This document shows positions 1 through 64,000 of a stretch of 64,000 nucleotides of DNA, piece after piece (within the stretch, counting starts at the first letter, position 1; each line of letters opens with the position of its first letter). The stretch comes from an uncultured Bacteroidales bacterium. GTDB taxonomy: Bacteria; Bacteroidota; Bacteroidia; Bacteroidales; Paludibacteraceae. The stretch is taken from positions 53,433 through 117,432 of the forward strand of contig CACZOA010000050.1 in NCBI GenBank assembly GCA_902782665.1, in the 5' to 3' direction. The notes beneath the pieces were generated by a model, which saw only the letters and a list, made by a program, of their open reading frames with translations, searched no databases and was not told the DNA's origin. The translations under genes and the position numbers were made by a program.

Positions 1-176
1 CCCAAAATAATCTGTGCCTTGATATCATCACGCAGTTCACGAGTATGTACACCCTTTACAGAGCCAAGCGTACCTACCGGCATAAAGATTGGAGTCTCGA
101 TAGTGCCGTGGTCAGTAGTGATCACACCAGCACGTGCTTTGCTATTCGGATCAGTATATTGAAGATCAAACTTCAT
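1..176 (-). CDS. tgt: tRNA-guanine transglycosylase, N-terminal part (runs off window)
   Basis: The first 58 codons are visible, starting MKFDLQYTDPNSKARAGVI and continuing through TPIFMPVGTLGSVKGV and TRELRDDIKAQIIL. This is the conserved start of queuine/preQ1 tRNA-guanine transglycosylase, a cytoplasmic enzyme that exchanges G34 of Asp, Asn, His and Tyr tRNAs for a queuosine precursor. The catalytic aspartates and zinc site lie beyond the left edge. The ATG at 174-176 sits about 29 bases below a Bacteroidota-type -7 box. Family recognition is strong despite truncation by the window edge. Confidence 0.95.
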   Translation of the reverse strand, partial: MKFDLQYTDPNSKARAGVITTDHGTIETPIFMPVGTLGSVKGVHTRELRDDIKAQIIL

Positions 177-204
177 GTTTTCTAAATTTCATTCTATATT
201 TGTG

Positions 205-235
205 CAAAGTAACGATTTTTTTGCGAGTTGTGCAA
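205..235 (-). promoter_or_regulatory. Promoter of tgt
   Basis: On the minus strand TTACTTTG (205-212) is a one-mismatch match to the Bacteroidota -7 box TAnnTTTG, and TTG (233-235) lies 20 bases upstream at the expected -33 position. It points leftward into tgt. Confidence 0.5.
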
Positions 236-657
236 CTGAATGGAGGAGCAACCAAATACACAATTATCAAACTCCTATTTTATAAAGAATAGTTATATTT
301 ATAATATCGTTTGAAACCTCATCATTCATTACATTCCTTTAATCCTTCTAAAATTACGATGAAGACATACGAACATTCATAATAAAATCTGCATTCTTTT
401 CTTATCCTACCGAATTATCATGCGATTACAAAATATCAAGTTTCATGTTATTTATCTGGGATTAGATTTACAACATCTTCCTCTTCTATAGATGATATAA
501 CCAGATATCAAGATAAGAGAAAGGAGAAGTCCGCTGACAAATACAAATAAAACAGAAAATACAGAACCTAAAGCAGCGACAATATGATGTTCATACCCGA
601 ACATCGGTATCGATTTAGAAATCAGTAAAAAGAGCTGTAAATCACCTGTTTTAGGTA
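236..657. other. Gene-poor AT-rich stretch between tgt and the DUF2023 gene
   Basis: No recognisable gene family is seen here. The only coding signal is the short hydrophobic reading frame on the minus strand at 452-604, reported separately. The left half, about 236-450, holds no open frame of note and no clear hairpin. Confidence 0.6.
452..604 (-). CDS. Possible 50-aa single-span membrane protein, or 3' remnant of a lost gene
   Basis: An ATG at 602-604 opens a 50-codon frame ending TAA at 452-454. Residues 9-39 are a continuous hydrophobic helix (VAALGSVFSVLFVFVSGLLL and onward) followed by a basic tail, YRRGRCCK, giving a one-helix topology with a positive C-terminus. The same frame stays open further upstream to about 682, including LQLFLLISKSIP, without another ATG. 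It could therefore equally be the degraded end of a larger membrane gene. It runs opposite to, and ends up overlapping, the promoter of the DUF2023 gene. No family is recognised. Confidence 0.3.
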   Translation of the reverse strand: MFGYEHHIVAALGSVFSVLFVFVSGLLLSLILISGYIIYRRGRCCKSNPR

Positions 658-688
658 TTGGGTATTCTGTTATCCTCCTCTAATTTTG
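658..688 (+). promoter_or_regulatory. Promoter of the DUF2023-flavodoxin pair
   Basis: TTG at 658-660 and TAATTTTG at 681-688 are spaced by 20 bases, matching the Bacteroidota -33/-7 consensus. The start codon of the next gene is 32 bases downstream. Confidence 0.6.
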
Positions 689-719
689 CATTGTCAAACA
701 ATAACAAACAATATTTTCT

Positions 720-1097
720 ATGTCAACAGAACAACTTAACAATGTACGCCAGGCTCTTGATATGAAGGTGCTTTTGAACCATATCTACGAATATCAAAAA
801 GGTGTGAGACAAATGGTTCTCTTCACATGTAATGCCAAATATGAGGAATTTGCCAAAACTCGTTTGCAGCATCAGAATATAGAATACATCATACAGAAAG
901 CAGGTAATGCGACTATCAATATATACTTCGGAAGAAAACAATGTCTTGACGTTATCCGTATGATAGTAGACAAGCCATTATCTCAACTTACTCCTGAGGA
1001 AGACTTTATCATTGGAGCTCTACTCGGATATGATATATGCTGCCAATGTGAGCGTTTCTGTGAAAAGAAACAGCGTCAATTGAAAGAGTATGCATAA
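720..1097 (+). CDS. DUF2023 family protein
   Basis: A 125-aa soluble protein with no signal peptide or membrane segment. It resembles the DUF2023 family, which in Bacteroidales is typically encoded next to flavodoxin. The middle, about residues 30-75, looks like a small alpha/beta fold (RQMVLFTCNAKYEEFA, ATINIYFGRKQCLDVI). The C-terminus carries a cluster of four cysteines (ICCQCERFC, about residues 106-114) that could bind metal or take part in redox chemistry; that is inference. Its function is unknown. It is 26 bases upstream of the flavodoxin gene under one promoter, so an accessory role in flavodoxin-dependent electron transfer is plausible. Confidence 0.75.
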   Translation: MSTEQLNNVRQALDMKVLLNHIYEYQKGVRQMVLFTCNAKYEEFAKTRLQHQNIEYIIQKAGNATINIYFGRKQCLDVIRMIVDKPLSQLTPEEDFIIGALLGYDICCQCERFCEKKQRQLKEYA

Positions 1098-1123
1098 TTG
1101 AGTATTTATTAAATTTAGATAAA

Positions 1124-1618
1124 ATGAAAAAGACTATTGTAGTTTACGGCAGTTCAACAGGAACATGCGAAGGAATTGCTAATGAAATAGCATCAAAATT
1201 GGGTACTGAGGCAATCTCAGCGTCTAAACTTTCAGCGGATATAGTTGCTGAGAATGAAAATCTTATCCTCGGCACAAGCACATGGGGAAGCGGAGAAATT
1301 CAGGACGACTGGTATGATGGTCTTAAGGCTCTTAAAGGCAGCAATCTAAACGGCAAAACCGTTGCGATTTTCGGATGCGGTGATTCATCAAGCTATTCCG
1401 ACACTTTTTGTGGAGGCATGGCAGAAATCTATAACACAGCCAAGGCAGGTGGTGCGAATATTGTAGGTGCGGTAGATGCTTCGGATTATACATTCGATGA
1501 TTCAGAAGCTGTAATTGAAGGTCAATTTGTCGGTCTTGCTCTCGACAACGACAATGAAGAGTATAAGACTGCTGAGCGTATTGACAAGTGGATCGCAGCG
1601 ATCTCACCTGCATTATAA
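1124..1618 (+). CDS. fldA: Flavodoxin
   Basis: A 164-aa flavodoxin, a small soluble FMN protein that carries low-potential electrons for reductive enzymes. The N-terminal phosphate-binding loop is clear (YGSSTGTCEGIAN, residues 8-20). The aromatic stacking loops follow around residues 55-64 (STWGSGEIQDDW) and 92-98 (GDSSSYSDTFC). The 164-residue length fits the long-chain flavodoxins. It is co-transcribed with the upstream DUF2023 gene (26-base gap). Flavodoxins often replace ferredoxin under iron limitation; no iron-responsive site was recognised here. Confidence 0.95.
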   Translation: MKKTIVVYGSSTGTCEGIANEIASKLGTEAISASKLSADIVAENENLILGTSTWGSGEIQDDWYDGLKALKGSNLNGKTVAIFGCGDSSSYSDTFCGGMAEIYNTAKAGGANIVGAVDASDYTFDDSEAVIEGQFVGLALDNDNEEYKTAERIDKWIAAISPAL

Positions 1619-1706
1619 ACATTTAACAACAAGCCTTGGAATGCGAAAAATTTATGTAGAATGAATTGATCAAGCCATAATAATGTACGTTTTTTGAATC
1701 CTGATG

Positions 1707-1737
1707 TCATTAGAGTCCCGTAGAGGGACACTAATGA
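1707..1737. terminator. Palindromic hairpin between convergent fldA and FKBP genes
   Basis: TCATTAG-A-GTCCC (1707-1719) pairs with GGGAC-A-CTAATGA (1725-1737) around a five-base loop: 12 pairs with one A-A mismatch. It sits between two convergent genes and lacks a T-run on either side, so it may be a bidirectional transcript end or a dispersed palindromic element. Confidence 0.45.
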
Positions 1738-1779
1738 TATTTGGTTTATATTCAAAAATTTCACAATCTTCAAGTCAAA

Positions 1780-2178
1780 CTAATTCACTTTTACAAGTTC
1801 AATCTCAAAAATCAAAGTTGAATTTCCAGGAATATCTGGCGGACATCCTCGTTTTCCATAGCCCAGTTCCGACGGAATATAAATCTCCCACTTGTCTCCT
1901 TCATGCATCTTAGGAATGGCAATCTGCCAGCCAGTGATCAGTTCACGCAAACGGAAAGCATCCGCATAACCCTGTTTTGTATTATCATCGAACACTTTAC
2001 CGTTAATCAATGACCCACGATAGTAGACCGATACCACAGCAGCTGTTTGAGCTGTCTTCCCGTCTCCCGTCACAAGCACTTTATAAAAGACTCCTTTAGG
2101 AAGAGCTTTCACTTCTGGATTCTTCGCAATCTCCGCAAGGAATGCCTCATTTTCAATTTTATAACTATCTTTTGCCAT
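1780..2178 (-). CDS. FKBP-type peptidyl-prolyl cis-trans isomerase
   Basis: A 132-aa single-domain FKBP that catalyses cis-trans isomerisation of proline peptide bonds. The family core is visible: VVSVYYRGSLINGKVFDD, the pocket segment LRELITGWQIAIPKMHEGDKWEI, the flap PSELGYGKRGCPPDIPGNST and the last strand LIFEIELVKVN. There is no signal peptide, so it is probably cytoplasmic. The ATG at 2176-2178 is preferred over an in-frame TTG at 2223 because a -7 promoter box (2197-2204) lies between them. It is monocistronic, convergent with fldA and downstream of a terminator. Confidence 0.92.
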   Translation of the reverse strand: MAKDSYKIENEAFLAEIAKNPEVKALPKGVFYKVLVTGDGKTAQTAAVVSVYYRGSLINGKVFDDNTKQGYADAFRLRELITGWQIAIPKMHEGDKWEIYIPSELGYGKRGCPPDIPGNSTLIFEIELVKVN

Positions 2179-2196
2179 AACACCTTTTATTTTCCG

Positions 2197-2204
2197 CAAA
2201 GATA
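2197..2204 (-). promoter_or_regulatory. -7 box for the FKBP gene
   Basis: TATCTTTG on the minus strand matches TAnnTTTG exactly, 18 bases above the chosen ATG. A TTTG lies upstream but at a shorter than usual spacing (16 bases). Confidence 0.45.
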
Positions 2205-2221
2205 GTGGAATAAAAGACAAC

Positions 2222-2255
2222 AAAAAACATCGTGATTACCAACACGGTAACCACG
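2222..2255 (-). terminator. Intrinsic terminator of the ATP-grasp/AstE operon
   Basis: Read on the minus strand, CGTGGTTACC pairs with GGTAATCACG around GTGTT (one mismatch), followed by ATG and a run of six T. It lies between the end of the five-gene operon and the FKBP gene. Confidence 0.75.
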
Positions 2256-2328
2256 ACGCAAGAAATAGCAATGAAATGTCATCAATGAACTATTTATATG
2301 TGCTTATTTACCAGCACACAACTGGAAA

Positions 2329-3267
2329 TTAAGGGGTATCTTTTACTTCAATTATTCTAAATATTATAGTGTCCTCCAACACCAACGGACGGTAGTGAGC
2401 AAAGAACACAATACCTTTGCATGGGGATAAAATCTCATCAAGCGTATCTCCGTTGTATGGATCTATTATTCTCGCCAACAAATCTCCTTTTTCCACAGCA
2501 TGGTTCGCAGAAACAAGTTTTGTATATATTCCAGCCTTCTTGCTCCGCACCACAACATGGTTGTCATCTGTGACAATTTCTGAAACATACCCATGTCGTT
2601 GCAAATCATTAACGATCCTTTTACTGTTCATGAATCTGAAAATAGCATGAATAGTTTCCTCCGCCAAATCAGTATTAAGCTGATTAGTAAGGCCCGAATA
2701 GATCGAAAAAGCAAAAGTGTTCCAGATCTGCCAGTTATAGTTGAGCATTGTGCTATCATAAGGACGCGGTTTTCTCACATAAATGTAAGGTAGTTCAAAA
2801 AACCTGGCATCCGCTGTGTCCTGATAACCTGTATCCAACATCCTCACATGAGGTACAAACTCTCCAGGCATGTAAAAACTTGCCAACTGTATTCCGTATG
2901 TATAGTTTTTCAATGTATCAAACAATGCAGCCGCAATTCTTTGTGTGGTCTCACCCTTGTCGTAGCCAGGAAACATACGGTTGATATCCGTGTTGTCCAT
3001 CGACCAGAATCTCTTTTCAAGGTTCATTGAAAACGGGTTGGCATTTGGAATCACAAGAATTTTACACCCTTTGTCAATCCTACCATCCTTCTCAATCTTG
3101 ATCAACCTTTTTACAATCTGAGCACAGACATATTGCTGTTGTATCTCGTCGCCACGCATTGCTCCTATAATGGCAACTGTCTTTTCTCCATCTCCAAACT
3201 CATATCCTGTTATTCGAAATTCGTCTCTATAAGGAGAACTCATTCTGTATATTATCTTCTTTTCCAT
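2329..3267 (-). CDS. AstE/AspA-family (M14-like) protein lacking catalytic residues
   Basis: A 312-aa homologue of succinylglutamate desuccinylase/aspartoacylase (AstE_AspA family), paralogous to the adjacent gene. The family frame is kept: NPF (77-79), the DINRMFPG segment (94-101) and the C-terminal barrel-like domain (about 230-312, KKAGIYTKLVSANHAVEKGD onward). The expected HGDE zinc motif reads RGDE (R38), the DIHAS motif reads IQLAS (L128), and the catalytic Glu aligns with Tyr190. It is therefore predicted to be inactive as a zinc hydrolase and may bind substrate or pair with its active paralogue. Only 3 bases separate it from that gene. It is the last gene of the operon. Confidence 0.8.
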   Translation of the reverse strand: MEKKIIYRMSSPYRDEFRITGYEFGDGEKTVAIIGAMRGDEIQQQYVCAQIVKRLIKIEKDGRIDKGCKILVIPNANPFSMNLEKRFWSMDNTDINRMFPGYDKGETTQRIAAALFDTLKNYTYGIQLASFYMPGEFVPHVRMLDTGYQDTADARFFELPYIYVRKPRPYDSTMLNYNWQIWNTFAFSIYSGLTNQLNTDLAEETIHAIFRFMNSKRIVNDLQRHGYVSEIVTDDNHVVVRSKKAGIYTKLVSANHAVEKGDLLARIIDPYNGDTLDEILSPCKGIVFFAHYRPLVLEDTIIFRIIEVKDTP

Positions 3268-3270
3268 ATG

Positions 3271-4197
3271 TCAGTTCTTTTTGAATATTCGCGCCATCAA
3301 CGAACCTTCGTAAACGATCGGATATGCACGTAAAGTAAACACAAGTCCATCAGATGGGCTGACCACCGTCTCCAACACCTTTCCTTCAAGAGCACTCACT
3401 ATTTTTCCTATCTCTTCTCCTTTTTTCATCCATTGATTATTATCAATCGACGGAATGAATATTCCGGAACATCCGGCATTAAGGAACTCTACCTCTCCCT
3501 GTGTGCTAACAAATTGTTCTTTGGACTCGACATCAACGTCGCCTTTATAAAATCCAAGAGATTTGAGAAGCTGAAGAATTCCGTTCATAAGTTCCACTCC
3601 ATAATGTCTTGTTATCCTCATACCGACACCCATTTCCACTACCAGACAAGGAGTGCCAGCAGAGTTGAGAGAATGAGCAAGCGTGCTTTCAAGCACAGTG
3701 GCAGCCTCATGAATCCATATAAAATCAACATTGAGTTCCTTCCCGTATGGCACAAGTAAATCGGCATTTTTCACATTTATTCTTACCTGCGGAATCTCTC
3801 TTAGAAAAATGTTCGACGCATGGATATCTATCACCATTTCCGCGCCAAGCAGATCATTGTAGATTGCATTAGCTGCAGTCTCAGCCATCGCTCCACGTGG
3901 ATCTCCCGGGAAGATTCTGTTCATGTCAAGATCAAAATTTGGGATGCCACGTGTAATACTGTCAATTCCAAGTGGGTTTAACGCAGGATAAATATCAATC
4001 TCACCATCCACCTCGTCTATATGTTCCTGCAAAAACTGAGACAGGAGAAAACATACATACTGTCCCTCCAATTCATCTCCATGTGTTCCTGTGACAATGC
4101 AGAATCGTTTTTCACTTTTGCCACCCTTGATTATGTTCTTCTTTATTGTCAGACGTTCGTCTATGGGCAATTCAGAAGAGAAAACCTCCTTAATCAT
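3271..4197 (-). CDS. Succinylglutamate desuccinylase/aspartoacylase family zinc hydrolase
   Basis: A 308-aa AstE_AspA-type metal-dependent amidohydrolase of the M14-like carboxypeptidase fold. Zinc ligands and catalytic residues are all visible: H39 and E42 in THGDE, H126 in DIHAS, E188 in VVEMG, plus NP at 74-75 and DMNRIFPG at 91-98. The C-terminal part (about 225-308) is the beta-barrel domain seen in this family. Family members cleave N-acyl amino acid amides, but the substrate here is unknown. It sits 14 bases below the transglutaminase gene and 3 bases above a degenerate copy of itself. Context suggests trimming or hydrolysis of an amide product made by the operon's ATP-grasp enzyme. 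Confidence 0.88.
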   Translation of the reverse strand: MIKEVFSSELPIDERLTIKKNIIKGGKSEKRFCIVTGTHGDELEGQYVCFLLSQFLQEHIDEVDGEIDIYPALNPLGIDSITRGIPNFDLDMNRIFPGDPRGAMAETAANAIYNDLLGAEMVIDIHASNIFLREIPQVRINVKNADLLVPYGKELNVDFIWIHEAATVLESTLAHSLNSAGTPCLVVEMGVGMRITRHYGVELMNGILQLLKSLGFYKGDVDVESKEQFVSTQGEVEFLNAGCSGIFIPSIDNNQWMKKGEEIGKIVSALEGKVLETVVSPSDGLVFTLRAYPIVYEGSLMARIFKKN

Positions 4198-4211
4198 TTT
4201 TTATACCTCCT

Positions 4212-4982
4212 CTATATTTCAGCCATTGTGATATGTACAAGTTTATGTTGTGCGCCAGATCCGACAAACACACCTCTTTCCATTGTGCAGTCGTTGAAAT
4301 CCCGACCCTGAGCTATTTTTAGGTAATCACTTTCTATAAGCAGTTTACGAGTCGGATCGATTGCGTACCATATTCCGTTATCGTTAACCTCAATCCACGC
4401 ATGACTCTCTCCCTCACCAGGTATGAATCCAGAGATGTACCTGCAAGCGATCCCCTTGCTTCTAAGAATAGCTAAGATGACGTTGGAAAAATCCTGGCAT
4501 ACCCCTTTCCCCTGCGTGAATGCCTCTATGGCAGATGTCTTTATAGTGGTGGAGCAAGATTCATACTTCATTCTCTCATGAAGAGCGTCAATAAGAGAAA
4601 GAGTATCTTTGACTATGTTGTTTTCAAACGAACAGACTTCATCGGCAAATCTGACCATTTCATCATTGGCTTCAGTCAATAATGTAGGAAGACGGAAAAT
4701 ATAGTTAGACTCTTCTACGATAAGATGTTGTGACAACAAAACTATACCTCTTGATGCAAAAGTGAACGACTTGTGTGGCTCACAAGTGTTTCCATAAATA
4801 AGTTCATTTCCAAAGACATCCGTCGACCTCATTATATTCTTGCACGGAGACACAGAGAAATCCTCTTCTTCTATTTCTTGGAATCCGCACTTGTATGGCA
4901 AACATCGAAGCTTAAAATGGTGATCCGAAACCTTACTGTCGAAGGTAATGCTTGTCTGGTATGTAAATTGATAACGTTTCAT
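4212..4982 (-). CDS. Transglutaminase-like cysteine enzyme of the ATP-grasp/alpha-E operon
   Basis: A 256-aa protein with an N-terminal beta domain (about 1-95, resembling the bacterial transglutaminase N-terminal region) and a transglutaminase/papain-like core. The catalytic triad is readable: C162 in GKGVCQDFSN, H194 in GESHAWIEV and D209 in YAIDPTRK. No signal peptide is present, so it is cytoplasmic. Bacterial relatives are mostly predicted peptidases or amidases rather than crosslinkers. It is regularly found with alpha-E and circularly permuted ATP-grasp genes, as here. Its substrate is unknown. Confidence 0.9.
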   Translation of the reverse strand: MKRYQFTYQTSITFDSKVSDHHFKLRCLPYKCGFQEIEEEDFSVSPCKNIMRSTDVFGNELIYGNTCEPHKSFTFASRGIVLLSQHLIVEESNYIFRLPTLLTEANDEMVRFADEVCSFENNIVKDTLSLIDALHERMKYESCSTTIKTSAIEAFTQGKGVCQDFSNVILAILRSKGIACRYISGFIPGEGESHAWIEVNDNGIWYAIDPTRKLLIESDYLKIAQGRDFNDCTMERGVFVGSGAQHKLVHITMAEI

Positions 4983-5079
4983 CGCCGATTTCTTTTAAAA
5001 ACACAGAGAGGAAACTGTTTTGCCCGAAAACAACACCTGTCTGTGCATTAGGATATGATATGAATAGGATATTTAGCAA

Positions 5080-5775
5080 TCAATTCGTGCTTACTATCGA
5101 GTTGAGCAGAGAAAGCAACCTGTTCTTATAAAAAGACTCGTGACTATATTCTTTTGCTGTAAGCATCTTGTCGATCTGCTCGACTGCCTCAACATCATAA
5201 ATATAAGGCACATATCTCAAATGAGTCTTTAATCTTTCATAAAGCAACTCAACCCTGTCGAATGGATAATCAAACCTCACACGGATATCAATTTGCTCAA
5301 TCATCTTTCCTGCCATCAGGATAGCCAAAGCATAATCGTTGAGAACTCTCTCCTCGATCGACCCCCACATTGAAAGCAGTTTATCCGTAATAGGCTGAAG
5401 CTCAGTGATATGAGTCTCATTGCTTTTAGCTAAAGAATTGATGTGAGCTAAAGACATCTGAATGTATCCAAGCGTCTCTGACGTGATCTCCTCACGCAAC
5501 ACCATCGCATTATCGTTGGCAAATTCAAGTTCGGCAGAGATGCTGAACGGATTCTGTTTGTCATAAAGAAAACTCTTCACAAAATTTGAAGACGAGTTGA
5601 AATCCGCATCCAGACTGAGATTGTCGCAATACTCATTGTATGCGTCACTGTCACCATCTATCATCTTGTCGTAGCAAGCACGAAGAAAGTGAAGGTTGAG
5701 ATAAGTTCGTTCTGCGTATCGACCAAGCCAAAATAGTTTGTTAGCCTTTGCTGCAGATATAGTTTTTGCGTTCAT
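5080..5775 (-). CDS. Alpha-E domain protein (DUF403 type), short form
   Basis: A 231-aa, almost entirely helical protein starting with the family hallmark AAKANKLFWLGRYAERTYLN. This matches the alpha-E domain, which is nearly always encoded beside circularly permuted ATP-grasp and transglutaminase-like genes. It is shorter than the roughly 300-residue form I know from proteobacteria, with the difference mainly in the middle. No catalytic motif is seen; a scaffold or carrier role has been suggested for the family. It is 79 bases downstream of the ATP-grasp gene and 97 bases upstream of the transglutaminase gene, all on one strand. Confidence 0.85.
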   Translation of the reverse strand: MNAKTISAAKANKLFWLGRYAERTYLNLHFLRACYDKMIDGDSDAYNEYCDNLSLDADFNSSSNFVKSFLYDKQNPFSISAELEFANDNAMVLREEITSETLGYIQMSLAHINSLAKSNETHITELQPITDKLLSMWGSIEERVLNDYALAILMAGKMIEQIDIRVRFDYPFDRVELLYERLKTHLRYVPYIYDVEAVEQIDKMLTAKEYSHESFYKNRLLSLLNSIVSTN

Positions 5776-5854
5776 GATTATATATTTAGTTCGTAGATGT
5801 GATTAATAATAACTAGGAGCATACCAAGCACTCAGACCCAGATCAACTCCCATT

Positions 5855-7171
5855 TTATTCTTCCATTACCCAAGTGTCCTTGAATCCACCACCCTGAGAA
5901 GAGTTTACGACAAATGAGTTCGGATTTCGTGAGAAACGAGTAAGGCCACTTTTCCATACCTTCGTCTCCTTACCAGTAAGAACAAAAGCTCTCAAATCAG
6001 CCTTTCTTTCGACATATTTCCCGTCTTCGATGATTTCAAGATCCTTAAAGTCTATCACCTCCTGAGCAATCCATCTTCGTGGTTCATTGTCTACAAGATC
6101 ATACATTTCTTTCAAGTGCGACTCGTCCAAATCCCTGCCAAACACCACTCCATATCCACCAGCCTCGCTCACATCCTTGATCACAAGACTGCTGAGGTTT
6201 TCTAGCACATACTTCTTATCTTCCTCAAAATAAGGCAAATAAGTCGGCGCATTTTTAAGGATTGGTTCTTCACCAAGATAATACTTGATCATTTTAGGTA
6301 CGAAATAATAGATGCCCTTGTCATCAGCGACGCCATTGCCGATTCCATTTACGATTGCCACATTCCCCTTCGCATAGATCTGCATTATGTTTGGCACACC
6401 CAGCATAGAAGATTCCTCAAAAGTAAGTGGATCCATATATTCGTCAGAAACTCTACGATATACAGCACCAACTCTTTCTTTGTTGCCAGATATATCCTTG
6501 TAGAAAACCATATCATCCTCAACAATCAGATCACCAGGATATGCGAGCACCGCACCAGACTTTTCTGCCAGATAAGAATGTTCAAAGAAAGCAGAGTTAT
6601 ATCTTCCTGGTGTAAGGATGACATTGATTCCACGACCATCATTGACATAATCCATCGTCTCCTTGAGCAATTCCGAATAATTACGGTTGTCTGCCACATG
6701 ATTGTTGGCAAATGTCTCCGGGCTCACTTTCCTTGTGATGTTTCTTGCAATCATAGGATAAGAAGCTCCCGACGGGATTCTTAAGTTGTCTTCCAAGATG
6801 TACCACGTGCCATCTTTTGCCTGAACCAAATCAATACCAGCAATATGTGCAAAGATTCCTTTTGCTGGGGTAATACCTTCACACTCAACAAAATAACCTT
6901 TTGAAGAATAAACAAACTCAGCAGGAATGATTCCGTCTTTCACAATCTTCTTCTCTTTGTAAATATCTCGAAGAAAAGCGTTAAGTGCATCAGATCTCTG
7001 AATAAGTCCTTTTTCCAAAACAGTCCATTCGTCATGAGAGATTACGCGTGGCACTGAGTCAAATGGGAACAACTGTTCGTTGAATACCCCGTGTTTGTAG
7101 ATCCCAAACTTGACACCAAATCTCTCCATCCATAAGTTGACGGCATCCTTGTGTTTGATAAGTGTCTCCAT
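5855..7171 (-). CDS. Circularly permuted ATP-grasp amide ligase
   Basis: A 438-aa cytoplasmic protein of the circularly permuted ATP-grasp type 2 group. Diagnostic segments include DGTWYILEDNLRIPSGASYP (about 119-138), NVILTPGRYNSAFFEH, AIVNGIGNGVADDKG (P-loop-side segment), LVIKDVSEAGGYGVVFG (nucleotide-binding hairpin), ADLRAFVLTG and the C-terminal NSSQGGGFKDTWV. ATP-grasp enzymes activate a carboxylate as acyl phosphate and join it to an amine or thiol. This subfamily is predicted, not proven, to make amide bonds on a peptide or small metabolite. It is the first gene of the operon, with a consensus promoter about 50 bases upstream. Confidence 0.92.
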   Translation of the reverse strand: METLIKHKDAVNLWMERFGVKFGIYKHGVFNEQLFPFDSVPRVISHDEWTVLEKGLIQRSDALNAFLRDIYKEKKIVKDGIIPAEFVYSSKGYFVECEGITPAKGIFAHIAGIDLVQAKDGTWYILEDNLRIPSGASYPMIARNITRKVSPETFANNHVADNRNYSELLKETMDYVNDGRGINVILTPGRYNSAFFEHSYLAEKSGAVLAYPGDLIVEDDMVFYKDISGNKERVGAVYRRVSDEYMDPLTFEESSMLGVPNIMQIYAKGNVAIVNGIGNGVADDKGIYYFVPKMIKYYLGEEPILKNAPTYLPYFEEDKKYVLENLSSLVIKDVSEAGGYGVVFGRDLDESHLKEMYDLVDNEPRRWIAQEVIDFKDLEIIEDGKYVERKADLRAFVLTGKETKVWKSGLTRFSRNPNSFVVNSSQGGGFKDTWVMEE

Positions 7172-7222
7172 AATACCTCCTTTCGTTTTATGTTCTTTAT
7201 TCGTTCGTAATTAATCTCACTG

Positions 7223-7253
7223 CAAAGGTAAAAAAGGATTTGTATTTCACAAA
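7223..7253 (-). promoter_or_regulatory. Promoter of the ATP-grasp/alpha-E/transglutaminase/AstE operon
   Basis: On the minus strand TACCTTTG (7223-7230) is a perfect -7 box and TTTG (7250-7253) a perfect -33 box, separated by 19 bases. It faces the ATP-grasp gene that starts at 7171. Confidence 0.75.
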
Positions 7254-7481
7254 CAAAATGTTACATTTTTTAAAAAATTTCTTTCATTGTGCTAACAAAA
7301 ACAAAATTTAAATTATCATTATGTTTTAAATATCGTCTTTTTGCTCACTTTATGCACATTTGTGCATAATATGGAATTTATAGTTGACAAGAAGATAAAT
7401 ACTATATCCAGTTTTCTCCTTATTTTTTATTTTTTTTATTTGCAGACGATTGAAATAATTTACATCTTAACAATATTTAGT
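7254..7481. other. AT-rich divergent spacer
   Basis: A very T-rich stretch (long T and A runs around 7265-7280 and 7420-7440) between the divergent ATP-grasp operon and the barrel gene. A rightward frame is open from 7341 with an ATG at 7371, but it encodes only an AT-driven hydrophobic lead. No hairpin or second promoter could be established. Confidence 0.5.
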
Positions 7482-8180
7482 GTGAAAAAGATTATTGTAT
7501 TCCTTACGCTGCTTTTTTGTGCGACGTCGCTTCTAGCAAAAGGATATAGTGGAGCGAAAAAATTCAGAGAGTTCTACAACCCTGAGACAAAGCATGAAAT
7601 CGGTGTCGGCATTGGTTGGATGACCTTCACAAATTTATTGAACTATCCAGGCTGGGGTTGTGATGATGATTATACTCCCATTGATAAAAAATATTCTTAT
7701 ACTCCTGCCTACAATGTTCATTACTACTATAAACTACATAGAAGGGTGAAATTAGGTATGGACATCACATGGCAGAAGAATAAAACTAACTCTGTTTTTT
7801 CGACAGATATATTCAACGCGAATGTTGATCATTTTACCCAGAAGCATGATGAAGAAATGCTTGAAGGATATATGAAGAAATATGATTCATGGCAAAAAGA
7901 GTGTGGCACAACCACTTACAACCATCTGATATTCGCACCACAAGTGAAACTCACATGGTTAAGCAGAGAACATTTCGCTATTTACCAGCGTTATGGCATA
8001 GGTTTAGACTTAGAATTTTCTAAAAATCCGATCGAGGGAAAAGACACAAGGGCTTGTCCTACACCATGTGCAGCACTTCTTGGATTAGAATTCGGAGGCG
8101 GAAAATTTAGAGGGTACTTTGAAACATTGGAGCTTAGTGCACAAGGTTTGTTCCACGGTGGAATAAAATTTGATTTTTAA
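7482..8180 (+). CDS. Predicted outer-membrane beta-barrel protein
   Basis: The 232-aa form starts at GTG 7482 with a typical signal peptide, VKKIIVFLTLLFCATSLLAK, then a mature domain of alternating hydrophobic and aromatic strands (HEIGVGIGWMTFTN, AYNVHYYYKLHRRVKLGMDI, FAIYQRYGIGLDLEF, CAALLGLEFGGG). It ends on a terminal phenylalanine (GGIKFDF), the usual barrel-insertion signal. ATGs further upstream (7341, 7371) would put about 40 extra residues before the signal peptide and are less likely. Its function is unknown. Its stop overlaps the stop of the convergent MATE gene by 4 bases. Confidence 0.65.
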   Translation: MKKIIVFLTLLFCATSLLAKGYSGAKKFREFYNPETKHEIGVGIGWMTFTNLLNYPGWGCDDDYTPIDKKYSYTPAYNVHYYYKLHRRVKLGMDITWQKNKTNSVFSTDIFNANVDHFTQKHDEEMLEGYMKKYDSWQKECGTTTYNHLIFAPQVKLTWLSREHFAIYQRYGIGLDLEFSKNPIEGKDTRACPTPCAALLGLEFGGGKFRGYFETLELSAQGLFHGGIKFDF

Positions 8181-9466
8181 ACCGTTGCATTTTTGTAATA
8201 CACCACCGTCTGATACAAACCTCGCGTCGCGGCATAAGACAGGAATGCTATCCACAAGACATCCGAACCAAATGTTTCTGACATCGTGTTGTAGATGGTG
8301 AAGAAGACTGTGGCAGCCAACAACAAAGAGATGCTCATGTGCTTCGACATCAGTTTGCCGACGTAGATTCCATCCCATAAAAACGCAGCAAACGACATTA
8401 TAGGTATCAACATCGCATATAATCTCAATTCTTTTGACGTCTCTCTCACCGCGACGTCATCAGTGAGCAATGATACAATCGGTGTCAACCCCACTCCATA
8501 TATGACAGCGAATGTTATAGCCATCGCAATACCAATATTGAATAATCTCTGTATGGTGCGACGTTGCTCTTCCATCTGACGCGCTCCCTCCGTCTTTCCT
8601 ACTATCGCCTCTCCAGCAAACGCGAATCCGTCCATAAAATAGGAGAAGAAAGTGAAAAACTGCATTATACAGGCGTTGACTGCCAACACTAACTCTCCGT
8701 AACTGCTTCCAAACAGCGTGAAGCAGACTGTCACCGCAATCATACAGAGGTTGCGGACAAAAATAAGAGAATTGACTTTGAAGAAACTGAATATTCCGTC
8801 GAAAGGATGACTAAAATCGGCGTATTGACCGATTTTTTTATATGATGACATATAAATATATGCACAAAAAGCAGCACCTAAATATTGAGCCACAACCGTA
8901 CCGAAAGCTATACCCTCAATACCCATTCCGAAGGCAAAGACAAAAAACGCGCTCAACACTACGTTAAGCATATTCTCACCTACTGCAATATACATCGTCG
9001 ATTTCGTGTTCTGCATTCCCACCAACCAGCCTTTGAATGTGTAGGTGGCGAGCGACGCTGGAGCTCCCAAAAGACAAATGTTAATATAGCGGGACGTGAG
9101 TTCCTCCGTCTCCACGGATGCCTCCGAATATCTCAACACCAACTCAATGATCAGATTCTTAATCAGCAGAATCGCTACCGCACCTATCATAGCTATAACG
9201 AGAGCACGTACCAACACCTGACAACACACTCCAAGTTTTCGGGCACCTAAAGCCTGAGCCGTAAGTGCTGTGGTGCTCATACGAAGGAAGCCGAAATTCC
9301 AATAAAGAAGACTGATCATCGCAGCGCCAAGACTGACGGCTGCGATGTATGGAGCGGCACCAATATGGCCAGCTATAGCCATATCAGCAAACCCCAACAA
9401 TGGGACACTGATGTTGGTGGCGATGCTTGGGAAAGCTATTTTGAAGATTTTCTTGTAATTAGACAT
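8177..9466 (-). CDS. MATE family multidrug efflux transporter
   Basis: A 429-aa inner-membrane protein with about 12 hydrophobic helices in two homologous halves. It begins YKKIFKIAFPSIATNISVPL, the standard first helix of the MATE family, with GFADMAIAGHIGAAPYIAA following. Helix 7 carries the usual ACIMQFFTFFSYFMDGFAFA. MATE proteins expel cationic drugs and metabolites using proton or sodium gradients; it most resembles the DinF-like branch. The gene overlaps the end of the upstream symporter gene by 31 bases, so the two are probably translationally coupled. Confidence 0.92.
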   Translation of the reverse strand: MSNYKKIFKIAFPSIATNISVPLLGFADMAIAGHIGAAPYIAAVSLGAAMISLLYWNFGFLRMSTTALTAQALGARKLGVCCQVLVRALVIAMIGAVAILLIKNLIIELVLRYSEASVETEELTSRYINICLLGAPASLATYTFKGWLVGMQNTKSTMYIAVGENMLNVVLSAFFVFAFGMGIEGIAFGTVVAQYLGAAFCAYIYMSSYKKIGQYADFSHPFDGIFSFFKVNSLIFVRNLCMIAVTVCFTLFGSSYGELVLAVNACIMQFFTFFSYFMDGFAFAGEAIVGKTEGARQMEEQRRTIQRLFNIGIAMAITFAVIYGVGLTPIVSLLTDDVAVRETSKELRLYAMLIPIMSFAAFLWDGIYVGKLMSKHMSISLLLAATVFFTIYNTMSETFGSDVLWIAFLSYAATRGLYQTVVYYKNATV

Positions 9467-10854
9467 AATCCGAACATTGTGAAAAGAGCACCTAATATCA
9501 AAATTTCATAACCGAATGTATACCCTTTTTCCGCAGATAATTTATCAATCATCCACATTACTACAGGTGTAAGCATACAGATTATCGGCGTCAGCTTATC
9601 TGATATTTCTCGTTTTGTGAATATTCCGAATGCGAACATTCCCAATATAGGTGCCATAAAATACGACACGATAACATATATAATATTCAGTGCAGAACTC
9701 TGAGCCTGAATATGGAATTGCCAAATCACCGTAACAAGCAACAGAGAAAGTAAACCATGAATCATGTAACGTTGCTTACGTGATACCTTGGATAAATCCT
9801 TTCGCAACACATCCGTAAGCAGACATGTAGTCATGCCTACAAGTGCTGAATCAGCAGAAGAAAATGATGCTGCTATCATACCGAGTGTAAGGCAGCAAAT
9901 AGCGACGTCGCCAAAGTTATCACAGAACAAAGGGACGATTTCATCACTTTTTTCAGGCAAAGTCAATCCTTGTGCATTAGCAAGGTAGACGAGAGCCACT
10001 CCCAAGATAAGAAGCATCAAATTGACGGGAGTGAACAAAAAACCCGTAACTATCATATTTTTCTGTGCATCCTTCAAGTTTCGACAAGTAAGGTTTTTCT
10101 GCATCACATCCTGATCCAATCCCGTCATCACAACGACAATGAATATGCCGGAAAGAAATTGTTTAATGAAATGAGTACGATTAGAAATGGATTCAAAGTC
10201 AAAAGTCTTAGATAGTCCCTGAGTCGACGCATATTCAAAAACATCGGTGAAATTGCCATTTACAGCAGAAAAAGCCTCAACAAGAAGGACAATCGTCACT
10301 ATAATCAAGCAAGCAGTCTGTATACAATCGGTTAGGACAACACTTTTAACTCCATTACGGAATGTGTATGCGAAAATGACACCCACCACTATCAATGTCG
10401 CTATTTCAAAACTTATTCCATACTTTTCAAATATGAAGCGATGCAACACCAGCATCACAACATATAGTTTGACAGCCGACGACAACATCTTATTGATAAG
10501 GAACAATGCAGAAACCGTCTGTCTGCTTTTCACACCGAACCTATTTTCAAGATAACTGTAGATAGATATGGATCCCAACTTATAATATAACGGCAAGAGG
10601 AAAAAAGCCACCACCATGTATCCTAAAATGAATCCAAGCACCATCTGCATGTAGAAGAAGGAATTGCCTATAACCATTCCAGGTACACTTACCAATGAGA
10701 TACCAGATATGGTAGCACCCACCATACCAAAAGCCACAGCCGGCCAAGAAGAGTTCTTGCCGGCTGTGAAAAAATCTACGTCGTTTGAAGTCTTTTTTCT
10801 GTTGGAAACCACAAACAACAATATGACATAAAGGACAATGCAAATCTCTTGCAT
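9436..10854 (-). CDS. Sodium:solute symporter family transporter
   Basis: A 472-aa inner-membrane protein with about 13 helices. Family segments include the early FFTAGKNSSWPAVAFGMVGA and SGISLVSVPGMV (first sodium-site helix), and YSYLENRFGVKSRQT, characteristic of the SSS family. It lies between yidC (28 bases) and the MATE gene (overlapping), all leftward, so it is probably part of one transcript. The substrate cannot be inferred. Confidence 0.92.
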   Translation of the reverse strand: MQEICIVLYVILLFVVSNRKKTSNDVDFFTAGKNSSWPAVAFGMVGATISGISLVSVPGMVIGNSFFYMQMVLGFILGYMVVAFFLLPLYYKLGSISIYSYLENRFGVKSRQTVSALFLINKMLSSAVKLYVVMLVLHRFIFEKYGISFEIATLIVVGVIFAYTFRNGVKSVVLTDCIQTACLIIVTIVLLVEAFSAVNGNFTDVFEYASTQGLSKTFDFESISNRTHFIKQFLSGIFIVVVMTGLDQDVMQKNLTCRNLKDAQKNMIVTGFLFTPVNLMLLILGVALVYLANAQGLTLPEKSDEIVPLFCDNFGDVAICCLTLGMIAASFSSADSALVGMTTCLLTDVLRKDLSKVSRKQRYMIHGLLSLLLVTVIWQFHIQAQSSALNIIYVIVSYFMAPILGMFAFGIFTKREISDKLTPIICMLTPVVMWMIDKLSAEKGYTFGYEILILGALFTMFGLCLITRKSSK

Positions 10855-10882
10855 TTCTGATTAGTTTTTGGTTGTCCTTGTA

Positions 10883-12781
10883 TTATTTCTGATTTTGCTG
10901 GTTTTTCTTTTTCTGAGCCTCCATCATCTCTTTCTGCTGACGTTGCATCTCCTGCATACGAGCCATCCAAGAGCTCTGGTTCTGAGGCTTTTTCTGGTTT
11001 TCCTTGATCTTCTCCAAAAGCTTCTTCTCATCAACAGTTGCCTTCACTACAAAGTTGATAATAATAGTGATAAGCAATGATACGAAGTAGTAATAAGTAA
11101 GACCTGAACCATAATCATTAAACATAAAGAAGAACATCAAAGGCATCACATACATCATCACCTTCATCATAGGCATCTGTTGTGTTGCACCTGTATCCTG
11201 CATCTTTGAGTTAAAGTACATGTAGGCGACGTTTGTGATTGTCATCAACAGACAGAACAAACTCAAGTGGTCGCCAAGCAACGGAATCTCAGTACCAAAC
11301 TTGATAACATCATCGTATGAAGACAAATCCTCCGCCCATAAGAAACTCTCTCCACGAAGATCTATCACAGATGGGAAGAAGTAATACATTGCGACCAAGA
11401 ATGGCATCTGCAACAACATCGGCAAACATCCTCCCATAGGGTTAACTCCAGCACGAGAGTAAAGCTGCATCACCTCCTGCTGACGTTCCATTCCCTTATC
11501 CTCAGGAATACGTGCATTGATCTCGTCAATCTGTGGCTTTAACACACGCATTTTAGCCATAGAAAGGTATGAACTTCTTGTGAATGGGAAGATAAGCATC
11601 TTTATAACCAAAGTCACAAGCAAAATAATCAAACCATAGTTGCTCAAGAACGACGAGAAGAAATTAAAAAGAGGAATTGTGATCAACTGATTTACCCAAC
11701 GCAAAATTCCACCACCAATCGCCACGATACGGTTAAGCAACACATCATCATTTAGTTTCTCATCATAATCATAGAGGATATCGTAATCATTTGGTCCGAA
11801 ATACAAATAGAAATCAGCTGTCGCACCTTTATTGGCATCAAACGGCAATTTCATCTCTGCCTTGAATTGTTTCATTGGCACCTCCTTGTTCTTTGTCTTC
11901 GAAACAGAAGATGTCAGATTAGTTGATGTAAACTTGTTATTCTTGCCATTGATAAAAATCGATGAGAAGAACTGATCCTTAAATCCGATCCATTTCACCG
12001 GCTCTTCCACCTTCTCTTCATCATCATCCACTTCAGACAAATAATCAACACCGCCATCCAACTCTTTATAGTAAAGCTGCACATAACGGTTCTCGAAAGT
12101 TCTACCCTTCTCTTTCTGCTCAATCTCCTGCTCCCAATTGATTGTGACCTCAGAAGCAGATTTCAACTGGTTGCCAATTCCGTCTGCCTTCATCTTGAAA
12201 GACATCATATACTCATCTTTTGGCAATGTATAGATGAAATCCAACGAACCTCCCTGTGCCGCACGAAGGGAAAGAGTGACAGATGTATCATTTTTTGCAG
12301 TCACCGCAAAACACATCTCCTCAGTAGAAATATTCTTAGCGGAAGCCGACTCCAATTCAACATTAAAACGTGAAAGTTCACTTTTGTTTAGCACAACAGG
12401 TTCTGTGCTGCCATATAGATTATATTTCTTCAAAGTAGCCTTCTCAACAAATCCGCCTACCGTTGAGAAATCGATCTTCACCAAATCATTCTCCAACGAA
12501 ACAGTCTCATTTGCACCGTTTGCTGACGCTGCGAAAGCACCATAAAGTCTCTGCAATTCTACATTTTTAGCGGAATCCGACATAACTTCATTAGCCGCAT
12601 AAGTAGGCAATTCTGTTTTTGCTATTGAATCCGCAACTCTAGCCAACGAATCCTCACGCATCTTCTTCGCTTCAGCTTGCTGCTGGAAGTAGGCTTCATT
12701 CTCGCTGGAAGTGTACATCATCCACATTAGAGAAAGACCTAACAGAAGCATGAAAATCAACGAATGGTTTTTATTCTCCAT
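10883..12781 (-). CDS. yidC: Membrane protein insertase YidC
   Basis: A 632-aa YidC/Oxa1-type insertase that places proteins into the inner membrane alone or with SecYEG. It has an N-terminal anchor helix (residues 7-24), a large periplasmic beta domain (about 60-340), then the conserved core helices from about 360. The core includes the membrane-proximal LSMAKMRVLKPQIDEI and the hydrophilic-groove segment GGCLPMLLQMPFLVAMYYFF. The length is typical of Bacteroidota. The C-terminus is a strongly basic, Gln/Lys-rich tail that could touch ribosomes. It is the first gene before the symporter and MATE genes. Confidence 0.97.
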   Translation of the reverse strand: MENKNHSLIFMLLLGLSLMWMMYTSSENEAYFQQQAEAKKMREDSLARVADSIAKTELPTYAANEVMSDSAKNVELQRLYGAFAASANGANETVSLENDLVKIDFSTVGGFVEKATLKKYNLYGSTEPVVLNKSELSRFNVELESASAKNISTEEMCFAVTAKNDTSVTLSLRAAQGGSLDFIYTLPKDEYMMSFKMKADGIGNQLKSASEVTINWEQEIEQKEKGRTFENRYVQLYYKELDGGVDYLSEVDDDEEKVEEPVKWIGFKDQFFSSIFINGKNNKFTSTNLTSSVSKTKNKEVPMKQFKAEMKLPFDANKGATADFYLYFGPNDYDILYDYDEKLNDDVLLNRIVAIGGGILRWVNQLITIPLFNFFSSFLSNYGLIILLVTLVIKMLIFPFTRSSYLSMAKMRVLKPQIDEINARIPEDKGMERQQEVMQLYSRAGVNPMGGCLPMLLQMPFLVAMYYFFPSVIDLRGESFLWAEDLSSYDDVIKFGTEIPLLGDHLSLFCLLMTITNVAYMYFNSKMQDTGATQQMPMMKVMMYVMPLMFFFMFNDYGSGLTYYYFVSLLITIIINFVVKATVDEKKLLEKIKENQKKPQNQSSWMARMQEMQRQQKEMMEAQKKKNQQNQK

Positions 12782-12818
12782 GATTATAATTAATTGTTAT
12801 TTTCCTGTTTTTAACCTG

Positions 12819-12826
12819 CAAAAATA
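12819..12826 (-). promoter_or_regulatory. -7 box for yidC
   Basis: TATTTTTG on the minus strand fits TAnnTTTG, 37 bases above the yidC ATG. The nearest TTTG upstream is 25 bases away, longer than usual, so the assignment is tentative. Confidence 0.35.
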
Positions 12827-12890
12827 AAAATAAATTACGAATCTAAGAAGACAAACGCACACAAACTACCTACTAATAGACGTACTTGCG

Positions 12891-13454
12891 TCAATCCTCC
12901 GAAAAACGTTTAAACAGAATGATAACTGAGGCGACAAGAAAGAGAACGAAAATACTTATAAGCATTGCAAAATTGCAAAGATAATTGCCATCTTCATCAT
13001 CACGAAATGTATAACAACTTATCCCATCAATTCTATATGCAATCGCAGAACTAAAAATCATAAATGCTGATAAAATCAAAATGGGATTGCTATTCTTTAT
13101 TGGAATCATTAATACAAATGACAAAAAATGCATAATTTGAAAACAAATGCATTTCTTCGACAACCCTCCATCAGAAATGTTAAAAGATAATAACACCACC
13201 CCAACATTTATAACCACAAAAGCAATGATTGACAAAATTTGAATCTTGGATGTCGGACTAAACTTTACAAATATTATCAAACTCGATAGGACAGCAGCCA
13301 AAGTCAATAGAAGAAACTCCATAATACAAGTATCTCCATAAAGGTATTTTCTCCAAAAGTATTCTTCAGGGGAAACTGAAAAAATTTGGAAAGTGGCAAC
13401 AGAAAAAGTCAAAAGGACTAATATACGAAGCAAATCATTCTTCATTCTCCTCAT
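12891..13454 (-). CDS. Small integral membrane protein of unknown function
   Basis: A 187-aa protein with about five hydrophobic helices (residues 8-25, 44-62, 72-92, 103-138 as two, 158-180) and no recognised family. Its start overlaps the end of the DUF4268 gene by 20 bases, so the two are probably coupled. An alternative ATG three codons later (13445) is possible. It is the last gene of a leftward operon that begins with the thioredoxin-like gene. No function can be given. Confidence 0.65.
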   Translation of the reverse strand: MRRMKNDLLRILVLLTFSVATFQIFSVSPEEYFWRKYLYGDTCIMEFLLLTLAAVLSSLIIFVKFSPTSKIQILSIIAFVVINVGVVLLSFNISDGGLSKKCICFQIMHFLSFVLMIPIKNSNPILILSAFMIFSSAIAYRIDGISCYTFRDDEDGNYLCNFAMLISIFVLFLVASVIILFKRFSED

Positions 13455-13902
13455 CTTGAAGAAGTTCCCTCATTTCATTGAAAGCCTTTTCAAGTTTTGT
13501 CATCTCCTTTGAAAGGAAGACGTAGAATTCACGCCAATCTTCACGACGGTGGATATCAAGATCTGGTTTGTGTTTATAGATACGGCTTACAGGCGTGCCA
13601 CACTCCTTGACAAAATACTCCTGCCATACAGGTTCATCAAAATACTCCTCTATAACCACCTTGTACTGTTTCAACAACTCCCATTTCTCCGCACGTTTGT
13701 TTGGATTCTTATGGTTCAGCTCAAGTATAACGTATGCACCGTCTCTCCCAGCACCGAATTTCATCTCCACATGCTTGATTTTTGTATTATAGAGAATCCA
13801 TTTCTTATGCTTGTATTTGAAACGTGGCAATTTGGCGCAAAATTCGTCAAACCCATTCCAAAAATCCCTTTTAAGCTCCTTTACCTCTTCTCTTGAATAC
13901 AT
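13435..13902 (-). CDS. DUF4268 domain protein
   Basis: A 155-aa soluble protein that resembles DUF4268 proteins of Bacteroidota. Visible elements are an amphipathic N-terminus (YSREEVKELKRDFWNGFDEF), a central strand region VEMKFGAGRDGAYVILEL, and an acidic C-terminal helix. DUF4268 is also found attached to restriction-like proteins, and the fold is thought to be nuclease-related, but no complete catalytic set was identified here. It sits 3 bases after the thioredoxin-like gene and overlaps the following membrane protein gene. Confidence 0.7.
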   Translation of the reverse strand: MYSREEVKELKRDFWNGFDEFCAKLPRFKYKHKKWILYNTKIKHVEMKFGAGRDGAYVILELNHKNPNKRAEKWELLKQYKVVIEEYFDEPVWQEYFVKECGTPVSRIYKHKPDLDIHRREDWREFYVFLSKEMTKLEKAFNEMRELLQDEENEE

Positions 13903-13905
13903 ACG

Positions 13906-15321
13906 CTACTTATTATTGTCAAAAATATTAAGCAATAGATATCTCAACTCATCATTTGGCTCTGCCTTACGCAGAAGCACAAACTTACCCTCATTGTCCA
14001 TCAAATAGTAAGACGGAATGGCACGAGCATTATATATCTTTCTCAACACATCAGATTCCGGAGCAAGCCACACCTGCATTTTTCCCGACAATCCCTTGGT
14101 GATCTTCTCCACATTTTCTTTCTCATCGTAGACGAAAATGTTCACCACCTGAAGCTGATTATCAAATGTCTGCTGGAAACGGTCAAGAATCTTCAAATCC
14201 TTCTCCGTCTTCATAAGGCGAGAATTGCAGATGTTCAAATAGATATATTTTCCCAAAAACTCGTTCAATTCGTGCTTTTTGCCATTCAAATCATGGCCGA
14301 TAAGATTTGGTGCACCTTCTCCCACAAGCGTTGATCCTACTGTTGCGGCAACATTCAAAGCCAACTCTTTGTTTTCTGCCATCGTCATCACTGCAGAAAG
14401 ATTCTGAAGCATCTTCACCACAAGTTTATTGTCAAATATCTCGGCAGCTGCCAAGTCTCCAACAATTTTTATGGATACAAGTTCCTTCAACTCAACATCC
14501 GTCATCTTGTATCTTTCCTGAATATGCATCAGAAGCATTTTTGCGTTCGATGTCTCAATTATCTTTTTGAAAACGTAGAAATCCTCGCTTCCAAGTGTAT
14601 TGGGAATCAAATTGTAGAAGACATTGTTGAACAAATCCCAAAATGCAGGATTTGTTTTGTCAGCCCCAAGTTTTCCAAATTCAGAATAGACGGAATTCAT
14701 TTGTACCGGATCCGAGAACTGAGCTTTAAGAAGCAGACAACGGTAATCCTTATAATTTTTCTGGAATTTGGTAGTCATGTCAGCAAAGATACGATTCAAT
14801 TCATTGACTGAATACTGGACAGTGTCCACGTCGCCTTTACTTGCAAGACATTTCATAGTAAAGAAATCAAACGCATCCTCAAACTGAAGGAATTTCATAT
14901 TCACACCCTTCTTATCGGGATTCTGAATGAAGAAAAGATATTCATTCGGTTCAAAGTATGGCTGAAGTTTTTCAGAAAGTGTTCTAACCCTTTTGTTTGG
15001 AATTTCCACCACATAGTTTTTTCCAGGTTCCACATAGATATATCCACGTTGAGCATCACCCGGAAGAAACACCTGACATTCACTTGTCAGATCAAACTCA
15101 AAACGGAAATCTCCCTCTTTACCGACCTTAGCTGTAGCCACAGACTCAGATCTGTTGAGGATTTTCTCTGTATAACGTCTCAATTCCAATGTTTCACCAG
15201 CATAAGATTCGTTTTTCCCAGACACAACAATCTTTGCAGCATGAGTAGGACAAACATACAGCAACATCAAAATAAGACCTAATGCACACTTATTCTTTAT
15301 AAAACGTTCTTGCATCTTCAT
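13906..15321 (-). CDS. Secreted thioredoxin-fold protein without a CxxC motif
   Basis: A 471-aa protein with a signal peptide (residues 1-28, CALGLILMLLYVCPTHA), an N-terminal beta domain (about 29-110, KIVVSGKNESYAGETLELRR) like those preceding TlpA-type domains in Bacteroidota, a helical middle and a C-terminal redoxin fold (about 335-471, GAPNLIGHDLNGKKHELNEF). Where TlpA proteins have CxxC, this one reads ICNSRLMK, a single cysteine. The cis-proline strand survives (ARAIPSYYLMD). It is predicted to be periplasmic or surface-exposed and probably not a disulfide reductase; a structural or binding role is inferred. It is first in the operon with DUF4268 and the small membrane protein. Confidence 0.75.
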   Translation of the reverse strand: MKMQERFIKNKCALGLILMLLYVCPTHAAKIVVSGKNESYAGETLELRRYTEKILNRSESVATAKVGKEGDFRFEFDLTSECQVFLPGDAQRGYIYVEPGKNYVVEIPNKRVRTLSEKLQPYFEPNEYLFFIQNPDKKGVNMKFLQFEDAFDFFTMKCLASKGDVDTVQYSVNELNRIFADMTTKFQKNYKDYRCLLLKAQFSDPVQMNSVYSEFGKLGADKTNPAFWDLFNNVFYNLIPNTLGSEDFYVFKKIIETSNAKMLLMHIQERYKMTDVELKELVSIKIVGDLAAAEIFDNKLVVKMLQNLSAVMTMAENKELALNVAATVGSTLVGEGAPNLIGHDLNGKKHELNEFLGKYIYLNICNSRLMKTEKDLKILDRFQQTFDNQLQVVNIFVYDEKENVEKITKGLSGKMQVWLAPESDVLRKIYNARAIPSYYLMDNEGKFVLLRKAEPNDELRYLLLNIFDNNK

Positions 15322-15355
15322 ATACTTGGTTAGAGTCCAAAGATATGATTTTTTG

Positions 15356-15384
15356 CAAAAGTAATAAATCTTTTTGCTCTACAA
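15356..15384 (-). promoter_or_regulatory. Leftward promoter of the thioredoxin-like operon
   Basis: Minus-strand TACTTTTG (15356-15363) is a perfect -7 box. TTG (15382-15384) lies 18 bases upstream. It is head-to-head with the ybeY promoter. Confidence 0.5.
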
Positions 15385-15385
15385 T

Positions 15386-15416
15386 TTTGCAAAAGAGATA
15401 AATTAAACTAATTTTG
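15386..15416 (+). promoter_or_regulatory. Promoter of ybeY
   Basis: TTTG (15386-15389) and TAATTTTG (15409-15416) are 19 bases apart, a perfect Bacteroidota promoter. The ybeY ATG follows 37 bases later. Its -33 box abuts that of the divergent promoter. Confidence 0.7.
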
Positions 15417-15453
15417 AATAACGAATGGGAATCTTACTCAAAACACAACGATA

Positions 15454-15894
15454 ATGGCTATTATATACGAAAAAGAGCATTCGAAGATCAAAATGCCAAA
15501 GATTAAGAAAAGGAACGTCTCAGCATGGATCAAAAAAGTGGCGGAGCTTCATGGAAAAAAAGTGGGAGATTTATCGTACTTGTTTTGTTCTGACGACCAT
15601 ATCTTGGAAGTGAATAAAGAGTATCTTCAACACGATTATTACACAGATATTATTACATTCGACTATACTGAAGGAGATGTCATCTCTGGCGACATGGTAA
15701 TTAGTGTCGACACAATCGCGACAAATGCCGAAAAATTCAAAACTTCATTCGAATCTGAGTTTTTCAGAGTCGTCATACACGGAGTTTTGCATTTATGCGG
15801 CATCAACGACAAAGGCCCAGGAGAGAGAGAGATTATGGAGCAGCATGAGGACGAGGCACTTGAAGTAGCAAAATCATTTGAATTAGTAGGATGA
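15454..15894 (+). CDS. ybeY: Endoribonuclease YbeY (rRNA maturation factor)
   Basis: A 146-aa metal-dependent RNase that matures 16S rRNA ends and takes part in ribosome quality control. The signature HGVLHLCGINDKGPGERE (about residues 109-126) contains the two zinc-binding histidines. The third ligand position of the classic HGxLHLxGxDH motif is replaced by KGPGE, as is usual in Bacteroidales homologues. TDIITFDYTEGDVISGDMVI is the conserved middle. It precedes the AraC-type regulator by 32 bases on the same strand. Confidence 0.95.
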   Translation: MAIIYEKEHSKIKMPKIKKRNVSAWIKKVAELHGKKVGDLSYLFCSDDHILEVNKEYLQHDYYTDIITFDYTEGDVISGDMVISVDTIATNAEKFKTSFESEFFRVVIHGVLHLCGINDKGPGEREIMEQHEDEALEVAKSFELVG

Positions 15895-15926
15895 GATAAT
15901 AAGTAGAGAGATAAAAGGGGCCACCT

Positions 15927-17132
15927 ATGACACTTGAAACGATCTACATAGCTATACTATCCGGCACGGCATTTGTCTCCTTAGGGTTAGCTCTAACCCT
16001 ATATAACAGAACAAATCTCGTGGCAGACACCTTGCCTTTTAAGATTCTTAGAAGGTCGAAACTGCTTGCCGGAAATATTTCTATGGCCACAACCATTCTC
16101 AGCCTGATACTTCTCTCTGTCGACGTCGCAAACGGAGATTCTGGAATAAAATGCATGATGCTCTCCTTTTTCTACTTGATGGGCATTCAGTGGGTGTGGA
16201 TGGTTATTCCGTTGATTGCTCCCGACTTTCTGACGAAGAAAAAGGTCATAATTGATGCCTCGATATTCCTATCCAGTATGCTTTTGGTCAATTTTATCAC
16301 AAATGTGCTAGGATATAACAATAAATTTGTCGGCATCACTTTTGCAGTGATATTTATCTCACACTGCGGTTATTGGGTAGTGAAGTTCGGACAGCTATAT
16401 AGACGAGCGATGATTCATCTTGAAGAGGAGTATTCCGACTATATTTTCCTTTATATCGATTGGACATACGATGCATCTATGGCAATTATCGTATTCTGTT
16501 TGAGCGGAGTACTTCTATGCTACTCCGAGAAAATGACAATCGCCATATTCTTCTTTTTCGCCGCATTGGCATATTTCTACGTTGTGCACTCATTAAACAA
16601 ATATCAAATTCATGCCGAACGTCTTTATTTCAGTTTGAAAAGGACAGAAGAAGAGAAATCAATAGAGTCTATAAGAAGACCCCGTTTTGCATGTGTACCA
16701 TCGATTAATGCAGAAAAACCGACAACAAAAGAAGATAACACAAATGACATTGCCTCGACTAAAGTAGAGAAATGTGTATTTAGCGAAGAATCTCCCATTG
16801 CTCAAAGAATAAAGAAATGGATAGACGAGGAGGGATTCCTTCAGCCTGGACTTACACTTAATGACATCGCTAATAAAATCGGAACTAACCGCACATACGT
16901 TTCGGGATTCATCAATACTACCTACCATAGCACATTCTTTGAATTCATTGCCAATTTGAGGGTTGAAAAAATTAAGAAAATGCTCATGGAAAACCCTGAC
17001 AGAGAACTCGAATACTTGTCTAACACTTGCGGTTTTTCAAGTAGCAGCCACATGAGCAGCACATTCAAGAAAATCACCGGTGAGACACTGAATGAGTTTA
17101 GAAAAAAGATCAAAAAATCGATGGAGGAATAA
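15927..17132 (+). CDS. Membrane-anchored AraC-family transcription regulator
   Basis: A 401-aa protein whose first 230 residues contain about six to seven transmembrane helices and whose last 105 form an AraC-type double helix-turn-helix domain. The first helix-turn-helix is LTLNDIANKIGTNRTYVSGFIN (about 310-331) and the second ELEYLSNTCGFSSSSHMSST (about 367-386). The linker (about 240-290) is polar and probably disordered. This architecture senses a membrane or external signal while staying tethered. The ligand is unknown. It lies 32 bases after ybeY and converges on rnhB with a 20-base gap. Confidence 0.88.
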   Translation: MTLETIYIAILSGTAFVSLGLALTLYNRTNLVADTLPFKILRRSKLLAGNISMATTILSLILLSVDVANGDSGIKCMMLSFFYLMGIQWVWMVIPLIAPDFLTKKKVIIDASIFLSSMLLVNFITNVLGYNNKFVGITFAVIFISHCGYWVVKFGQLYRRAMIHLEEEYSDYIFLYIDWTYDASMAIIVFCLSGVLLCYSEKMTIAIFFFFAALAYFYVVHSLNKYQIHAERLYFSLKRTEEEKSIESIRRPRFACVPSINAEKPTTKEDNTNDIASTKVEKCVFSEESPIAQRIKKWIDEEGFLQPGLTLNDIANKIGTNRTYVSGFINTTYHSTFFEFIANLRVEKIKKMLMENPDRELEYLSNTCGFSSSSHMSSTFKKITGETLNEFRKKIKKSMEE

Positions 17133-17152
17133 GAAAGATTTTTCTAAGCCAT

Positions 17153-17773
17153 TTATTCCCCAAAATCAATCGGTTGCTGGCATGGAAGTAAAGTGAAGGA
17201 TTTTCTGTGATATGGCGACGGACCAAACTGAGCTATCGCTTCACGATGTGCTTTAGTCGGATAACCTTTGTTTTTTGCCCATCCATACATAGGATATTCC
17301 TCCGCAATTTTCATCATATAATCGTCACGATAGGTTTTTGCCAGGATCGAAGCTGCCGCAATCGACAAATACTTACCATCCCCACCTACAACTGTATGAT
17401 ACGGGATATTCTTGTAGGGACGGAATTTATTACCGTCGACAATAATATGCTGTGGTTCTATTCCAAGAGCTTCAATAGCACGATGCATCGACATTATTGA
17501 GCATTGAAGGATATTATACTTGTCTATCTCCTCTGGTGTGCAGATACCTAATGCCCACGCAACCGCCTTTTCCTCAATTATCGGACGTAGTTTATACCGT
17601 TGCTTCTCCGTAAGCTGTTTTGAATCATTCAGTTCCTCCAAATAGAAATCATCTGGAAGAATTACGGCTGCAGCATACACTGGTCCAGCCAACGGACCAC
17701 GACCCGCTTCATCTGTCCCAACTTCAACAATTCCGTCGAGCATATGGTGTAATAGAGGCAAATGTTCTTTCAT
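17153..17773 (-). CDS. rnhB: Ribonuclease HII
   Basis: A 206-aa enzyme that nicks RNA-DNA hybrids and removes misincorporated ribonucleotides. The active-site motif DEAGRGPLAGPVYAAAVIL places D21 and E22. Later conserved blocks are DSKQLTEKQR, HIIVDGNKFRP (third acidic residue) and SIAAASILAKTYRDDYM. The ATG at 17771-17773 is one base beyond the stop of the antiporter gene. A TTG five codons earlier would overlap that gene and is not favoured. Confidence 0.95.
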   Translation of the reverse strand: MKEHLPLLHHMLDGIVEVGTDEAGRGPLAGPVYAAAVILPDDFYLEELNDSKQLTEKQRYKLRPIIEEKAVAWALGICTPEEIDKYNILQCSIMSMHRAIEALGIEPQHIIVDGNKFRPYKNIPYHTVVGGDGKYLSIAAASILAKTYRDDYMMKIAEEYPMYGWAKNKGYPTKAHREAIAQFGPSPYHRKSFTLLPCQQPIDFGE

Positions 17774-17774
17774 G

Positions 17775-20060
17775 TTACTTAAAATCAATAGATGTAAGCG
17801 TACTCTGTATCAAATTCTGTATTCTATCCTTCTCACCAACAATCCACACTATATCACCAACACAGAATTTTGTATGTATTCCTGGCGACATTGTAGTTTC
17901 GCCTTCATGCTCTATTCCAACAACCAAGCACTTGGAATTATCTCTGATTCCAGATTCCAATATGCTCTTTCCCTCCAGTATAGAACCTTTCTTGATTATC
18001 AATTGTTCCACACTGACCTCTTTCTTCTGCATTGTGGTAATGTCAAACGCAGGTTTACCAAATATTTTACCAACCGCTGTCAACTGCTCATCGGTACCTA
18101 ACACAAGAACCTTGTCGAACGGTAAAATTTTCTCCTTTCCACCGGGGATATTTATTCTACGTTCTCCACGAATGATAGATACGACATGTACACCGCAAAC
18201 CTGTCGGAGATTAAGTTCGATCAAAGTCTTGTCGCAACATTCCGCATTCGCATCCACAACGAAATCAGCCAAATGGAGATCATGCGTGGACAAACTCTTT
18301 GAAAGTACCGCACTCTCAAAAACAGAACTTTTTTCTTCCATATTCCTTCGCATCTCGATTTCTCGGATATTGAGATTATAGAAAAATTTACGTTCAATCT
18401 TAATAGACCAATATTTTACCGCTCTTGATCGATAAATCATAAACAACAACCCCATTGCCATAACTGTAGAAATAAAAGGATGTCCTGGCAATAGGCCATA
18501 GCCAATCAACAATGCAATAATCCCAACACCGACAGCAGCCCTTAACAATGTCAACCCTACCAACGGAGCCCAGTTGCTTCGGTTGACAGAAAACAAGTAT
18601 TTATATTCGGCCGAATGATTCTTTTTCGCGACTATCGCACGTACAAAAGGGGAAACGAGCAAAATGCTCACCACCGTCATAACAATATTAATCCAATATC
18701 CTCCATCCATCTGAGAGATCTTAGGGAAAATATAAGTTATGAATACAAGCACAACAGCTATGCTCACAGATCCATATATTCCGACAATCTCAAGGATTTG
18801 GGTAAGGAAATTTTTCCAGACAGCCATCACCCCTTCAACTTCCTTCTTTGTCTGGGTACGCTCAATCATCGTCCTGAATTTCTCAGGCAATTTCACATTC
18901 AGCCATTCCACTACAGGAATCGCTGATTTCATCATAAACGGAGTTATGAAAATTGTCACGACTGACACTGCAACAATAATAGGATAAAGGAACTCATCAC
19001 AAAGTTTCAATTGAGTACCGAGAAGAGCAACGATAAACGCAAACTCTCCGACCTGTGTAAGGCTGAATCCACATTGTATGGCCGTTCTAAGCGTCGCTCC
19101 AGAGAAAAGGACTCCCGTCGTGCCCAAACAAACCTGACCTATTATCACAGCCATAGATATCGCAAGAATCTCCTTCCAATACTCCACAAGAATCGAAGGA
19201 TCTATCATCATACCAACCGACACAAAGAACACAGCTCCAAAAAAGTCCTTAATCGGAGTCATCACTTTTGTGATTCTTTCCGCCTCAATCGTCTCCGCCA
19301 GTATAGAGCCCATAACAAATGCTCCGAACTCTTCGCTGAATCCGACAGCAGATGCAAAATAGACCATGCCCAAACATAATCCCGTCGATACGATAAGAAG
19401 AGTTTCATCGTTAATGTATTTCTTGGTCCGCTTCAATATAGACGGAATAAAAAAGATACCTATTACCAACCAAATGATAAGGAAGAAGACTAAACGAAGA
19501 ATAGCGAAAAAGAATTCAGTACCTTCAAATGCCTGTCCAGCGGCGATTGTTGGAAGCAACACCATTATCAAGATAGCAGCCAAATCCTCAAAAATCAACA
19601 CGCCAAGTACCACACTTGCAAAGCGATGGCTGCGAAGATCAAGGTCATCGAGAGCTTTAAGAATAATAGTGGTGGAACTCATGCAAATCATACATCCAAG
19701 CATCACACTATTAGAAGTGCTCCACCCCAACATTTTTCCAACAGACAACCCCACCAATATCATGCCAGGGATAATAATGGCAGATGCCGACAATGCACTT
19801 TTGCCTACTTTGGCTACCTTACGGAAACTGAATTCCAATCCAAGAGCAAACAACAGGAATACGACACCGATTTTAGCCCATACTTCCACATCCGCGTCTC
19901 CAATGATATCGGGAGCGAAAACAAACTGTTTACTAACTAAAAAACCAGCAACAATATAGCCAAGGATTATAGGCTGCTTCAACCATTTAAAAATAACAGT
20001 TGATATACTAGCCACAATCATTATAAGCGCCAAATCTGTTATAATAGTAGGAATACCCAT
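17775..20060 (-). CDS. Kef-type cation:proton antiporter (CPA2) with two RCK_C domains
   Basis: A 761-aa inner-membrane protein. Residues 1-385 form the CPA2 exchanger core of about 12 helices (ALGLEFSFRKVAK, SSTTIILKALDDL, GFSEEFGAFVMGSILAET, FFGAVFFVSVGMMIDPS). Two or three additional helices lie near 435-540. The C-terminus carries two TrkA-C/RCK_C-like domains (about 600-670 and 685-755; second begins QLIIKKGSILEGKSI). No nucleotide-binding RCK_N domain is seen between them. It probably exchanges K+ or Na+ for H+. It is transcribed with rnhB (1-base gap). Confidence 0.9.
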   Translation of the reverse strand: MGIPTIITDLALIMIVASISTVIFKWLKQPIILGYIVAGFLVSKQFVFAPDIIGDADVEVWAKIGVVFLLFALGLEFSFRKVAKVGKSALSASAIIIPGMILVGLSVGKMLGWSTSNSVMLGCMICMSSTTIILKALDDLDLRSHRFASVVLGVLIFEDLAAILIMVLLPTIAAGQAFEGTEFFFAILRLVFFLIIWLVIGIFFIPSILKRTKKYINDETLLIVSTGLCLGMVYFASAVGFSEEFGAFVMGSILAETIEAERITKVMTPIKDFFGAVFFVSVGMMIDPSILVEYWKEILAISMAVIIGQVCLGTTGVLFSGATLRTAIQCGFSLTQVGEFAFIVALLGTQLKLCDEFLYPIIVAVSVVTIFITPFMMKSAIPVVEWLNVKLPEKFRTMIERTQTKKEVEGVMAVWKNFLTQILEIVGIYGSVSIAVVLVFITYIFPKISQMDGGYWINIVMTVVSILLVSPFVRAIVAKKNHSAEYKYLFSVNRSNWAPLVGLTLLRAAVGVGIIALLIGYGLLPGHPFISTVMAMGLLFMIYRSRAVKYWSIKIERKFFYNLNIREIEMRRNMEEKSSVFESAVLSKSLSTHDLHLADFVVDANAECCDKTLIELNLRQVCGVHVVSIIRGERRINIPGGKEKILPFDKVLVLGTDEQLTAVGKIFGKPAFDITTMQKKEVSVEQLIIKKGSILEGKSILESGIRDNSKCLVVGIEHEGETTMSPGIHTKFCVGDIVWIVGEKDRIQNLIQSTLTSIDFK

Positions 20061-20162
20061 TTTGTCCCTAAAATCTCAATTTATCACACAAAAATAAGCT
20101 TTTTTCCCTTCTAAATGCTATTAAAGTTTGTTAAATATGTCGAAATGTTAAATTTAAAACGT

Positions 20163-20170
20163 TACTTTTG
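20163..20170 (+). promoter_or_regulatory. -7 box for rprX-rprY
   Basis: TACTTTTG fits TAnnTTTG, 19 bases above the rprX ATG. No good -33 box is seen at the expected distance, which could mean an activator is needed. Confidence 0.4.
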
Positions 20171-20189
20171 ATTAAAACTTTTTAGATAG

Positions 20190-21722
20190 ATGAGGAAGAG
20201 TCTCGGAATAGTGTGTTTGACAGGCATCATGGTAATCGCGTTTGTCGGTCTGCTTGTGCTACAGTCGTCGTACATCAAAATGACGGCAAACATGAGAGAA
20301 GACCAATTCAACGAGAATGTGCACCTATGTCTATTCAATATCACTCAAATTCTTGAGGAAGAGGAGACGATGCGATTTTTGGCTGAAAATATTGAATCAG
20401 AATTGCAAGTACAAGACTCCAGCCAGTTGAACTTTTTTTCTGACAATCATAAAAAGTTACAAGCGATCTTTAAATTTACAGAGTTTAACGCGAACAATGA
20501 CAAAAGTTGCGTGCGCATAAAGCCCAAAGTGTACCTTCAGACGACAAGTGGAAAAAATACGTTACAGGGGACATCACACCTTCTTCAAAAAAAGTTGCGA
20601 GACAGATTCAACCACGAACGTCAATTCCTTGATAACGTTTTGCTTCGTTTGCTTGGAGAAAACTATTCCCGTCATATATCTGAGCGTATCGACTTCAACC
20701 ACCTGACGGAGCTGTTGGATAAAGAGATGCAACAACGAGGCCTTGATCTGCCACATTTTATAGCAGTCTATTCAAGTGACGGTGTAGAAGTGTATAGTTC
20801 CAAAGGATTCAATGGAGACAATGCAGAAAACACATATAGCCAGGCACTATTTGTGAATGACCCGTATCCTACTGGCAACTATATGAAGGTGTATTTCCCG
20901 ACAAAAAATAAATACGTCTACAATACCGTCAGACTTGTGTTGCCAACAACTATCATATTCTTTCTCCTCTTGCTTATATTCATCACATCCCTTATGATGA
21001 TTTCAAGAGAAAAGAGATTGACACAAATGCGTACCGATTTCATGAACAACATGACTCATGAGCTGAAAACACCTGTTTCGTCAATTTCTCTGGCGTCACA
21101 AATGTTGAATGATGAGAGTATACCGAAAACTCCACGCATGCTTGCACATCTTGGTAAAACAATTAACGATGAGACACAGCGTCTTACTCAGCAGATTGAA
21201 AAAGTGTTGCAAATGTCTATCTTAGAAAAAGAAAGTTCAGCGCTTAAACTTAAAGAAATAGATGTCAATGAACTGATTGTAAAAGCAACCTCCAACTTTA
21301 TGATTAAAGTCAAAAATAAAGGCGGAGACATTGACACCTCATTAGAGGCTAATTATCCGTTTATCTTAGCTGATGAAGTGCATTTCACTAACATCATCTA
21401 CAATCTGATGGACAACGCTCTTAAATACACAGAAGAAGTCCCTCACCTTGAGGTAAATACAGCAGAAGATGAGACACATGTCATCATCACAGTGAAAGAT
21501 AACGGTATAGGTATAAAACCGGAAGACAAAGAAAAGATATTCGATAAATTCTTCCGTGTATCAACAGGAAATATACATAATGTAAAAGGATTCGGTCTTG
21601 GTTTGGCATATGTAAAAAAAGTTGTTACCGATCATAAAGGAACCATTACCTGCGACAGCATTTTTGGAAAAGGGACAACATTCACAATACGCATACCAAA
21701 GACTGGAGAAAAACAAAAATAG
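20190..21722 (+). CDS. rprX: Sensor histidine kinase, RprX type
   Basis: A 510-aa membrane kinase. Helices at about 7-28 and 250-270 flank a periplasmic sensor domain. The dimerisation box FMNNMTHELKTPVSSIS carries the phosphoacceptor H290. The ATP-binding domain has the N box (IIYNLMDNALKYTEE), G1 (VKDNGIGIKPED), F box and G2 (GFGLGLAYVKKVV). With the response regulator 25 bases downstream it matches the Bacteroides RprX/RprY pair. The signal is unknown. Confidence 0.9.
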   Translation: MRKSLGIVCLTGIMVIAFVGLLVLQSSYIKMTANMREDQFNENVHLCLFNITQILEEEETMRFLAENIESELQVQDSSQLNFFSDNHKKLQAIFKFTEFNANNDKSCVRIKPKVYLQTTSGKNTLQGTSHLLQKKLRDRFNHERQFLDNVLLRLLGENYSRHISERIDFNHLTELLDKEMQQRGLDLPHFIAVYSSDGVEVYSSKGFNGDNAENTYSQALFVNDPYPTGNYMKVYFPTKNKYVYNTVRLVLPTTIIFFLLLLIFITSLMMISREKRLTQMRTDFMNNMTHELKTPVSSISLASQMLNDESIPKTPRMLAHLGKTINDETQRLTQQIEKVLQMSILEKESSALKLKEIDVNELIVKATSNFMIKVKNKGGDIDTSLEANYPFILADEVHFTNIIYNLMDNALKYTEEVPHLEVNTAEDETHVIITVKDNGIGIKPEDKEKIFDKFFRVSTGNIHNVKGFGLGLAYVKKVVTDHKGTITCDSIFGKGTTFTIRIPKTGEKQK

Positions 21723-21747
21723 AGTATTAACGTAATATATTACGATC

Positions 21748-22455
21748 ATGAGCGACAAGAAAAACAGCACAAGAATTCTTCTTTGTGAAGATGACGAAAA
21801 TCTTGGTTTGCTTCTTTGCGAATACTTGGAAGCAAAAGGTTATGAGGTAGTTTTGAAGAAAGACGGTGCAGCTGGCTACCAAACATTCTCAGAACAATAT
21901 TTCGACATTTGCGTCCTTGATGTGATGATGCCAATCAAGGATGGATTCACAATGGCCAAAGAAATCAGAGCTACCAATACAACTGTGCCTATCATCTTTC
22001 TTACAGCCAAAACACTGAAAGAAGATATCTTGGAAGGATTTCATATCGGTGCAGACGACTACATTACAAAGCCATTCAGCATGGAAGAACTTCTTCTACG
22101 TATTGAGGCTGTATTGCGTCGTGCTGGAGCAAAACGCCCTACAGAAGACGCCACATACAAATTTGGAAAATTCATTTTTGATACCAATAAACAGACTCTT
22201 ACAATAAATGGAGTTGAAGACAAGTTGACTACAAAAGAAAGTGACCTGCTTGCCCTTCTATGTGCAAACTCAAATGAGATTCTCGAGCGTAACATGGCAT
22301 TGAAAACTATATGGGAAGAAGATAGCTATTTCAACGCAAGAAGTATGGACGTCTACATCACAAAATTAAGAAAACGATTGAAAGATGATCCTGAAGTTGA
22401 GATTATCAATGTTCATGGAAAAGGATATAAGCTTGTATTTCCTCAAAACAGTTAA
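21748..22455 (+). CDS. rprY: Response regulator, RprY type
   Basis: A 235-aa OmpR-class regulator. The receiver domain (8-125) has the acidic pair DD at 15-16, phosphoacceptor D58 in CVLDVMMP, and the conserved T/K in FLTAKTLKEDI and YITKPFSMEE. The winged-helix DNA-binding domain (about 140-233) ends KLRKRLKDDPEVEIINVHGKG. FLTAKTLKEDILEGFHIGAD is typical of RprY in Bacteroidales. A strong terminator follows the stop codon. Confidence 0.93.
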   Translation: MSDKKNSTRILLCEDDENLGLLLCEYLEAKGYEVVLKKDGAAGYQTFSEQYFDICVLDVMMPIKDGFTMAKEIRATNTTVPIIFLTAKTLKEDILEGFHIGADDYITKPFSMEELLLRIEAVLRRAGAKRPTEDATYKFGKFIFDTNKQTLTINGVEDKLTTKESDLLALLCANSNEILERNMALKTIWEEDSYFNARSMDVYITKLRKRLKDDPEVEIINVHGKGYKLVFPQNS

Positions 22456-22478
22456 TAATTAAAAGTCAAACAACTTGA

Positions 22479-22504
22479 AAAAGACGGTGAAATCACCGTC
22501 TTTT
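22479..22504 (+). terminator. Intrinsic terminator of rprX-rprY
   Basis: AAAAGACGGTG (22479-22489) pairs perfectly with CACCGTCTTTT (22494-22504) around AAAT, ending in a short T-run. It lies 23 bases after rprY. Confidence 0.85.
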
Positions 22505-22534
22505 CAGGTTTTATAATCAACACCAACACACAAG

Positions 22535-23269
22535 GTGGAATACATTCTTTTGATAATATGTGCTTGCGGAGCAGGATTTGTGCAGCGCACAGTAGGATTT
22601 GGATTCGGGATTTTTCTGATACCGTTACTTTTTTTACTGGGGATCATGGACGGAGACTACAAAAGTATTGTATCACTGTCCTCGATGATGGCGGCTACAT
22701 TAAGCTTGATAACTGTCTGGGATCTTCGCAAATCACTCGATTGGCACTATATTTGGCCTCTTTTGATTGTATTTATTCCAACAAGCACATTTTTCTCATA
22801 CGTGATGTTTGGCACAGACGCATCGTGGCTAAAGATAATTTTAGGCATCACACTAATCCTGTTGTCAATCTATTTCACTTTCTTCAAGAAAGAGGGCATT
22901 AAAATCAAACCGAACTGGTTTAATACTATCAGTCTGGGCAGTTTGAGTGGATTGATGGGCGGATTGTTTTCAATGCAAGGTCCTCCCGTCGTCTACTATT
23001 ACCTCTCAACACAAAAGACAAAAGAAGAATATATGGCACAGACGCAATGCTTTTTTCTTCTCGGCAATCTATGGATGACCTTACTTCGTGCAGGGGAAGG
23101 AATAATCACAATGGAAGTCGGCAAAAATTACTTTATAGCCATAGCAGGTTGCCTTACAGGTATGTGGATAGGAGCCCACATTTACAATAAATTGAACAAT
23201 GGATTGCTACTCAAGATGATTTATATCTTTTTGGCATACAGCGGTGTGAGTATGATTATAGGTCAATAG
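22535..23269 (+). CDS. TSUP family (TauE/SafE-type) membrane permease
   Basis: A 244-aa protein with seven to eight hydrophobic helices. The two family repeats are visible: FVQRTVGFGFGIFLIPLLFL near the start and SGLMGGLFSMQGPPVVYYYL near residue 135. The TSUP family exports or imports sulfite, sulfoacetate and related organosulfur or carboxylate anions; the substrate here is not determined. The start is GTG at 22535, just after the rprY terminator; no in-frame ATG lies near it. It is monocistronic, ending next to the promoter of the glycan operon. Confidence 0.88.
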   Translation: MEYILLIICACGAGFVQRTVGFGFGIFLIPLLFLLGIMDGDYKSIVSLSSMMAATLSLITVWDLRKSLDWHYIWPLLIVFIPTSTFFSYVMFGTDASWLKIILGITLILLSIYFTFFKKEGIKIKPNWFNTISLGSLSGLMGGLFSMQGPPVVYYYLSTQKTKEEYMAQTQCFFLLGNLWMTLLRAGEGIITMEVGKNYFIAIAGCLTGMWIGAHIYNKLNNGLLLKMIYIFLAYSGVSMIIGQ

Positions 23270-23300
23270 TTGGATAATCGAAATTGAAAAACTATTTTTG
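23270..23300 (+). promoter_or_regulatory. Promoter of the surface-glycan operon
   Basis: TTG (23270-23272), touching the end of the TSUP gene, and TATTTTTG (23293-23300) are 20 bases apart, a full Bacteroidota promoter. The first glycosyltransferase ATG is at 23354. Confidence 0.65.
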
Positions 23301-23353
23301 CAAAATAAAATTTGCAGTATAGTATAATAGGGAATACTGACAAACAAGTAGAA

Positions 23354-24250
23354 ATGCAAAAGGAGTTGTCCATAATATATGTTAACTATAACACTGCCGA
23401 TCAAGTAATGACATCGGTAGAAAGCGTGCGTCGTCACACAAAAGGCATCGACTACGAAATTATAGTTGCTGACAACAACTCCAAAGATGACGAAAATCTC
23501 CAGAAACTTATTGATGATGAAACTATCAAAGTTGTAAAACTAGATGACAACTATGGATTTGGCAAAGCTAACAATGCTGGTGTGAAGGAGTGTACTGGAG
23601 AATATATTTTTCTTTTGAACCCAGATACAATATGCCACGACAATTCCATCAAAAAGTTGCTTGATTGCCTCAAGGCCGATCAAACAATAGGTGTGATAAG
23701 TCCAAATCTCATTAACGCAGAATCAAAACCTACCCACTCTTTCAGACGTGCAGGAGACGGAATTTTAACTGAACTCAATTTTGCATTGTTTGGATTACCG
23801 TACAAAATATTGTATGGCAGTGATTTTGAATTCAACCATAGTGACAAACAGCTAGAAGTGACTTATTCATGCGGTGCTGCAATGATGATGAAGAAAAATA
23901 TCTTCGAAAAAGTTGATGGGTTTGACGATACTTTTTTCATGTACTATGAAGATCAAGATCTCTGTAATAGAATCAAGAAAACGGGATTAAGAATCGTCAA
24001 CGAACCCAAAGCTATAATACAGCACTTAGAAGGCACAAGCATCCATCTCAATTCAAAAAGAGAGACCTTCATTATCCAAAGCAGAAAAAAATACTTTATA
24101 AAAACAATGCCATTATGGCATTTCAAAGTGGCAAATATTTTGACAAAAGCTCTCCTTTTAATCGGAGAATTTATATACATACTATGTGGCAAAAAAGAGT
24201 TGGCTGAAAAATACTCATACCGAAGAAAACTAATTTCAGAATATGAATAA
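23354..24250 (+). CDS. Family 2 glycosyltransferase
   Basis: A 298-aa GT-A enzyme resembling rhamnosyltransferases. It has the nucleotide-sugar entry motif SIIYVNYNTADQV, the EIIVADNNSKDD block, the metal-binding region FLLNPDTICHD (in place of a strict DxD) and the acceptor/catalytic segment GGxD-like DGFDDTFFMYYEDQDLCNRI. The ATG at 23354 is chosen over an in-frame TTG at 23312, which lies just 12 bases below the -7 box. It is the first gene of the glycan operon, overlapping the next gene by 8 bases. Confidence 0.92.
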   Translation: MQKELSIIYVNYNTADQVMTSVESVRRHTKGIDYEIIVADNNSKDDENLQKLIDDETIKVVKLDDNYGFGKANNAGVKECTGEYIFLLNPDTICHDNSIKKLLDCLKADQTIGVISPNLINAESKPTHSFRRAGDGILTELNFALFGLPYKILYGSDFEFNHSDKQLEVTYSCGAAMMMKKNIFEKVDGFDDTFFMYYEDQDLCNRIKKTGLRIVNEPKAIIQHLEGTSIHLNSKRETFIIQSRKKYFIKTMPLWHFKVANILTKALLLIGEFIYILCGKKELAEKYSYRRKLISEYE

Positions 24251-25292
24251 TAAAACTCTATATATAAACGGGCTTTTCTTAGCACAGAAAGCAACTGGCG
24301 TACAAGTCGTATCTTATGAAATGTGCCAAGCATTACATAAGTTAGGATGGCATGTCGTATGCTTTATGCCAGACGTAAATATAGAAGAAGGATATAATCC
24401 AAACTTTGAAGTTGTAAAATTAGCTGGACATAAAGGACACGTTTGGGAACAAACAACATTACGCCGACATCTAAAAAAAATCGGTAGTCCACTATTCATA
24501 AATTTATTTGGACTTGGAGTAGTAGGCTACAAAAATCAAATCGTAACTGTACATGATATTGCATATAGTGTAAACAAAGAATGGTTCAGTTTCAGTTACC
24601 GTACATGTTATAGCTTATTGCTTCCAATCCTTACTCGCCAAGCGAAACTCGTACTTACAGTAAGTGAGTTCTCAAAACGAGAAATAATCAAAGAATTCTC
24701 CATTTCATCGGACAAAATATTCATTTTTTCACCTGCCCCAAAATCACGACCGCATACAGATACAGAAGCAGATGTTGATGGCAAATACGTAATCGCTGTA
24801 TCCAGCATGGATCCACGCAAGAACTTCAAGACGTTAGTGGAAGCCTACAAAAAACGTCCAGACGACGGGGTTAAACTGATTGTAGTTGGAGGGGCTGCAA
24901 AAATCTATGGAGAAACAAACATTCACAATACAGATGACAGAATAAAATTTCTTGGCAGAGTTTCTGACGAACGTCTAGAAGCTCTATATAGAAATGCATC
25001 TCTTTATGTCTGCACATCACTTTATGAAGGATTCGGCATCCCTGCCCTTGAAGCCATGCAGTATGGTTGCCCAGTAGCAGTGAGCGACATTGAAATATTC
25101 CACGAAGTATTAGGAGAACATGCCGTCTACTTTAATCCTACAGACACAACAGACATTGCAGAAAAAATCACCATCGCTTTATCAAAAAAATACGATGAAA
25201 TCGATAGAAATACATTGATCGAGCATTCAAAGAAATATAATATGGACTTTTCAGCAGAGAAGTTGTCTAAGAAATTGGAGACCCTTTTATAG
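24243..25292 (+). CDS. Family 4 glycosyltransferase
   Basis: A 349-aa GT-B enzyme. The N-terminal domain has NGLFLAQKATGVQVVSYEM and the acceptor-side VTVHDIAYSVNKEWF. The C-terminal nucleotide-sugar domain carries AVSSMDPRKNFKTLVEAY and the E-x7-E motif YEGFGIPALEAMQYGCPVAV. Retaining sugar transferases of this kind assemble O-antigen or capsule units on the cytoplasmic face. It is translationally coupled to the upstream GT2 gene. Confidence 0.93.
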   Translation: MNNKTLYINGLFLAQKATGVQVVSYEMCQALHKLGWHVVCFMPDVNIEEGYNPNFEVVKLAGHKGHVWEQTTLRRHLKKIGSPLFINLFGLGVVGYKNQIVTVHDIAYSVNKEWFSFSYRTCYSLLLPILTRQAKLVLTVSEFSKREIIKEFSISSDKIFIFSPAPKSRPHTDTEADVDGKYVIAVSSMDPRKNFKTLVEAYKKRPDDGVKLIVVGGAAKIYGETNIHNTDDRIKFLGRVSDERLEALYRNASLYVCTSLYEGFGIPALEAMQYGCPVAVSDIEIFHEVLGEHAVYFNPTDTTDIAEKITIALSKKYDEIDRNTLIEHSKKYNMDFSAEKLSKKLETLL

Positions 25293-25377
25293 AGAAAAGT
25301 TCTAAAAATCACCATTTTTTGGGATAAAAGTACTACTTTTGTCAAGTTTTTAAAAATGGAGGGGGTTTTAAGCGAAA

Positions 25378-26721
25378 ATGATAACTGAGAAAACAGATTT
25401 CTACAGAAAGATAGACACGATTATAGGCGATGTTCACGCTCTGTTATCGTCGTCTTTTCGCATTTGCAAGAAAATGTTGATTCAAAATGTTATCTTTATA
25501 CCATTTTTCCCCTTATTGGTTTCAATAAATTCTTGTACAAATATCAATTCGAACATTAACAATACAGATAATTCATCCTCCATTGATACCGTTAAAAACA
25601 CCAAACATGTTCACCAAATTATCTATGGCATCAATGTAGATTCTTTATATCACGAAAAATATTCTGTCAGACATGGCGAAAATCTTTCGGACATTTTATC
25701 TAGATACAATGTTGACAACAGGCACATTGCAAAATGTGATTCTGCAATAAGCAAGGTATTTGACATAAAAAAATTACGGGCAGGCAACAAGTATTGTGTC
25801 ATCACTGAACAAGATTCTCTACACACGCTACGTCATTTGATTTATGAGATAAGTCCAGTTGAATATTTTGTTTTGTCCATCGATGGAAACAAAATCACTT
25901 CTGAAAAAAACAAGCACAAAGTAATTGAGAAAGAAAAAATAGCAGAAGGCGTAATTGAGACATCACTTTGGAATGCAGTAGTAGGCCAAGGATTACAATG
26001 GGAATTAGCAATGAAATTATCCGACATATACGCATGGAATATCGATTTCTTCGGTCTTCAAAAAGGAGATATGTTCAAAGCGAAATATACAGAACGATGG
26101 GTAGACACCACATTTGTTGGCATTGACACTATCAAATGTGCCATGTTCTATCACGACAATCGTGAATATCATGCTATTCCATTTGACATTAATGGAAAGA
26201 CTGAATATTTTGACAACAATGGCAACAGCCTGCGTAAAGCTTTCTTAAAAGCACCATTAAAATATTCACGTATCAGTTCAAAATTTACACACTCACGATT
26301 CCATCCTGTATTGAAAATTCGCCGACCACACCATGGTGTCGACTATGCTGCTCCCAAAGGAACTCATGTGATGAGTATAGGAGACGGGAAAGTCGTAGCA
26401 AAGGGATGGGATAAAAAAGGCGGAGGTAATTACATCAAAATCCAACACAACTCGATATACAGCACTGTCTACATGCATCTAAACGGGTTCGCCAAAGGCA
26501 TTTCACAAGGCAGTAATGTAAAGCAGAGCGATTTAATCGGTTATGTCGGTAGTACAGGCACCGCAACTGGACCACATCTTGACTTCAGAGTCTACAAGAA
26601 TGGTCGACCTATAGACCCATTAAAATTGGAAAGTCCATCCGTCGAACCTGTTCCTGTCGATAGCATGGCAAAATTCATGATCAAAAAAGACTCTTTATTA
26701 AGAGATTTAAGAGTAGATTAA
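25378..26721 (+). CDS. M23 family metallopeptidase inside the glycan operon
   Basis: A 447-aa envelope protein. A hydrophobic segment at about 37-53 ends near a cysteine (SINSCTN), suggesting a lipoprotein or anchor. A LysM/OapA-like region follows (YSVRHGENLSDILSRY, about 98-113), then a beta domain and the LytM peptidase domain (about 300-430). Zinc ligands are PHHGVDYAAP and TGPHLDFRVYKNG, where the usual HxH reads HLD as in many Bacteroidota homologues. It probably cuts peptidoglycan cross-bridges. The 85-base gap in front holds a lone -7-like TACTTTTG (25334-25341), so it may also have its own promoter. Confidence 0.88.
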   Translation: MITEKTDFYRKIDTIIGDVHALLSSSFRICKKMLIQNVIFIPFFPLLVSINSCTNINSNINNTDNSSSIDTVKNTKHVHQIIYGINVDSLYHEKYSVRHGENLSDILSRYNVDNRHIAKCDSAISKVFDIKKLRAGNKYCVITEQDSLHTLRHLIYEISPVEYFVLSIDGNKITSEKNKHKVIEKEKIAEGVIETSLWNAVVGQGLQWELAMKLSDIYAWNIDFFGLQKGDMFKAKYTERWVDTTFVGIDTIKCAMFYHDNREYHAIPFDINGKTEYFDNNGNSLRKAFLKAPLKYSRISSKFTHSRFHPVLKIRRPHHGVDYAAPKGTHVMSIGDGKVVAKGWDKKGGGNYIKIQHNSIYSTVYMHLNGFAKGISQGSNVKQSDLIGYVGSTGTATGPHLDFRVYKNGRPIDPLKLESPSVEPVPVDSMAKFMIKKDSLLRDLRVD

Positions 26722-26726
26722 CAAAA

Positions 26727-28616
26727 ATGAATATTAATATAGACATACTGAAAAACGACGAAAGATACAGAAAAGTTGATCAAATAATTGATATCCTTTT
26801 TTGTATCTCTTCTGCCATTTTTGCCTTTGCAATACCATTTCAATTCACATTCACACCATGGATTGCACATTGGTTTTTTGCTGTCATAATATTTAAATTT
26901 TATAATGTGCTGCGAAACAAAGAAAACTTAATTTCCTTAAATTTTAAGGATTCTATCGCTATTATTTCGCTTGGTGGTTTCGGGTTATGGGCTCTACTTA
27001 GTACATTTTGGAGTCTAAATCCTGAACATACCCACAAACTGGCAATAAATTGGCTGTCCTCATTGTTAATTATACCTGGCATATATATTTTTTCCAGCAA
27101 AAGACTTCCTATCACCCTAATGATGAAGGCGTATGTTTGTGGATGTACTGCCCTAATCATTTATATACTAACAGATTTGACAGAAACAGCACTAAATGGA
27201 AATATAAGATTTTACATTTGTGCTCGTTTAGAAATCATGAGACACATAGAGTCTGTATCGTATCATCATATTTACCTAGGATTTATTATTGCTGTTTCTC
27301 TTTTCATATCAGCTAAATTTCTTTTTAACTCCAAAACATCTCTATGGGGGAAAATATACTATACGACACATTCTATTCTTGCTTTATACCTATTGGCAAT
27401 TGACAATTCTCGTATAGTCACATTAGCTCTTTTCATATCAGCACTTTTATTTTTTGTTTGTCAAATAAATAAAAATAAGAAACTAGGTCTTTTAGTATTG
27501 GCCGTATTTATCATTCTTATCATAACCTTCATTGTATTTCCTACTAGATTAGGAGAAACCGTAATTAAAATTGCAGAAAACGGAGATGCAGATGATCCAA
27601 GATTTCACATATGGAAAGCTGTTCTGTCTGGACTTAAAGACGTGCCATTTTTAGGCTATGGATATTCCGCTGTAGATGATATTTATGCCAAATTGTTCCA
27701 AAAATCAGAATGCTGGTTTGCATTAAACAGTCACTATTCCACACATAATCAATTTATGGAAGCATTCTTTACACTTGGATACATCGGCCTTGCATTTATA
27801 GTGATGTTCCTCGCTGGAATAGTTATACTACTCAAAAAAAACAGATCCATATTATTGGCATCTATGCTCATTCTGCTTTTGGTGTCTATGATATTTGAAA
27901 TACCATTCTGTCATTGTTTTGCCATTCCTTTGCTAATTGCATGGTTTATATTCTGTTACTCAGACAAAACAGATATGGAAATAGAAATGCCAAAACATTC
28001 TTTTGCTATTCCTGCTATTGTCACAATTGTGTTCTCTGGAATAATAGCTGTTAATTCATATAAATCCGTAAATAAATACTCTTCTAAAGGTCAAATTGAA
28101 ACTACAGACTATAGTCAAAGAAAATTCACAAAAAAAGCTCTAAAGAAGAATAAGATTACGGATGAAAATATCGATATGATTATATATAAAGGAGAAAGTG
28201 GATCTGTTTATACACTTAAAGACCTTGCTTTAGACATGAGAGATTACGCTTTTACAAATACAACTGACACCCTTGTTTTCAGTACAGATTATTTTATCTC
28301 TGAAGATTTTAGTGCAGAAAAAATTCTAATGATTGCTCAACATAATTACTCTTATAAAAAAGTATCAGAAAAAGCATTAGATTTAACGAAAAGGAACTCA
28401 TGGGCATCTGACACTTTAATAATAAATCCCACATATACAAAAATAGTCAATTGTAAAACAAACCAAATAGAAATAAGACATACCAAAGCCACAACTAACA
28501 GAGTGCTTATACAGACGGAATTGCACAATGCTAAAACATTCAGTGATTTACGTGGATATGCGTTATTTAAGAACATGAAGATTGAACCTCTTCACAAACA
28601 TCATAATAAACAATGA
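26727..28616 (+). CDS. O-antigen ligase/polymerase-like membrane protein
   Basis: A 629-aa inner-membrane protein with about 11-12 helices in residues 1-440 and a large polar C-terminal part. The Wzy_C-type periplasmic loop is recognisable: DPRFHIWKAVLSGLKDVPFLGYG followed by HYSTHNQFMEAFFTLGYIGL, with the key H and R positions of WaaL/Wzy proteins. It polymerises or ligates lipid-linked glycan. The tail (about 440-629) has no known domain and is longer than in classical WaaL. It is 5 bases after the M23 gene and overlaps the DUF5672 gene by 4. Confidence 0.85.
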   Translation: MNINIDILKNDERYRKVDQIIDILFCISSAIFAFAIPFQFTFTPWIAHWFFAVIIFKFYNVLRNKENLISLNFKDSIAIISLGGFGLWALLSTFWSLNPEHTHKLAINWLSSLLIIPGIYIFSSKRLPITLMMKAYVCGCTALIIYILTDLTETALNGNIRFYICARLEIMRHIESVSYHHIYLGFIIAVSLFISAKFLFNSKTSLWGKIYYTTHSILALYLLAIDNSRIVTLALFISALLFFVCQINKNKKLGLLVLAVFIILIITFIVFPTRLGETVIKIAENGDADDPRFHIWKAVLSGLKDVPFLGYGYSAVDDIYAKLFQKSECWFALNSHYSTHNQFMEAFFTLGYIGLAFIVMFLAGIVILLKKNRSILLASMLILLLVSMIFEIPFCHCFAIPLLIAWFIFCYSDKTDMEIEMPKHSFAIPAIVTIVFSGIIAVNSYKSVNKYSSKGQIETTDYSQRKFTKKALKKNKITDENIDMIIYKGESGSVYTLKDLALDMRDYAFTNTTDTLVFSTDYFISEDFSAEKILMIAQHNYSYKKVSEKALDLTKRNSWASDTLIINPTYTKIVNCKTNQIEIRHTKATTNRVLIQTELHNAKTFSDLRGYALFKNMKIEPLHKHHNKQ

Positions 28617-29395
28617 TAAAGAAGAGTGAAATAGCTATTGTTGTACCAATATACAAATTGCCTCTTTCATCAGATGACAAGATTTGTTTGAATCAACTTT
28701 TTAAAGTTATGATTGGTTATGACATCTTTGCTATATATCCAGAATCACTTGACATGACGGAGGTTTGTAGAGAATATCCTCTTATGATCAAACATCAAAT
28801 GGAAAATTTCCATTTCAGTAGTTTAAGATCATACAATAAGCTTGTGCTATCTAGTCGTTTTTATGACGCATTCTCAAGCTATAAATATATCTTAATAAAC
28901 CAATTGGACACATATATTTTCAGCGATGAACTCTGCAAATGGACTAACTTTGGATTCGATTATGTGGGAGCTCCATTTGTTCCAGACAAAGACAAATATT
29001 GGAGCTGTTTAAGACGTCTATGGTGCAAACTTAATTTTGCTCTTCATCGTTATAGAGGTACTGATCCTCACCACAGCCAATGGTATCAGGTTGGAAATGG
29101 TGGTCTTTGTTTAAGAAAAGTAAGTAAATTTCAAGAGATAACCCAAAAATATAGGCAACAAATTGAAATTGATTTGTCCGATGAAAAGGACTTTTATCCT
29201 GAAGATCTTTGGTTGTCTTTTGAACTTAAAGGAAACGATAAATTGAAAAAGCCTGATTGGAAAACTGCTTTACAATTCAGTATCGAATGCTCTCCGCAAA
29301 AATGTATAGACATGATCGGAGGCAAACTTCCTTTTGGAACCCACGCATGGACATTAGATAGACATAGACCATTTTGGCAAAATTTCATAAAATAG
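28613..29395 (+). CDS. DUF5672 family protein, probable glycosyltransferase
   Basis: A 260-aa soluble protein resembling DUF5672. Features are the N-terminal IAIVVPIYKLPLSSDD, the tract SYKYILINQLDTYIFSDEL with a DxY in the place of a DxD metal site, FDYVGAPFV, and the C-terminal VGNGGLCLRKVSKF and FGTHAWTLDRHRPFW. The pattern is GT-A-like, so transfer of a sugar from a nucleotide donor is inferred. It overlaps the ligase gene start-to-stop, with the next GT4 gene 8 bases downstream. Confidence 0.82.
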   Translation: MIKKSEIAIVVPIYKLPLSSDDKICLNQLFKVMIGYDIFAIYPESLDMTEVCREYPLMIKHQMENFHFSSLRSYNKLVLSSRFYDAFSSYKYILINQLDTYIFSDELCKWTNFGFDYVGAPFVPDKDKYWSCLRRLWCKLNFALHRYRGTDPHHSQWYQVGNGGLCLRKVSKFQEITQKYRQQIEIDLSDEKDFYPEDLWLSFELKGNDKLKKPDWKTALQFSIECSPQKCIDMIGGKLPFGTHAWTLDRHRPFWQNFIK

Positions 29396-29403
29396 GATAG
29401 GAT

Positions 29404-30486
29404 ATGAAAAAGGAAATACTTATTGATCTTATGGACCTTGATGATCATTCAGGATTTGGGGAAATTGAAAGAATGTATGCCAACATTTTTTCAAAATTAG
29501 ATATACCTGATATGCACTTCAATTTTCTTGTCAGAGACAGACAAATGAACGCATATGGAGACAAAGTAGGTTATCTAAAGCACAGATCTATTTACAAAGT
29601 TTTTCCTTTCCTTATATTTCGTCATTTCGACCTTTGGCATTCCGTACACCAACTATATCGTGATTGTCCGCACAATAAATCCACAAAGCGTATTCTGACA
29701 ATACATGATCTCAACTTCCTTTACGAGAAGAATGAGAAAAAAGCAAAAAAATATTTGAATGCAGTTTGTGAAAGAATCAATAATGCACATCATCTTGTTG
29801 CCATTTCCAACTTTGCTAAAAAGGAAGTGCTCAACAATTGTGTAATAAAGGGAGAAAAACCTTTCGATGTTATACTTAATGGTGTACGCGATACCAGCAA
29901 CGACAAAAGGACAAAACCCTCATTCATCAAACCCGACAAAAAATTTCTTTGTGCAGTCGGAGCTGTAAGAGAGAAAAAAAACATCCACGTTCTTCTGGAT
30001 ATGATGAAATTCCTTCCAGAATACGAACTTTATGTATGTGGAAGCACAAGCGGAGAATATGCACAAAAACTTAAAGATAGAGTCATAAATGAAAAAATTG
30101 ACAACGTCACAATCACTGGCATAATAACAGACGAAGAGAAGAATTGGCTTTATGCAAACATGGAGGCTTTAATGTTTCCAAGCCGCCTTGAAGGATTCGG
30201 GTTACCTATAATTGAAGCCATGCATTTCGAAAAAGCGGTCTTTTCATCGCCTTATTCTTCTCTACCAGAAATTTGCTCCACTCATGCCTATGTATGGAAC
30301 AAACTTGACCCTGAATATATGGCGACGTTGGTCCGTGAAAAAATAGTTGAATTTTACGCTGATTCAAGCCGTGCTGAAGCAGAAAAAGAATATGCCAACT
30401 CATACTCTTACGAGCGTCATATAAAGGCGTATATCACCCTTTATAGGAAAATGTTGGGATTACCTGAAATTGAAATAACTTTATAA
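29404..30486 (+). CDS. Family 4 glycosyltransferase (second copy)
   Basis: A 360-aa GT-B enzyme, the last gene of the glycan operon. Motifs are LTIHDLNFLYEKNEKKAKKY, FLCAVGAVREKKNIHVLLDM and the C-terminal MFPSRLEGFGLPIIEAMHFE with its E-x7-E pair. It resembles mannosyltransferase-like GT4 enzymes. A hairpin terminator follows 12 bases after the stop. Confidence 0.92.
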   Translation: MKKEILIDLMDLDDHSGFGEIERMYANIFSKLDIPDMHFNFLVRDRQMNAYGDKVGYLKHRSIYKVFPFLIFRHFDLWHSVHQLYRDCPHNKSTKRILTIHDLNFLYEKNEKKAKKYLNAVCERINNAHHLVAISNFAKKEVLNNCVIKGEKPFDVILNGVRDTSNDKRTKPSFIKPDKKFLCAVGAVREKKNIHVLLDMMKFLPEYELYVCGSTSGEYAQKLKDRVINEKIDNVTITGIITDEEKNWLYANMEALMFPSRLEGFGLPIIEAMHFEKAVFSSPYSSLPEICSTHAYVWNKLDPEYMATLVREKIVEFYADSSRAEAEKEYANSYSYERHIKAYITLYRKMLGLPEIEITL

Positions 30487-30498
30487 CTATAACAAAAA

Positions 30499-30519
30499 GG
30501 GCAGGATTTTATCCTGCCC
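30499..30519. terminator. Bidirectional terminator between converging operons
   Basis: GGGCAGGAT and ATCCTGCCC form a perfect 9-pair stem with a TTT loop. Five A precede it (a T-run for leftward transcripts) and it lies between the glycan operon and the convergent 563-aa gene. Confidence 0.85.
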
Positions 30520-30545
30520 TACTCTATTCAATATTTGTTTCTTCT

Positions 30546-32237
30546 CTACTGTTCTCTTTTACGTCTCTGAATAATCGCAAGTTCATTGAGTGCGAATTCC
30601 TTAGAATCTTCCACATCTAAAAGCTTCTTCAATATTGCTTCCGCTTTTCCATACTCTCCCATATCTATCAAAACATACGAAAGTCGACGCTGTAAAAAAT
30701 GATAATGAGCTATCATACGTTCATTTCCTTCAAACTGACTCCTACTCTCTTCAAACTTCTGTATAACATTATCAAGAAGAGACAATGTGCGGAAATCTCC
30801 ACGACTGACAAGACAATTGATGTATTCCTCATGATCTATTATTCTATCCAATCCTACGCGAGACACATCAAGATAGAAATATGCCATTTCTGGATTATTC
30901 AGATCAAGGTAGCAATATCCTATTAAGAAAGCAACATGATAAAAAAGCCATCTTTCATTCTCACCTTTATCCATGTGACGAGACTTCTCCATCAACTCAT
31001 AAGAATGTTTGAAATATGACAGAGCGTCAAGCGTACGTCTTGCATCACAATACTTATTTGCCCAATAGAGTTCGTAGCCTATCACACTATTCTCACTGAA
31101 GAAGATCGCACGTTGAGCATCAGTTAATTCATCTTCTTTACCAGACATTACTTTATCTTCCGCATCTGCCTGCATAAATACGAATTCATCGATTTTTTCT
31201 TTGCTTGTACGAGTATCCACACCTAACAAAAGTGTATGAGCCTGCATCTCTGATTCGACAGAATGTTTCGCAGTTTCTCCCTGAGGAGGTAGTACAGAAG
31301 ATGCACGAACAAGCACAACATCCTTTGTCTCCGATTCCACCCTAAGATGAATTGTGAGAATATTTCCAAAAGAATTATCGTCCTCGTCGCTTTTCAAGTA
31401 GACGAGAATTGTTGCCGCCATACGTGATACCTCTACATTGCCTTCCTCTGAATAATCCACGACAGGTGATAGTATCAATTTTTTCTTGATTTCATCGATG
31501 TTTTCTATCCTCTGAACATCATCACCAATGATCTCAAGCATTGCCACAGAGTCTATATAGATATCAAATATCTCTTTCAAATATGACTCCAAAGTTACAT
31601 ACGGTTCAACAGTATATCGTCCTCGCTTAAACGGATTTTGTGTGTCATGTGACAACTCCTTTTCTCTAAGCAATTGTGTCTTCCTATAATTGCATAGTTT
31701 AGCATACTCGTCCTCATTCTGTTCATCAATCTCCGCCTCATTCATATACTCCTTCAATTTGTCGACAGCATGACGGCTAGAACGGAAAATCTCCGCAAAA
31801 ATCGACTGAAGAAAATCCTTATAATCAGGTAATGTGGTGAAAAGAGGGACTGTTGATATTATATCCAGATGAACAGAATCCTCCGTCGTTCCAGCTATAA
31901 ACTTTACTGGATGAAGAAATCCATTTAATTTGTTGCATACCTCCGCATAAAGAGATGCATATTCCAAGTTGTCAGAAGCGATACCAGGGAAAATAATATG
32001 TGAGAAACGAGCACTATTATAAACATACGTCACAAAATGTCCACCTTGATATTCATATTCAAAAATAGAACCATCCTTTTCATCCATTTTTTCTATTTTG
32101 TACTCAATGGGAAAAGAACTCAACACATTTGAAAAAAGCTGAACAGATGTCAGTTTATCTTGTTCGTTGGAATTATCATTTGTCTTGTTACCTGAATCGT
32201 TGGAAAATACATTCTTTACTTTATCGAAGATACTCAT
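30546..32237 (-). CDS. Unknown 563-aa cytoplasmic protein with C-terminal TPR-like helices
   Basis: No function is recognised. The ATG at 32235-32237 begins MSIFDKVKNVFSNDSG; an earlier in-frame ATG (32261) lies inside the terminator of the previous gene. Residues 35-170 look like an alpha/beta chaperone-type domain, 170-370 contain a second beta-rich region (VEVSRMAATILVYLKSDEDD), and 375-563 are helical with TPR-like spacing (DALSYFKHSYELMEKSR, NPEMAYFYLDVSR, YGKAEAILKKLL). There is no signal peptide or membrane helix. It is monocistronic, with terminators on both sides. Confidence 0.7.
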   Translation of the reverse strand: MSIFDKVKNVFSNDSGNKTNDNSNEQDKLTSVQLFSNVLSSFPIEYKIEKMDEKDGSIFEYEYQGGHFVTYVYNSARFSHIIFPGIASDNLEYASLYAEVCNKLNGFLHPVKFIAGTTEDSVHLDIISTVPLFTTLPDYKDFLQSIFAEIFRSSRHAVDKLKEYMNEAEIDEQNEDEYAKLCNYRKTQLLREKELSHDTQNPFKRGRYTVEPYVTLESYLKEIFDIYIDSVAMLEIIGDDVQRIENIDEIKKKLILSPVVDYSEEGNVEVSRMAATILVYLKSDEDDNSFGNILTIHLRVESETKDVVLVRASSVLPPQGETAKHSVESEMQAHTLLLGVDTRTSKEKIDEFVFMQADAEDKVMSGKEDELTDAQRAIFFSENSVIGYELYWANKYCDARRTLDALSYFKHSYELMEKSRHMDKGENERWLFYHVAFLIGYCYLDLNNPEMAYFYLDVSRVGLDRIIDHEEYINCLVSRGDFRTLSLLDNVIQKFEESRSQFEGNERMIAHYHFLQRRLSYVLIDMGEYGKAEAILKKLLDVEDSKEFALNELAIIQRRKREQ

Positions 32238-32261
32238 AAACGTATTGGTTGGTATGAACAT

Positions 32262-32290
32262 AAAAAGTCGGCACCAAAATAAGTGCCGAC
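32262..32290 (-). terminator. Intrinsic terminator of pyrE-SRPBCC
   Basis: On the minus strand GTCGGCAC and GTGCCGAC form an 8-pair stem with an eight-base loop followed by five T. Confidence 0.85.
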
Positions 32291-32309
32291 ATATTTCATT
32301 TCTTCTTTT

Positions 32310-32729
32310 TTACTTGATTTGACTGTAAGGCAACTTTGCAATCGCATCTGCTACTTTGTCTATTCCTTGTTCCAACATTCCACCTATCATACTCTTTAAC
32401 ATAAAGTTCAGGTCGACCTTAAGAGTAAGTCTGATTGCAGACTGTGTAGGAGAAACCTCCTTAATCTGAGCCCACATCTTGAATGCCATCGGTGAATTCA
32501 CAGATTCATATACAACTGTGTTGTTTGGTTCACGCGATGTGATCTTTACAGATGCAGATCCAAATGGTGAAACAGAAAAAGAACAAGTATCAGTAGTCGT
32601 CTGAAGATCCTGCACTTTGCTTTCAATCCTGCTCTTAATGCGTTGAATATTATTCATATCACTCAACACATTGAACACTTGTTCAGCAGAACCTTGAGCT
32701 GCCTTTACTCCACTAACGTATGACTCCAT
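32310..32729 (-). CDS. SRPBCC (START-like) family protein
   Basis: A 139-aa single-domain hydrophobic-pocket fold protein. It begins MESYVSGVKAAQGSAEQVFN, with the helix-grip pattern MNNIQRIKSRI, SFSVSPFGSASVKI, NTVVYES and the long C-terminal helix MIGGMLEQGIDKVADAIAKL. Such proteins bind lipids or other small hydrophobic molecules; the ligand is unknown. The ATG at 32727-32729 lies 5 bases after the pyrE stop, and an upstream in-frame start would overlap pyrE. A pyrE neighbour of this kind is common in Bacteroidales. Confidence 0.85.
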   Translation of the reverse strand: MESYVSGVKAAQGSAEQVFNVLSDMNNIQRIKSRIESKVQDLQTTTDTCSFSVSPFGSASVKITSREPNNTVVYESVNSPMAFKMWAQIKEVSPTQSAIRLTLKVDLNFMLKSMIGGMLEQGIDKVADAIAKLPYSQIK

Positions 32730-32734
32730 ATATA

Positions 32735-33367
32735 TTAAATCTTCCAGTTTGCTGGATCTTTTCTCCACTCCTGCAATGTGGCACGGTCAGACTCAGTGAT
32801 GTAATCAGTATCAACCAAATGCGACAACACAGCCTCATAATTAGACAACGTTGTTAGCTGTACACCAGCCTCCTTGAATTTTTGCTCAGCAAGAGGGAAT
32901 CCGTATGTGAAAATTGCAACCATACCTACAACTTCACATCCATCCTTACGCAATGCCTCAACAGCCTTCAAAGAACTGCCTCCAGTTGAAATCAAATCCT
33001 CAACAACTACTACTTTCTGACCTGGCTTAAGATCGCCCTCTATAAGGTTCTCCAATCCATGATCCTTCGGTGCCGAACGTACATATACGAATGGCAATCC
33101 TAATTCATCCGCAACCATTGCTCCCTGTGCTATAGCACCAGTTGCAACTCCTGCAACAACGTCTACATCATCATATGTCTCACGAATAATTCTTGCGATC
33201 TCTATCTTGATTAATGTACGTACGTCAGGATAAGACAATGTCTTTCTGTTGTCACAATATATTGGGGATTTCCAACCGCTTGCCCAAGTAAATGGATTAG
33301 AAGGTTGTACCTTGATTGCTTTTACCTTCAAAAGCTTTTCAGCTACCAAATTTTCAACGCTCTTCAT
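32735..33367 (-). CDS. pyrE: Orotate phosphoribosyltransferase
   Basis: A 210-aa enzyme that makes orotidine monophosphate from orotate and PRPP in pyrimidine synthesis. The PRPP-binding motif VVVEDLISTGGSSLKAVEAL (about 118-137) is intact. FTWASGWKSPIYCDNRKTLS near the start is the conserved orotate/PRPP region, and RSAPKDHGL is the flexible catalytic loop. A -7 box lies about 30 bases upstream of the ATG. It is co-transcribed with the SRPBCC gene. Confidence 0.96.
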   Translation of the reverse strand: MKSVENLVAEKLLKVKAIKVQPSNPFTWASGWKSPIYCDNRKTLSYPDVRTLIKIEIARIIRETYDDVDVVAGVATGAIAQGAMVADELGLPFVYVRSAPKDHGLENLIEGDLKPGQKVVVVEDLISTGGSSLKAVEALRKDGCEVVGMVAIFTYGFPLAEQKFKEAGVQLTTLSNYEAVLSHLVDTDYITESDRATLQEWRKDPANWKI

Positions 33368-33395
33368 AATTTCTCACTATTTTACAATTATGATA

Positions 33396-33403
33396 CAAAG
33401 GTA
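33396..33403 (-). promoter_or_regulatory. -7 box for pyrE
   Basis: TACCTTTG on the minus strand is a perfect TAnnTTTG, 28 bases above the ATG. No clear -33 box was found. Confidence 0.45.
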
Positions 33404-33481
33404 GTAATTTGCTTTTTGTTATAATGAATATAACGCTCTATTTTTTTATTGCTATGCAACACAAAAAGAAATTACTACAAA

Positions 33482-33508
33482 AAGAGACGCCAATAAATTA
33501 CGTCTCTT
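33482..33508 (-). terminator. Intrinsic terminator after aroA
   Basis: AAGAGACG and CGTCTCTT pair around an 11-base loop; on the minus strand the stem runs into five T. It ends the seven-gene run from dut. Confidence 0.8.
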
Positions 33509-33523
33509 CATAATTCCATTATA

Positions 33524-34756
33524 CTATTCTATTCTTATTCCTTCAATTTTTCCAAACTCTTTCCAATAGTCTGGATATGATTTCGAAACCACTTCAGGCT
33601 CATTCACCAAAAATGGTGCATGACATAACACAATAGGAGCAAATGCCATGGCCATTCTGTGATCTTTATATGTATCGACGGAAAGATTGGCGTCTTCATC
33701 GCATTTTTTTCCATTCCATTCCAAGCTTCCCTCTTCTGGCTCGGTAAGTATATAACCAAATTTTTTCAGTTCTTGTTGTAAAGCTAGAATTCTGTTTGTC
33801 TCCTTTATTTTCAAACTCTTCAAACCCGTGAACCTAAATTTACGGTTCAACACACAACAAGTGACAACCACTGTCTGTGCCAAATCAGGACAATCAATGA
33901 AATCCCATTCAAACACATCGGGCTCATCTTTTATTTCATCCTTACGAAGCTTTACACCTCCGTCAACAAACTCTGTGGAAACTCCTAAATGAGAAAAAAT
34001 ATCTCCCAACACTCCGTCTCCTTGCATTGTATTCTCAAAAAGAGCAGGAAGAAATATTTCATCAACATCAGCCAATGCTGCTATCTGAAACCAATATGAA
34101 GCTCCTGTCCAATCCGATTCGACGGTGTAATCAATCGGTTTATATTTTGTTGGTTTAATTTCTATTATATTTCCAGAAAATGAGGCATCCGCTCCAAACT
34201 GGTTCATAATCCACAAAGTAAGATTGATATATGGCACAGAAGCTACTCCATTCAACAGATGAATGCGTAATCCTTTCTTCAACATCGGTGCGATCATCAT
34301 CAGAGCAGATATATATTGGCTGCTTACACTTCCATCTATCTCAACATCACCACCCTCAATCTCTTTTCCACGTATTTTTAACGGAGGGAATCCTTCATTC
34401 TCAGCATACTCTATATCCGCACCTATGGAACGCAACGCATCTACAAGAATCTGTATCGGACGCTCCTTCATGCGCTGTGAGCCCGTGATTGTCCACTCTC
34501 CCGGCTGAATACTCAAGTATGCGGTAAGAAAACGCATAGATGTGCCAGCAGCACCAATATCAACAAGATGTGAATCAGACGTCAAAGCCTTCACCATAAC
34601 ATCTGTATCATCACACTTGGCAAGATTAGCAACATTCTTGTTGCTTCCAGAAAGAGCATTGATGATAAGCACACGATTACTTATACTTTTTGACGCCGGC
34701 AATTCAAATCTGCCAGAAATACACCCTTTATGATTATATTCTATCTTATAACTCAT
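33524..34756 (-). CDS. aroA: 3-phosphoshikimate 1-carboxyvinyltransferase (EPSP synthase)
   Basis: A 410-aa enzyme joining shikimate 3-phosphate and phosphoenolpyruvate in chorismate synthesis. Motifs are LPASKSISNRVLIINALSG (substrate Lys/Ser/Arg), DIGAAGTSMRFLTAYLS (PEP loop; classic GNAGTAxR reads GAAGTSMR), GSVSSQYISALMM, and DTYKDHRMAMAFAP. The Bacteroidales type is slightly shorter than the 427-residue E. coli protein. It is 12 bases downstream of aroB. Confidence 0.95.
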   Translation of the reverse strand: MSYKIEYNHKGCISGRFELPASKSISNRVLIINALSGSNKNVANLAKCDDTDVMVKALTSDSHLVDIGAAGTSMRFLTAYLSIQPGEWTITGSQRMKERPIQILVDALRSIGADIEYAENEGFPPLKIRGKEIEGGDVEIDGSVSSQYISALMMIAPMLKKGLRIHLLNGVASVPYINLTLWIMNQFGADASFSGNIIEIKPTKYKPIDYTVESDWTGASYWFQIAALADVDEIFLPALFENTMQGDGVLGDIFSHLGVSTEFVDGGVKLRKDEIKDEPDVFEWDFIDCPDLAQTVVVTCCVLNRKFRFTGLKSLKIKETNRILALQQELKKFGYILTEPEEGSLEWNGKKCDEDANLSVDTYKDHRMAMAFAPIVLCHAPFLVNEPEVVSKSYPDYWKEFGKIEGIRIE

Positions 34757-34768
34757 TTGTCATAATAC

Positions 34769-35833
34769 TTATGCAAGACCTACTGTCTCTCTATAGAAAT
34801 CAAGTGAATCAAGAATATCTTTTTTGGAAACAGCAACATTTATCTCGATTTCACCGATGTTTTTAAGCAAAGAGAACAGTATTCTTCCGTCACCTTCATT
34901 CTTCTTGTCATGTGTCATCAGATCATAAAGATGATCATAGATATCACATTTTATAGGCAATGCCCCATAATTTTCCTTTATCATTCTTACAGCTGTAGAC
35001 AATATCTCTTTAGGGAAACCAAGAAGTTTATACGACAAATAAAGTTCCGAAATCATACCCCATGCCACCGCATAACCGTGAAGCACTGGCTTGCCAGTTT
35101 CCATCGCATAACTCTCAAAAGCATGGCCAACAGTATGTCCGAAATTCAACACTTTACGCAAACCTTTCTCCGTAGGGTCGATTTCAACAACTTTTTCCTT
35201 AACTGAAATTGATTCAAGAAGCAATTCTGACAAACGATTGTAGTCAACATTTTCCAAATCAAAAGAAAGAATGTTTTTCCAAATCTCTTTATTAGAAATC
35301 AAACCATGTTTAATCATCTCAGCGTAACCAGAACGAAGATTTACTGCGTCAAGAGTACGGAAAAAATCCGCATTAATCACCACACTCTTACTTGAGTTGA
35401 TAACACCGATCTCATTCTTCAATCCACCAAAATTAATGCCAGTCTTGCCGCCAACAGCTGCATCAACAGCGCCAAGCAAAGTAGTAGGGACATTCACGTA
35501 TTCCATACCTCTTTTGAATGTTGAAGCAGCAAAACCTCCTAGGTCAGTGACCATTCCACCGCCTAAATTAATCATAAGCGACTTACGAGTAGCTCCATTC
35601 TTCTGCAAAGAAGTCCATACGCTTGCAAGGCTTTCCAATGTTTTATGGTCGTCGTTTGCCTTGATTTCTATCACCGTCACCTTGCTAAAAAATTCATCTT
35701 CCATGAATTTAGGCAGACATAACTTGCGAGTGTTCTCGTCTACCAAAAAGAAGACTCCATTAGCGGAACGTCCATCACATTCCTTACGTAAATCCTCAAC
35801 AAGATTCTGAGTGATATATACCTTTTGATTCAT
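34769..35833 (-). CDS. aroB: 3-dehydroquinate synthase
   Basis: A 354-aa NAD- and zinc-dependent enzyme, second step of the shikimate pathway. The glycine-rich NAD motif GGGMVTDLGGFAASTFKRG, the region VPTTLLGAVDAAVGGKTGIN, the zinc ligands in RSGYAEMIKHGLI and LNFGHTVGHAFES (His pair), and LHGYAVAWGM are all intact. It sits between the Wzz-like gene (21 bases) and aroA (12 bases). Confidence 0.96.
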   Translation of the reverse strand: MNQKVYITQNLVEDLRKECDGRSANGVFFLVDENTRKLCLPKFMEDEFFSKVTVIEIKANDDHKTLESLASVWTSLQKNGATRKSLMINLGGGMVTDLGGFAASTFKRGMEYVNVPTTLLGAVDAAVGGKTGINFGGLKNEIGVINSSKSVVINADFFRTLDAVNLRSGYAEMIKHGLISNKEIWKNILSFDLENVDYNRLSELLLESISVKEKVVEIDPTEKGLRKVLNFGHTVGHAFESYAMETGKPVLHGYAVAWGMISELYLSYKLLGFPKEILSTAVRMIKENYGALPIKCDIYDHLYDLMTHDKKNEGDGRILFSLLKNIGEIEINVAVSKKDILDSLDFYRETVGLA

Positions 35834-35854
35834 CTCTTTAGTATTATCTGGATT

Positions 35855-36865
35855 TTAATCTTCATCTTCCGACTCAAGATATTCCTTGATTGATCTTCTC
35901 TTGTCTATAAAGCCTAAAATAATGAAAACGATAAAAAATACTATACCTCCATAAATCAATGACAATGTCAAAATCTTTGGTGATGTTGAAGTAATAGCAA
36001 AATCACGGTTGAAATATACACTTGCCACCTTTTTTTGTAATTCTATCTCACAGTCGAAACTCTTATTTTTCAACTTAAGAATATCATCATGGAACAACTG
36101 ACGATTACTCTCCGACACAATCATAGGGCCATCAATCTGCATCGTTTTCTTTCTATATGCTTCCGAGAAATATTCCTGTCGACGCAATGAATCAAGCACT
36201 CCTGCCTCAGCATTATACTGTACAATCATCTTCTTTAGCATCTCCTGTCTAGAGTCGTAATTTCTCTTAACCTCCTCATTTGTTGAAAGATAATGTACCA
36301 AGCCATATTTAATAGTATCAACCACAGGTAGATCAGAAGTAACTATTTCAATCTGAAGTCGATCATAGATTCTTACTACTGATGTATCTTTTAGATATCT
36401 TCCTTTCTTATCTACCTCAGTAGGAGCCCCAGAATGACGGTCGTCAATCCAAAAGTATGTTGAAACCTTCTTAAGTTTTGATACAGTAGCTATTCCTTCA
36501 GGGGTTGCCTTTCCTGTCTCATCGACAAAACCCATCATTTCTGCCACCTTATTATAATTTTTCTTCTTACAGAACAAATTCAAAGATTCCAATAGGTCAT
36601 CGCAGACATCAGCACTCGTTGATTTCAAAAAGGCTAACGACTCAAGTGTATATTTTGTATAGTAGTTCTCCATAACGCTTTGGCATATTCCTCCACCAAC
36701 TCCTATTAAAAAAGCAATAGTCAAAGCCACTTTCTTCTTCCATGCGAAACGTAATGCATGTTTTACTTTACATTTGAACCACTCTTTGGCTTTTTTACAT
36801 CTTTCATAGAAAGCTCTGAATAGCCATACTAGATCTAATTCTTCATTGTTGTTTTGCTGCTCCAT
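35855..36865 (-). CDS. Wzz-type chain-length determinant-like membrane protein
   Basis: A 336-aa protein with the two-helix topology of polysaccharide co-polymerases: helix 1 at about 49-66 (KVALTIAFLIGVGGGICQSV) and helix 2 at about 298-322 (ILTLSLIYGGIVFFIVFIIL), enclosing a large periplasmic coiled-coil domain. It has a charged cytoplasmic N-terminus with EELDLVWLFRAFYERCKKA, typical of this group in Bacteroidales. It probably governs chain length of a surface polymer. Gaps to neighbours are 25 and 21 bases. Confidence 0.78.
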   Translation of the reverse strand: MEQQNNNEELDLVWLFRAFYERCKKAKEWFKCKVKHALRFAWKKKVALTIAFLIGVGGGICQSVMENYYTKYTLESLAFLKSTSADVCDDLLESLNLFCKKKNYNKVAEMMGFVDETGKATPEGIATVSKLKKVSTYFWIDDRHSGAPTEVDKKGRYLKDTSVVRIYDRLQIEIVTSDLPVVDTIKYGLVHYLSTNEEVKRNYDSRQEMLKKMIVQYNAEAGVLDSLRRQEYFSEAYRKKTMQIDGPMIVSESNRQLFHDDILKLKNKSFDCEIELQKKVASVYFNRDFAITSTSPKILTLSLIYGGIVFFIVFIILGFIDKRRSIKEYLESEDED

Positions 36866-36890
36866 ATTTTTCTTTTTTTGTTATTTTCTT

Positions 36891-38174
36891 CTATTGTTTT
36901 CTTTTCCATCCTTTAATCCACTCCTCTGGATTCTGTAACTCCTTTTCTTTCCATATTTGGAAAAATAGTGTTGTCTTGTTATCATCATTTTCATCCTCAT
37001 AAACACTACCTATTCTGTCGCCTGCCATTACCTTCTGACCTTTCCTTACAAAGATCTTCGTTAAATTTGAGTATACTGAAAGATAATTCCCATGACGCAC
37101 TATTACAGCTGTATTACTACCTGGAACAGAGAACATTTGTGTCACTTCCCCTTCATAAATCGCCTTTGCTACTGCTCCCGCTTCAGATGTACAATAAACA
37201 CCTTTATTGTTTGTCTTCACATGGCGCAAAACTGGATGGAACTGGACACCAAATCTTCCTGTTATATGTGAGCCAGGAAGAGGAGACGGAAGTGTACCTT
37301 TTGATCCTTCAAAAGCTTTATTCTCTGTTTTTATCTGATTTTTAGCTTTTTCATCATTTTTCTTGGCCATACGTTTAGCAGCCTCTTCCGCTTCCTTCTC
37401 AATCAACTCTTTAATCCTCTGATCAAGTTTTTCAGCCGTTGCCTGCTGTTTTGCAAGTTCAGCAGCAAATTCCTTCTCCTTGTTTTTCAAAGATGCAAGA
37501 AGACGGTTTTGCTCATCTTTTTCTTCAATCAGTTTCTGATTTTCAGCCTCACGTTCCTGCACAAGAAGTGTGGATTGCGATTTCTGTTCGGTAAGTTGAG
37601 AACGCTTAACAACTAACTCATCCCTGTTCCTGCCTATCTCATCAGCATGAGTCTTACGCATACTGGCAAAATCCTGTATATAACGGAATCTTCTGTATGC
37701 CTGGCTAAAAGATTCAGCAGAAAGCACAAACATCAGCTTGCTATACGATGAATTTTTCACGTATGCATGATAAATCAAGTCAACATATTTTTCCTTGTTG
37801 CTTGCATACTCAAGTTCCAATCTTAGAATATCTCTTTCAAGAGACGTGATATTTTCCTGAAGTGACTGTATCTCCACATTTTTATTTTGAATCAGTCTGC
37901 TTCTCTCTTCAATTCCCTGGTCAAGACGAGATACCTCACGCATGGCTTTTTTTGTGGAAAGCTGAGTGTTTTTCAAACTATCTTGAGCACGTTTAAGGTT
38001 CTTCTGCACCTTCTCCTGCTCATTTTTCAGAGAATTGATGCTTTTAGATGTTTTTGTTTTGGACGTTTGAGCTGATTTTTTCTGGCTCCAAACTGGAGTA
38101 GACGAAGATATGCCAACACCGACAATAAGTGTCAACATAAGTTTAACCAGCGTTTTTTTACTTCCACGAAACAT
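36891..38174 (-). CDS. EnvC-like murein hydrolase activator with degenerate LytM domain
   Basis: A 427-aa exported protein. It has a signal peptide (about 1-30), a long coiled coil (about 40-275) and a C-terminal LytM/M23 domain (about 300-425). The LytM fold is clear (ITGRFGVQFHPVLRHVKTNN, GEVTQMFSVPGSNTAVIVRH), but the zinc ligands are gone: HxxxD reads NKGVY and the final HxH reads TLFFQ. This is the EnvC pattern, in which the domain activates a cell-wall amidase instead of cutting peptidoglycan. It lies in the dut-aroA run. Confidence 0.88.
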   Translation of the reverse strand: MFRGSKKTLVKLMLTLIVGVGISSSTPVWSQKKSAQTSKTKTSKSINSLKNEQEKVQKNLKRAQDSLKNTQLSTKKAMREVSRLDQGIEERSRLIQNKNVEIQSLQENITSLERDILRLELEYASNKEKYVDLIYHAYVKNSSYSKLMFVLSAESFSQAYRRFRYIQDFASMRKTHADEIGRNRDELVVKRSQLTEQKSQSTLLVQEREAENQKLIEEKDEQNRLLASLKNKEKEFAAELAKQQATAEKLDQRIKELIEKEAEEAAKRMAKKNDEKAKNQIKTENKAFEGSKGTLPSPLPGSHITGRFGVQFHPVLRHVKTNNKGVYCTSEAGAVAKAIYEGEVTQMFSVPGSNTAVIVRHGNYLSVYSNLTKIFVRKGQKVMAGDRIGSVYEDENDDNKTTLFFQIWKEKELQNPEEWIKGWKRKQ

Positions 38175-38205
38175 CTTGTGTCTTCCTTACCTATAATTAG
38201 ATTGA

Positions 38206-38982
38206 TTAGTAAGTCTTCAAAAATTCATCCATTGAAATTCTCTGGTAAGATGTAGGTATCTTCACCTCAAAATTTCTATCCTTGTCAAGCTCAATATTCT
38301 CCACTGTCATAGTGATATCACGTCTAACCGTTCCTTTCTTTATCGATAAAAACGTAGTACGTGGAAAACGAATGTTCTTAACATTGAAGTAGTCAGAATA
38401 ACGCCACTCTGTGAAATAATCGTAACCAATACTTATCGAACCTGAAGACAACTCTTTGCTTGAATTATACTCAAACTCCTGAAGTACATTTCCCTTGGTA
38501 CGCGTCAACTTGACACGTCCGTTCATTTCCGTCGCTCCAAAATCAGAAGACTTAGGAAAATAATCCTCACCATAAAGGAACAAACGATTTGTAAGAATTG
38601 CCTCAAAAGCCGAATAATTCAAATCCATTCCTTTCTTTCGCATCTCATCATATGTGACAGAAACAAACTTCTTATCCACACGATTGATCATTATGACTCC
38701 CGTCTTATTGATAGCGATCCTGAAAAACTCCATACCTGGCAGTGGCATGATAGAACAGATAATCACACTATCACGGGCAATACGAATAGAACCGGATGAA
38801 TTCAACTCTGTACCTGCAAGAGTCAATGAAAACGACATCTTATCAATACTTAAAGTCCGAAAGACATCGCTCTTTGTAGAAACACGGGCAGTTTCTGTTG
38901 TTGTGTCATTCTTTTTAGTTTTACACGATGAAATAGATAAACACACCGCTAAAGCCAAAAATATTTTTACAATTTTCTGCAT
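38206..38982 (-). CDS. DUF4292 family lipoprotein
   Basis: A 258-aa lipoprotein with signal LALAVCLSISSC (lipid-attached Cys about residue 20) and a LolA/LolB-like beta-sheet pattern (KMSFSLTLAGTELNSSGSIR, IMPLPGMEFFRIAINKTGVI, VKLTRTKGNVLQEFEY). DUF4292 proteins are conserved in Bacteroidota between a TPR protein and the EnvC-like gene, as here. A role in outer-membrane lipoprotein or lipid handling is inferred from the fold similarity only. Confidence 0.85.
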   Translation of the reverse strand: MQKIVKIFLALAVCLSISSCKTKKNDTTTETARVSTKSDVFRTLSIDKMSFSLTLAGTELNSSGSIRIARDSVIICSIMPLPGMEFFRIAINKTGVIMINRVDKKFVSVTYDEMRKKGMDLNYSAFEAILTNRLFLYGEDYFPKSSDFGATEMNGRVKLTRTKGNVLQEFEYNSSKELSSGSISIGYDYFTEWRYSDYFNVKNIRFPRTTFLSIKKGTVRRDITMTVENIELDKDRNFEVKIPTSYQRISMDEFLKTY

Positions 38983-38998
38983 ATTAATCGAAGTTATA

Positions 38999-40753
38999 TT
39001 ATTCTACATATATTCCCGACGCCTTCTTTTTAAGGTTTTCCGACGGTTTTATATTCATCTTTGCACAAACGGTAAAAGCTTTATTCCATTGTTCACGAGC
39101 TTTATCGATATTTCCAATTTTATAAAGAATATCTCCATAATGCTCCAACAATTCAGCATTGTCCTCACGTACTTTGGATAATGCCTGCTCTATATAAAGA
39201 AGAGCCATCTGATAATCTCCCTTCTTAAAATATACCCATGCATATGTATCAAGAAAAACTGCGCTATTAGGATCAACGCTTACAGTCTTTCCACTCATTC
39301 TCTCCGCTTTATCCAAATCTATTCCCTTTACCGCAAGCATATAGGCATAATTATTAAGCACAGACACTGCATTTGGATTCAAAGCAAGAGCCTCCTCATA
39401 TACGTTCATCGCTTTGGTGGTATCTCCCATTGCCATATTTATATCACCAATCTCACCAAGAATACCTGATGCAAGATAGATATCCGTAGGCTTTGCTATT
39501 TCGGCTGCCTTACGCAAATATGGTTCACCATTAACAGAATCACCTTTCAAATAGTAAAGTCTGCCCAAACGGTAAGCGAAATCACTATTGTTTGGGAAAT
39601 AGCCCGCCGCTTTCTTTAGTTTCTCCTCTGCTAAAGGAAGATTATTGTCGACGGCATATTTAAGAATCAGAGTATTCCACATATCCTCCTGATACGGATC
39701 GGCCTCCAAACTTTTTTCGATTAAATTGTAAGCCTCTTCCGTACGACCATTGGCAGAAAGATAATCAACAAGCAAAGCATAAGTCGACGATTCATGAGGA
39801 TACATATCTATCAATTTGCGAAGACGTGTCTCCGTCACAAGATAACGCGATGTGCTGTCAAGCCAAAGAGTGGCAGGGACTGCCATCTTCTGTTCATATT
39901 CAATGTCTCGGCTTTCCAACACAGGATCAAGATACTTGTCTGCCTTTTTTAAGTTACGCTTTTTTGCAATGTAAAACATACACATTTCATAACGCATAAC
40001 ACCACTGTCAGGCATTTTTTTCAATCCATTCTTCAACGTCTTCTCCACATTCCTGATATCACCAAGATATGAATAAGCGTCAGCTTTTGCTTTTATATAC
40101 TCTGGCTCTGCAGGATATGCGGCAATTAGTTTGTCATACTCCGCAATCGCTTTTTTTGTATTGTGAAAACCAGAAATCCAATTTGCGAATTTATACTTTG
40201 TGATGTCAAGCGACATTCCAACCTGTTTTTCTAACTCATCCAATGCAGCAAGAGCCTCCTTTGCCTGACGATTTTCTCCGTACAAAGAAGCAAGGCTCAT
40301 CAAATAATAATTCTTATCCGGACGCAAAGCATGAATTTTCTCTGCATAATGGATAGCTTTTGGCAAATCCTTCATCTCATAAGAAAGATTCATTGCCATA
40401 TCAATATACGAAGATTCTGTAGAGTCGAGGCTGATTGCCAACTCTATCTCCTTCATTGCGTCAGGTAGACGGTTGTATGTGACATTGACACGGGCTTTTT
40501 CAAAATGGATCTGAGGATTCATCGGATAAATATCCTCACATTTCCCCAGACAATAAAGCACGCTATCATACTTTTGAATCTGCTTATATCGTAAAGCTTC
40601 ATAAAAGTAATAATTAAAGGCAGCATCAGGATTTTTTTGACTAAACTCTAAAGTCGTCTCCGTCTGCTTTAGATCCTGCACAGAATGCTTGATCGCAGAC
40701 GCAGAAAGCATCGAAAACAAAAAAGCGGATATGACAAATAAGTTCTTCTTCAT
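38999..40753 (-). CDS. Periplasmic tetratricopeptide repeat protein
   Basis: A 584-aa exported protein with a signal peptide (1-20, NLFVISAFLFSMLSASA) followed by TPR units along the whole length. Examples are NPQIHFEKARVNVTYNRLPDAMKEIEL, AEPEYIKAKADAYSYLGD, and near the end LNPNAVSVLNNYAYMLAVKG and YAWVYFKKGDYQMALLYIEQAL. It probably works as a scaffold in envelope assembly. It is conserved next to dut (17 bases) and the DUF4292 gene (16 bases) in Bacteroidales. Confidence 0.9.
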   Translation of the reverse strand: MKKNLFVISAFLFSMLSASAIKHSVQDLKQTETTLEFSQKNPDAAFNYYFYEALRYKQIQKYDSVLYCLGKCEDIYPMNPQIHFEKARVNVTYNRLPDAMKEIELAISLDSTESSYIDMAMNLSYEMKDLPKAIHYAEKIHALRPDKNYYLMSLASLYGENRQAKEALAALDELEKQVGMSLDITKYKFANWISGFHNTKKAIAEYDKLIAAYPAEPEYIKAKADAYSYLGDIRNVEKTLKNGLKKMPDSGVMRYEMCMFYIAKKRNLKKADKYLDPVLESRDIEYEQKMAVPATLWLDSTSRYLVTETRLRKLIDMYPHESSTYALLVDYLSANGRTEEAYNLIEKSLEADPYQEDMWNTLILKYAVDNNLPLAEEKLKKAAGYFPNNSDFAYRLGRLYYLKGDSVNGEPYLRKAAEIAKPTDIYLASGILGEIGDINMAMGDTTKAMNVYEEALALNPNAVSVLNNYAYMLAVKGIDLDKAERMSGKTVSVDPNSAVFLDTYAWVYFKKGDYQMALLYIEQALSKVREDNAELLEHYGDILYKIGNIDKAREQWNKAFTVCAKMNIKPSENLKKKASGIYVE

Positions 40754-40770
40754 CTCATTTACCTGAATTG

Positions 40771-41211
40771 TTAAATACCAGTATGGCCAAAACCACCTTC
40801 TCCACGCTCTGTTTCAGAAAGATCGTTCACTTCCTTCCAAGAAACGATTTCATATTTTGCAATAACCATCTGACATATCCTGTCTCCATCATTGACAGTG
40901 AAATCAACATTGGAATGATTAATCAATATTACTCCAATCTCACCTCGATAGTCAGAATCAATGGTGCCCGGACTGTTAAGCACCGTGATACCATGCTTAA
41001 GAGCCAAACCACTTCTTGGACGCACCTGAGCTTCATAACCAATTGGAAGAGCTATAGATATACCAGTAGGAATCAAACAACGTTCTCCAGGAGCAATCAC
41101 AACAGGTGCTGAAATAGAGGCACACAAATCAAATCCTGCTGATCCCGCAGTAGCATACTTGGGTAATTCTCTGTTGGAACCGCCAACTCTCTTAATCTCA
41201 ACTTCTACCAT
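40771..41211 (-). CDS. dut: dUTP diphosphatase
   Basis: A 146-aa trimeric dUTPase that hydrolyses dUTP to dUMP. All five family motifs are present: [47 protein letters not shown] and the C-terminal arm [11 protein letters not shown]. It is the first gene of a seven-gene leftward run ending at aroA. Confidence 0.97.
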
Positions 41212-41553
41212 ATTGCGTTTTTAAGCTGTTTAGAAAGCGAATATAACATTTTTTTCCGTTATATTATGTGAATAGAAACTAATTTTTGAATTGAGTCAAA
41301 AACAGGTATGATACAAAAATCATATATATTTTCGAAAATGGCGATTTCATCGGATTTTTTATACTAGTTAGTATTCAATATATGAAAATCGATTCTTTTA
41401 ATAGAAGATATATGTAAAGTTCTTTTATCGATATGGATTCATAAAAGGAAGACGGTGCTCAATTGATTATGAGTACCGTCTTCTTCTTTAGTTGATAACA
41501 ATAGTGGCAACTCATCAGATTGCCATCAAAAAACAATTAAATCCTTTTATACC
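41212..41553. other. Non-coding spacer upstream of dut
   Basis: It contains the terminator at 41448-41483 and an AT-rich stretch with short inverted repeats (for example ATATAAC/GTTATAT near 41240-41266). No open frame or consensus promoter was recognised. Confidence 0.6.
41448..41483 (-). terminator. Terminator of the glycoside hydrolase gene
   Basis: GAAGACGGT (41448-41456) pairs with ACCGTCTTC (41475-41483); CTCA/TGAG extends the stem after a one-base mismatch. On the minus strand CCTTTTAT follows. Confidence 0.75.
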
Positions 41554-43509
41554 CTAATCGACAACAACTTTCAAAACAAACTTCGAAGACTTAAGGATAT
41601 ATGTGCCATTGGCAAAACCTTTATCCTTTAACTTCTTAGAAATACCCATTTGATTTGACGTCATTTCTCCATATTTTCTTCCATTTGAATCATAGATCTC
41701 AAATGTTTGTGTTTCGCTGGCATCAATAAGATCAACAGATGTAGGATCATATTCTACAAATACAAACTTATCGATATTGATCCAATCTCCCACTATATTC
41801 ATACGTAATGAATGTTCTCCTTGTGGCAGCTTAGTCAATGTGCGAGTCTTTGTTTCCAGATAACTCTCCCAATCATTATCGTTAGGAGCTGTTTGAAGCA
41901 TATCCGTGATATTCTCTCCATCTAACAATAGTTGGACTCCCGACTGCTCACCACCAGAAGACAATATAGCAGTGATGTCATAGTATGCCTCCTTCTCAAC
42001 ATTTACTGTGTAGTCGAGCCACTCATCTTTCTGAGCATAACCAACAGCATATTCATTCTGTTTGTCTTTCAACGCATACACGTCTACTCCTGTCTCCAAA
42101 CGATATCCTTCTCCACGATTCTGCTTATCTTTATCATAATAAGCCACGCCTGCGCTTCCGTTATCAAAATGCTCCGCCTCAATTGTTCCAGGAATAGAAA
42201 GGGCCTTATCCAAAAATGGAGTTCTTGGCACAACCTCACCAGGAACGATATATAGACGGTAGGCATAGAGTTTGCTTGTCACATTCACCGGCACGACAAT
42301 TTTTCCATTATTGACCGTGTAAATGTCTGTCGCAAGAGTTTGCGGACCAGCCACAGCCTTATCCTTGTTCTCCCAAGTAACAACCTCCGTTGTGACCTCG
42401 ACCTCACTACCCATCCACTCAGGAATACCATCGATAGTAACGTCGACTGAACCTGTATTATTTCCTCCCAAAATAATGCTTGCCTCACGCATCTTCTTGT
42501 TTACAGCGGCAAAGCCATCCAATCCTTCGCTTCTATCATTTGGTGGAGTGACAGAAGCCATGTACCCTTCCATGTCGCCATACCATTTATATAGATGCCA
42601 TCCTCCACCCTTTTCATTGCTTGGTGTAAGAATACTTCCCAATCGACCGGGATATTGAGTAAACCACCATGAGATTGTAGCACTCTCTATTTTGTAACGT
42701 TCAAATTTTGCGATGAACGGAACAGAATAACCGGGACAACCCTCAAATTTTTGTGTATTGGCATCTGATCCAGCACAATACTCATTTATACAGATAGGCA
42801 GATCCGGCAAATTATATTTCTTTTCAAGCTTCTTTATATTCTCGACGGCACCAGGAATACCACCACTTCCCCACTGATGCCAACAAATAATATCAGGCAC
42901 ACAATTATTCTCCGTACAGAACTTCAAAAATTTATCCATTCTATCCTCATTATAGTAGGAAATAGCAGGGCCGACTAAAGGCATATCAGGATCAAGCTGA
43001 CGAAGCTTTTCGTATGTTGGTTTCCACACCGTGGAATAGAAATCACCATTCGATGAGTTCCATGTGCCATCAGGCTCATTCCATATCACATAACTGTGAT
43101 AATTGTTAAGTCCAGATGCCTTCTTTCTGCGGACACACTCCTCCACCTGAGAAAGCCAAGAGTCAAGGCCAGGCCATTTGTAAGGCCAGTTAGGAAGGAT
43201 GTCAGGAAGCGTGATCTGCACTTGAGCATCCGTACCCTTCAATCTCTCCGCTACCTTGATAGCATCACCATAAGGATGCTGGTTGCCTTGTCCGCCTGCA
43301 CCGGGCTGACAGAACATTCTGCACTTCAAAGGTCCGATCATAGCATTGATGTCGACGGGATACTGCTCCGTCACACCATAGAGAGCACCAGATGCACAAT
43401 GAGTAACTTGGCGAATACTGTCTGAAAGATTCACCTTTAAATTGAAATCAGCCGCAAACGACGTAATTCCACATGTTAATGCAATAGTAGTTAAAAGTCT
43501 AGTTTTCAT
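41554..43509 (-). CDS. Secreted clan GH-A glycoside hydrolase with CBM6 and type IX-like C-terminus
   Basis: A 651-aa exported enzyme with signal peptide 1-20 (TRLLTTIALTCGITSFA). Residues 30-345 form a TIM-barrel hydrolase of clan GH-A: the acid/base is E145 in YVIWNEPDGTW and the nucleophile E243 in ICINEYCAG. It is GH39-like in pattern but not assigned to a family with certainty. A beta domain (about 350-440) precedes a CBM6-like module (about 450-595, IPGTIEAEHFDNG, EWLDYTVNV, DWINIDKFVF). The last 50 residues (EIYDSNGRKYGEMTSN, GTYILKSSKFVLKVVVD) resemble a type IX sorting signal. There are no SusC/SusD partners nearby. Confidence 0.82.
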   Translation of the reverse strand: MKTRLLTTIALTCGITSFAADFNLKVNLSDSIRQVTHCASGALYGVTEQYPVDINAMIGPLKCRMFCQPGAGGQGNQHPYGDAIKVAERLKGTDAQVQITLPDILPNWPYKWPGLDSWLSQVEECVRRKKASGLNNYHSYVIWNEPDGTWNSSNGDFYSTVWKPTYEKLRQLDPDMPLVGPAISYYNEDRMDKFLKFCTENNCVPDIICWHQWGSGGIPGAVENIKKLEKKYNLPDLPICINEYCAGSDANTQKFEGCPGYSVPFIAKFERYKIESATISWWFTQYPGRLGSILTPSNEKGGGWHLYKWYGDMEGYMASVTPPNDRSEGLDGFAAVNKKMREASIILGGNNTGSVDVTIDGIPEWMGSEVEVTTEVVTWENKDKAVAGPQTLATDIYTVNNGKIVVPVNVTSKLYAYRLYIVPGEVVPRTPFLDKALSIPGTIEAEHFDNGSAGVAYYDKDKQNRGEGYRLETGVDVYALKDKQNEYAVGYAQKDEWLDYTVNVEKEAYYDITAILSSGGEQSGVQLLLDGENITDMLQTAPNDNDWESYLETKTRTLTKLPQGEHSLRMNIVGDWINIDKFVFVEYDPTSVDLIDASETQTFEIYDSNGRKYGEMTSNQMGISKKLKDKGFANGTYILKSSKFVLKVVVD

Positions 43510-43639
43510 GTCATCATAATTAGATTCTGGCAGTAAAAATAGACAAAAGAACCATTAACCAGGGTAGGGAAAAATCTCAAACAGGAAAGACAAATGTTTT
43601 GTGTAGTGATAAAAGGGGTTTTGTTAAGAACAAATCTTA

Positions 43640-44557
43640 TCAAAAGCCCCAAACAAACCGTGAAAAATCTCTTATTAGGTCAGACAAAGGAAAATATAGC
43701 AATATAGATGCCACATTAGCAAGAAAAGCGACTCCCCATGCCTTTAGTTTGTAATGTTCACATGTCTTTGATAATTTACGAGAATAAATTATACTTTCAA
43801 AAATCCAGACTAATGGTTCCAAAACTATTAAAAGAAAACCATATCCTATAACTTCGTATGTGCCTGGTCGTACATTAGCAATTCCTAAAATAAGGAAATT
43901 CATCAATAAATTAGTAAAGACATTGGTAATAGCAACGATACGGACATCTCGCTTGTTACGATAGAAAATCCAAAATACAAATGATTCTATCAAAACTGTG
44001 AGAATCATCACCAAAATAAATTGTGTAATGAGAATCTTATCATCGTATGATTCTTCTGTTATTTCTTGAGAAGGATCATCCGGAATAATGTATTTAGAAT
44101 AACCACCATATGGAACAGGTTCAATATAAACCTTCTCTGATTTCGGATAATAAACAACCATTAATCTATTGACATCATTAGATATAAGGCCATTGGTACG
44201 TGTATTAAAACGACATATTTGAGAAGAAGAGTGTTTTAGCCTATTCAAATCAATACGATGAAACGCAGAAATAACACTATCCTCAAAACTCATTTTGACA
44301 GTCGGCTCAAAAACAACATCTTGCTCTGTTTGAACAACTCCTTTTAAAACATGCAGAATCTTACTGCCTTTCAACCAATCGAAATCATCCAGTGAAAATA
44401 TGCCTGCAGACAAATGTCTTTCTTTATTGTCTTTTGTTTTTATATTAACATAGTTGACATACAGATCCTCATTAAGAACCACAGAACTGTTCTCCGAAAC
44501 CAACAATTGTTCCGTTTTATTGTTCGCGTTGTTGACGAAGGTAGCACCTCTTCTCAC
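43640..44557 (-). CDS. 5'-truncated protein: autotransporter passenger-type repeat fused to a membrane domain
   Basis: The first possible start is GTG at 44557, giving 305 aa. Homology-like sequence continues in frame for about 50 codons further upstream, to a stop at 44717-44719, with no start codon: FLGKYIVSNGVLKLNTENAI and GPKGVEVRRGATFVNN match the passenger-associated transport repeat (PATR) of autotransporters. The C-terminal 150 residues have about four transmembrane helices (QFILVMILTVLIESFVFWIF, NVFTNLLMNFLILGIANV, IGYGFLLIVLEPLVWIFESI, AFLANVASILLYFPL). The break lies exactly at the terminator of the OmpA gene. It is probably a deletion remnant; function unknown. Confidence 0.55.
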   Translation of the reverse strand: MRRGATFVNNANNKTEQLLVSENSSVVLNEDLYVNYVNIKTKDNKERHLSAGIFSLDDFDWLKGSKILHVLKGVVQTEQDVVFEPTVKMSFEDSVISAFHRIDLNRLKHSSSQICRFNTRTNGLISNDVNRLMVVYYPKSEKVYIEPVPYGGYSKYIIPDDPSQEITEESYDDKILITQFILVMILTVLIESFVFWIFYRNKRDVRIVAITNVFTNLLMNFLILGIANVRPGTYEVIGYGFLLIVLEPLVWIFESIIYSRKLSKTCEHYKLKAWGVAFLANVASILLYFPLSDLIRDFSRFVWGF

Positions 44558-44698
44558 TTCGACACCCTTCGGTCCTATAGCATTTTCAGTGTTTAATTTT
44601 AGAACTCCATTTGAAACGATGTATTTGCCAAGGAAAGAGTTAGCCGATATATTAATATCAAGATCACCTTGATGAGTCTTGATAATAGCTCCAAAAAC

Positions 44699-44730
44699 AG
44701 AAAGAGACGCAATTTCTCACGTCTCTTTCT
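44699..44730 (-). terminator. Intrinsic terminator of the OmpA/TSP3 gene
   Basis: AGAAAGAGACG (44699-44709) pairs perfectly with CGTCTCTTTCT (44720-44730), an 11-pair stem with a 10-base loop, then TG and a T-run on the minus strand. Confidence 0.8.
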
Positions 44731-44751
44731 ATAGGATATTATAAAAACTCA

Positions 44752-46467
44752 TTACTGATCAAACTCAACCTTAAACTCAATTCTGTTGTTAAGTTTTCTT
44801 CCGCTCAACGTCTTATTATCACCTATTGGCTGAGTACCGCCATGACCGAAGCTCTTCAAACGAGATGGATAGATACCACGCTCAACCATATAGTCGACGA
44901 TCGCCATCGCTCTACGTTTAGAAATCTTCAGGTTGACAGCCATACTTCCGCTTGAATCAGTGTGACCGTTTACAACCAATCGGTAGTTAGGATACTCTCT
45001 CATGATTGAAATGATCTTATCAATATAGTGACAAGTTGATCGTACCAAAACAGCTGTTCCTGACTCAAACTCAATTCCATGCTCAGCATTTTTGAATGCC
45101 TTACGTGCTTTTTCAGAAACCTCAGGACATCCCTGATTTGCCTCTACACCAGGAATAGTAGGACACTTATCAAGATAATCAGGAATACCATCACCATCAG
45201 CATCCAATGGACATCCATTTTGGTCAACCTTAACTCCTTCTGGAGTGTTAGGACACTTGTCAAGGTGATCTGCTACACCGTCGCCATCAGCATCAAATGG
45301 ACAACCATGATTATCTACTGGCGTATTCTTTGGAGTATATGGACACTGGTCAATATGATCTGGCACTCCGTCGCCATCTGTATCTAGTGGACATCCACAT
45401 GTATCGACAACTACACCCTTAGGAGTATCACCACATCTATCAAGATAGTCATAAACACCATCGCCATCAGTATCCAATGGACATCCACAAGAATCAACAG
45501 GCAAACCAGCAGGAGTATGAGGACAATTATCAAAGTTATCTATCACACCATCTCTATCCTGATCCTTTAGACGTGGACATGGTATCTTGACTCCCAATCT
45601 GACGCCGACAGAAAATGGGATAACTTTCTCAACAGCATCTGATGACAAAACACCATTATACTCTTTATTATTTGACAATACTTTCTCTTTCTTAGCAAGA
45701 CTTGTCAAACCATAATCAGCATACAATCCATAGAACAAATGAATTCTTCCGACTTTATGTACCAAGTTTAAATCAAGATAACCGCTTGCAGTCATGAATC
45801 TGGTCTCAGATGATCCAGAAGGATGATCAGTAGATGTTGTTATTCCATATTTCGGTAAAGAGTCAAAAAGAACAGCTAATTTTTCATTATAAACTGATCT
45901 TGTAACCGTTCCATCAGTAACTTCATAAGAAGTTTTCAAAGGGAATGACAATTTTGCTCCTACACCAGCAAGAAAAGTTGTTTTGTTTCCCATTGGAAGA
46001 CGGAATAAAACACCTACAGGAACTTCTATAGCAAATCCACTCTGCGATTCTGTCCAACCATTAAATGTATTCGTACAACTATTCTCATCATCAGATTGAG
46101 CCTCTGGGTACGCTCCTACTGGAACCTGAATGCTTGTCGTATATTTCGAATTGTCATCAAAAGTAACTGTCGAATTATACTTAGAACCACCAAGGCCAAA
46201 AGAGATACCACATACACGGGAAAAGAAAATATTGTAATCAATATTGAATCGACCTCCTTTTCCCATTTCAGAACTGCCATAAGGGAAATCGTACATTAAA
46301 GTACTTATTCCTCCACCAGCCGAAAGACTCAAAAATTTGTTCTGCTCCATCATAGGCGGGTATGTCACCTTAACCATTGCCTTAGGGGCAGTTTCGTTAG
46401 ACTTCTCCTGTGCCGTCAAGCTAAATACAGAGAGCAATGCAACAATATAGAGAATATAGCGTTTCAT
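44752..46467 (-). CDS. OmpA family outer-membrane protein with five TSP3 calcium repeats
   Basis: A 571-aa protein. Signal peptide 1-19; N-terminal beta-barrel (about 35-280, LSLSAGGGISTLMYDFPYG onward); five thrombospondin type 3 repeats (about 285-435) each with D-x-D-x-D-G calcium loops such as DTDGDGVPDHIDQCP; and a C-terminal OmpA peptidoglycan-binding domain (about 445-571, VVNGHTDSSGSMAVN, KSFGHGGTQPIGDN, GRKLNNRIEF). It links the outer membrane to the cell wall. It follows the giant repeat gene by 61 bases on the same strand. Confidence 0.93.
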   Translation of the reverse strand: MKRYILYIVALLSVFSLTAQEKSNETAPKAMVKVTYPPMMEQNKFLSLSAGGGISTLMYDFPYGSSEMGKGGRFNIDYNIFFSRVCGISFGLGGSKYNSTVTFDDNSKYTTSIQVPVGAYPEAQSDDENSCTNTFNGWTESQSGFAIEVPVGVLFRLPMGNKTTFLAGVGAKLSFPLKTSYEVTDGTVTRSVYNEKLAVLFDSLPKYGITTSTDHPSGSSETRFMTASGYLDLNLVHKVGRIHLFYGLYADYGLTSLAKKEKVLSNNKEYNGVLSSDAVEKVIPFSVGVRLGVKIPCPRLKDQDRDGVIDNFDNCPHTPAGLPVDSCGCPLDTDGDGVYDYLDRCGDTPKGVVVDTCGCPLDTDGDGVPDHIDQCPYTPKNTPVDNHGCPFDADGDGVADHLDKCPNTPEGVKVDQNGCPLDADGDGIPDYLDKCPTIPGVEANQGCPEVSEKARKAFKNAEHGIEFESGTAVLVRSTCHYIDKIISIMREYPNYRLVVNGHTDSSGSMAVNLKISKRRAMAIVDYMVERGIYPSRLKSFGHGGTQPIGDNKTLSGRKLNNRIEFKVEFDQ

Positions 46468-46528
46468 TTACTTGAATTTTTCTAATTAATTATCGTTCTT
46501 ACAAAATTGCGAGATAACCATTATCTTA

Positions 46529-49500
46529 TCATTTTACAAGAACCTTCACCGACTGATTTGAAATATTCTTTGTCTGATCTGAGGCTTCCATTTTAACAAT
46601 ATATGTATTCGATTTCAACTCAATTGTCATAAACTGTGTTGCCTCTTGTTTATCTACTTGAACTCCAGTCATCGAATAAACAACAAGATTTGTTCCTGAT
46701 GGAATATCTCCTACAATCTCAACATCGATTTTGCCCTTACCTCCATATGCCTTAATCCATAATGGTTTGTCAAGATGGAAGAATGCAGGACCAACAAACA
46801 ATTCTCCATTAACCTGACACATATAATATCCATCAAGGCCTTTTTCCTCCTGATAATATTGTTTAGTAGCTCCAGGAATCAACTCACCATTCTTATACCA
46901 CTGATAAGTCTTAAATAAACCAGAAGAATTGTCAACCGTCAACACATCGTCCCAAACAATATAGATATTTGAAGCTGGATAGTTAACCTTCAATTTAACC
47001 GCTTGTTTTTTCACAAGTGTACCAGACATAAAGTTGACAGTGATATTATAAATACCTGGCTTTATATCTTCAGGAATATTAACAACCAATGATGATGGAT
47101 TATGATTGTCAAGTAAAATAGTATCTGTGTTAAGTGCAGGGAAAGAATCACAAGAAATCCAATACTTGAAAACTTCACCAGCTATTTTCACATCATATGT
47201 TACCAAATGTCCAGGTGTTGTCTCCTGTGCCAAACCAGGTGCCTGAACTATTGAAGAAACATCGAATACATTATTCTCAATCATAAACGAATACAATCTA
47301 GGTGCTGACGTTGTGTCTGCCCATTTATAGTTAACTGTATCCTTAAGTGTAACAACTACAGAATAAACACCTACTTCCGTCTGAACATTTCCTGTTACAG
47401 TATATATAGAATCTGTTGGTATATATATATTGTAAGTTTGTGGCTTTCCGTTATACAAGAATGAACGTTGGTCACGATTAGGAATATCTACCATTTTTGG
47501 CGAAACTTTCACTACATAAGTTTTTGCCAATGAAGAACTGTCAGACGCCCATGTATAACCTGCATTAGGAATAACTATCACTTCATAAGTGCCAGCTTCC
47601 AATGCTTTATTGTTTGAAACAGTATAAGCAGGGCTTAATGGAAGCAGCGTCAATGAATCTCCAGTGTACACTAAATAATTAGGAACCTGAATTGACGGGA
47701 TTAAGTTCTTCAATATATGGAATGCAACAAACTTATCTTCTACTGTGCCATCAGACCACAAGAAGTTGACCGTATCTACAAGAGAAACCTTTCGATAATA
47801 CTCTCCTATTTCAATTGCACCACCATTGATACGTTCTACAACGTAATTATCATTAGCTACAACATCAAATAGTTTTACATTTCCGTCATAAACAAATGAA
47901 TCAATGACTGCTACCGGAAGGTCTACCATAGATTTTCCTATTATGAATTCATAATATTTAGCGCCTATTGTAGAATCAGACCATATGTAATGAAGTGTAT
48001 CACTCAAAGTAACAGTAACGTAATGTAAACCTGCACTTGTACGGTGATGACCCGACACTACATAGTAATCAAGAGTATCGATAATTGGATAAGTAATTTC
48101 AGTACCTGTAAACTTGAATGTAGTATCATATTTAGCAGGTATATCCACAACTATTCTATTAATCTTATATACATAACTTAACGGAGTAGCCGAACTGTCA
48201 GCCCAAATGTAATTTTGAAGCAAAGAAACAGTTACCTCATAAATGCCAGGCTCCTTAGTCTGAGTAATACCAGCTACTGTATATCCATCTACATCAGGAA
48301 TAACAACTCCGTGTATTGAATCATCATAAGTATAAACATTAGTAGAAGGGAACTTTGGTTTCTCTATTACAAGTGGCTTGATAACAACTGTATATGTCTT
48401 TGGCTCAACTGTATTATCCGACCATACATATCCTGCCTTCAACGTAACAACTACATCATAAGTTCCGGCGTTTGTCTGAACTCCATTATTTACAACATAT
48501 GCTTTGTTCTCAGGGACAAATGTAATTTGCGTACCATTGTAAACATATTCAGTAGGAATAACAGGCACATCAATTGTACCATTTCCTATCATGAATGTAA
48601 TGGTCTTATCAGCAACTGTACCATCACTCCAAGTGTAATTAAGAGTATCTTTCAAAGTAACCGTTCTTTCATAAACACCAACCTCAGACGCTGATGCATT
48701 TTTAGGAAGAACCTCATATCTGCTATTTTCAGTCACAGCAAAATATTTGATCGTTCCATCATATGAGAATGACGACTGAACTGCTTCTGGAAGTTCAACC
48801 TTTGCTTTTGCAATATCAAAGATATATGTCTTAACTTCAGTTGTTGAATCCTCCCATGTTGTATAACTGAAATCCGTTAGAAGGACAGACACCTCGTAAG
48901 ATCCAGCATAAGCTTGTACATTACCAAGAATGTTATAATCAGGACTCTTAGCGATATTGTATGTCTGACGTTTTCCATTGTAGACGAATTTCGTTGTATC
49001 TTCTAATGGAATACTAATAAGTCTCTTGTTGATTGAAAAGACGTATCCGACTCTATCTAGAGTGCTATCCGACCACATGTAATTAGGAAGCAAATCAAGT
49101 GTCACCTTATACTTTCCTAATTCCATACCATAAGTTTGACCTGAAATTTCATAAGCATCATTTACAGGAACCTTAAAGTCGATCACTTTTCTATTGTAAG
49201 TATACTCAAGCTGAAGTTCTGGTTTATCTACCATGATTGGCTTGATAACAATTACAAAAGTTGTATCCGTTTGATTGTTTGGCAAACGATATCCGCTTTT
49301 TGGTGTCAAAACAACCTTATAAGTGCCGACATCTCTTTTTGCTCTATTAACCACTGTGTACGATCCATCTTCTGGAATGAAGATGATGGTGTCACCAGTA
49401 TAAGTATACTCAAGTTTTACATCCGGTACTTCAATAGTACCATCACCAATTACAAAGACTATAGATTTGTATCCAACAGTCTCATCCGCCCAAACATAAT

Positions 49501-52500
49501 TAGCAGTATCTACCAAAGTAGCTGTGCGAATATATTTTCCTGTCTGAGTTGCAACAGCATTCGTATCTGCCACAATATAGAAATCACTTGGATTAACATC
49601 GAAGCTCTTCTCTTTGCCATCATAGATGAAATTAGTAAGAGGAGAAGTAGGAAGGGCAACCTTAGCTTTGCTTATTACAAAAGTGAATATTTTATCAGCC
49701 GTTGTCGAATCTGTCCATTGATAATGTAGAGAATCCTTCAAAGCAACTTTAACATTATACTTACCTGCATCTGTCTTTACATTATTACTAACTGTAAATA
49801 ATGAATCAGCAGGTATTACAACTGAATATGTTTGCTCTTTTCCATTATAAATAAACTTAGAAGTGTTGGCAACAGGAATTGAGACCTCAGACTTCGATAT
49901 AGTGAAGATATATTTTATATCTTCTTTTGTATCGTCGTCCCAAATATAGTTTTCTTTCAATTTAACTACTACCTCATAAATTCCTGGTTCCTTAGCTACT
50001 GTATCACCTACAAATGAATATCCAGCATTCGGAGTGAATCCGAAACTATGTGTTTTTCCATTATATATATATGTCTCCTCTGTCACATCTGGCTTTGAAA
50101 CATATAATGAAGTGATCTCCACAATAAATGTTTTATCTTCAGAAGAACCATCCTTCCAAACGTAACCTGGATTTAGAACGACTTTAACATCATAAATGCC
50201 AGCATTAGTCTTTACTCCATTAGTAACAGTATAAGCCGAATTTTCTTCTACAAACACAATAGGTGAACCAGTATATTTGTGTTCGCTTACTACAGTAGGA
50301 ACATTAACTGAGATTGGCTCTATCTCAAACTTGACAATTTTATCAGTTGTTGTTCCATCATACCATACATGATTTAATGAATCAACAAGAGAAACTGTTC
50401 TGTCGTAAATTCCTACATTAATCGCAGAAGCGTTCTTTGGATTAATCACATATTTTTCATTCTTAGCAATCTCAAAGTTATGCTCTGTTCCATCATATGT
50501 AAAATGAGTCTTTGAAGCTACAGGAGCATTAACCTTGGCACGCGTGATAACAAACTTATATGTCTTGTCTGTCTCACTATTGTCTGACCATACATAATGT
50601 GGTGAATTCAAAGATACCTTTACAGTATATGTTCCTGCATTTGTCTGCTTATTACCAGTCATCTTGCAAATTGGATCCACAGTCATCTTATATGTCTGTT
50701 CTGCTCCATTGTAAACAAATTCTGTAGGATCAGCTTCTGGAATATCAATAGCTATCTTCTTAATCTCAATATTGATAGTATAATCAGCCTTTGTTGAATC
50801 CTCCCACATATAATTTTGTTTCAACGCCAATATTGCCTTATATTTTCCTGGCTCCGTAGCAAATGAGTCTCCAGATATTTCATAGAAATCACTTTCTGGT
50901 ATTCTGAATTTCTCCTCACCATTGTATGTGAATGAAGATGCAATAACAGGCTTCTCTATTGCCTTCTCAACAATTTTCACCACATATGTCATGACTGTTT
51001 TAGATCCATCCAACCATGAATAATCATCATTTAATGTGACAACAACGTTATAAGAACCAGCATCCGTTCCAACTCCTCCTTCAACCGTATACGCTGAAGT
51101 TGAACGCAAGAACACGATTTCTTCACCTGTATACGTATATGACTGTTTTAGATTTGGTTTTTCTATTCTACCATCTCCAATTGTGAAGACAATATATTTT
51201 TCATCTATCGTATTGTCTGACCATATATAGTTCTTTGTGTCATTGAGTCTTACTGTGTCAGTGTAAATGCCTGGACCGACCTCAGATTCTACCTCTTTGA
51301 AAATAGTATATCGTGGTGTCGACGCAGTATCTTCAGGAACAACAAAATTAAACGGTTTTCCATTATAGATGAAATATCTCTTTGCTACTTCCGGAATAAT
51401 TACAGGCTGTGGGTTGATGACAAACTTATACACCTTTGGTTCAATTGTATTGTCATCCCATTCATATCCACCTGTCTCATCCATATCCAATGAAACAGTT
51501 CTTACATATACACCTACATCTTCTCCTGTGGCATTTGAGTCAGCCAATACAGAACCCTGCACTACAGTAATATCGAAATTCTTTATTGTTCCATCATAAG
51601 TGTATACCAAAACGGAATCTACCTTCGGTGATTTTACAATGCCTTTTGAAATAATAAAATTATATGTCTTATCTTCAGTGCTCTTATTATCACTCCACTC
51701 ATAATGTTTTTTATCCTTTAGAGATACTGTAACAACATGACTTCCAGCGGTTTTTTGCTTGTTTCCAGAAATCGTATATGCTGAATTTTCAGTCAAACTA
51801 TAAGTTTGATCTGTTCCATTGTATACAAATTTTGTTGGATCTGCCTCTGGTTTTTCTACACTGATTTTGTTAATCTTGAATGTTACTTCAATTGTATCAT
51901 TAGTGGCATCACTCCAGATATTACCATAACTTGGGGCAATCTTTACAATATATGTATTTGGCTCTTTTGCTTCTGATTCTCCTTTAACAGTATAGTTATT
52001 GTTCTTTTCCACAAAAGTAATTACAGAACCATTGTAAGTAAACTCTGTTTGAGTAAATACAGGTTTGTCAATTTTATTCGGTATAATTGAATATTCTGTC
52101 GACGCACTAGCAGTTGAAATCACATAGTTTTTTGAATCTCTACCTTTCAATGTTGCTGTCGCTGTATAACCACTTCCTACCTCTTTCTTCGCTCCTGCTA
52201 TAGCAACCGTTACAGAATCACCCTCTACTACACTTTTCAATGTTGCTGTTGGTGTCTGTTCCTTGCCATTGTATACCAATTCTGTTTTTCCCCATTGGAT
52301 ACCTGGATCCTTCCTTGCAATTTTTACTGTAATATTGAATGTATCTGATGAAGAGTAACCTTTATCCTCTGGATCAAATACATATCTTACTATATACTCA
52401 CCAAAATCTTTTGCTGTTGGTATTGATTCTGCAAAATCCTTGCCATCTCCAAGAGCATATTTGAATGATCCTTCTATATTTCCTACTTTTCCTGCGTTTA

Positions 52501-55375
52501 CCAACTCCTGAGCCGATCCATTGTACACCAAATTCTCTTTTGCTGTTGGTGCTGTGTAATCACTGGCATTAGACTTGATAATAGAAAATTTGATAGAGTC
52601 TGAACCTGCAATTTTATAATTGACAGCATCTGCTCCTGCCAACGTTGCTTTAGCAGTATAGTTAGATCCTACTTCTATCTGTTTTCCTGTAACTGATACA
52701 GTCACAACATCTTCCTCTACCAAATCTTTCAACGAAGCTGTTGGTGCTTGTTCAGTACCATTATATACCAATTTCGTATTGTCCCATTTCAACGATCGCT
52801 GCAACTGAGCAATTTTTACTGAAATAAAGACTGGTTCAGATGAAGAATAACCATCATTATCAGGGACAAATTTATATCCGACTTTATATGAACCTGCATT
52901 CGTTACACTTGGAATACTCTCAGAGAATATACCATCCTCACCTAAAGCATATTCAAACTTGCCTTCAACTTTTCCAGCAACACCTGCATTTATCAACTCC
53001 TGAGCCGAACCATTGTACACCAAATTCTCTTTTGCTGTTGGTGCAGTATAATCAGCACTTGACTGAGCAATAGAAAATTCTGTTGACGCTGTAGACGCCA
53101 AGAGTTCATAATTATCTTTACTATCACCGGACAAAGTTACTGTTGCTGTATAACTTGCTCCTACTTCTGTCTGCTCACCAGAAATCACTGCTTTCACATC
53201 ATCTCCAGATACTACACCCTTCAACGTTGCTGTTGGAGTCTGTGGTTTTCCTGTGTATGTCAACACTGTACTTCCCCACTCTACAGTGACTTCCTTCGTT
53301 GCTATTATCACTGAAATATAAACTGGTTCAGACGAAGAATAACCATTATCCTTAGGAATAAACTTGTATCCCACTTTATATGTGCCAGCGGCTATCGCTG
53401 TAGGAATAGTATCTGTAAATTCTCCTTCTTCTCCTAGTGCATATTCAAAACTTCCTTTAGTAGCTCCTTCTTTACCTTCATTCAACAATGGTAGAGCAAC
53501 TCCAGTATAAATCAGATCATTTTTTGGTGTTGGGGCAATATAATCAGCACTAGATTGAGCAATAGAAAATTTCGTTGACGCAGATCCATCTGAAATCACA
53601 TAGTTGTCTTTACTATCACCAGACAAAGTTGCTGTCGCTGTATAACCTTCTCCGACATCCGTCTTCGCTCCTGTAACCACTATTTTAACGTTATCAACCG
53701 CTCCCTTTAACGTAGCTGTTGGTGCCTGTGGTTCTCCATTGTAAACCAATGCCGTGCTTCCCCACTCTATTGTGACATCTTTCTTTTCAACTGTCACAGA
53801 CATTGTTGGGAATGTAAGTGTTGTGTAGTTTTTAGTGTCTGTAGGGACAAATTTACTTTTTACAGTATATGTTCCAGCATCTTTTACTGTTGGTATAGTA
53901 TCCACGAATGCTCCATCCTCACCAAGAGCATATTTGAATGTTCCTGGTACATCTCCAACTTTTCCAGCCTTTGCTAACGCATGAGACTTGCCATCATAAG
54001 TCCAATCATCTACTGCTGATGGTGTCGTTTTAACTGTTGATTCTGCCTGAGAAATAGAAAATGCTTTTGATCCATTTCCATCTGAAATAGTATAATTTCC
54101 TTTACCTGTACCTGCCAAAGTTGCAGTCGCAGTGTATTTTCCTTCTTCTATCTTCTCACCTGATACAGTAACAGACACCAAATCTTCCTCTCCCTTTACT
54201 ACTCCACTCAATGATGCTGTAGGCTTGTGAGAATTTCCATCGTATGTAAATACCGAATCACCCCAAATCACAGTAAGTGGTTTTGGTAAAATTTTGAATC
54301 CAAGATTCGCATTTGAAATCACATATTTACTTGCGTTTTCCTCCGACAACGAAGCTTTAGCAAAGTAATTTTCACCTACATTTTTTTCTTGGCCTGTTAC
54401 AATTATTTCTACATTATCCGCTTCGACTACAGTTGAAATTTCTTTATTTATCTCAGCTGTTGGACCTTGAAGAGCTCCATTATATGTATAAGGAGATTTA
54501 TTTGTCCATTCCAAATTAATTTTACCTAGTCCAATTGTAACGGAGAATGTATCTTCCTTAGAATCTTCATAGTTTTTGCTATTGGAGATAAATTTATATT
54601 TTACTGTATATTTACCAGGATTTTTCCCTGTTGGTATTTCTGTTACTAAATCATTACTAGGGCTAATAGCATACACAAATGTTCCGTCTATATTATTTAC
54701 TATCTCTCCTACATTAACCAACTCTTGCTCTTTTCCATTATATGATAAATTCTTTTTTGCTGTTGGTGCTATGAAATCTGTTCCAGCAATAGGAACAGCT
54801 CTACTAATATGATAGTAAATTTTGGCATTACAAAAAGTACTGTTATCCAAATAATATTTTTCTTTATCACTGCCACTCAATTCAGCAGTAATTATATACG
54901 TACCTGCATCTCTAAACTGCTCTACACCACCCACTTCTACATCATCATTTCCTATCTTTCCTTCCAATGTAACTGTTGGTTTATGATAGGATCCATCATA
55001 AACCACATCAGCAGTATCTGCCCACTCAACATGAAGTTGCTTAGGAGAAATCGTACATTTTATTTCCACAGAATCTGTTGCTGGCAACGATTCATCTGCT
55101 GGTACATACTTATAGAATACCGAATGTTTACCAATTAATGCCGTTGGTATAGTATCAACAAAAACCTTACTGCTGTCTAAGGAATATACGAATTTTCCTG
55201 GCACATCCTTGTCCTCTTTTGCTCCATACACCAATTTCTCTTCTTTACCTGTATATGTCAAAGGTGCTGCTGTTGGTGCAGTAATTTTATATTTTACAGT
55301 TTCCGCAAATGACGGAACAACATACATTACCGTCAATAATGTAAATAAGAACTTAACAATTTTATTATTTCTCAT
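46529..55375 (-). CDS. Giant secreted protein of about 35 Ig-like (MBG-type) repeat domains, 2948 aa
   Basis: The ATG at 55373-55375 begins MRNNKIVKFLFTLLTVMYVV, a clean signal peptide; in-frame ATGs at 55471 and 55417 only add a cytoplasmic-looking lead. The first third alternates 6 units of type A (NLVYNGSAQELVNAG, FKYALGED, YKFVPDNDGYSSSEP) with 7 of type B (ELVYNGKEQTPTATLK, VGSGYTATATLKG), both like MBG/YDG adhesin domains. Then come 22 units of type C (KFVYNGKEQTY, AGTYDVVVTL, GYVWSDNT). The C-terminal 230 residues include an Ig-like segment and a type IX-like signal ending VKVLVK. It is probably a surface adhesin or fibre. Confidence 0.85.
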   Translation of the reverse strand: MRNNKIVKFLFTLLTVMYVVPSFAETVKYKITAPTAAPLTYTGKEEKLVYGAKEDKDVPGKFVYSLDSSKVFVDTIPTALIGKHSVFYKYVPADESLPATDSVEIKCTISPKQLHVEWADTADVVYDGSYHKPTVTLEGKIGNDDVEVGGVEQFRDAGTYIITAELSGSDKEKYYLDNSTFCNAKIYYHISRAVPIAGTDFIAPTAKKNLSYNGKEQELVNVGEIVNNIDGTFVYAISPSNDLVTEIPTGKNPGKYTVKYKFISNSKNYEDSKEDTFSVTIGLGKINLEWTNKSPYTYNGALQGPTAEINKEISTVVEADNVEIIVTGQEKNVGENYFAKASLSEENASKYVISNANLGFKILPKPLTVIWGDSVFTYDGNSHKPTASLSGVVKGEEDLVSVTVSGEKIEEGKYTATATLAGTGKGNYTISDGNGSKAFSISQAESTVKTTPSAVDDWTYDGKSHALAKAGKVGDVPGTFKYALGEDGAFVDTIPTVKDAGTYTVKSKFVPTDTKNYTTLTFPTMSVTVEKKDVTIEWGSTALVYNGEPQAPTATLKGAVDNVKIVVTGAKTDVGEGYTATATLSGDSKDNYVISDGSASTKFSIAQSSADYIAPTPKNDLIYTGVALPLLNEGKEGATKGSFEYALGEEGEFTDTIPTAIAAGTYKVGYKFIPKDNGYSSSEPVYISVIIATKEVTVEWGSTVLTYTGKPQTPTATLKGVVSGDDVKAVISGEQTEVGASYTATVTLSGDSKDNYELLASTASTEFSIAQSSADYTAPTAKENLVYNGSAQELINAGVAGKVEGKFEYALGEDGIFSESIPSVTNAGSYKVGYKFVPDNDGYSSSEPVFISVKIAQLQRSLKWDNTKLVYNGTEQAPTASLKDLVEEDVVTVSVTGKQIEVGSNYTAKATLAGADAVNYKIAGSDSIKFSIIKSNASDYTAPTAKENLVYNGSAQELVNAGKVGNIEGSFKYALGDGKDFAESIPTAKDFGEYIVRYVFDPEDKGYSSSDTFNITVKIARKDPGIQWGKTELVYNGKEQTPTATLKSVVEGDSVTVAIAGAKKEVGSGYTATATLKGRDSKNYVISTASASTEYSIIPNKIDKPVFTQTEFTYNGSVITFVEKNNNYTVKGESEAKEPNTYIVKIAPSYGNIWSDATNDTIEVTFKINKISVEKPEADPTKFVYNGTDQTYSLTENSAYTISGNKQKTAGSHVVTVSLKDKKHYEWSDNKSTEDKTYNFIISKGIVKSPKVDSVLVYTYDGTIKNFDITVVQGSVLADSNATGEDVGVYVRTVSLDMDETGGYEWDDNTIEPKVYKFVINPQPVIIPEVAKRYFIYNGKPFNFVVPEDTASTPRYTIFKEVESEVGPGIYTDTVRLNDTKNYIWSDNTIDEKYIVFTIGDGRIEKPNLKQSYTYTGEEIVFLRSTSAYTVEGGVGTDAGSYNVVVTLNDDYSWLDGSKTVMTYVVKIVEKAIEKPVIASSFTYNGEEKFRIPESDFYEISGDSFATEPGKYKAILALKQNYMWEDSTKADYTINIEIKKIAIDIPEADPTEFVYNGAEQTYKMTVDPICKMTGNKQTNAGTYTVKVSLNSPHYVWSDNSETDKTYKFVITRAKVNAPVASKTHFTYDGTEHNFEIAKNEKYVINPKNASAINVGIYDRTVSLVDSLNHVWYDGTTTDKIVKFEIEPISVNVPTVVSEHKYTGSPIVFVEENSAYTVTNGVKTNAGIYDVKVVLNPGYVWKDGSSEDKTFIVEITSLYVSKPDVTEETYIYNGKTHSFGFTPNAGYSFVGDTVAKEPGIYEVVVKLKENYIWDDDTKEDIKYIFTISKSEVSIPVANTSKFIYNGKEQTYSVVIPADSLFTVSNNVKTDAGKYNVKVALKDSLHYQWTDSTTADKIFTFVISKAKVALPTSPLTNFIYDGKEKSFDVNPSDFYIVADTNAVATQTGKYIRTATLVDTANYVWADETVGYKSIVFVIGDGTIEVPDVKLEYTYTGDTIIFIPEDGSYTVVNRAKRDVGTYKVVLTPKSGYRLPNNQTDTTFVIVIKPIMVDKPELQLEYTYNRKVIDFKVPVNDAYEISGQTYGMELGKYKVTLDLLPNYMWSDSTLDRVGYVFSINKRLISIPLEDTTKFVYNGKRQTYNIAKSPDYNILGNVQAYAGSYEVSVLLTDFSYTTWEDSTTEVKTYIFDIAKAKVELPEAVQSSFSYDGTIKYFAVTENSRYEVLPKNASASEVGVYERTVTLKDTLNYTWSDGTVADKTITFMIGNGTIDVPVIPTEYVYNGTQITFVPENKAYVVNNGVQTNAGTYDVVVTLKAGYVWSDNTVEPKTYTVVIKPLVIEKPKFPSTNVYTYDDSIHGVVIPDVDGYTVAGITQTKEPGIYEVTVSLLQNYIWADSSATPLSYVYKINRIVVDIPAKYDTTFKFTGTEITYPIIDTLDYYVVSGHHRTSAGLHYVTVTLSDTLHYIWSDSTIGAKYYEFIIGKSMVDLPVAVIDSFVYDGNVKLFDVVANDNYVVERINGGAIEIGEYYRKVSLVDTVNFLWSDGTVEDKFVAFHILKNLIPSIQVPNYLVYTGDSLTLLPLSPAYTVSNNKALEAGTYEVIVIPNAGYTWASDSSSLAKTYVVKVSPKMVDIPNRDQRSFLYNGKPQTYNIYIPTDSIYTVTGNVQTEVGVYSVVVTLKDTVNYKWADTTSAPRLYSFMIENNVFDVSSIVQAPGLAQETTPGHLVTYDVKIAGEVFKYWISCDSFPALNTDTILLDNHNPSSLVVNIPEDIKPGIYNITVNFMSGTLVKKQAVKLKVNYPASNIYIVWDDVLTVDNSSGLFKTYQWYKNGELIPGATKQYYQEEKGLDGYYMCQVNGELFVGPAFFHLDKPLWIKAYGGKGKIDVEIVGDIPSGTNLVVYSMTGVQVDKQEATQFMTIELKSNTYIVKMEASDQTKNISNQSVKVLVK
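47270..52066 (-). repeat. 22 tandem type C domains arranged in four-domain super-repeats of 0.87 kb
   Basis: Units average 72 codons. Class I units (xPxxxxxKFVYNGxxQTY) start near 51853, 50743, 49879, 49012, 48142 and 47485. The three inner intervals are 864, 867 and 870 bases (288-290 aa), each holding classes I-II-III-IV. The first interval (1110) has one extra class II-like unit and the last (657) lacks class IV. Class II ends RTVSL-D-NY-W and GDGTI-VP, class III has YTVxNGVxTxAGTYDV, class IV has KEPGIYEV. Confidence 0.85.
52067..55282 (-). repeat. Alternating type A and type B Ig-like repeats (6 A, 7 B)
   Basis: The order from the N-terminus is A1 B1 A2 B2 B3 A3 B4 A4 B5 A5 B6 A6 B7. 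Units are about 80 codons. The later A-B pairs (A4-B7) are the most similar, sharing TAPTAKENLVYNGSAQEL and the boundary FSIAQSSADY, indicating recent duplication of a two-domain block. Confidence 0.8.
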
Positions 55376-55559
55376 ATTTGCAATTTTTCTGCATATTGAG
55401 TTTAGCATATATTTCATAATTCTAAATATTTCAAGTTTTCCTTGTGTCTTAAAATACTTTATTAACATCATTATTCCTATATATTGTATATTAACACGTT
55501 ATATTGAATATTATTCATTTGTGATATTAATATTCGCTATTATACAATATAAAACGGCA

Positions 55560-55567
55560 CAAAGGTA
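55560..55567 (-). promoter_or_regulatory. -7 box for the giant repeat gene
   Basis: TACCTTTG on the minus strand is a perfect TAnnTTTG. It would give a leader of about 180 bases to the ATG at 55375, or about 80 to 55471. The -33 box is not clear. Confidence 0.4.
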
Positions 55568-55729
55568 AAAACTTTCACAATTAGTTTTTACGTATTTTTG
55601 TGTTTTTTGGCATAATAATGTTAATAAATCTTTAAATAGGTGTAAACAACCCTAAATATTGAATAATTATGCATAAATATGTTAAAATTGTATTTTTTTT
55701 AGGAAATATAATCAAAATCTGTATCTCAC

Positions 55730-55759
55730 AAAAAAAGGAGACCTAATGCCTCCTTTTTT
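55730..55759 (-). terminator. Terminator of the small type IX cargo-like gene
   Basis: AAAAAAAGGAG (55730-55740) and CTCCTTTTTT (55750-55759) form a stem with a nine-base loop; on the minus strand a run of seven T follows. Confidence 0.8.
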
Positions 55760-55810
55760 GTTTCTAATAATTTTGCTGGGAAAGTTTTGAAACCTGCCCG
55801 CAATAAAATT

Positions 55811-56269
55811 TTACTTCTTGATAAACTTGATCATCCTTCCATCGACACTCAAAAGATACATACCTTTAGCCAAATCAGACACATTTATCTGCTGACTTAC
55901 AACATGTTTGACTGTCTTTCCGTCTGTACCAATTACCTTGATATTGGCATCCTTATCCAAACCAGATACATAAATAGTGCTTTCTACTGGATTTGGGTAC
56001 ATCTGGATTGTCGGCGCTGCTGATTTGTTATCTGCACTCGACAAATCAACATTGAAAACGATAGTCTGGAATCCTTCAATTGATGTGCCATCGTTCTTGT
56101 TGACCGACAAAGAGGCGTCGTTTCCACTTTTAACCTTAATACTTACCACATCCGACAATGCGAATGTCTCCTGGGATCTGTCAGCCTTGATTCCTATCAT
56201 TCCCTCGACCGCGAATGTCGAAAATGTAGATGCACATACCATCAAAGCCGAAAAAAGTAATTTTTTCAT
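55811..56269 (-). CDS. Small secreted protein with type IX (type A) sorting domain
   Basis: A 152-aa protein. Signal peptide 1-21 (KKLLFSALMVCASTFSTFA), a short beta-rich domain (about 22-75, SDVVSIKVKSGNDASLSVN), and a textbook C-terminal sorting domain: MYPNPVESTIYVSGL, IKVIGTDGKTV, INVSDLAKGMYLLSVDG and the final FIKK. Cargo of this type crosses the outer membrane by the type IX (Por) machinery and is usually anchored to the surface. The ATG at 56269 is preferred; another lies two codons earlier. The remainder is too small for a known enzyme domain. Confidence 0.8.
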   Translation of the reverse strand: MKKLLFSALMVCASTFSTFAVEGMIGIKADRSQETFALSDVVSIKVKSGNDASLSVNKNDGTSIEGFQTIVFNVDLSSADNKSAAPTIQMYPNPVESTIYVSGLDKDANIKVIGTDGKTVKHVVSQQINVSDLAKGMYLLSVDGRMIKFIKK

Positions 56270-56302
56270 ACACATATATACTCTAGAGTTTTTATACTAC
56301 GG

Positions 56303-56334
56303 CAAAGATATAAAATAAATTCACTTCCATACAA
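56303..56334 (-). promoter_or_regulatory. Promoter of the small cargo-like gene
   Basis: Minus-strand TATCTTTG (56303-56310) and TTG (56332-56334) are 21 bases apart, 33 bases above the ATG. Confidence 0.6.
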
Positions 56335-56410
56335 GTATCTATCTCACAATAAATAATGGATATCCACAGATTTCTCTCCATTCCAAATCCTATGATATAC
56401 CAAATATTAG

Positions 56411-56428
56411 TGAAATGATGTCATTTCA
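56411..56428. promoter_or_regulatory. Perfect palindrome upstream of thrA
   Basis: TGAAATGA-TG-TCATTTCA is an exact 8-base inverted repeat with a two-base centre, 57 bases upstream of the thrA -7 box. It has the form of a dimeric regulator site; no regulator is known. Confidence 0.4.
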
Positions 56429-56434
56429 CATTCC

Positions 56435-56462
56435 GCATTTTGAATTTTGCATTACAAAATGC
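56435..56462. promoter_or_regulatory. Second inverted repeat upstream of thrA
   Basis: GCATTTTG (56435-56442) pairs with CAAAATGC (56455-56462) across 12 bases. It lies between the palindrome and the promoter, outside the expected transcript, so it is more likely a DNA site than an attenuator. Confidence 0.35.
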
Positions 56463-56485
56463 CATATCCTTCTAAAAATCTTTTG

Positions 56486-56493
56486 TATCTTTG
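56486..56493 (+). promoter_or_regulatory. -7 box of the threonine operon
   Basis: TATCTTTG fits TAnnTTTG, 46 bases above the thrA ATG. No TTTG occurs at the usual 19-21 base spacing; the nearest is 36 bases away. Confidence 0.5.
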
Positions 56494-56539
56494 CAAATTG
56501 ATAAAAAATATACATTCGTAAAACAATTACAATAAATAT

Positions 56540-58945
56540 ATGAAAGTGCTAAAATTTGGCGGTGCAATCGTAGGTTCCGCTGAACATTTGAAGAAGGTGA
56601 AAAGCATAGTTGAAGCAGAAAAGAACCCTATCGTTGTGGTTTCAGCTATGGACGGAGTAACTGACCTCCTTGAGGAGATTGTTGAAGAGGCGTCAACAGG
56701 CGACTCTAAGTCTATAATCAGCAGATATGAGGATTTGAAGACCCGTCACACCGAATTGGCACGTCAGGTGGTGCCTGCAGACAGTCAGTCGGCTGCTCTT
56801 AGCGAACTCAACCGTCTTTATGCTGAGATGGATAGTATGTTGCAGGCTCTAACCATTTTCCGCGACTGGACAGACAATATCCTTGCGACATTCCTATCTT
56901 ACGGAGAGCGTCTTGTATCTGTGATCGTCGGTGAGATGATCGGAGCAAGAGTTCTTGACTCGACTCGTTTCATCATCGCTGAAGGCGACGCTGATTGCGG
57001 ATACTCAATCGATGAAGAGAGCACAACAGAGAAAATCAAGGCAGCATTCTCAAAAATCAAAGGTGCTGTTGTTTGCCAGGGTTTCATCGCCGGAACAAAT
57101 GACGACGAGATCGCCACTCTTGGCCGTGGTTCATCAGACCTTACTGCCGCTTACATCGCAAAAGTGATGGGTGCTCAGGAGGTGCAGGTGTGGAAGCCTA
57201 CCGATGAGTTTATGAGCGCAGATCCTAAAAAAATCACGTCGGCATACCTTATCGAGCACATGAGCTACGAGGAGGCAAGAGAACTTTCTATAAATGGTGT
57301 CGGAACTTTGTTCTCAGACGCTCTTACTCCACTTGCAGAGGCTAAGATTCCTCTATCAATGAAGAATATCTGCAACGGTAACACAACTGTGATTTCAGCC
57401 ACTCCAAATCCTGAAGATAAAGTTATCAAGGGTATCGCAAGCCAGGATGACTGTGTTATGTACACATTCTCTGGTCTTCCTTCTGATTATCTTCCTCGTT
57501 TGGTGTCGGAATCGGCTATGGTTCTTGAAAGCGACCACGTGCCTTACACTGTGTTCTCTCTTTCAGCAGCAGGCGGATCATTCTCTGTATGTATCCCTGT
57601 AGAATACGAAGGATACTTCAACAACTTGAGCCAGAACCTTGCTTCTATAGATTCTTGCAAAGTGCAGACAATGCGTGATCTTGCTTCTGTTGTCATCGTC
57701 GGCGAAAACATGAAGAACGCTACAGGCACAGCAGGCAAGTTGTTCAACGCCCTTGGACGCAACAACATCAACATCGTCGCAATGAACCAGGGTTCTTCTG
57801 AGACAAGCATAACAGTGGTACTTGAGAAGAAAAACATCAAGAAAGCACTGAACGCTATCCACGAGTCTTTCTTCTTGACTGAGTACCAGGAGTTGAACAT
57901 ATTCGTAGTTGGTACTGGTACTGTGGGAGGCAGCTTGCTTGAGCAGCTTCACTCTCAGAAAGAGCTTATCATGAACCAGAATGGCGTGAAACTTAATGTG
58001 ATGGGTGTTGCAGACGTATCTAAGTTTATCTTGGATCGCAACGGCGTCGACTTGACTAAGTACAACGAGCTTTTGAAGACAGAGGGTAAGGAGTCGACTC
58101 CAGAGTCGTTGAAGAAGGCATTGTTCGAGCTTAATGCATTCAACTGTGTATTCGTAGACTGTACTGCAGCTCCAGCGATCGCAGCAATGTATTTAGATCT
58201 GCTTCAGCACAATATTTCAGTTGTCTGCGCCAACAAGATCGCAGCGTCTGGCGACTATGACAATTACATCAATTTGAAGAACACAGCTCGTAAGAGAGGT
58301 ATCAAATATTTGTTCGAGACTAACGTTGGAGCCGGTCTTCCTATCATCAACACAATCGGTGATTTGATCTACTCTGGTGATAGAATCGTGAAACTTGAGG
58401 CTGTCCTTTCAGGAACATTGAACTTTATCTTCAACACTATCAGCGAAGAGATTCCTTTGAGCAAGGCTATCAAGATGGCTATGGAGGCAAGATTCGCTGA
58501 GCCAGATCCACGTATCGACCTTAGCGGTAAGGATGTGATCAGAAAATTGGTTATCCTTGCGCGTGAGAGCGGTTTGAAGGTTAGTCAGGAAGACGTTGAG
58601 AAGAACCTATTCATCCCTGATGATTTCTTCGAAGGCACTCTTGATGATTTCTGGAAAAAGGTTGAGAAATTCGACGCTGAGTTCGAGGAGAAGAGAAAGG
58701 TTATCGCAGCAGAAGGCAAACGTTGGAGATTCGTTGCCACTCTTGATGAAGGAAAGACTAAGGTTGGTCTGCAGGCTGTCGACTCACGCCACCCATTCTA
58801 CGATCTTGAGGGAAGCAACAACTTGATCATCATCAACACTGCAAGATACAAGGATCCAATGATGATCCGTGGTTATGGTGCAGGTGCTGCTGTGACTGCT
58901 GCCGGTGTCTTCGCCGACATCATCAGCATCGCAAACATCAGATAA
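56540..58945 (+). CDS. thrA: Bifunctional aspartokinase/homoserine dehydrogenase
   Basis: An 801-aa fusion catalysing the first and third steps from aspartate to threonine. Aspartokinase plus ACT regulatory domains take up about 1-450, homoserine dehydrogenase about 455-801 (NAD-binding FVVGTGTVGGSLLEQL, then NKIAASGDY and VGAGLPIINTIGDLIYSGD). The kinase signature KFGGTS reads KFGGAI at residues 5-10 and GRGGSD reads GRGSSD, both in nucleotide/aspartate-binding loops. Other kinase blocks are intact (LSYGERLVS, SADPKKI). First gene of thrA-apgM-thrC. Confidence 0.96.
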   Translation: MKVLKFGGAIVGSAEHLKKVKSIVEAEKNPIVVVSAMDGVTDLLEEIVEEASTGDSKSIISRYEDLKTRHTELARQVVPADSQSAALSELNRLYAEMDSMLQALTIFRDWTDNILATFLSYGERLVSVIVGEMIGARVLDSTRFIIAEGDADCGYSIDEESTTEKIKAAFSKIKGAVVCQGFIAGTNDDEIATLGRGSSDLTAAYIAKVMGAQEVQVWKPTDEFMSADPKKITSAYLIEHMSYEEARELSINGVGTLFSDALTPLAEAKIPLSMKNICNGNTTVISATPNPEDKVIKGIASQDDCVMYTFSGLPSDYLPRLVSESAMVLESDHVPYTVFSLSAAGGSFSVCIPVEYEGYFNNLSQNLASIDSCKVQTMRDLASVVIVGENMKNATGTAGKLFNALGRNNINIVAMNQGSSETSITVVLEKKNIKKALNAIHESFFLTEYQELNIFVVGTGTVGGSLLEQLHSQKELIMNQNGVKLNVMGVADVSKFILDRNGVDLTKYNELLKTEGKESTPESLKKALFELNAFNCVFVDCTAAPAIAAMYLDLLQHNISVVCANKIAASGDYDNYINLKNTARKRGIKYLFETNVGAGLPIINTIGDLIYSGDRIVKLEAVLSGTLNFIFNTISEEIPLSKAIKMAMEARFAEPDPRIDLSGKDVIRKLVILARESGLKVSQEDVEKNLFIPDDFFEGTLDDFWKKVEKFDAEFEEKRKVIAAEGKRWRFVATLDEGKTKVGLQAVDSRHPFYDLEGSNNLIIINTARYKDPMMIRGYGAGAAVTAAGVFADIISIANIR

Positions 58946-58968
58946 TCAAATAAAGATTCTTTGGCATT

Positions 58969-60177
58969 ATGAAACATTTGATTATCCTTGGCGACGGAAT
59001 GGCTGACGAGCGTATTCCGTCGTTAGGAAATAAAACTATACTTGAGGCTGCAAACATACCGACTATCGATTTGCTTGCACAAAAAGGTCGTTGTGGCCTT
59101 TTGGAGACGGTGCCTGAAGGATTCCACCCAGGCAGCGAAATCGCCAACCTTGAAGTGTTGGGCTACGATGTTCGCAAAGTCTTTGAGGGTCGCGGCTCGT
59201 TGGAGGCAGCCAGCATGGGCGTAGACATAGAGCCAGGAGAGATGGCGATGCGTTGCAATATAATCTGTATTGAGAACGGCATCATCAAAAACCACTCTGC
59301 CGGACACATCTCAGATGAAGAGGCATACGTGCTTATCGACTATCTGAATGAAAAACTTGGAGACGAGATCACACGTTTCTTCCCAGGTATATCATACCGT
59401 CACCTATTGAAAATCAAAGGTGGCGACAAGAGAGTGAAATGCACTCCTCCTCACGACGTACCAGGCACTCCTTTCAAGGATGTGCTTGTAAAGGCGGAAG
59501 TGCCAGAAGCACAGAAGACAGCTGATCTGCTCAACGAGTTGATCATCAAGTCGCAGGAGATTCTTGCCGACCATCCTGTCAACAAAGCTCGCGTCGCAGC
59601 GGGAAAAGATCCTGCCAACAGTATCTGGCCTTGGTCTGCAGGATACAAGCCTCAGATGAAGACATTGAAAGAGGAGTACGGTGTGAAGAGCGGAGCTGTC
59701 ATTTCTGCTGTCGATTTGATCCGTGGCATCGGCAAATACGCTGGTCTTGACATCATTGAAGTGGAAGGTGCGACGGGATTGTATGACACCAACTACGAAG
59801 GCAAGGCACAGGCAGCTATCGACGCTTTGAAGAAGTCCGACTTCGTTTATCTCCACATAGAGGCGAGCGATGAAGCAGGACATGAAGGCAATGTGGAATT
59901 GAAACTGAAGACGGTGGAGTATCTTGAGAACAGAATCGTCAAACCGATTTATGAAGAGGTGAAGAATTGGAATGAGCCAGTGGCAATAGCCATCCTTCCA
60001 GACCACCCTACTCCATGCCGCATCAAAACGCATATCTCGGCACCTATCCCATTCCTGATCTACAAACCAGGAGTAGACGGTGATGACGTGAAGAAATACG
60101 ATGAGTTCTCATGTGCGGACGGTGCATACGGCACATTGGTAGGCGACGAGTTCATCAAAGCCCTGCTTGACGACTAA
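58969..60177 (+). CDS. apgM: Cofactor-independent phosphoglycerate mutase family, presumed homoserine kinase
   Basis: A 402-aa metalloenzyme of the archaeal-type iPGM/alkaline phosphatase superfamily. Metal ligands and the nucleophile region are visible: LIILGDGMADE, PGSEIANLEVLGYD (phosphoacceptor Ser), YLHIEASDEAGHEG and AILPDHPTPC. It lies 23 bases after thrA and upstream of thrC, the place of thrB. No other homoserine kinase is present, so this subgroup has been proposed to phosphorylate homoserine. That activity is inference from context. Confidence 0.9.
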   Translation: MKHLIILGDGMADERIPSLGNKTILEAANIPTIDLLAQKGRCGLLETVPEGFHPGSEIANLEVLGYDVRKVFEGRGSLEAASMGVDIEPGEMAMRCNIICIENGIIKNHSAGHISDEEAYVLIDYLNEKLGDEITRFFPGISYRHLLKIKGGDKRVKCTPPHDVPGTPFKDVLVKAEVPEAQKTADLLNELIIKSQEILADHPVNKARVAAGKDPANSIWPWSAGYKPQMKTLKEEYGVKSGAVISAVDLIRGIGKYAGLDIIEVEGATGLYDTNYEGKAQAAIDALKKSDFVYLHIEASDEAGHEGNVELKLKTVEYLENRIVKPIYEEVKNWNEPVAIAILPDHPTPCRIKTHISAPIPFLIYKPGVDGDDVKKYDEFSCADGAYGTLVGDEFIKALLDD

Positions 60178-60204
60178 ATTCTGTTGGCAAATAATTTAAG
60201 GATT

Positions 60205-60254
60205 GTTAAGGGAGGAACTCCCTAACCCATCCGCCAACGCGAGCCCGCAAGGGC
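60205..60254 (+). other. Two hairpins in the apgM-thrC gap
   Basis: GTTAAGGGAG (60205-60214) pairs with CTCCCTAAC (60218-60226) with one bulged A, and GCCC-GCAA-GGGC (60243-60254) is a stem capped by a GNRA-type tetraloop. Neither is followed by a T-run. The GC-rich stretch stands out from its surroundings and may set the relative level or stability of the thrC message. Confidence 0.4.
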
Positions 60255-60331
60255 GAGCGTAATAAACGAGAATATTTGAATAAGAGCATAATTCTCAACT
60301 TTTATCTCTTAATTCTTAATTAAATAAAAAG

Positions 60332-61633
60332 ATGAAGTATTATAGCACAAATAAAAAGGCAGACAAAGCCACTTTGCAGCAAGCCGTTGTAAAAGGACTT
60401 GCGGCAGACAAAGGTTTGTTCATGCCAGAGGTAATCAAGCATCTTCCAGACTCATTCTTCGAGAACATGAAGGACATGAGCCTACAGGAGATCGCATACG
60501 TTGTTGCAGACGCATTCTTTGGTGAGGATGTAGACGCCGAATCATTGAAGAAGATTGTGTACGACACACTCTCTTTCGACATTCCACTTACACACGTCAA
60601 CGACAACATCTACAGTTTGGAACTTTACCACGGACCAACACTTGCATTCAAAGATGTAGGTGCCAGATTCATGTCACGTCTTCTTGGCTATTTCATCGCC
60701 AAAGAGGGACAGAAAGAGGTCAACGTATTGGTTGCCACTTCCGGAGATACAGGATCAGCCGTAGCTAACGGATTCCTTGGAGTAGAGGGCATCCGCGTCT
60801 TCGTGCTTTATCCAAAGGGCAAAGTGAGTCCTATCCAGGAGTGCCAGTTCACAACACTTGGCAAGAACATCACTGCTCTTGAGGTAGACGGAGTGTTCGA
60901 CGACTGCCAGGCATTGGTGAAATCAGCATTCATGGATGCCGATCTTAACGCACACATGAAGCTTACAAGTGCCAACTCCATCAACGTAGCACGCTTCTTG
61001 CCACAGGCATTCTACTATTTCTACGCAGTGGCACAGCTTCACAAGATGGGCAAGAAAGACAATATCGTCATCTGTGTGCCATCAGGAAACTTTGGAAACA
61101 TCACAGCTGGTTTGTTTGGCAAGAGAATGGGACTACCTGTTTCTCGCTTCATCGCAGCCAACAACCGCAACGACATCTTCTTCAAATATTTGCAGACAGG
61201 CAAGTATGAGCCAAAACCATCTGTCCAGACTATCGCAAACGCAATGGACGTAGGTGATCCAAGCAATTTCGCCCGTATCTACGACCTATATGGAGAGAGC
61301 CACGCAGAGATCAGCAAAGAGATCAGCGGATGCACATACACAGACGAGCAGATTGCGGAGACATTGGCAGACTGCTACAAGAAGACAGGCTACTTGCTTG
61401 ATCCACACGGAGCAGTGGGCTACAGAGCATTGACAGAGATGCTTAAGCCAAACGAAGTAGGTGTGTTCCTTGAGACAGCTCATCCAGCCAAGTTTAAGGA
61501 TACAGTGGAGAAAATCATCAAAGACGAGGTCAAGATACCAGCAAAGCTACAGGAGTTCATGAAGGGACAGAAGCAGAGCGTTGCCATGACCAAAAATTTT
61601 GACGATTTCAAAAAATTCCTATTGTCAAAATAA
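60332..61633 (+). CDS. thrC: Threonine synthase
   Basis: A 433-aa pyridoxal phosphate enzyme converting phosphohomoserine to threonine. The PLP lysine is in GPTLAFKDVGARFMSRLL (about 108-125), the phosphate-binding segment is VATSGDTGSAVANGFLG, and SANSINVARFLPQAFYYF and CVPSGNFGNITAGL are family blocks. It matches the long class-1 form. Last gene of the threonine operon; a strong hairpin follows. Confidence 0.96.
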   Translation: MKYYSTNKKADKATLQQAVVKGLAADKGLFMPEVIKHLPDSFFENMKDMSLQEIAYVVADAFFGEDVDAESLKKIVYDTLSFDIPLTHVNDNIYSLELYHGPTLAFKDVGARFMSRLLGYFIAKEGQKEVNVLVATSGDTGSAVANGFLGVEGIRVFVLYPKGKVSPIQECQFTTLGKNITALEVDGVFDDCQALVKSAFMDADLNAHMKLTSANSINVARFLPQAFYYFYAVAQLHKMGKKDNIVICVPSGNFGNITAGLFGKRMGLPVSRFIAANNRNDIFFKYLQTGKYEPKPSVQTIANAMDVGDPSNFARIYDLYGESHAEISKEISGCTYTDEQIAETLADCYKKTGYLLDPHGAVGYRALTEMLKPNEVGVFLETAHPAKFKDTVEKIIKDEVKIPAKLQEFMKGQKQSVAMTKNFDDFKKFLLSK

Positions 61634-61657
61634 AACGACACATATTCGCACGTAGAG

Positions 61658-61673
61658 ACGCACGGACGTGCGT
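61658..61673. repeat. Short GC-rich palindrome
   Basis: A perfect 7-base inverted repeat, ACGCACG and CGTGCGT with a GA centre, inside GTAGAGACGCACG. This resembles dispersed palindromic repeats I recall from Bacteroidota genomes; its copy number could not be examined here. Confidence 0.4.
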
Positions 61674-61711
61674 GTCACAATCACAAACGCGGACGTCGTG
61701 TCATGATAATA

Positions 61712-61750
61712 CCAAAGGCGGTTACAGGAATGTGACCGCCTTTATTGGTT
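61712..61750 (+). terminator. Terminator of the threonine operon
   Basis: AAAGGCGGT (61714-61722) pairs with ACCGCCTTT (61735-61743); CCA/TGG flank the stem and a T-rich tail follows. A diverged copy lies after the ADP-ribosylglycohydrolase gene. Confidence 0.8.
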
Positions 61751-61770
61751 TTATCCAAAGGATTCATAAA

Positions 61771-61809
61771 ATACATTCTATCTACCGGCATAAAACACCT
61801 AAAGGCGTT
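61771..61809 (+). repeat. Direct repeat element, copy 1
   Basis: It shares the core ATCTACCGGCATAAA and a terminal ACACCTAAAGG hairpin with copy 2, with only a few substitutions or single-base gaps over 37-39 bases. Confidence 0.6.
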
Positions 61810-61953
61810 TTTATGTCACGTTTTAGCCATCTTTTCACATTTGCCTAGGGAATGTGTGCACAAACAGCATAAACGCTCTCATAGGCGGTTAAATCAACAA
61901 AAATAAGGCATTGATTTGTTACTATCTTTATTATTCAATCTCCCGTCTTAATA

Positions 61954-61990
61954 ATACATTCCATCTACCGGCATAAACACCTAAAGGTGT
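61954..61990 (+). repeat. Direct repeat element, copy 2
   Basis: It begins ATACATTCCATCTACCGGC and ends in ACACC-TAAA-GGTGT, a perfect 5-pair hairpin; copy 1 has the same end with one A-C mismatch. The copies lie 183 bases apart in the same orientation. Confidence 0.6.
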
Positions 61991-62086
61991 ATGTAGTTTT
62001 TTGAGTAAAATTCATGAAATCCTGTGTTTCTGCACAAATATATGTATTTTTTACACAATATATTTTTATTATTCAGAATTACATAT

Positions 62087-62094
62087 TAACTTTG
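62087..62094 (+). promoter_or_regulatory. -7 box for the ADP-ribosylglycohydrolase gene
   Basis: TAACTTTG fits TAnnTTTG exactly, 27 bases above the ATG. The -33 region is T-rich with no clear TTTG. Confidence 0.45.
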
Positions 62095-62121
62095 CGTCAA
62101 AACAACACAAACATTTAGCCT

Positions 62122-62913
62122 ATGAAAAATTTATTATTATCAGCAGCAATTGGAGATATCTGTGGTGTACCATACGAATTCATCGCTTGGAAAGATTACG
62201 ATAATATAAACTTGTTCCATCCAAAAAACGATTATTCAGACGACTCTGTTTGCACCTTCGCTTGTGCAGAAGCTTTCTTGGAAGGTAAAGATATCGCAGA
62301 ACGCTTAAAAAAAAGATGCTTAGCCGATCCTAACCGTTGCTACGGATTAGGGTTCCGTAATTGGCTATCAAAACCTGGTATAGCACCAGCATACAATAGT
62401 TGGGGCAATGGATCTGCGATGAGAGCATCGTCGGCTGGATTCTTGGCAAAAAGCGAAGATGAGTGTGTTGATCTTGCGACTAAGACTGCTCTTCCAACTC
62501 ATAATCATCCAGAGGGAATAAAAGGTGCTGTTGCCACTGCTCTTGCCATCTTCTACGCAATGCACGGACATGATAAAGAATATATCCGCACTAACGTGCT
62601 TAACAAGTTTTATCCAAAATGGGAAGGAGTAAAATACAAATCGTTTCAGCCATCTTATCAGTTTAATGAAACATGCATGGACACTGTGCCTGCCAGTATA
62701 ATATGTTTCCTTGAAAGTACCGATTTTGAAGACTGTCTGAAAAAGACAATCGCAACTGGCGGAGACGCAGATACAATGGCTGCTATATCTTGTCCGATAG
62801 CATACGCATTCTATAAGGAAATGCCAGAAAAACTTATCGAACTGGCAAAGATTAAGCTTCCAAAATGGATGCTTGACGTAAACGATAAATTTGATGACGT
62901 TTGCAACATGTAA
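62122..62913 (+). CDS. ADP-ribosylglycohydrolase (DraG) family protein
   Basis: A 263-aa all-helical hydrolase that removes ADP-ribose from proteins or small molecules using two magnesium ions. Metal motifs are visible: SAAIGDICGVPYEF, YSDDSVCTFACAEAFL (first site), NGSAMRASSAGFLA, and TIATGGDADTMAAISCPIAYA (second site). The length is typical. It is monocistronic, with its own -7 box and terminator. No ADP-ribosyltransferase is encoded in this window, so the target is unknown. Confidence 0.92.
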   Translation: MKNLLLSAAIGDICGVPYEFIAWKDYDNINLFHPKNDYSDDSVCTFACAEAFLEGKDIAERLKKRCLADPNRCYGLGFRNWLSKPGIAPAYNSWGNGSAMRASSAGFLAKSEDECVDLATKTALPTHNHPEGIKGAVATALAIFYAMHGHDKEYIRTNVLNKFYPKWEGVKYKSFQPSYQFNETCMDTVPASIICFLESTDFEDCLKKTIATGGDADTMAAISCPIAYAFYKEMPEKLIELAKIKLPKWMLDVNDKFDDVCNM

Positions 62914-62921
62914 TACTTTCT

Positions 62922-62966
62922 ATACCAAAGGCTGTTACAGTCCTGTCTCCGCCTTTATGGGTTTTC
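62922..62966 (+). terminator. Terminator-like repeat after the ADP-ribosylglycohydrolase gene
   Basis: CCAAAGGC and GCCTTTATGG pair across an 18-base loop, followed by GTTTT. It is a diverged copy of 61709-61753, sharing ATACCAAAGGC, GTTACAG and CGCCTTTAT. Confidence 0.6.
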
Positions 62967-63066
62967 ATTTGGAAAAATCTCCGTGACGACGATGGCATTC
63001 TTAATCAGCTAATTTCATCGAATTGACATTAAATATACTATTTCTATAGCAGAGATTTTATAATAG

Positions 63067-63771
63067 TTATGTGTTCCAGTTAATGGGATTTATTCCATGT
63101 TTCTGTAAAAATTCGTTGGCCTTTTGGAAATGATCACAGCCAAGAAACGATTGTTGGGATAGTTTCGTTGATTTCTTAAATATGGCATATCTTCTAGTAG
63201 GATGTGAAGCTTTCTCTATTTGATGTAATGAATTTTTTATTTTTTCTCCAGCTAACGTTATAGCTGCATCACCCCACAACAAAAAGACTATTGGTTTAGA
63301 AACGTTGTTCAACTCTTCCAATACTTTTTCTATAACATCCTCCCATCCAAGATTATGATGAGATTTTGCTACCCCCTTTCTAACAGACAAACAAGTATTC
63401 ATCAATAAAACTCCTTGTTGTGCCCAAGATTTTAAGTCAGGAGAATTTAAACAATATCCAGCTCTATCTACCTCTTTTTTTATGCTTTTTAGACTATCGT
63501 ATATTTCATCGTTTGAAAATGCAAGACCATCCGCTTTTCCTCTTTTATTTTCTGGATATGGGTCTTGCCCAATTATCACAACCTTTACTTTATTCAAAGG
63601 ACATAATTCAAAAGCTCTAAAAATTTGATTCGGAGGCGGACAACAAGAATGTTGCTGATATTCTTGTATTACTGCTGAAGGTATTTGCAAAGTCATACCT
63701 CCCCAATTACAGGTGATTTGGCTGTAATTTATGCTCTGTCCTTGGTTTTGATTTTTGTTTTGTTTTGCCAT
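63067..63771 (-). CDS. Divergent family 1-type uracil-DNA glycosylase
   Basis: A 234-aa DNA repair enzyme resembling Ung. The catalytic water-activating motif reads GQDPYPENKRGKADGLAFSN with D70 intact, against GQDPYH in canonical family 1. WAQQGVLLMNTCLSVRKG and VFLLWGDAAITLAGEKI are the other core blocks, and HPSPLS is replaced by SHPTRRY. The C-terminus FLGCDHFQKANEFLQKHG is normal. The first 20 residues are Gln/Asn-rich and probably disordered. The ATG at 63771 is preferred to a TTG five codons earlier, which would overlap the hsdR remnant. Confidence 0.85.
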   Translation of the reverse strand: MAKQNKNQNQGQSINYSQITCNWGGMTLQIPSAVIQEYQQHSCCPPPNQIFRAFELCPLNKVKVVIIGQDPYPENKRGKADGLAFSNDEIYDSLKSIKKEVDRAGYCLNSPDLKSWAQQGVLLMNTCLSVRKGVAKSHHNLGWEDVIEKVLEELNNVSKPIVFLLWGDAAITLAGEKIKNSLHQIEKASHPTRRYAIFKKSTKLSQQSFLGCDHFQKANEFLQKHGINPINWNT

Positions 63772-63779
63772 TTGTGTAA

Positions 63780-63914
63780 TTACCAATTATTATTATCAAC
63801 CCACTGCTCACATTGTCTCAACACATCGTTCATCGCATCCTCCGCTACTTCAGGTGGATACTTGTATTTCTTTAGCAGACGCTTTACTAGACGACAGAAG
63901 ACCCGTGTTTGTAC
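63780..63914 (-). pseudogene. 3' remnant of a type I restriction endonuclease subunit (hsdR)
   Basis: Read leftward from 63914, the frame encodes about 44 residues including LVKRLLKKYKYPPEVAEDAM and RQCEQWVDN before TAA. This matches the extreme C-terminus of HsdR (DUF3387 region, VKRLL-KY-YPP). An in-frame stop (63915-63917) lies directly upstream and there is no start codon at the head, so only the tail survives. It ends 8 bases above the uracil-DNA glycosylase ATG. Confidence 0.65.
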
Positions 63915-63924
63915 TTAGAGTCAC

Positions 63925-64000
63925 TTAAAATTCAACCTTAAAAGTTGTTATTGAGTGATTTCTAACATTTACTATTCTTTCAAATTCTCCTGAAACTGAA
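63925..64000 (-). CDS. C-terminal end of an unidentified gene (runs off window)
   Basis: A frame open to the right edge encodes the last 24 residues, SVSGEFERIVNVRNHSITTF and KVEF, then TAA at 63925-63927. It directly follows the hsdR remnant. Too short to identify; a beta-strand-like end is all that can be said. Confidence 0.35.
   Translation of the reverse strand, partial: SVSGEFERIVNVRNHSITTFKVEF

Follow-up and report, generated by a model that had tools for sequence, protein, structure and literature searches.

Anbu is an Ntn hydrolase of the proteasome fold and the supposed ancestor of the proteasome. The founding paper on its operon, in which genes for an ATP-grasp protein, an alpha-E protein and a transglutaminase-like (TG) protein accompany that of Anbu, is reportedly that of Iyer et al. 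in 2009. In work on Yersinia (PMC6376114), pull-downs are reported to have revealed no specific binding of the Anbu operon proteins to one another, and three proteasome substrates were all left uncut by Anbu. Two papers from 2017 describe the physiological substrates of Anbu, and those of its operon, as still to be identified (PMC5666114, PMC6376114). Related operons are described as NtrC-dependent in Burkholderia cenocepacia (PMC5491218), and Anbu as upregulated in nitrogen-limited Pseudomonas putida (PMC5666114).

CphZ, a cyanophycin dipeptide hydrolase (PDB 8ein, 8eip), is a member of the AstE/AspA family. It splits beta-Asp-Arg, and the substrates of DoeB, aspartoacylase and CphZ are given here according to names and titles. 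The splitting of an isopeptide of stored nitrogen by an enzyme annotated as AstE/AspA is recorded in PMC10206079. For pairs of active and inactive enzymes, including activation by a dead paralogue, the trypanosome prozyme and metallopeptidase pseudoenzymes are precedents, as excerpts of PMC5201418 and PMC11266112 indicate. In this study, a five-gene operon of an uncultured Bacteroidales bacterium, located in a window of 64,000 nucleotides (the whole stretch of DNA analysed), was compared with these systems.

The five-gene locus and its core families

The ORF list of the window contains five consecutive ORFs from 7171 to 2329, all on the minus strand and in the order ATP-grasp, alpha-E, TG, AstA and AstB, which are separated, in gene order, by 79, 97, 14 and 3 nt according to the ORF coordinates (Table 1). 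The original prediction of five leftward genes is thus borne out by these coordinates and by the Pfam matches, and the family matches support its view of an operon of the ATP-grasp/alpha-E/transglutaminase amidoligase type.

Table 1. Features of the five-gene operon and its flanking signals in the window
Feature	Position	Strand	Evidence
Promoter, Bacteroidetes sigma type, TTTG-N19-TACCTTTG	7223..7253	-	Exact motif match
Circularly permuted ATP-grasp ligase, 438 aa	5855..7171	-	PF14403
Short alpha-E helical protein, 231 aa	5080..5775	-	PF04168
Transglutaminase-like (TG) thiol enzyme, 256 aa, Cys162/His194/Asp209 kept	4212..4982	-	Transglut_core, Bact_transglu_N
AstA, predicted AstE/AspA-type zinc amidohydrolase, intact site H39, E42, H126, E188	3271..4197	-	AstE_AspA_cat
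AstB, putative AstE/AspA-type pseudoenzyme, R38/A129/Y190 at lost sites, E41 and N96-R97 kept	2329..3267	-	AstE_AspA_cat
Intrinsic terminator	2227..2259	-	Stem and T tail

The motif TTTG-N19-TACCTTTG, which we take to define a promoter of the Bacteroidetes sigma type, ends 51 nt upstream of the ATG of the first gene. Within 250 nt upstream of the first gene of relatives, 54 of 67 had TAnnTTTG, where 10.6 would be expected, and 17 of 67 had the full motif at a spacer of 18-22, where 0.3 would be, the expected counts being those of single-base shuffles; both the exact position and this enrichment uphold the full promoter that had been proposed. The proposed downstream terminator was likewise recovered as a 14-pair stem with a T tail (-20.8 kcal/mol, z -6.0), while a consensus terminator scan was by itself non-discriminating (5 sites vs 4.5 expected).

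The ATP-grasp protein matched CP_ATPgrasp_2 (PF14403) in Pfam at E 4.9e-138, retained the invariant core and, as a 7-sequence profile, matched PDB 3n6x at E 3.5e-126. The alpha-E protein matched PF04168 above the cut-off (E 5.1e-21), covering just profile positions 6-163 of 294. Its length was 218-232 aa in 73 loci, whereas 19 regions of other Bacteroidota gave 308-356 aa, in agreement with the short alpha-E originally noted. The predicted alpha-E structure was all-helical (pLDDT 91.7), and because this model matched nothing among PDB folds at E 0.001 or better, we infer the role of alpha-E rather than read it from a fold. Pfam matches of the TG protein were Transglut_core (E 3.3e-17) and Bact_transglu_N (E 4.4e-12); C162 was present in 76 of 77 rows, the other being a gap, and H194 and D209 in all 77.

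Distribution and comparison with the Anbu operon

All five genes were found in one order and on one strand in 73 of the best 80 loci, and the remaining seven loci begin within the operon, at a contig end. Among those of the best 80 loci having enough sequence, AstB was never found without the ligase genes, while the genes flanking the operon vary widely from locus to locus. Seven of 295 Bacteroidales genomes drawn gave strong ATP-grasp matches, and these were the same seven that carry AstB. The expected linkage of AstE-like genes to ATP-grasp and alpha-E in related genomes was therefore confirmed, and we assign a practically negligible probability to the view that chance or shared transcription alone has brought the five genes together: the complete loci and the changing flanks speak against it, and chance is refuted by the complete loci and the coincidence of the ATP-grasp and AstB genomes.

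Carriers of the operon were Bacteroidales records from gut, rumen, sediment and other sources, among them those of the cultured commensals Bacteroides ilei Marseille-P3208 and Prevotella sp. P5-92. The AstB profile matched 105 of 395 genomes in a Bacteroidota draw that contained few Bacteroidales, the window's own genome at E 4.9e-162 and the next best at E 2.9e-23. Judging by the scores, the matches beyond this genome appear to be ordinary AstE relatives, and no clear AstB was seen in this draw outside Bacteroidales. As to spread on plasmids, a protein search gave just nine distant plasmid relatives of AstB (22-28% identity). No paper on the Bacteroidales form of the operon was recognised in literature searches, whose reach did not extend to Iyer et al. 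2009.

Three other Bacteroidales in the 295-genome draw carry ATP-grasp, alpha-E, TG and then Anbu as the last gene, and in the Bacteroidales order AstA-AstB consequently occupies the Anbu position. We read the five-gene operon as a variant of the Anbu operon. In both, the three core families are arranged alike and a hydrolase gene follows TG, which is the order of the three Bacteroidales and of PMC6376114; they differ in that AstA and a zinc-less AstB stand here instead of the Ntn-fold Anbu, the alpha-E protein is about 75-125 residues shorter, and the ATP-grasp protein forms its own clade. Pfam recognised no Anbu among the operon's own five genes. There was also no match to PF00227 (proteasome family) in the seven AstB genomes including that of the window, a result to be read with a model that finds Anbu weakly and with two genomes that are 88-89% complete; in 50 genomes, just 8 of 13 Anbu-size matches lay beside an alpha-E match.

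In other Bacteroidota regions, Anbu, when present, either separated alpha-E from TG or adjoined alpha-E, and was never last. Nine of 20 such regions had the three core genes (ATP-grasp, alpha-E and TG) but no Anbu and no AstA/AstB, which indicates that the core genes can do without a linked hydrolase. These nine loci share the three core genes and their order with the operon but are without AstA/AstB and have the long alpha-E. In the ATP-grasp and alpha-E trees, the AstA-AstB form was placed on a long branch by itself; the TG tree alone grouped it with the operons that end in Anbu, at a support of 90/75, below the program's mark. On descent from the Anbu operon, the ATP-grasp, TG and alpha-E trees thus disagree or lack support.

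Of 80 loci, 13 have an ammonium transporter among the flanking genes, in six of them directly upstream on the same strand at 24-71 bp; none was seen in the sequence stretch examined at the remaining 67. In these six, a -7-type motif was present 5' of the transporter in five and within the gap in none. The window's genome has two ammonium transporters, both on other contigs. The earlier statement that no transporter is present therefore holds for the window's operon but not for some of its relatives. Literature searches found nothing on nitrogen control of the AstA-AstB operon in Bacteroidales.

The AstE/AspA pair

AstA matched AstE_AspA_cat in Pfam at E 1.2e-20, and H39, E42, H126 and E188 were present in all rows with a letter (77-79 of 79). 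With the HxxE motif, the distal His and the catalytic Glu intact, AstA is predicted from its sequence to be an active zinc enzyme; two close pairs gave it dN/dS values of 0.058 and 0.031. Its best PDB sequence matches were 2qj8 and 3cdx, followed by the DoeB (N-acetyl-diaminobutyrate deacetylase) structures 6twl and 6twm. The NCBIfam DoeB model matched at E 7.1e-14, but scored 51.5 bits where the cut-off is 402.7, and the gene context differs from that of DoeB.

AstB matched AstE_AspA_cat in Pfam at E 4.1e-10 and was without both zinc histidines and the catalytic Glu in all 80 homologues read. R38, E41, N96 and R97 were found in 80 of 80 and A129 in 79 (Pro in one), and the position of the catalytic Glu was occupied by Tyr in 78 of 81 rows, the window included, and by Phe in three. 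Q127, S130, Y132, H140 and N176-Y177-N178-W179-Q180 were invariant polar residues across 43 sequences. These columns and a dN/dS of 0.043 and 0.021 in two close pairs rule out a decaying pseudogene. AstB looks strongly selected, apparently as a conserved pseudoenzyme which has lost its catalytic residues and kept its fold under purifying selection. The many invariant polar residues could also be those of an enzyme with a metal-free or otherwise newly built active site and a reaction step of its own; we regard this as very unlikely, as a known catalytic motif was not recognised and kept ligand-binding residues account for the same pattern.

Of the two AstE-type hydrolase homologues originally predicted, both do belong to the AstE/AspA family, but one is a predicted active zinc enzyme and the second has no zinc site. 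Similarly, the suggestion that tandem AstE-like proteins add a hydrolysing or binding step stands as regards the tight linkage of the pair, not as regards two hydrolases, and it had not considered the Anbu position. The predicted active/inactive pairing of AstA and AstB resembles that of the dead-paralogue systems.

Among fold matches of the AstB model, CphZ was the best by E-value, 3na6 and DoeB had slightly higher TM-scores, and M14 carboxypeptidases also matched, more weakly. The sequence match of CphZ to the AstA and AstB profiles was weak and partial, and the operon differs from the CphZ system in its other ligase partners, in the loss of the AstB metal site and in that cyanophycin synthetase is not above cut-off here: in the window's genome (88% complete), TIGR02068 gave 16 partial matches and none above it. 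Cyanophycin itself is for this reason an unlikely product in the window's genome.

Possible roles of the operon

The reading to which we give about an even chance is an amide make-and-break cycle for nitrogen, with AstB as the partner of AstA and AstA-AstB doing the job of Anbu. The ATP-grasp protein, aided by alpha-E, would activate a carboxylate with ATP and join it to an amine, and the TG cysteine enzyme would move or open the acyl or amide bond of the ATP-grasp product. AstA, as a zinc amidohydrolase, would cleave the amide and so return its components. AstB would be a partner subunit of AstA, in which the Asn-Arg pair and the invariant polar residues may hold the substrate carboxylate or may shape or switch AstA. 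Such a cycle would serve cytoplasmic nitrogen handling, nitrogen being stored in or recovered from an isopeptide-like amide, and AstA-AstB would perform what Anbu performs in the Anbu-containing operons.

Protein or peptide tagging, as proposed earlier for the Anbu operon in PMC6376114, is an unlikely alternative, in which ATP-grasp and TG would attach an amino acid or peptide, an M14-like AstA would remove it and AstB would recognise the tagged protein. The weaker M14 matches of the AstB model agree with it, but among the solved relatives found by sequence, those that name a substrate (DoeB, aspartoacylase, CphZ) have small compounds of the N-acyl or beta-aspartyl type as substrates, and a gene for a tag peptide was not seen between the five genes among ORFs of at least 60 aa. 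We consider it rather improbable that AstA-AstB is a nutrient deacylase akin to DoeB or to succinylglutamate desuccinylase, sharing only its control with a ligase whose product is unrelated. The DoeB structures among the best matches of AstA and the E-value of the DoeB model speak for it; the low bit score, the constant company of ligase genes around AstB, and the neighbour clusters present in at least three loci (named by eye, some checked), in which genes of ectoine or arginine breakdown were not recognised, speak against it.

If the nitrogen amide cycle is taken further, AstA-AstB may be a functional stand-in for Anbu. Anbu would then be an amide (isopeptide) hydrolase acting on the operon product rather than a protein-degrading enzyme, the operon class would be an amide cycle for nitrogen storage or recovery, and in Bacteroidales the hydrolase would be divided between a zinc enzyme and a subunit that is a pseudoenzyme; this wider view is tentative, and we hold it to be possible rather than probable. 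The operon adds a strictly paired set of active and inactive enzymes in Bacteroidales. With a zinc amidohydrolase, whose family is well studied, in the place of Anbu, the matter becomes a chemical question, namely which amide AstA splits and whether Anbu splits the same one.

Organisation and distribution of the five-gene operon

The source draft genome comprises 3.33 Mb in 114 contigs, with a completeness of 87.7%. Among named records, the MAG Bacteroidales bacterium SIG116 matched the operon locus best, and a Paludibacteraceae label is carried by several close relatives of the locus. The five leftward genes of the original prediction are present, its promoter coordinates were exact and its terminator is real. 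Intergenic gaps from gene 1 to gene 5 are 79, 97, 14 and 3 nt, and no signal-like hydrophobic N-terminus was seen when the five protein sequences were inspected by eye. An FKBP-type isomerase gene lies next downstream, past the terminator; of the 80 top-ranked loci among 335 confirmed relatives, the six nearest (L039-L044) are the only ones where it follows the operon on the same strand. A divergent ORF with a hydrophobic N-terminal stretch, 169 nt from the first gene, matched no Pfam or NCBIfam family at E 1, and its counterparts (neighbour-gene cluster c16) were found only in L039-L042 of the same 80 loci.

Features of the operon and its upstream flank in the window
Feature	Transcription order	Position	Strand
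Whole operon		7171-2329	-
Promoter		7253-7223	
Circularly permuted ATP-grasp ligase	first		-
Short alpha-E protein	second		-
Transglutaminase-like protein (TG) with N-terminal domain	third		-
AstA, AstE/AspA-type	fourth	3271-4197	-
AstB, AstE/AspA-type	fifth	2329-3267	-
Divergent ORF		7341-8180	+

All five genes were found in one order and on one strand in 73 of these 80 loci, including four in which a contig end truncates the ATP-grasp gene (L075, L088, L095 and L102), and in the remaining seven (L043, L048, L060, L064, L067, L089 and L112) a contig end falls inside the operon. Of 295 Bacteroidales genomes drawn evenly, seven gave strong AstB matches (E below 1e-30), and the seven strong ATP-grasp matches came from the identical genomes, in one of which (G293) the operon is split across two contigs. 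The operon was absent from all three same-family genomes of that draw and present in two of the five genomes of the family of G078. Therefore, the operon is patchy, yet all-or-nothing where seen. Of the 80 loci, two are labelled as something other than Bacteroidales, namely Fibrobacterales (L105) and Desulfovibrionaceae (L114, a 5.4 kb contig), possibly due to mis-binning. In Bacteroides mediterraneensis An793, one of the 73, the ATP-grasp gene is in two ORFs (L079:6203-7518), reflecting either a sequencing error or a true break.

Divergence of AstA and AstB

AstA and AstB share 23% identity over 289 columns, and in a quick tree with 23 other Bacteroidota AstE-type proteins they formed sister groups (SH-aLRT 96) on long branches, because of which duplication within the operon is considered likely rather than proven. 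Among the best 80 of 335 relatives, AstA retains both zinc histidines, the HxxE glutamate and the catalytic glutamate in all rows that are not gapped at the position (77-79 of 79). In the corresponding AstB set, the first zinc histidine is replaced by Arg (80/80) and the second by Ala (79/80, Pro in one), while the HxxE glutamate and an Asn-Arg pair, which in the AstE/AspA family binds the carboxylate of the substrate, are retained in 80/80; the catalytic glutamate is Tyr in 78 of the 81 rows of a joint alignment including the window, and Phe in three. Against L042, dN/dS was 0.043 (AstB) and 0.058 (AstA); against L044 it was 0.021 and 0.031, respectively, rough values given a dS >1; a third pair was saturated. 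The AlphaFold model of AstB (pLDDT 85.9) has an AstE-like fold, with Foldseek matches to CphZ, 3cdx and DoeB at E <1e-18. AstB is predicted to be a conserved pseudoenzyme, because both zinc histidines and the catalytic glutamate are gone while other residues are conserved, its dN/dS is low and its modelled fold is AstE-like. In the Fibrobacterales-labelled record, AstA and AstB are separated by a gene (L105:8818-9984) encoding DUF1016_N and YhcG PDDEXK nuclease domains.

AstA-AstB and Anbu

The core ATP-grasp/alpha-E/TG system and its proteasome-fold partner Anbu are already known. Three Bacteroidales genomes with distant ATP-grasp matches (G243, G197 and G282) have ATP-grasp, long alpha-E, TG and Anbu, with Anbu last and no AstB match; a fourth distant match (G118) is a fragment. 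No PF00227 match was obtained in the seven AstB genomes, two of which are 88-89% complete. Therefore, AstA-AstB and Anbu are mutually exclusive in the 295-genome draw, seven versus three, and AstA-AstB occupies the same operon place as Anbu; the claim concerns place, descent from an Anbu operon being unproven. The TG tree joined the AstA-AstB form with the Anbu-last form at a support of 90/75, under the program's mark, and the ATP-grasp and alpha-E trees gave a long-stemmed AstA-AstB clade and nothing further.

Alpha-E was detected in 143 of 395 Bacteroidota genomes. Twenty alpha-E regions were examined, eight of them picked for an adjoining proteasome-family match, and alpha-E, located in 19 of the twenty, measures 308-356 aa. 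The order ATP-grasp, alpha-E, Anbu, TG was observed in six of the eight picked regions. In L171 the TG match is in a separate 967-aa ORF. L166 (G484:C14) has adjoining alpha-E, Anbu and TG genes, but the 12 kb examined contains no ATP-grasp gene; an 866-aa frame matching alpha-E lies on another contig of its genome. Nine regions (L173-L179, L181 and L182) contain ATP-grasp, alpha-E and TG with neither Anbu nor AstA/AstB adjoining, the genome of L181 having an Anbu-size match on a different contig, and at least one core gene is missing from the stretch examined in L180, L183 and L184. Thirteen Anbu-size matches were listed in 50 genomes, of which eight adjoin alpha-E, and one Anbu was checked against PDB entries carrying that name. 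Outside Bacteroidales, 16 of 43 alpha-E genomes encode AstA-like proteins; in the 15 for which both positions are listed, these are on a different contig from alpha-E or separated from it by at least 29 kb.

Proposed nitrogen link and chemistry

An ammonium transporter gene flanks 13 of the best 80 of 335 loci, at 14 places and variously arranged, and two were confirmed as PF00909; flanking sequence longer than 3 kb was present on one or both sides in 66 of the 80. Six loci have the transporter on the operon's strand, 24-71 bp upstream; in five of these a -7-type motif precedes the transporter, and in none does one lie within the transporter-operon gap, as though the transporter were the first gene of the operon. 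In the window's 3.3 Mb genome there are two ammonium transporters, neither of them on the operon's contig. At that density we estimate one in about 1% of 20 kb stretches, related loci inflating the observed count. An ATP-grasp/alpha-E/TG cluster was down about 6- to 9-fold in a Burkholderia cenocepacia ntrC mutant (PMC5491218), Anbu of Pseudomonas putida was up under nitrogen limitation and unchanged in various other conditions (PMC5666114), and ATP-grasp/alpha-E/TG domains clustered with urea metabolism in marine metagenomes (PMC3597751). In the literature searched, with the founding Iyer et al. 2009 outside its scope, neither the AstA-AstB pair, its exclusion of Anbu in Bacteroidales, nor the operon-ammonium transporter link was recognised. 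Other neighbours are 2-oxoacid:ferredoxin oxidoreductase-type genes downstream of AstB (L078, L082, L085, L089, L110, L112 and L115, mostly labelled Prevotella or Prevotellaceae; two proteins were checked) and a class I glutamine amidotransferase gene directly after AstB (L073, L076, L107 and L111, the L111 copy being PF00117).

We infer every chemical step of the operon. ATP-grasp enzymes join a carboxylate and an amine through an acyl phosphate. For the Yersinia Anbu operon, one report describes phosphate release from ATP by the ATP-grasp protein, no contact found among the operon proteins, and three proteasome substrates of which Anbu cleaved none (PMC6376114). A possible role of the TG cysteine enzyme is to move an amide or open it. 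By analogy with DoeB, aspartoacylase and CphZ (names from structure or sequence matches here), which cleave amides adjacent to a carboxylate, AstA should do the same. Isoaspartyl dipeptides, such as those from cyanophycin breakdown, are split by the Ntn-family IaaA, the zinc metallopeptidase IadA and an AstE/AspA-annotated family (PMC10206079). Since these act on the same bond, there is precedent for one job being shared by an enzyme of the Ntn family, here Anbu, and one of the AstE type, here AstA. Cyanophycin itself is an unlikely product here, no cyanophycin synthetase having been found above the cut-off in the genome. Because AstB keeps the carboxylate-binding pair with the metal gone, we favour a role for it as AstA's partner.
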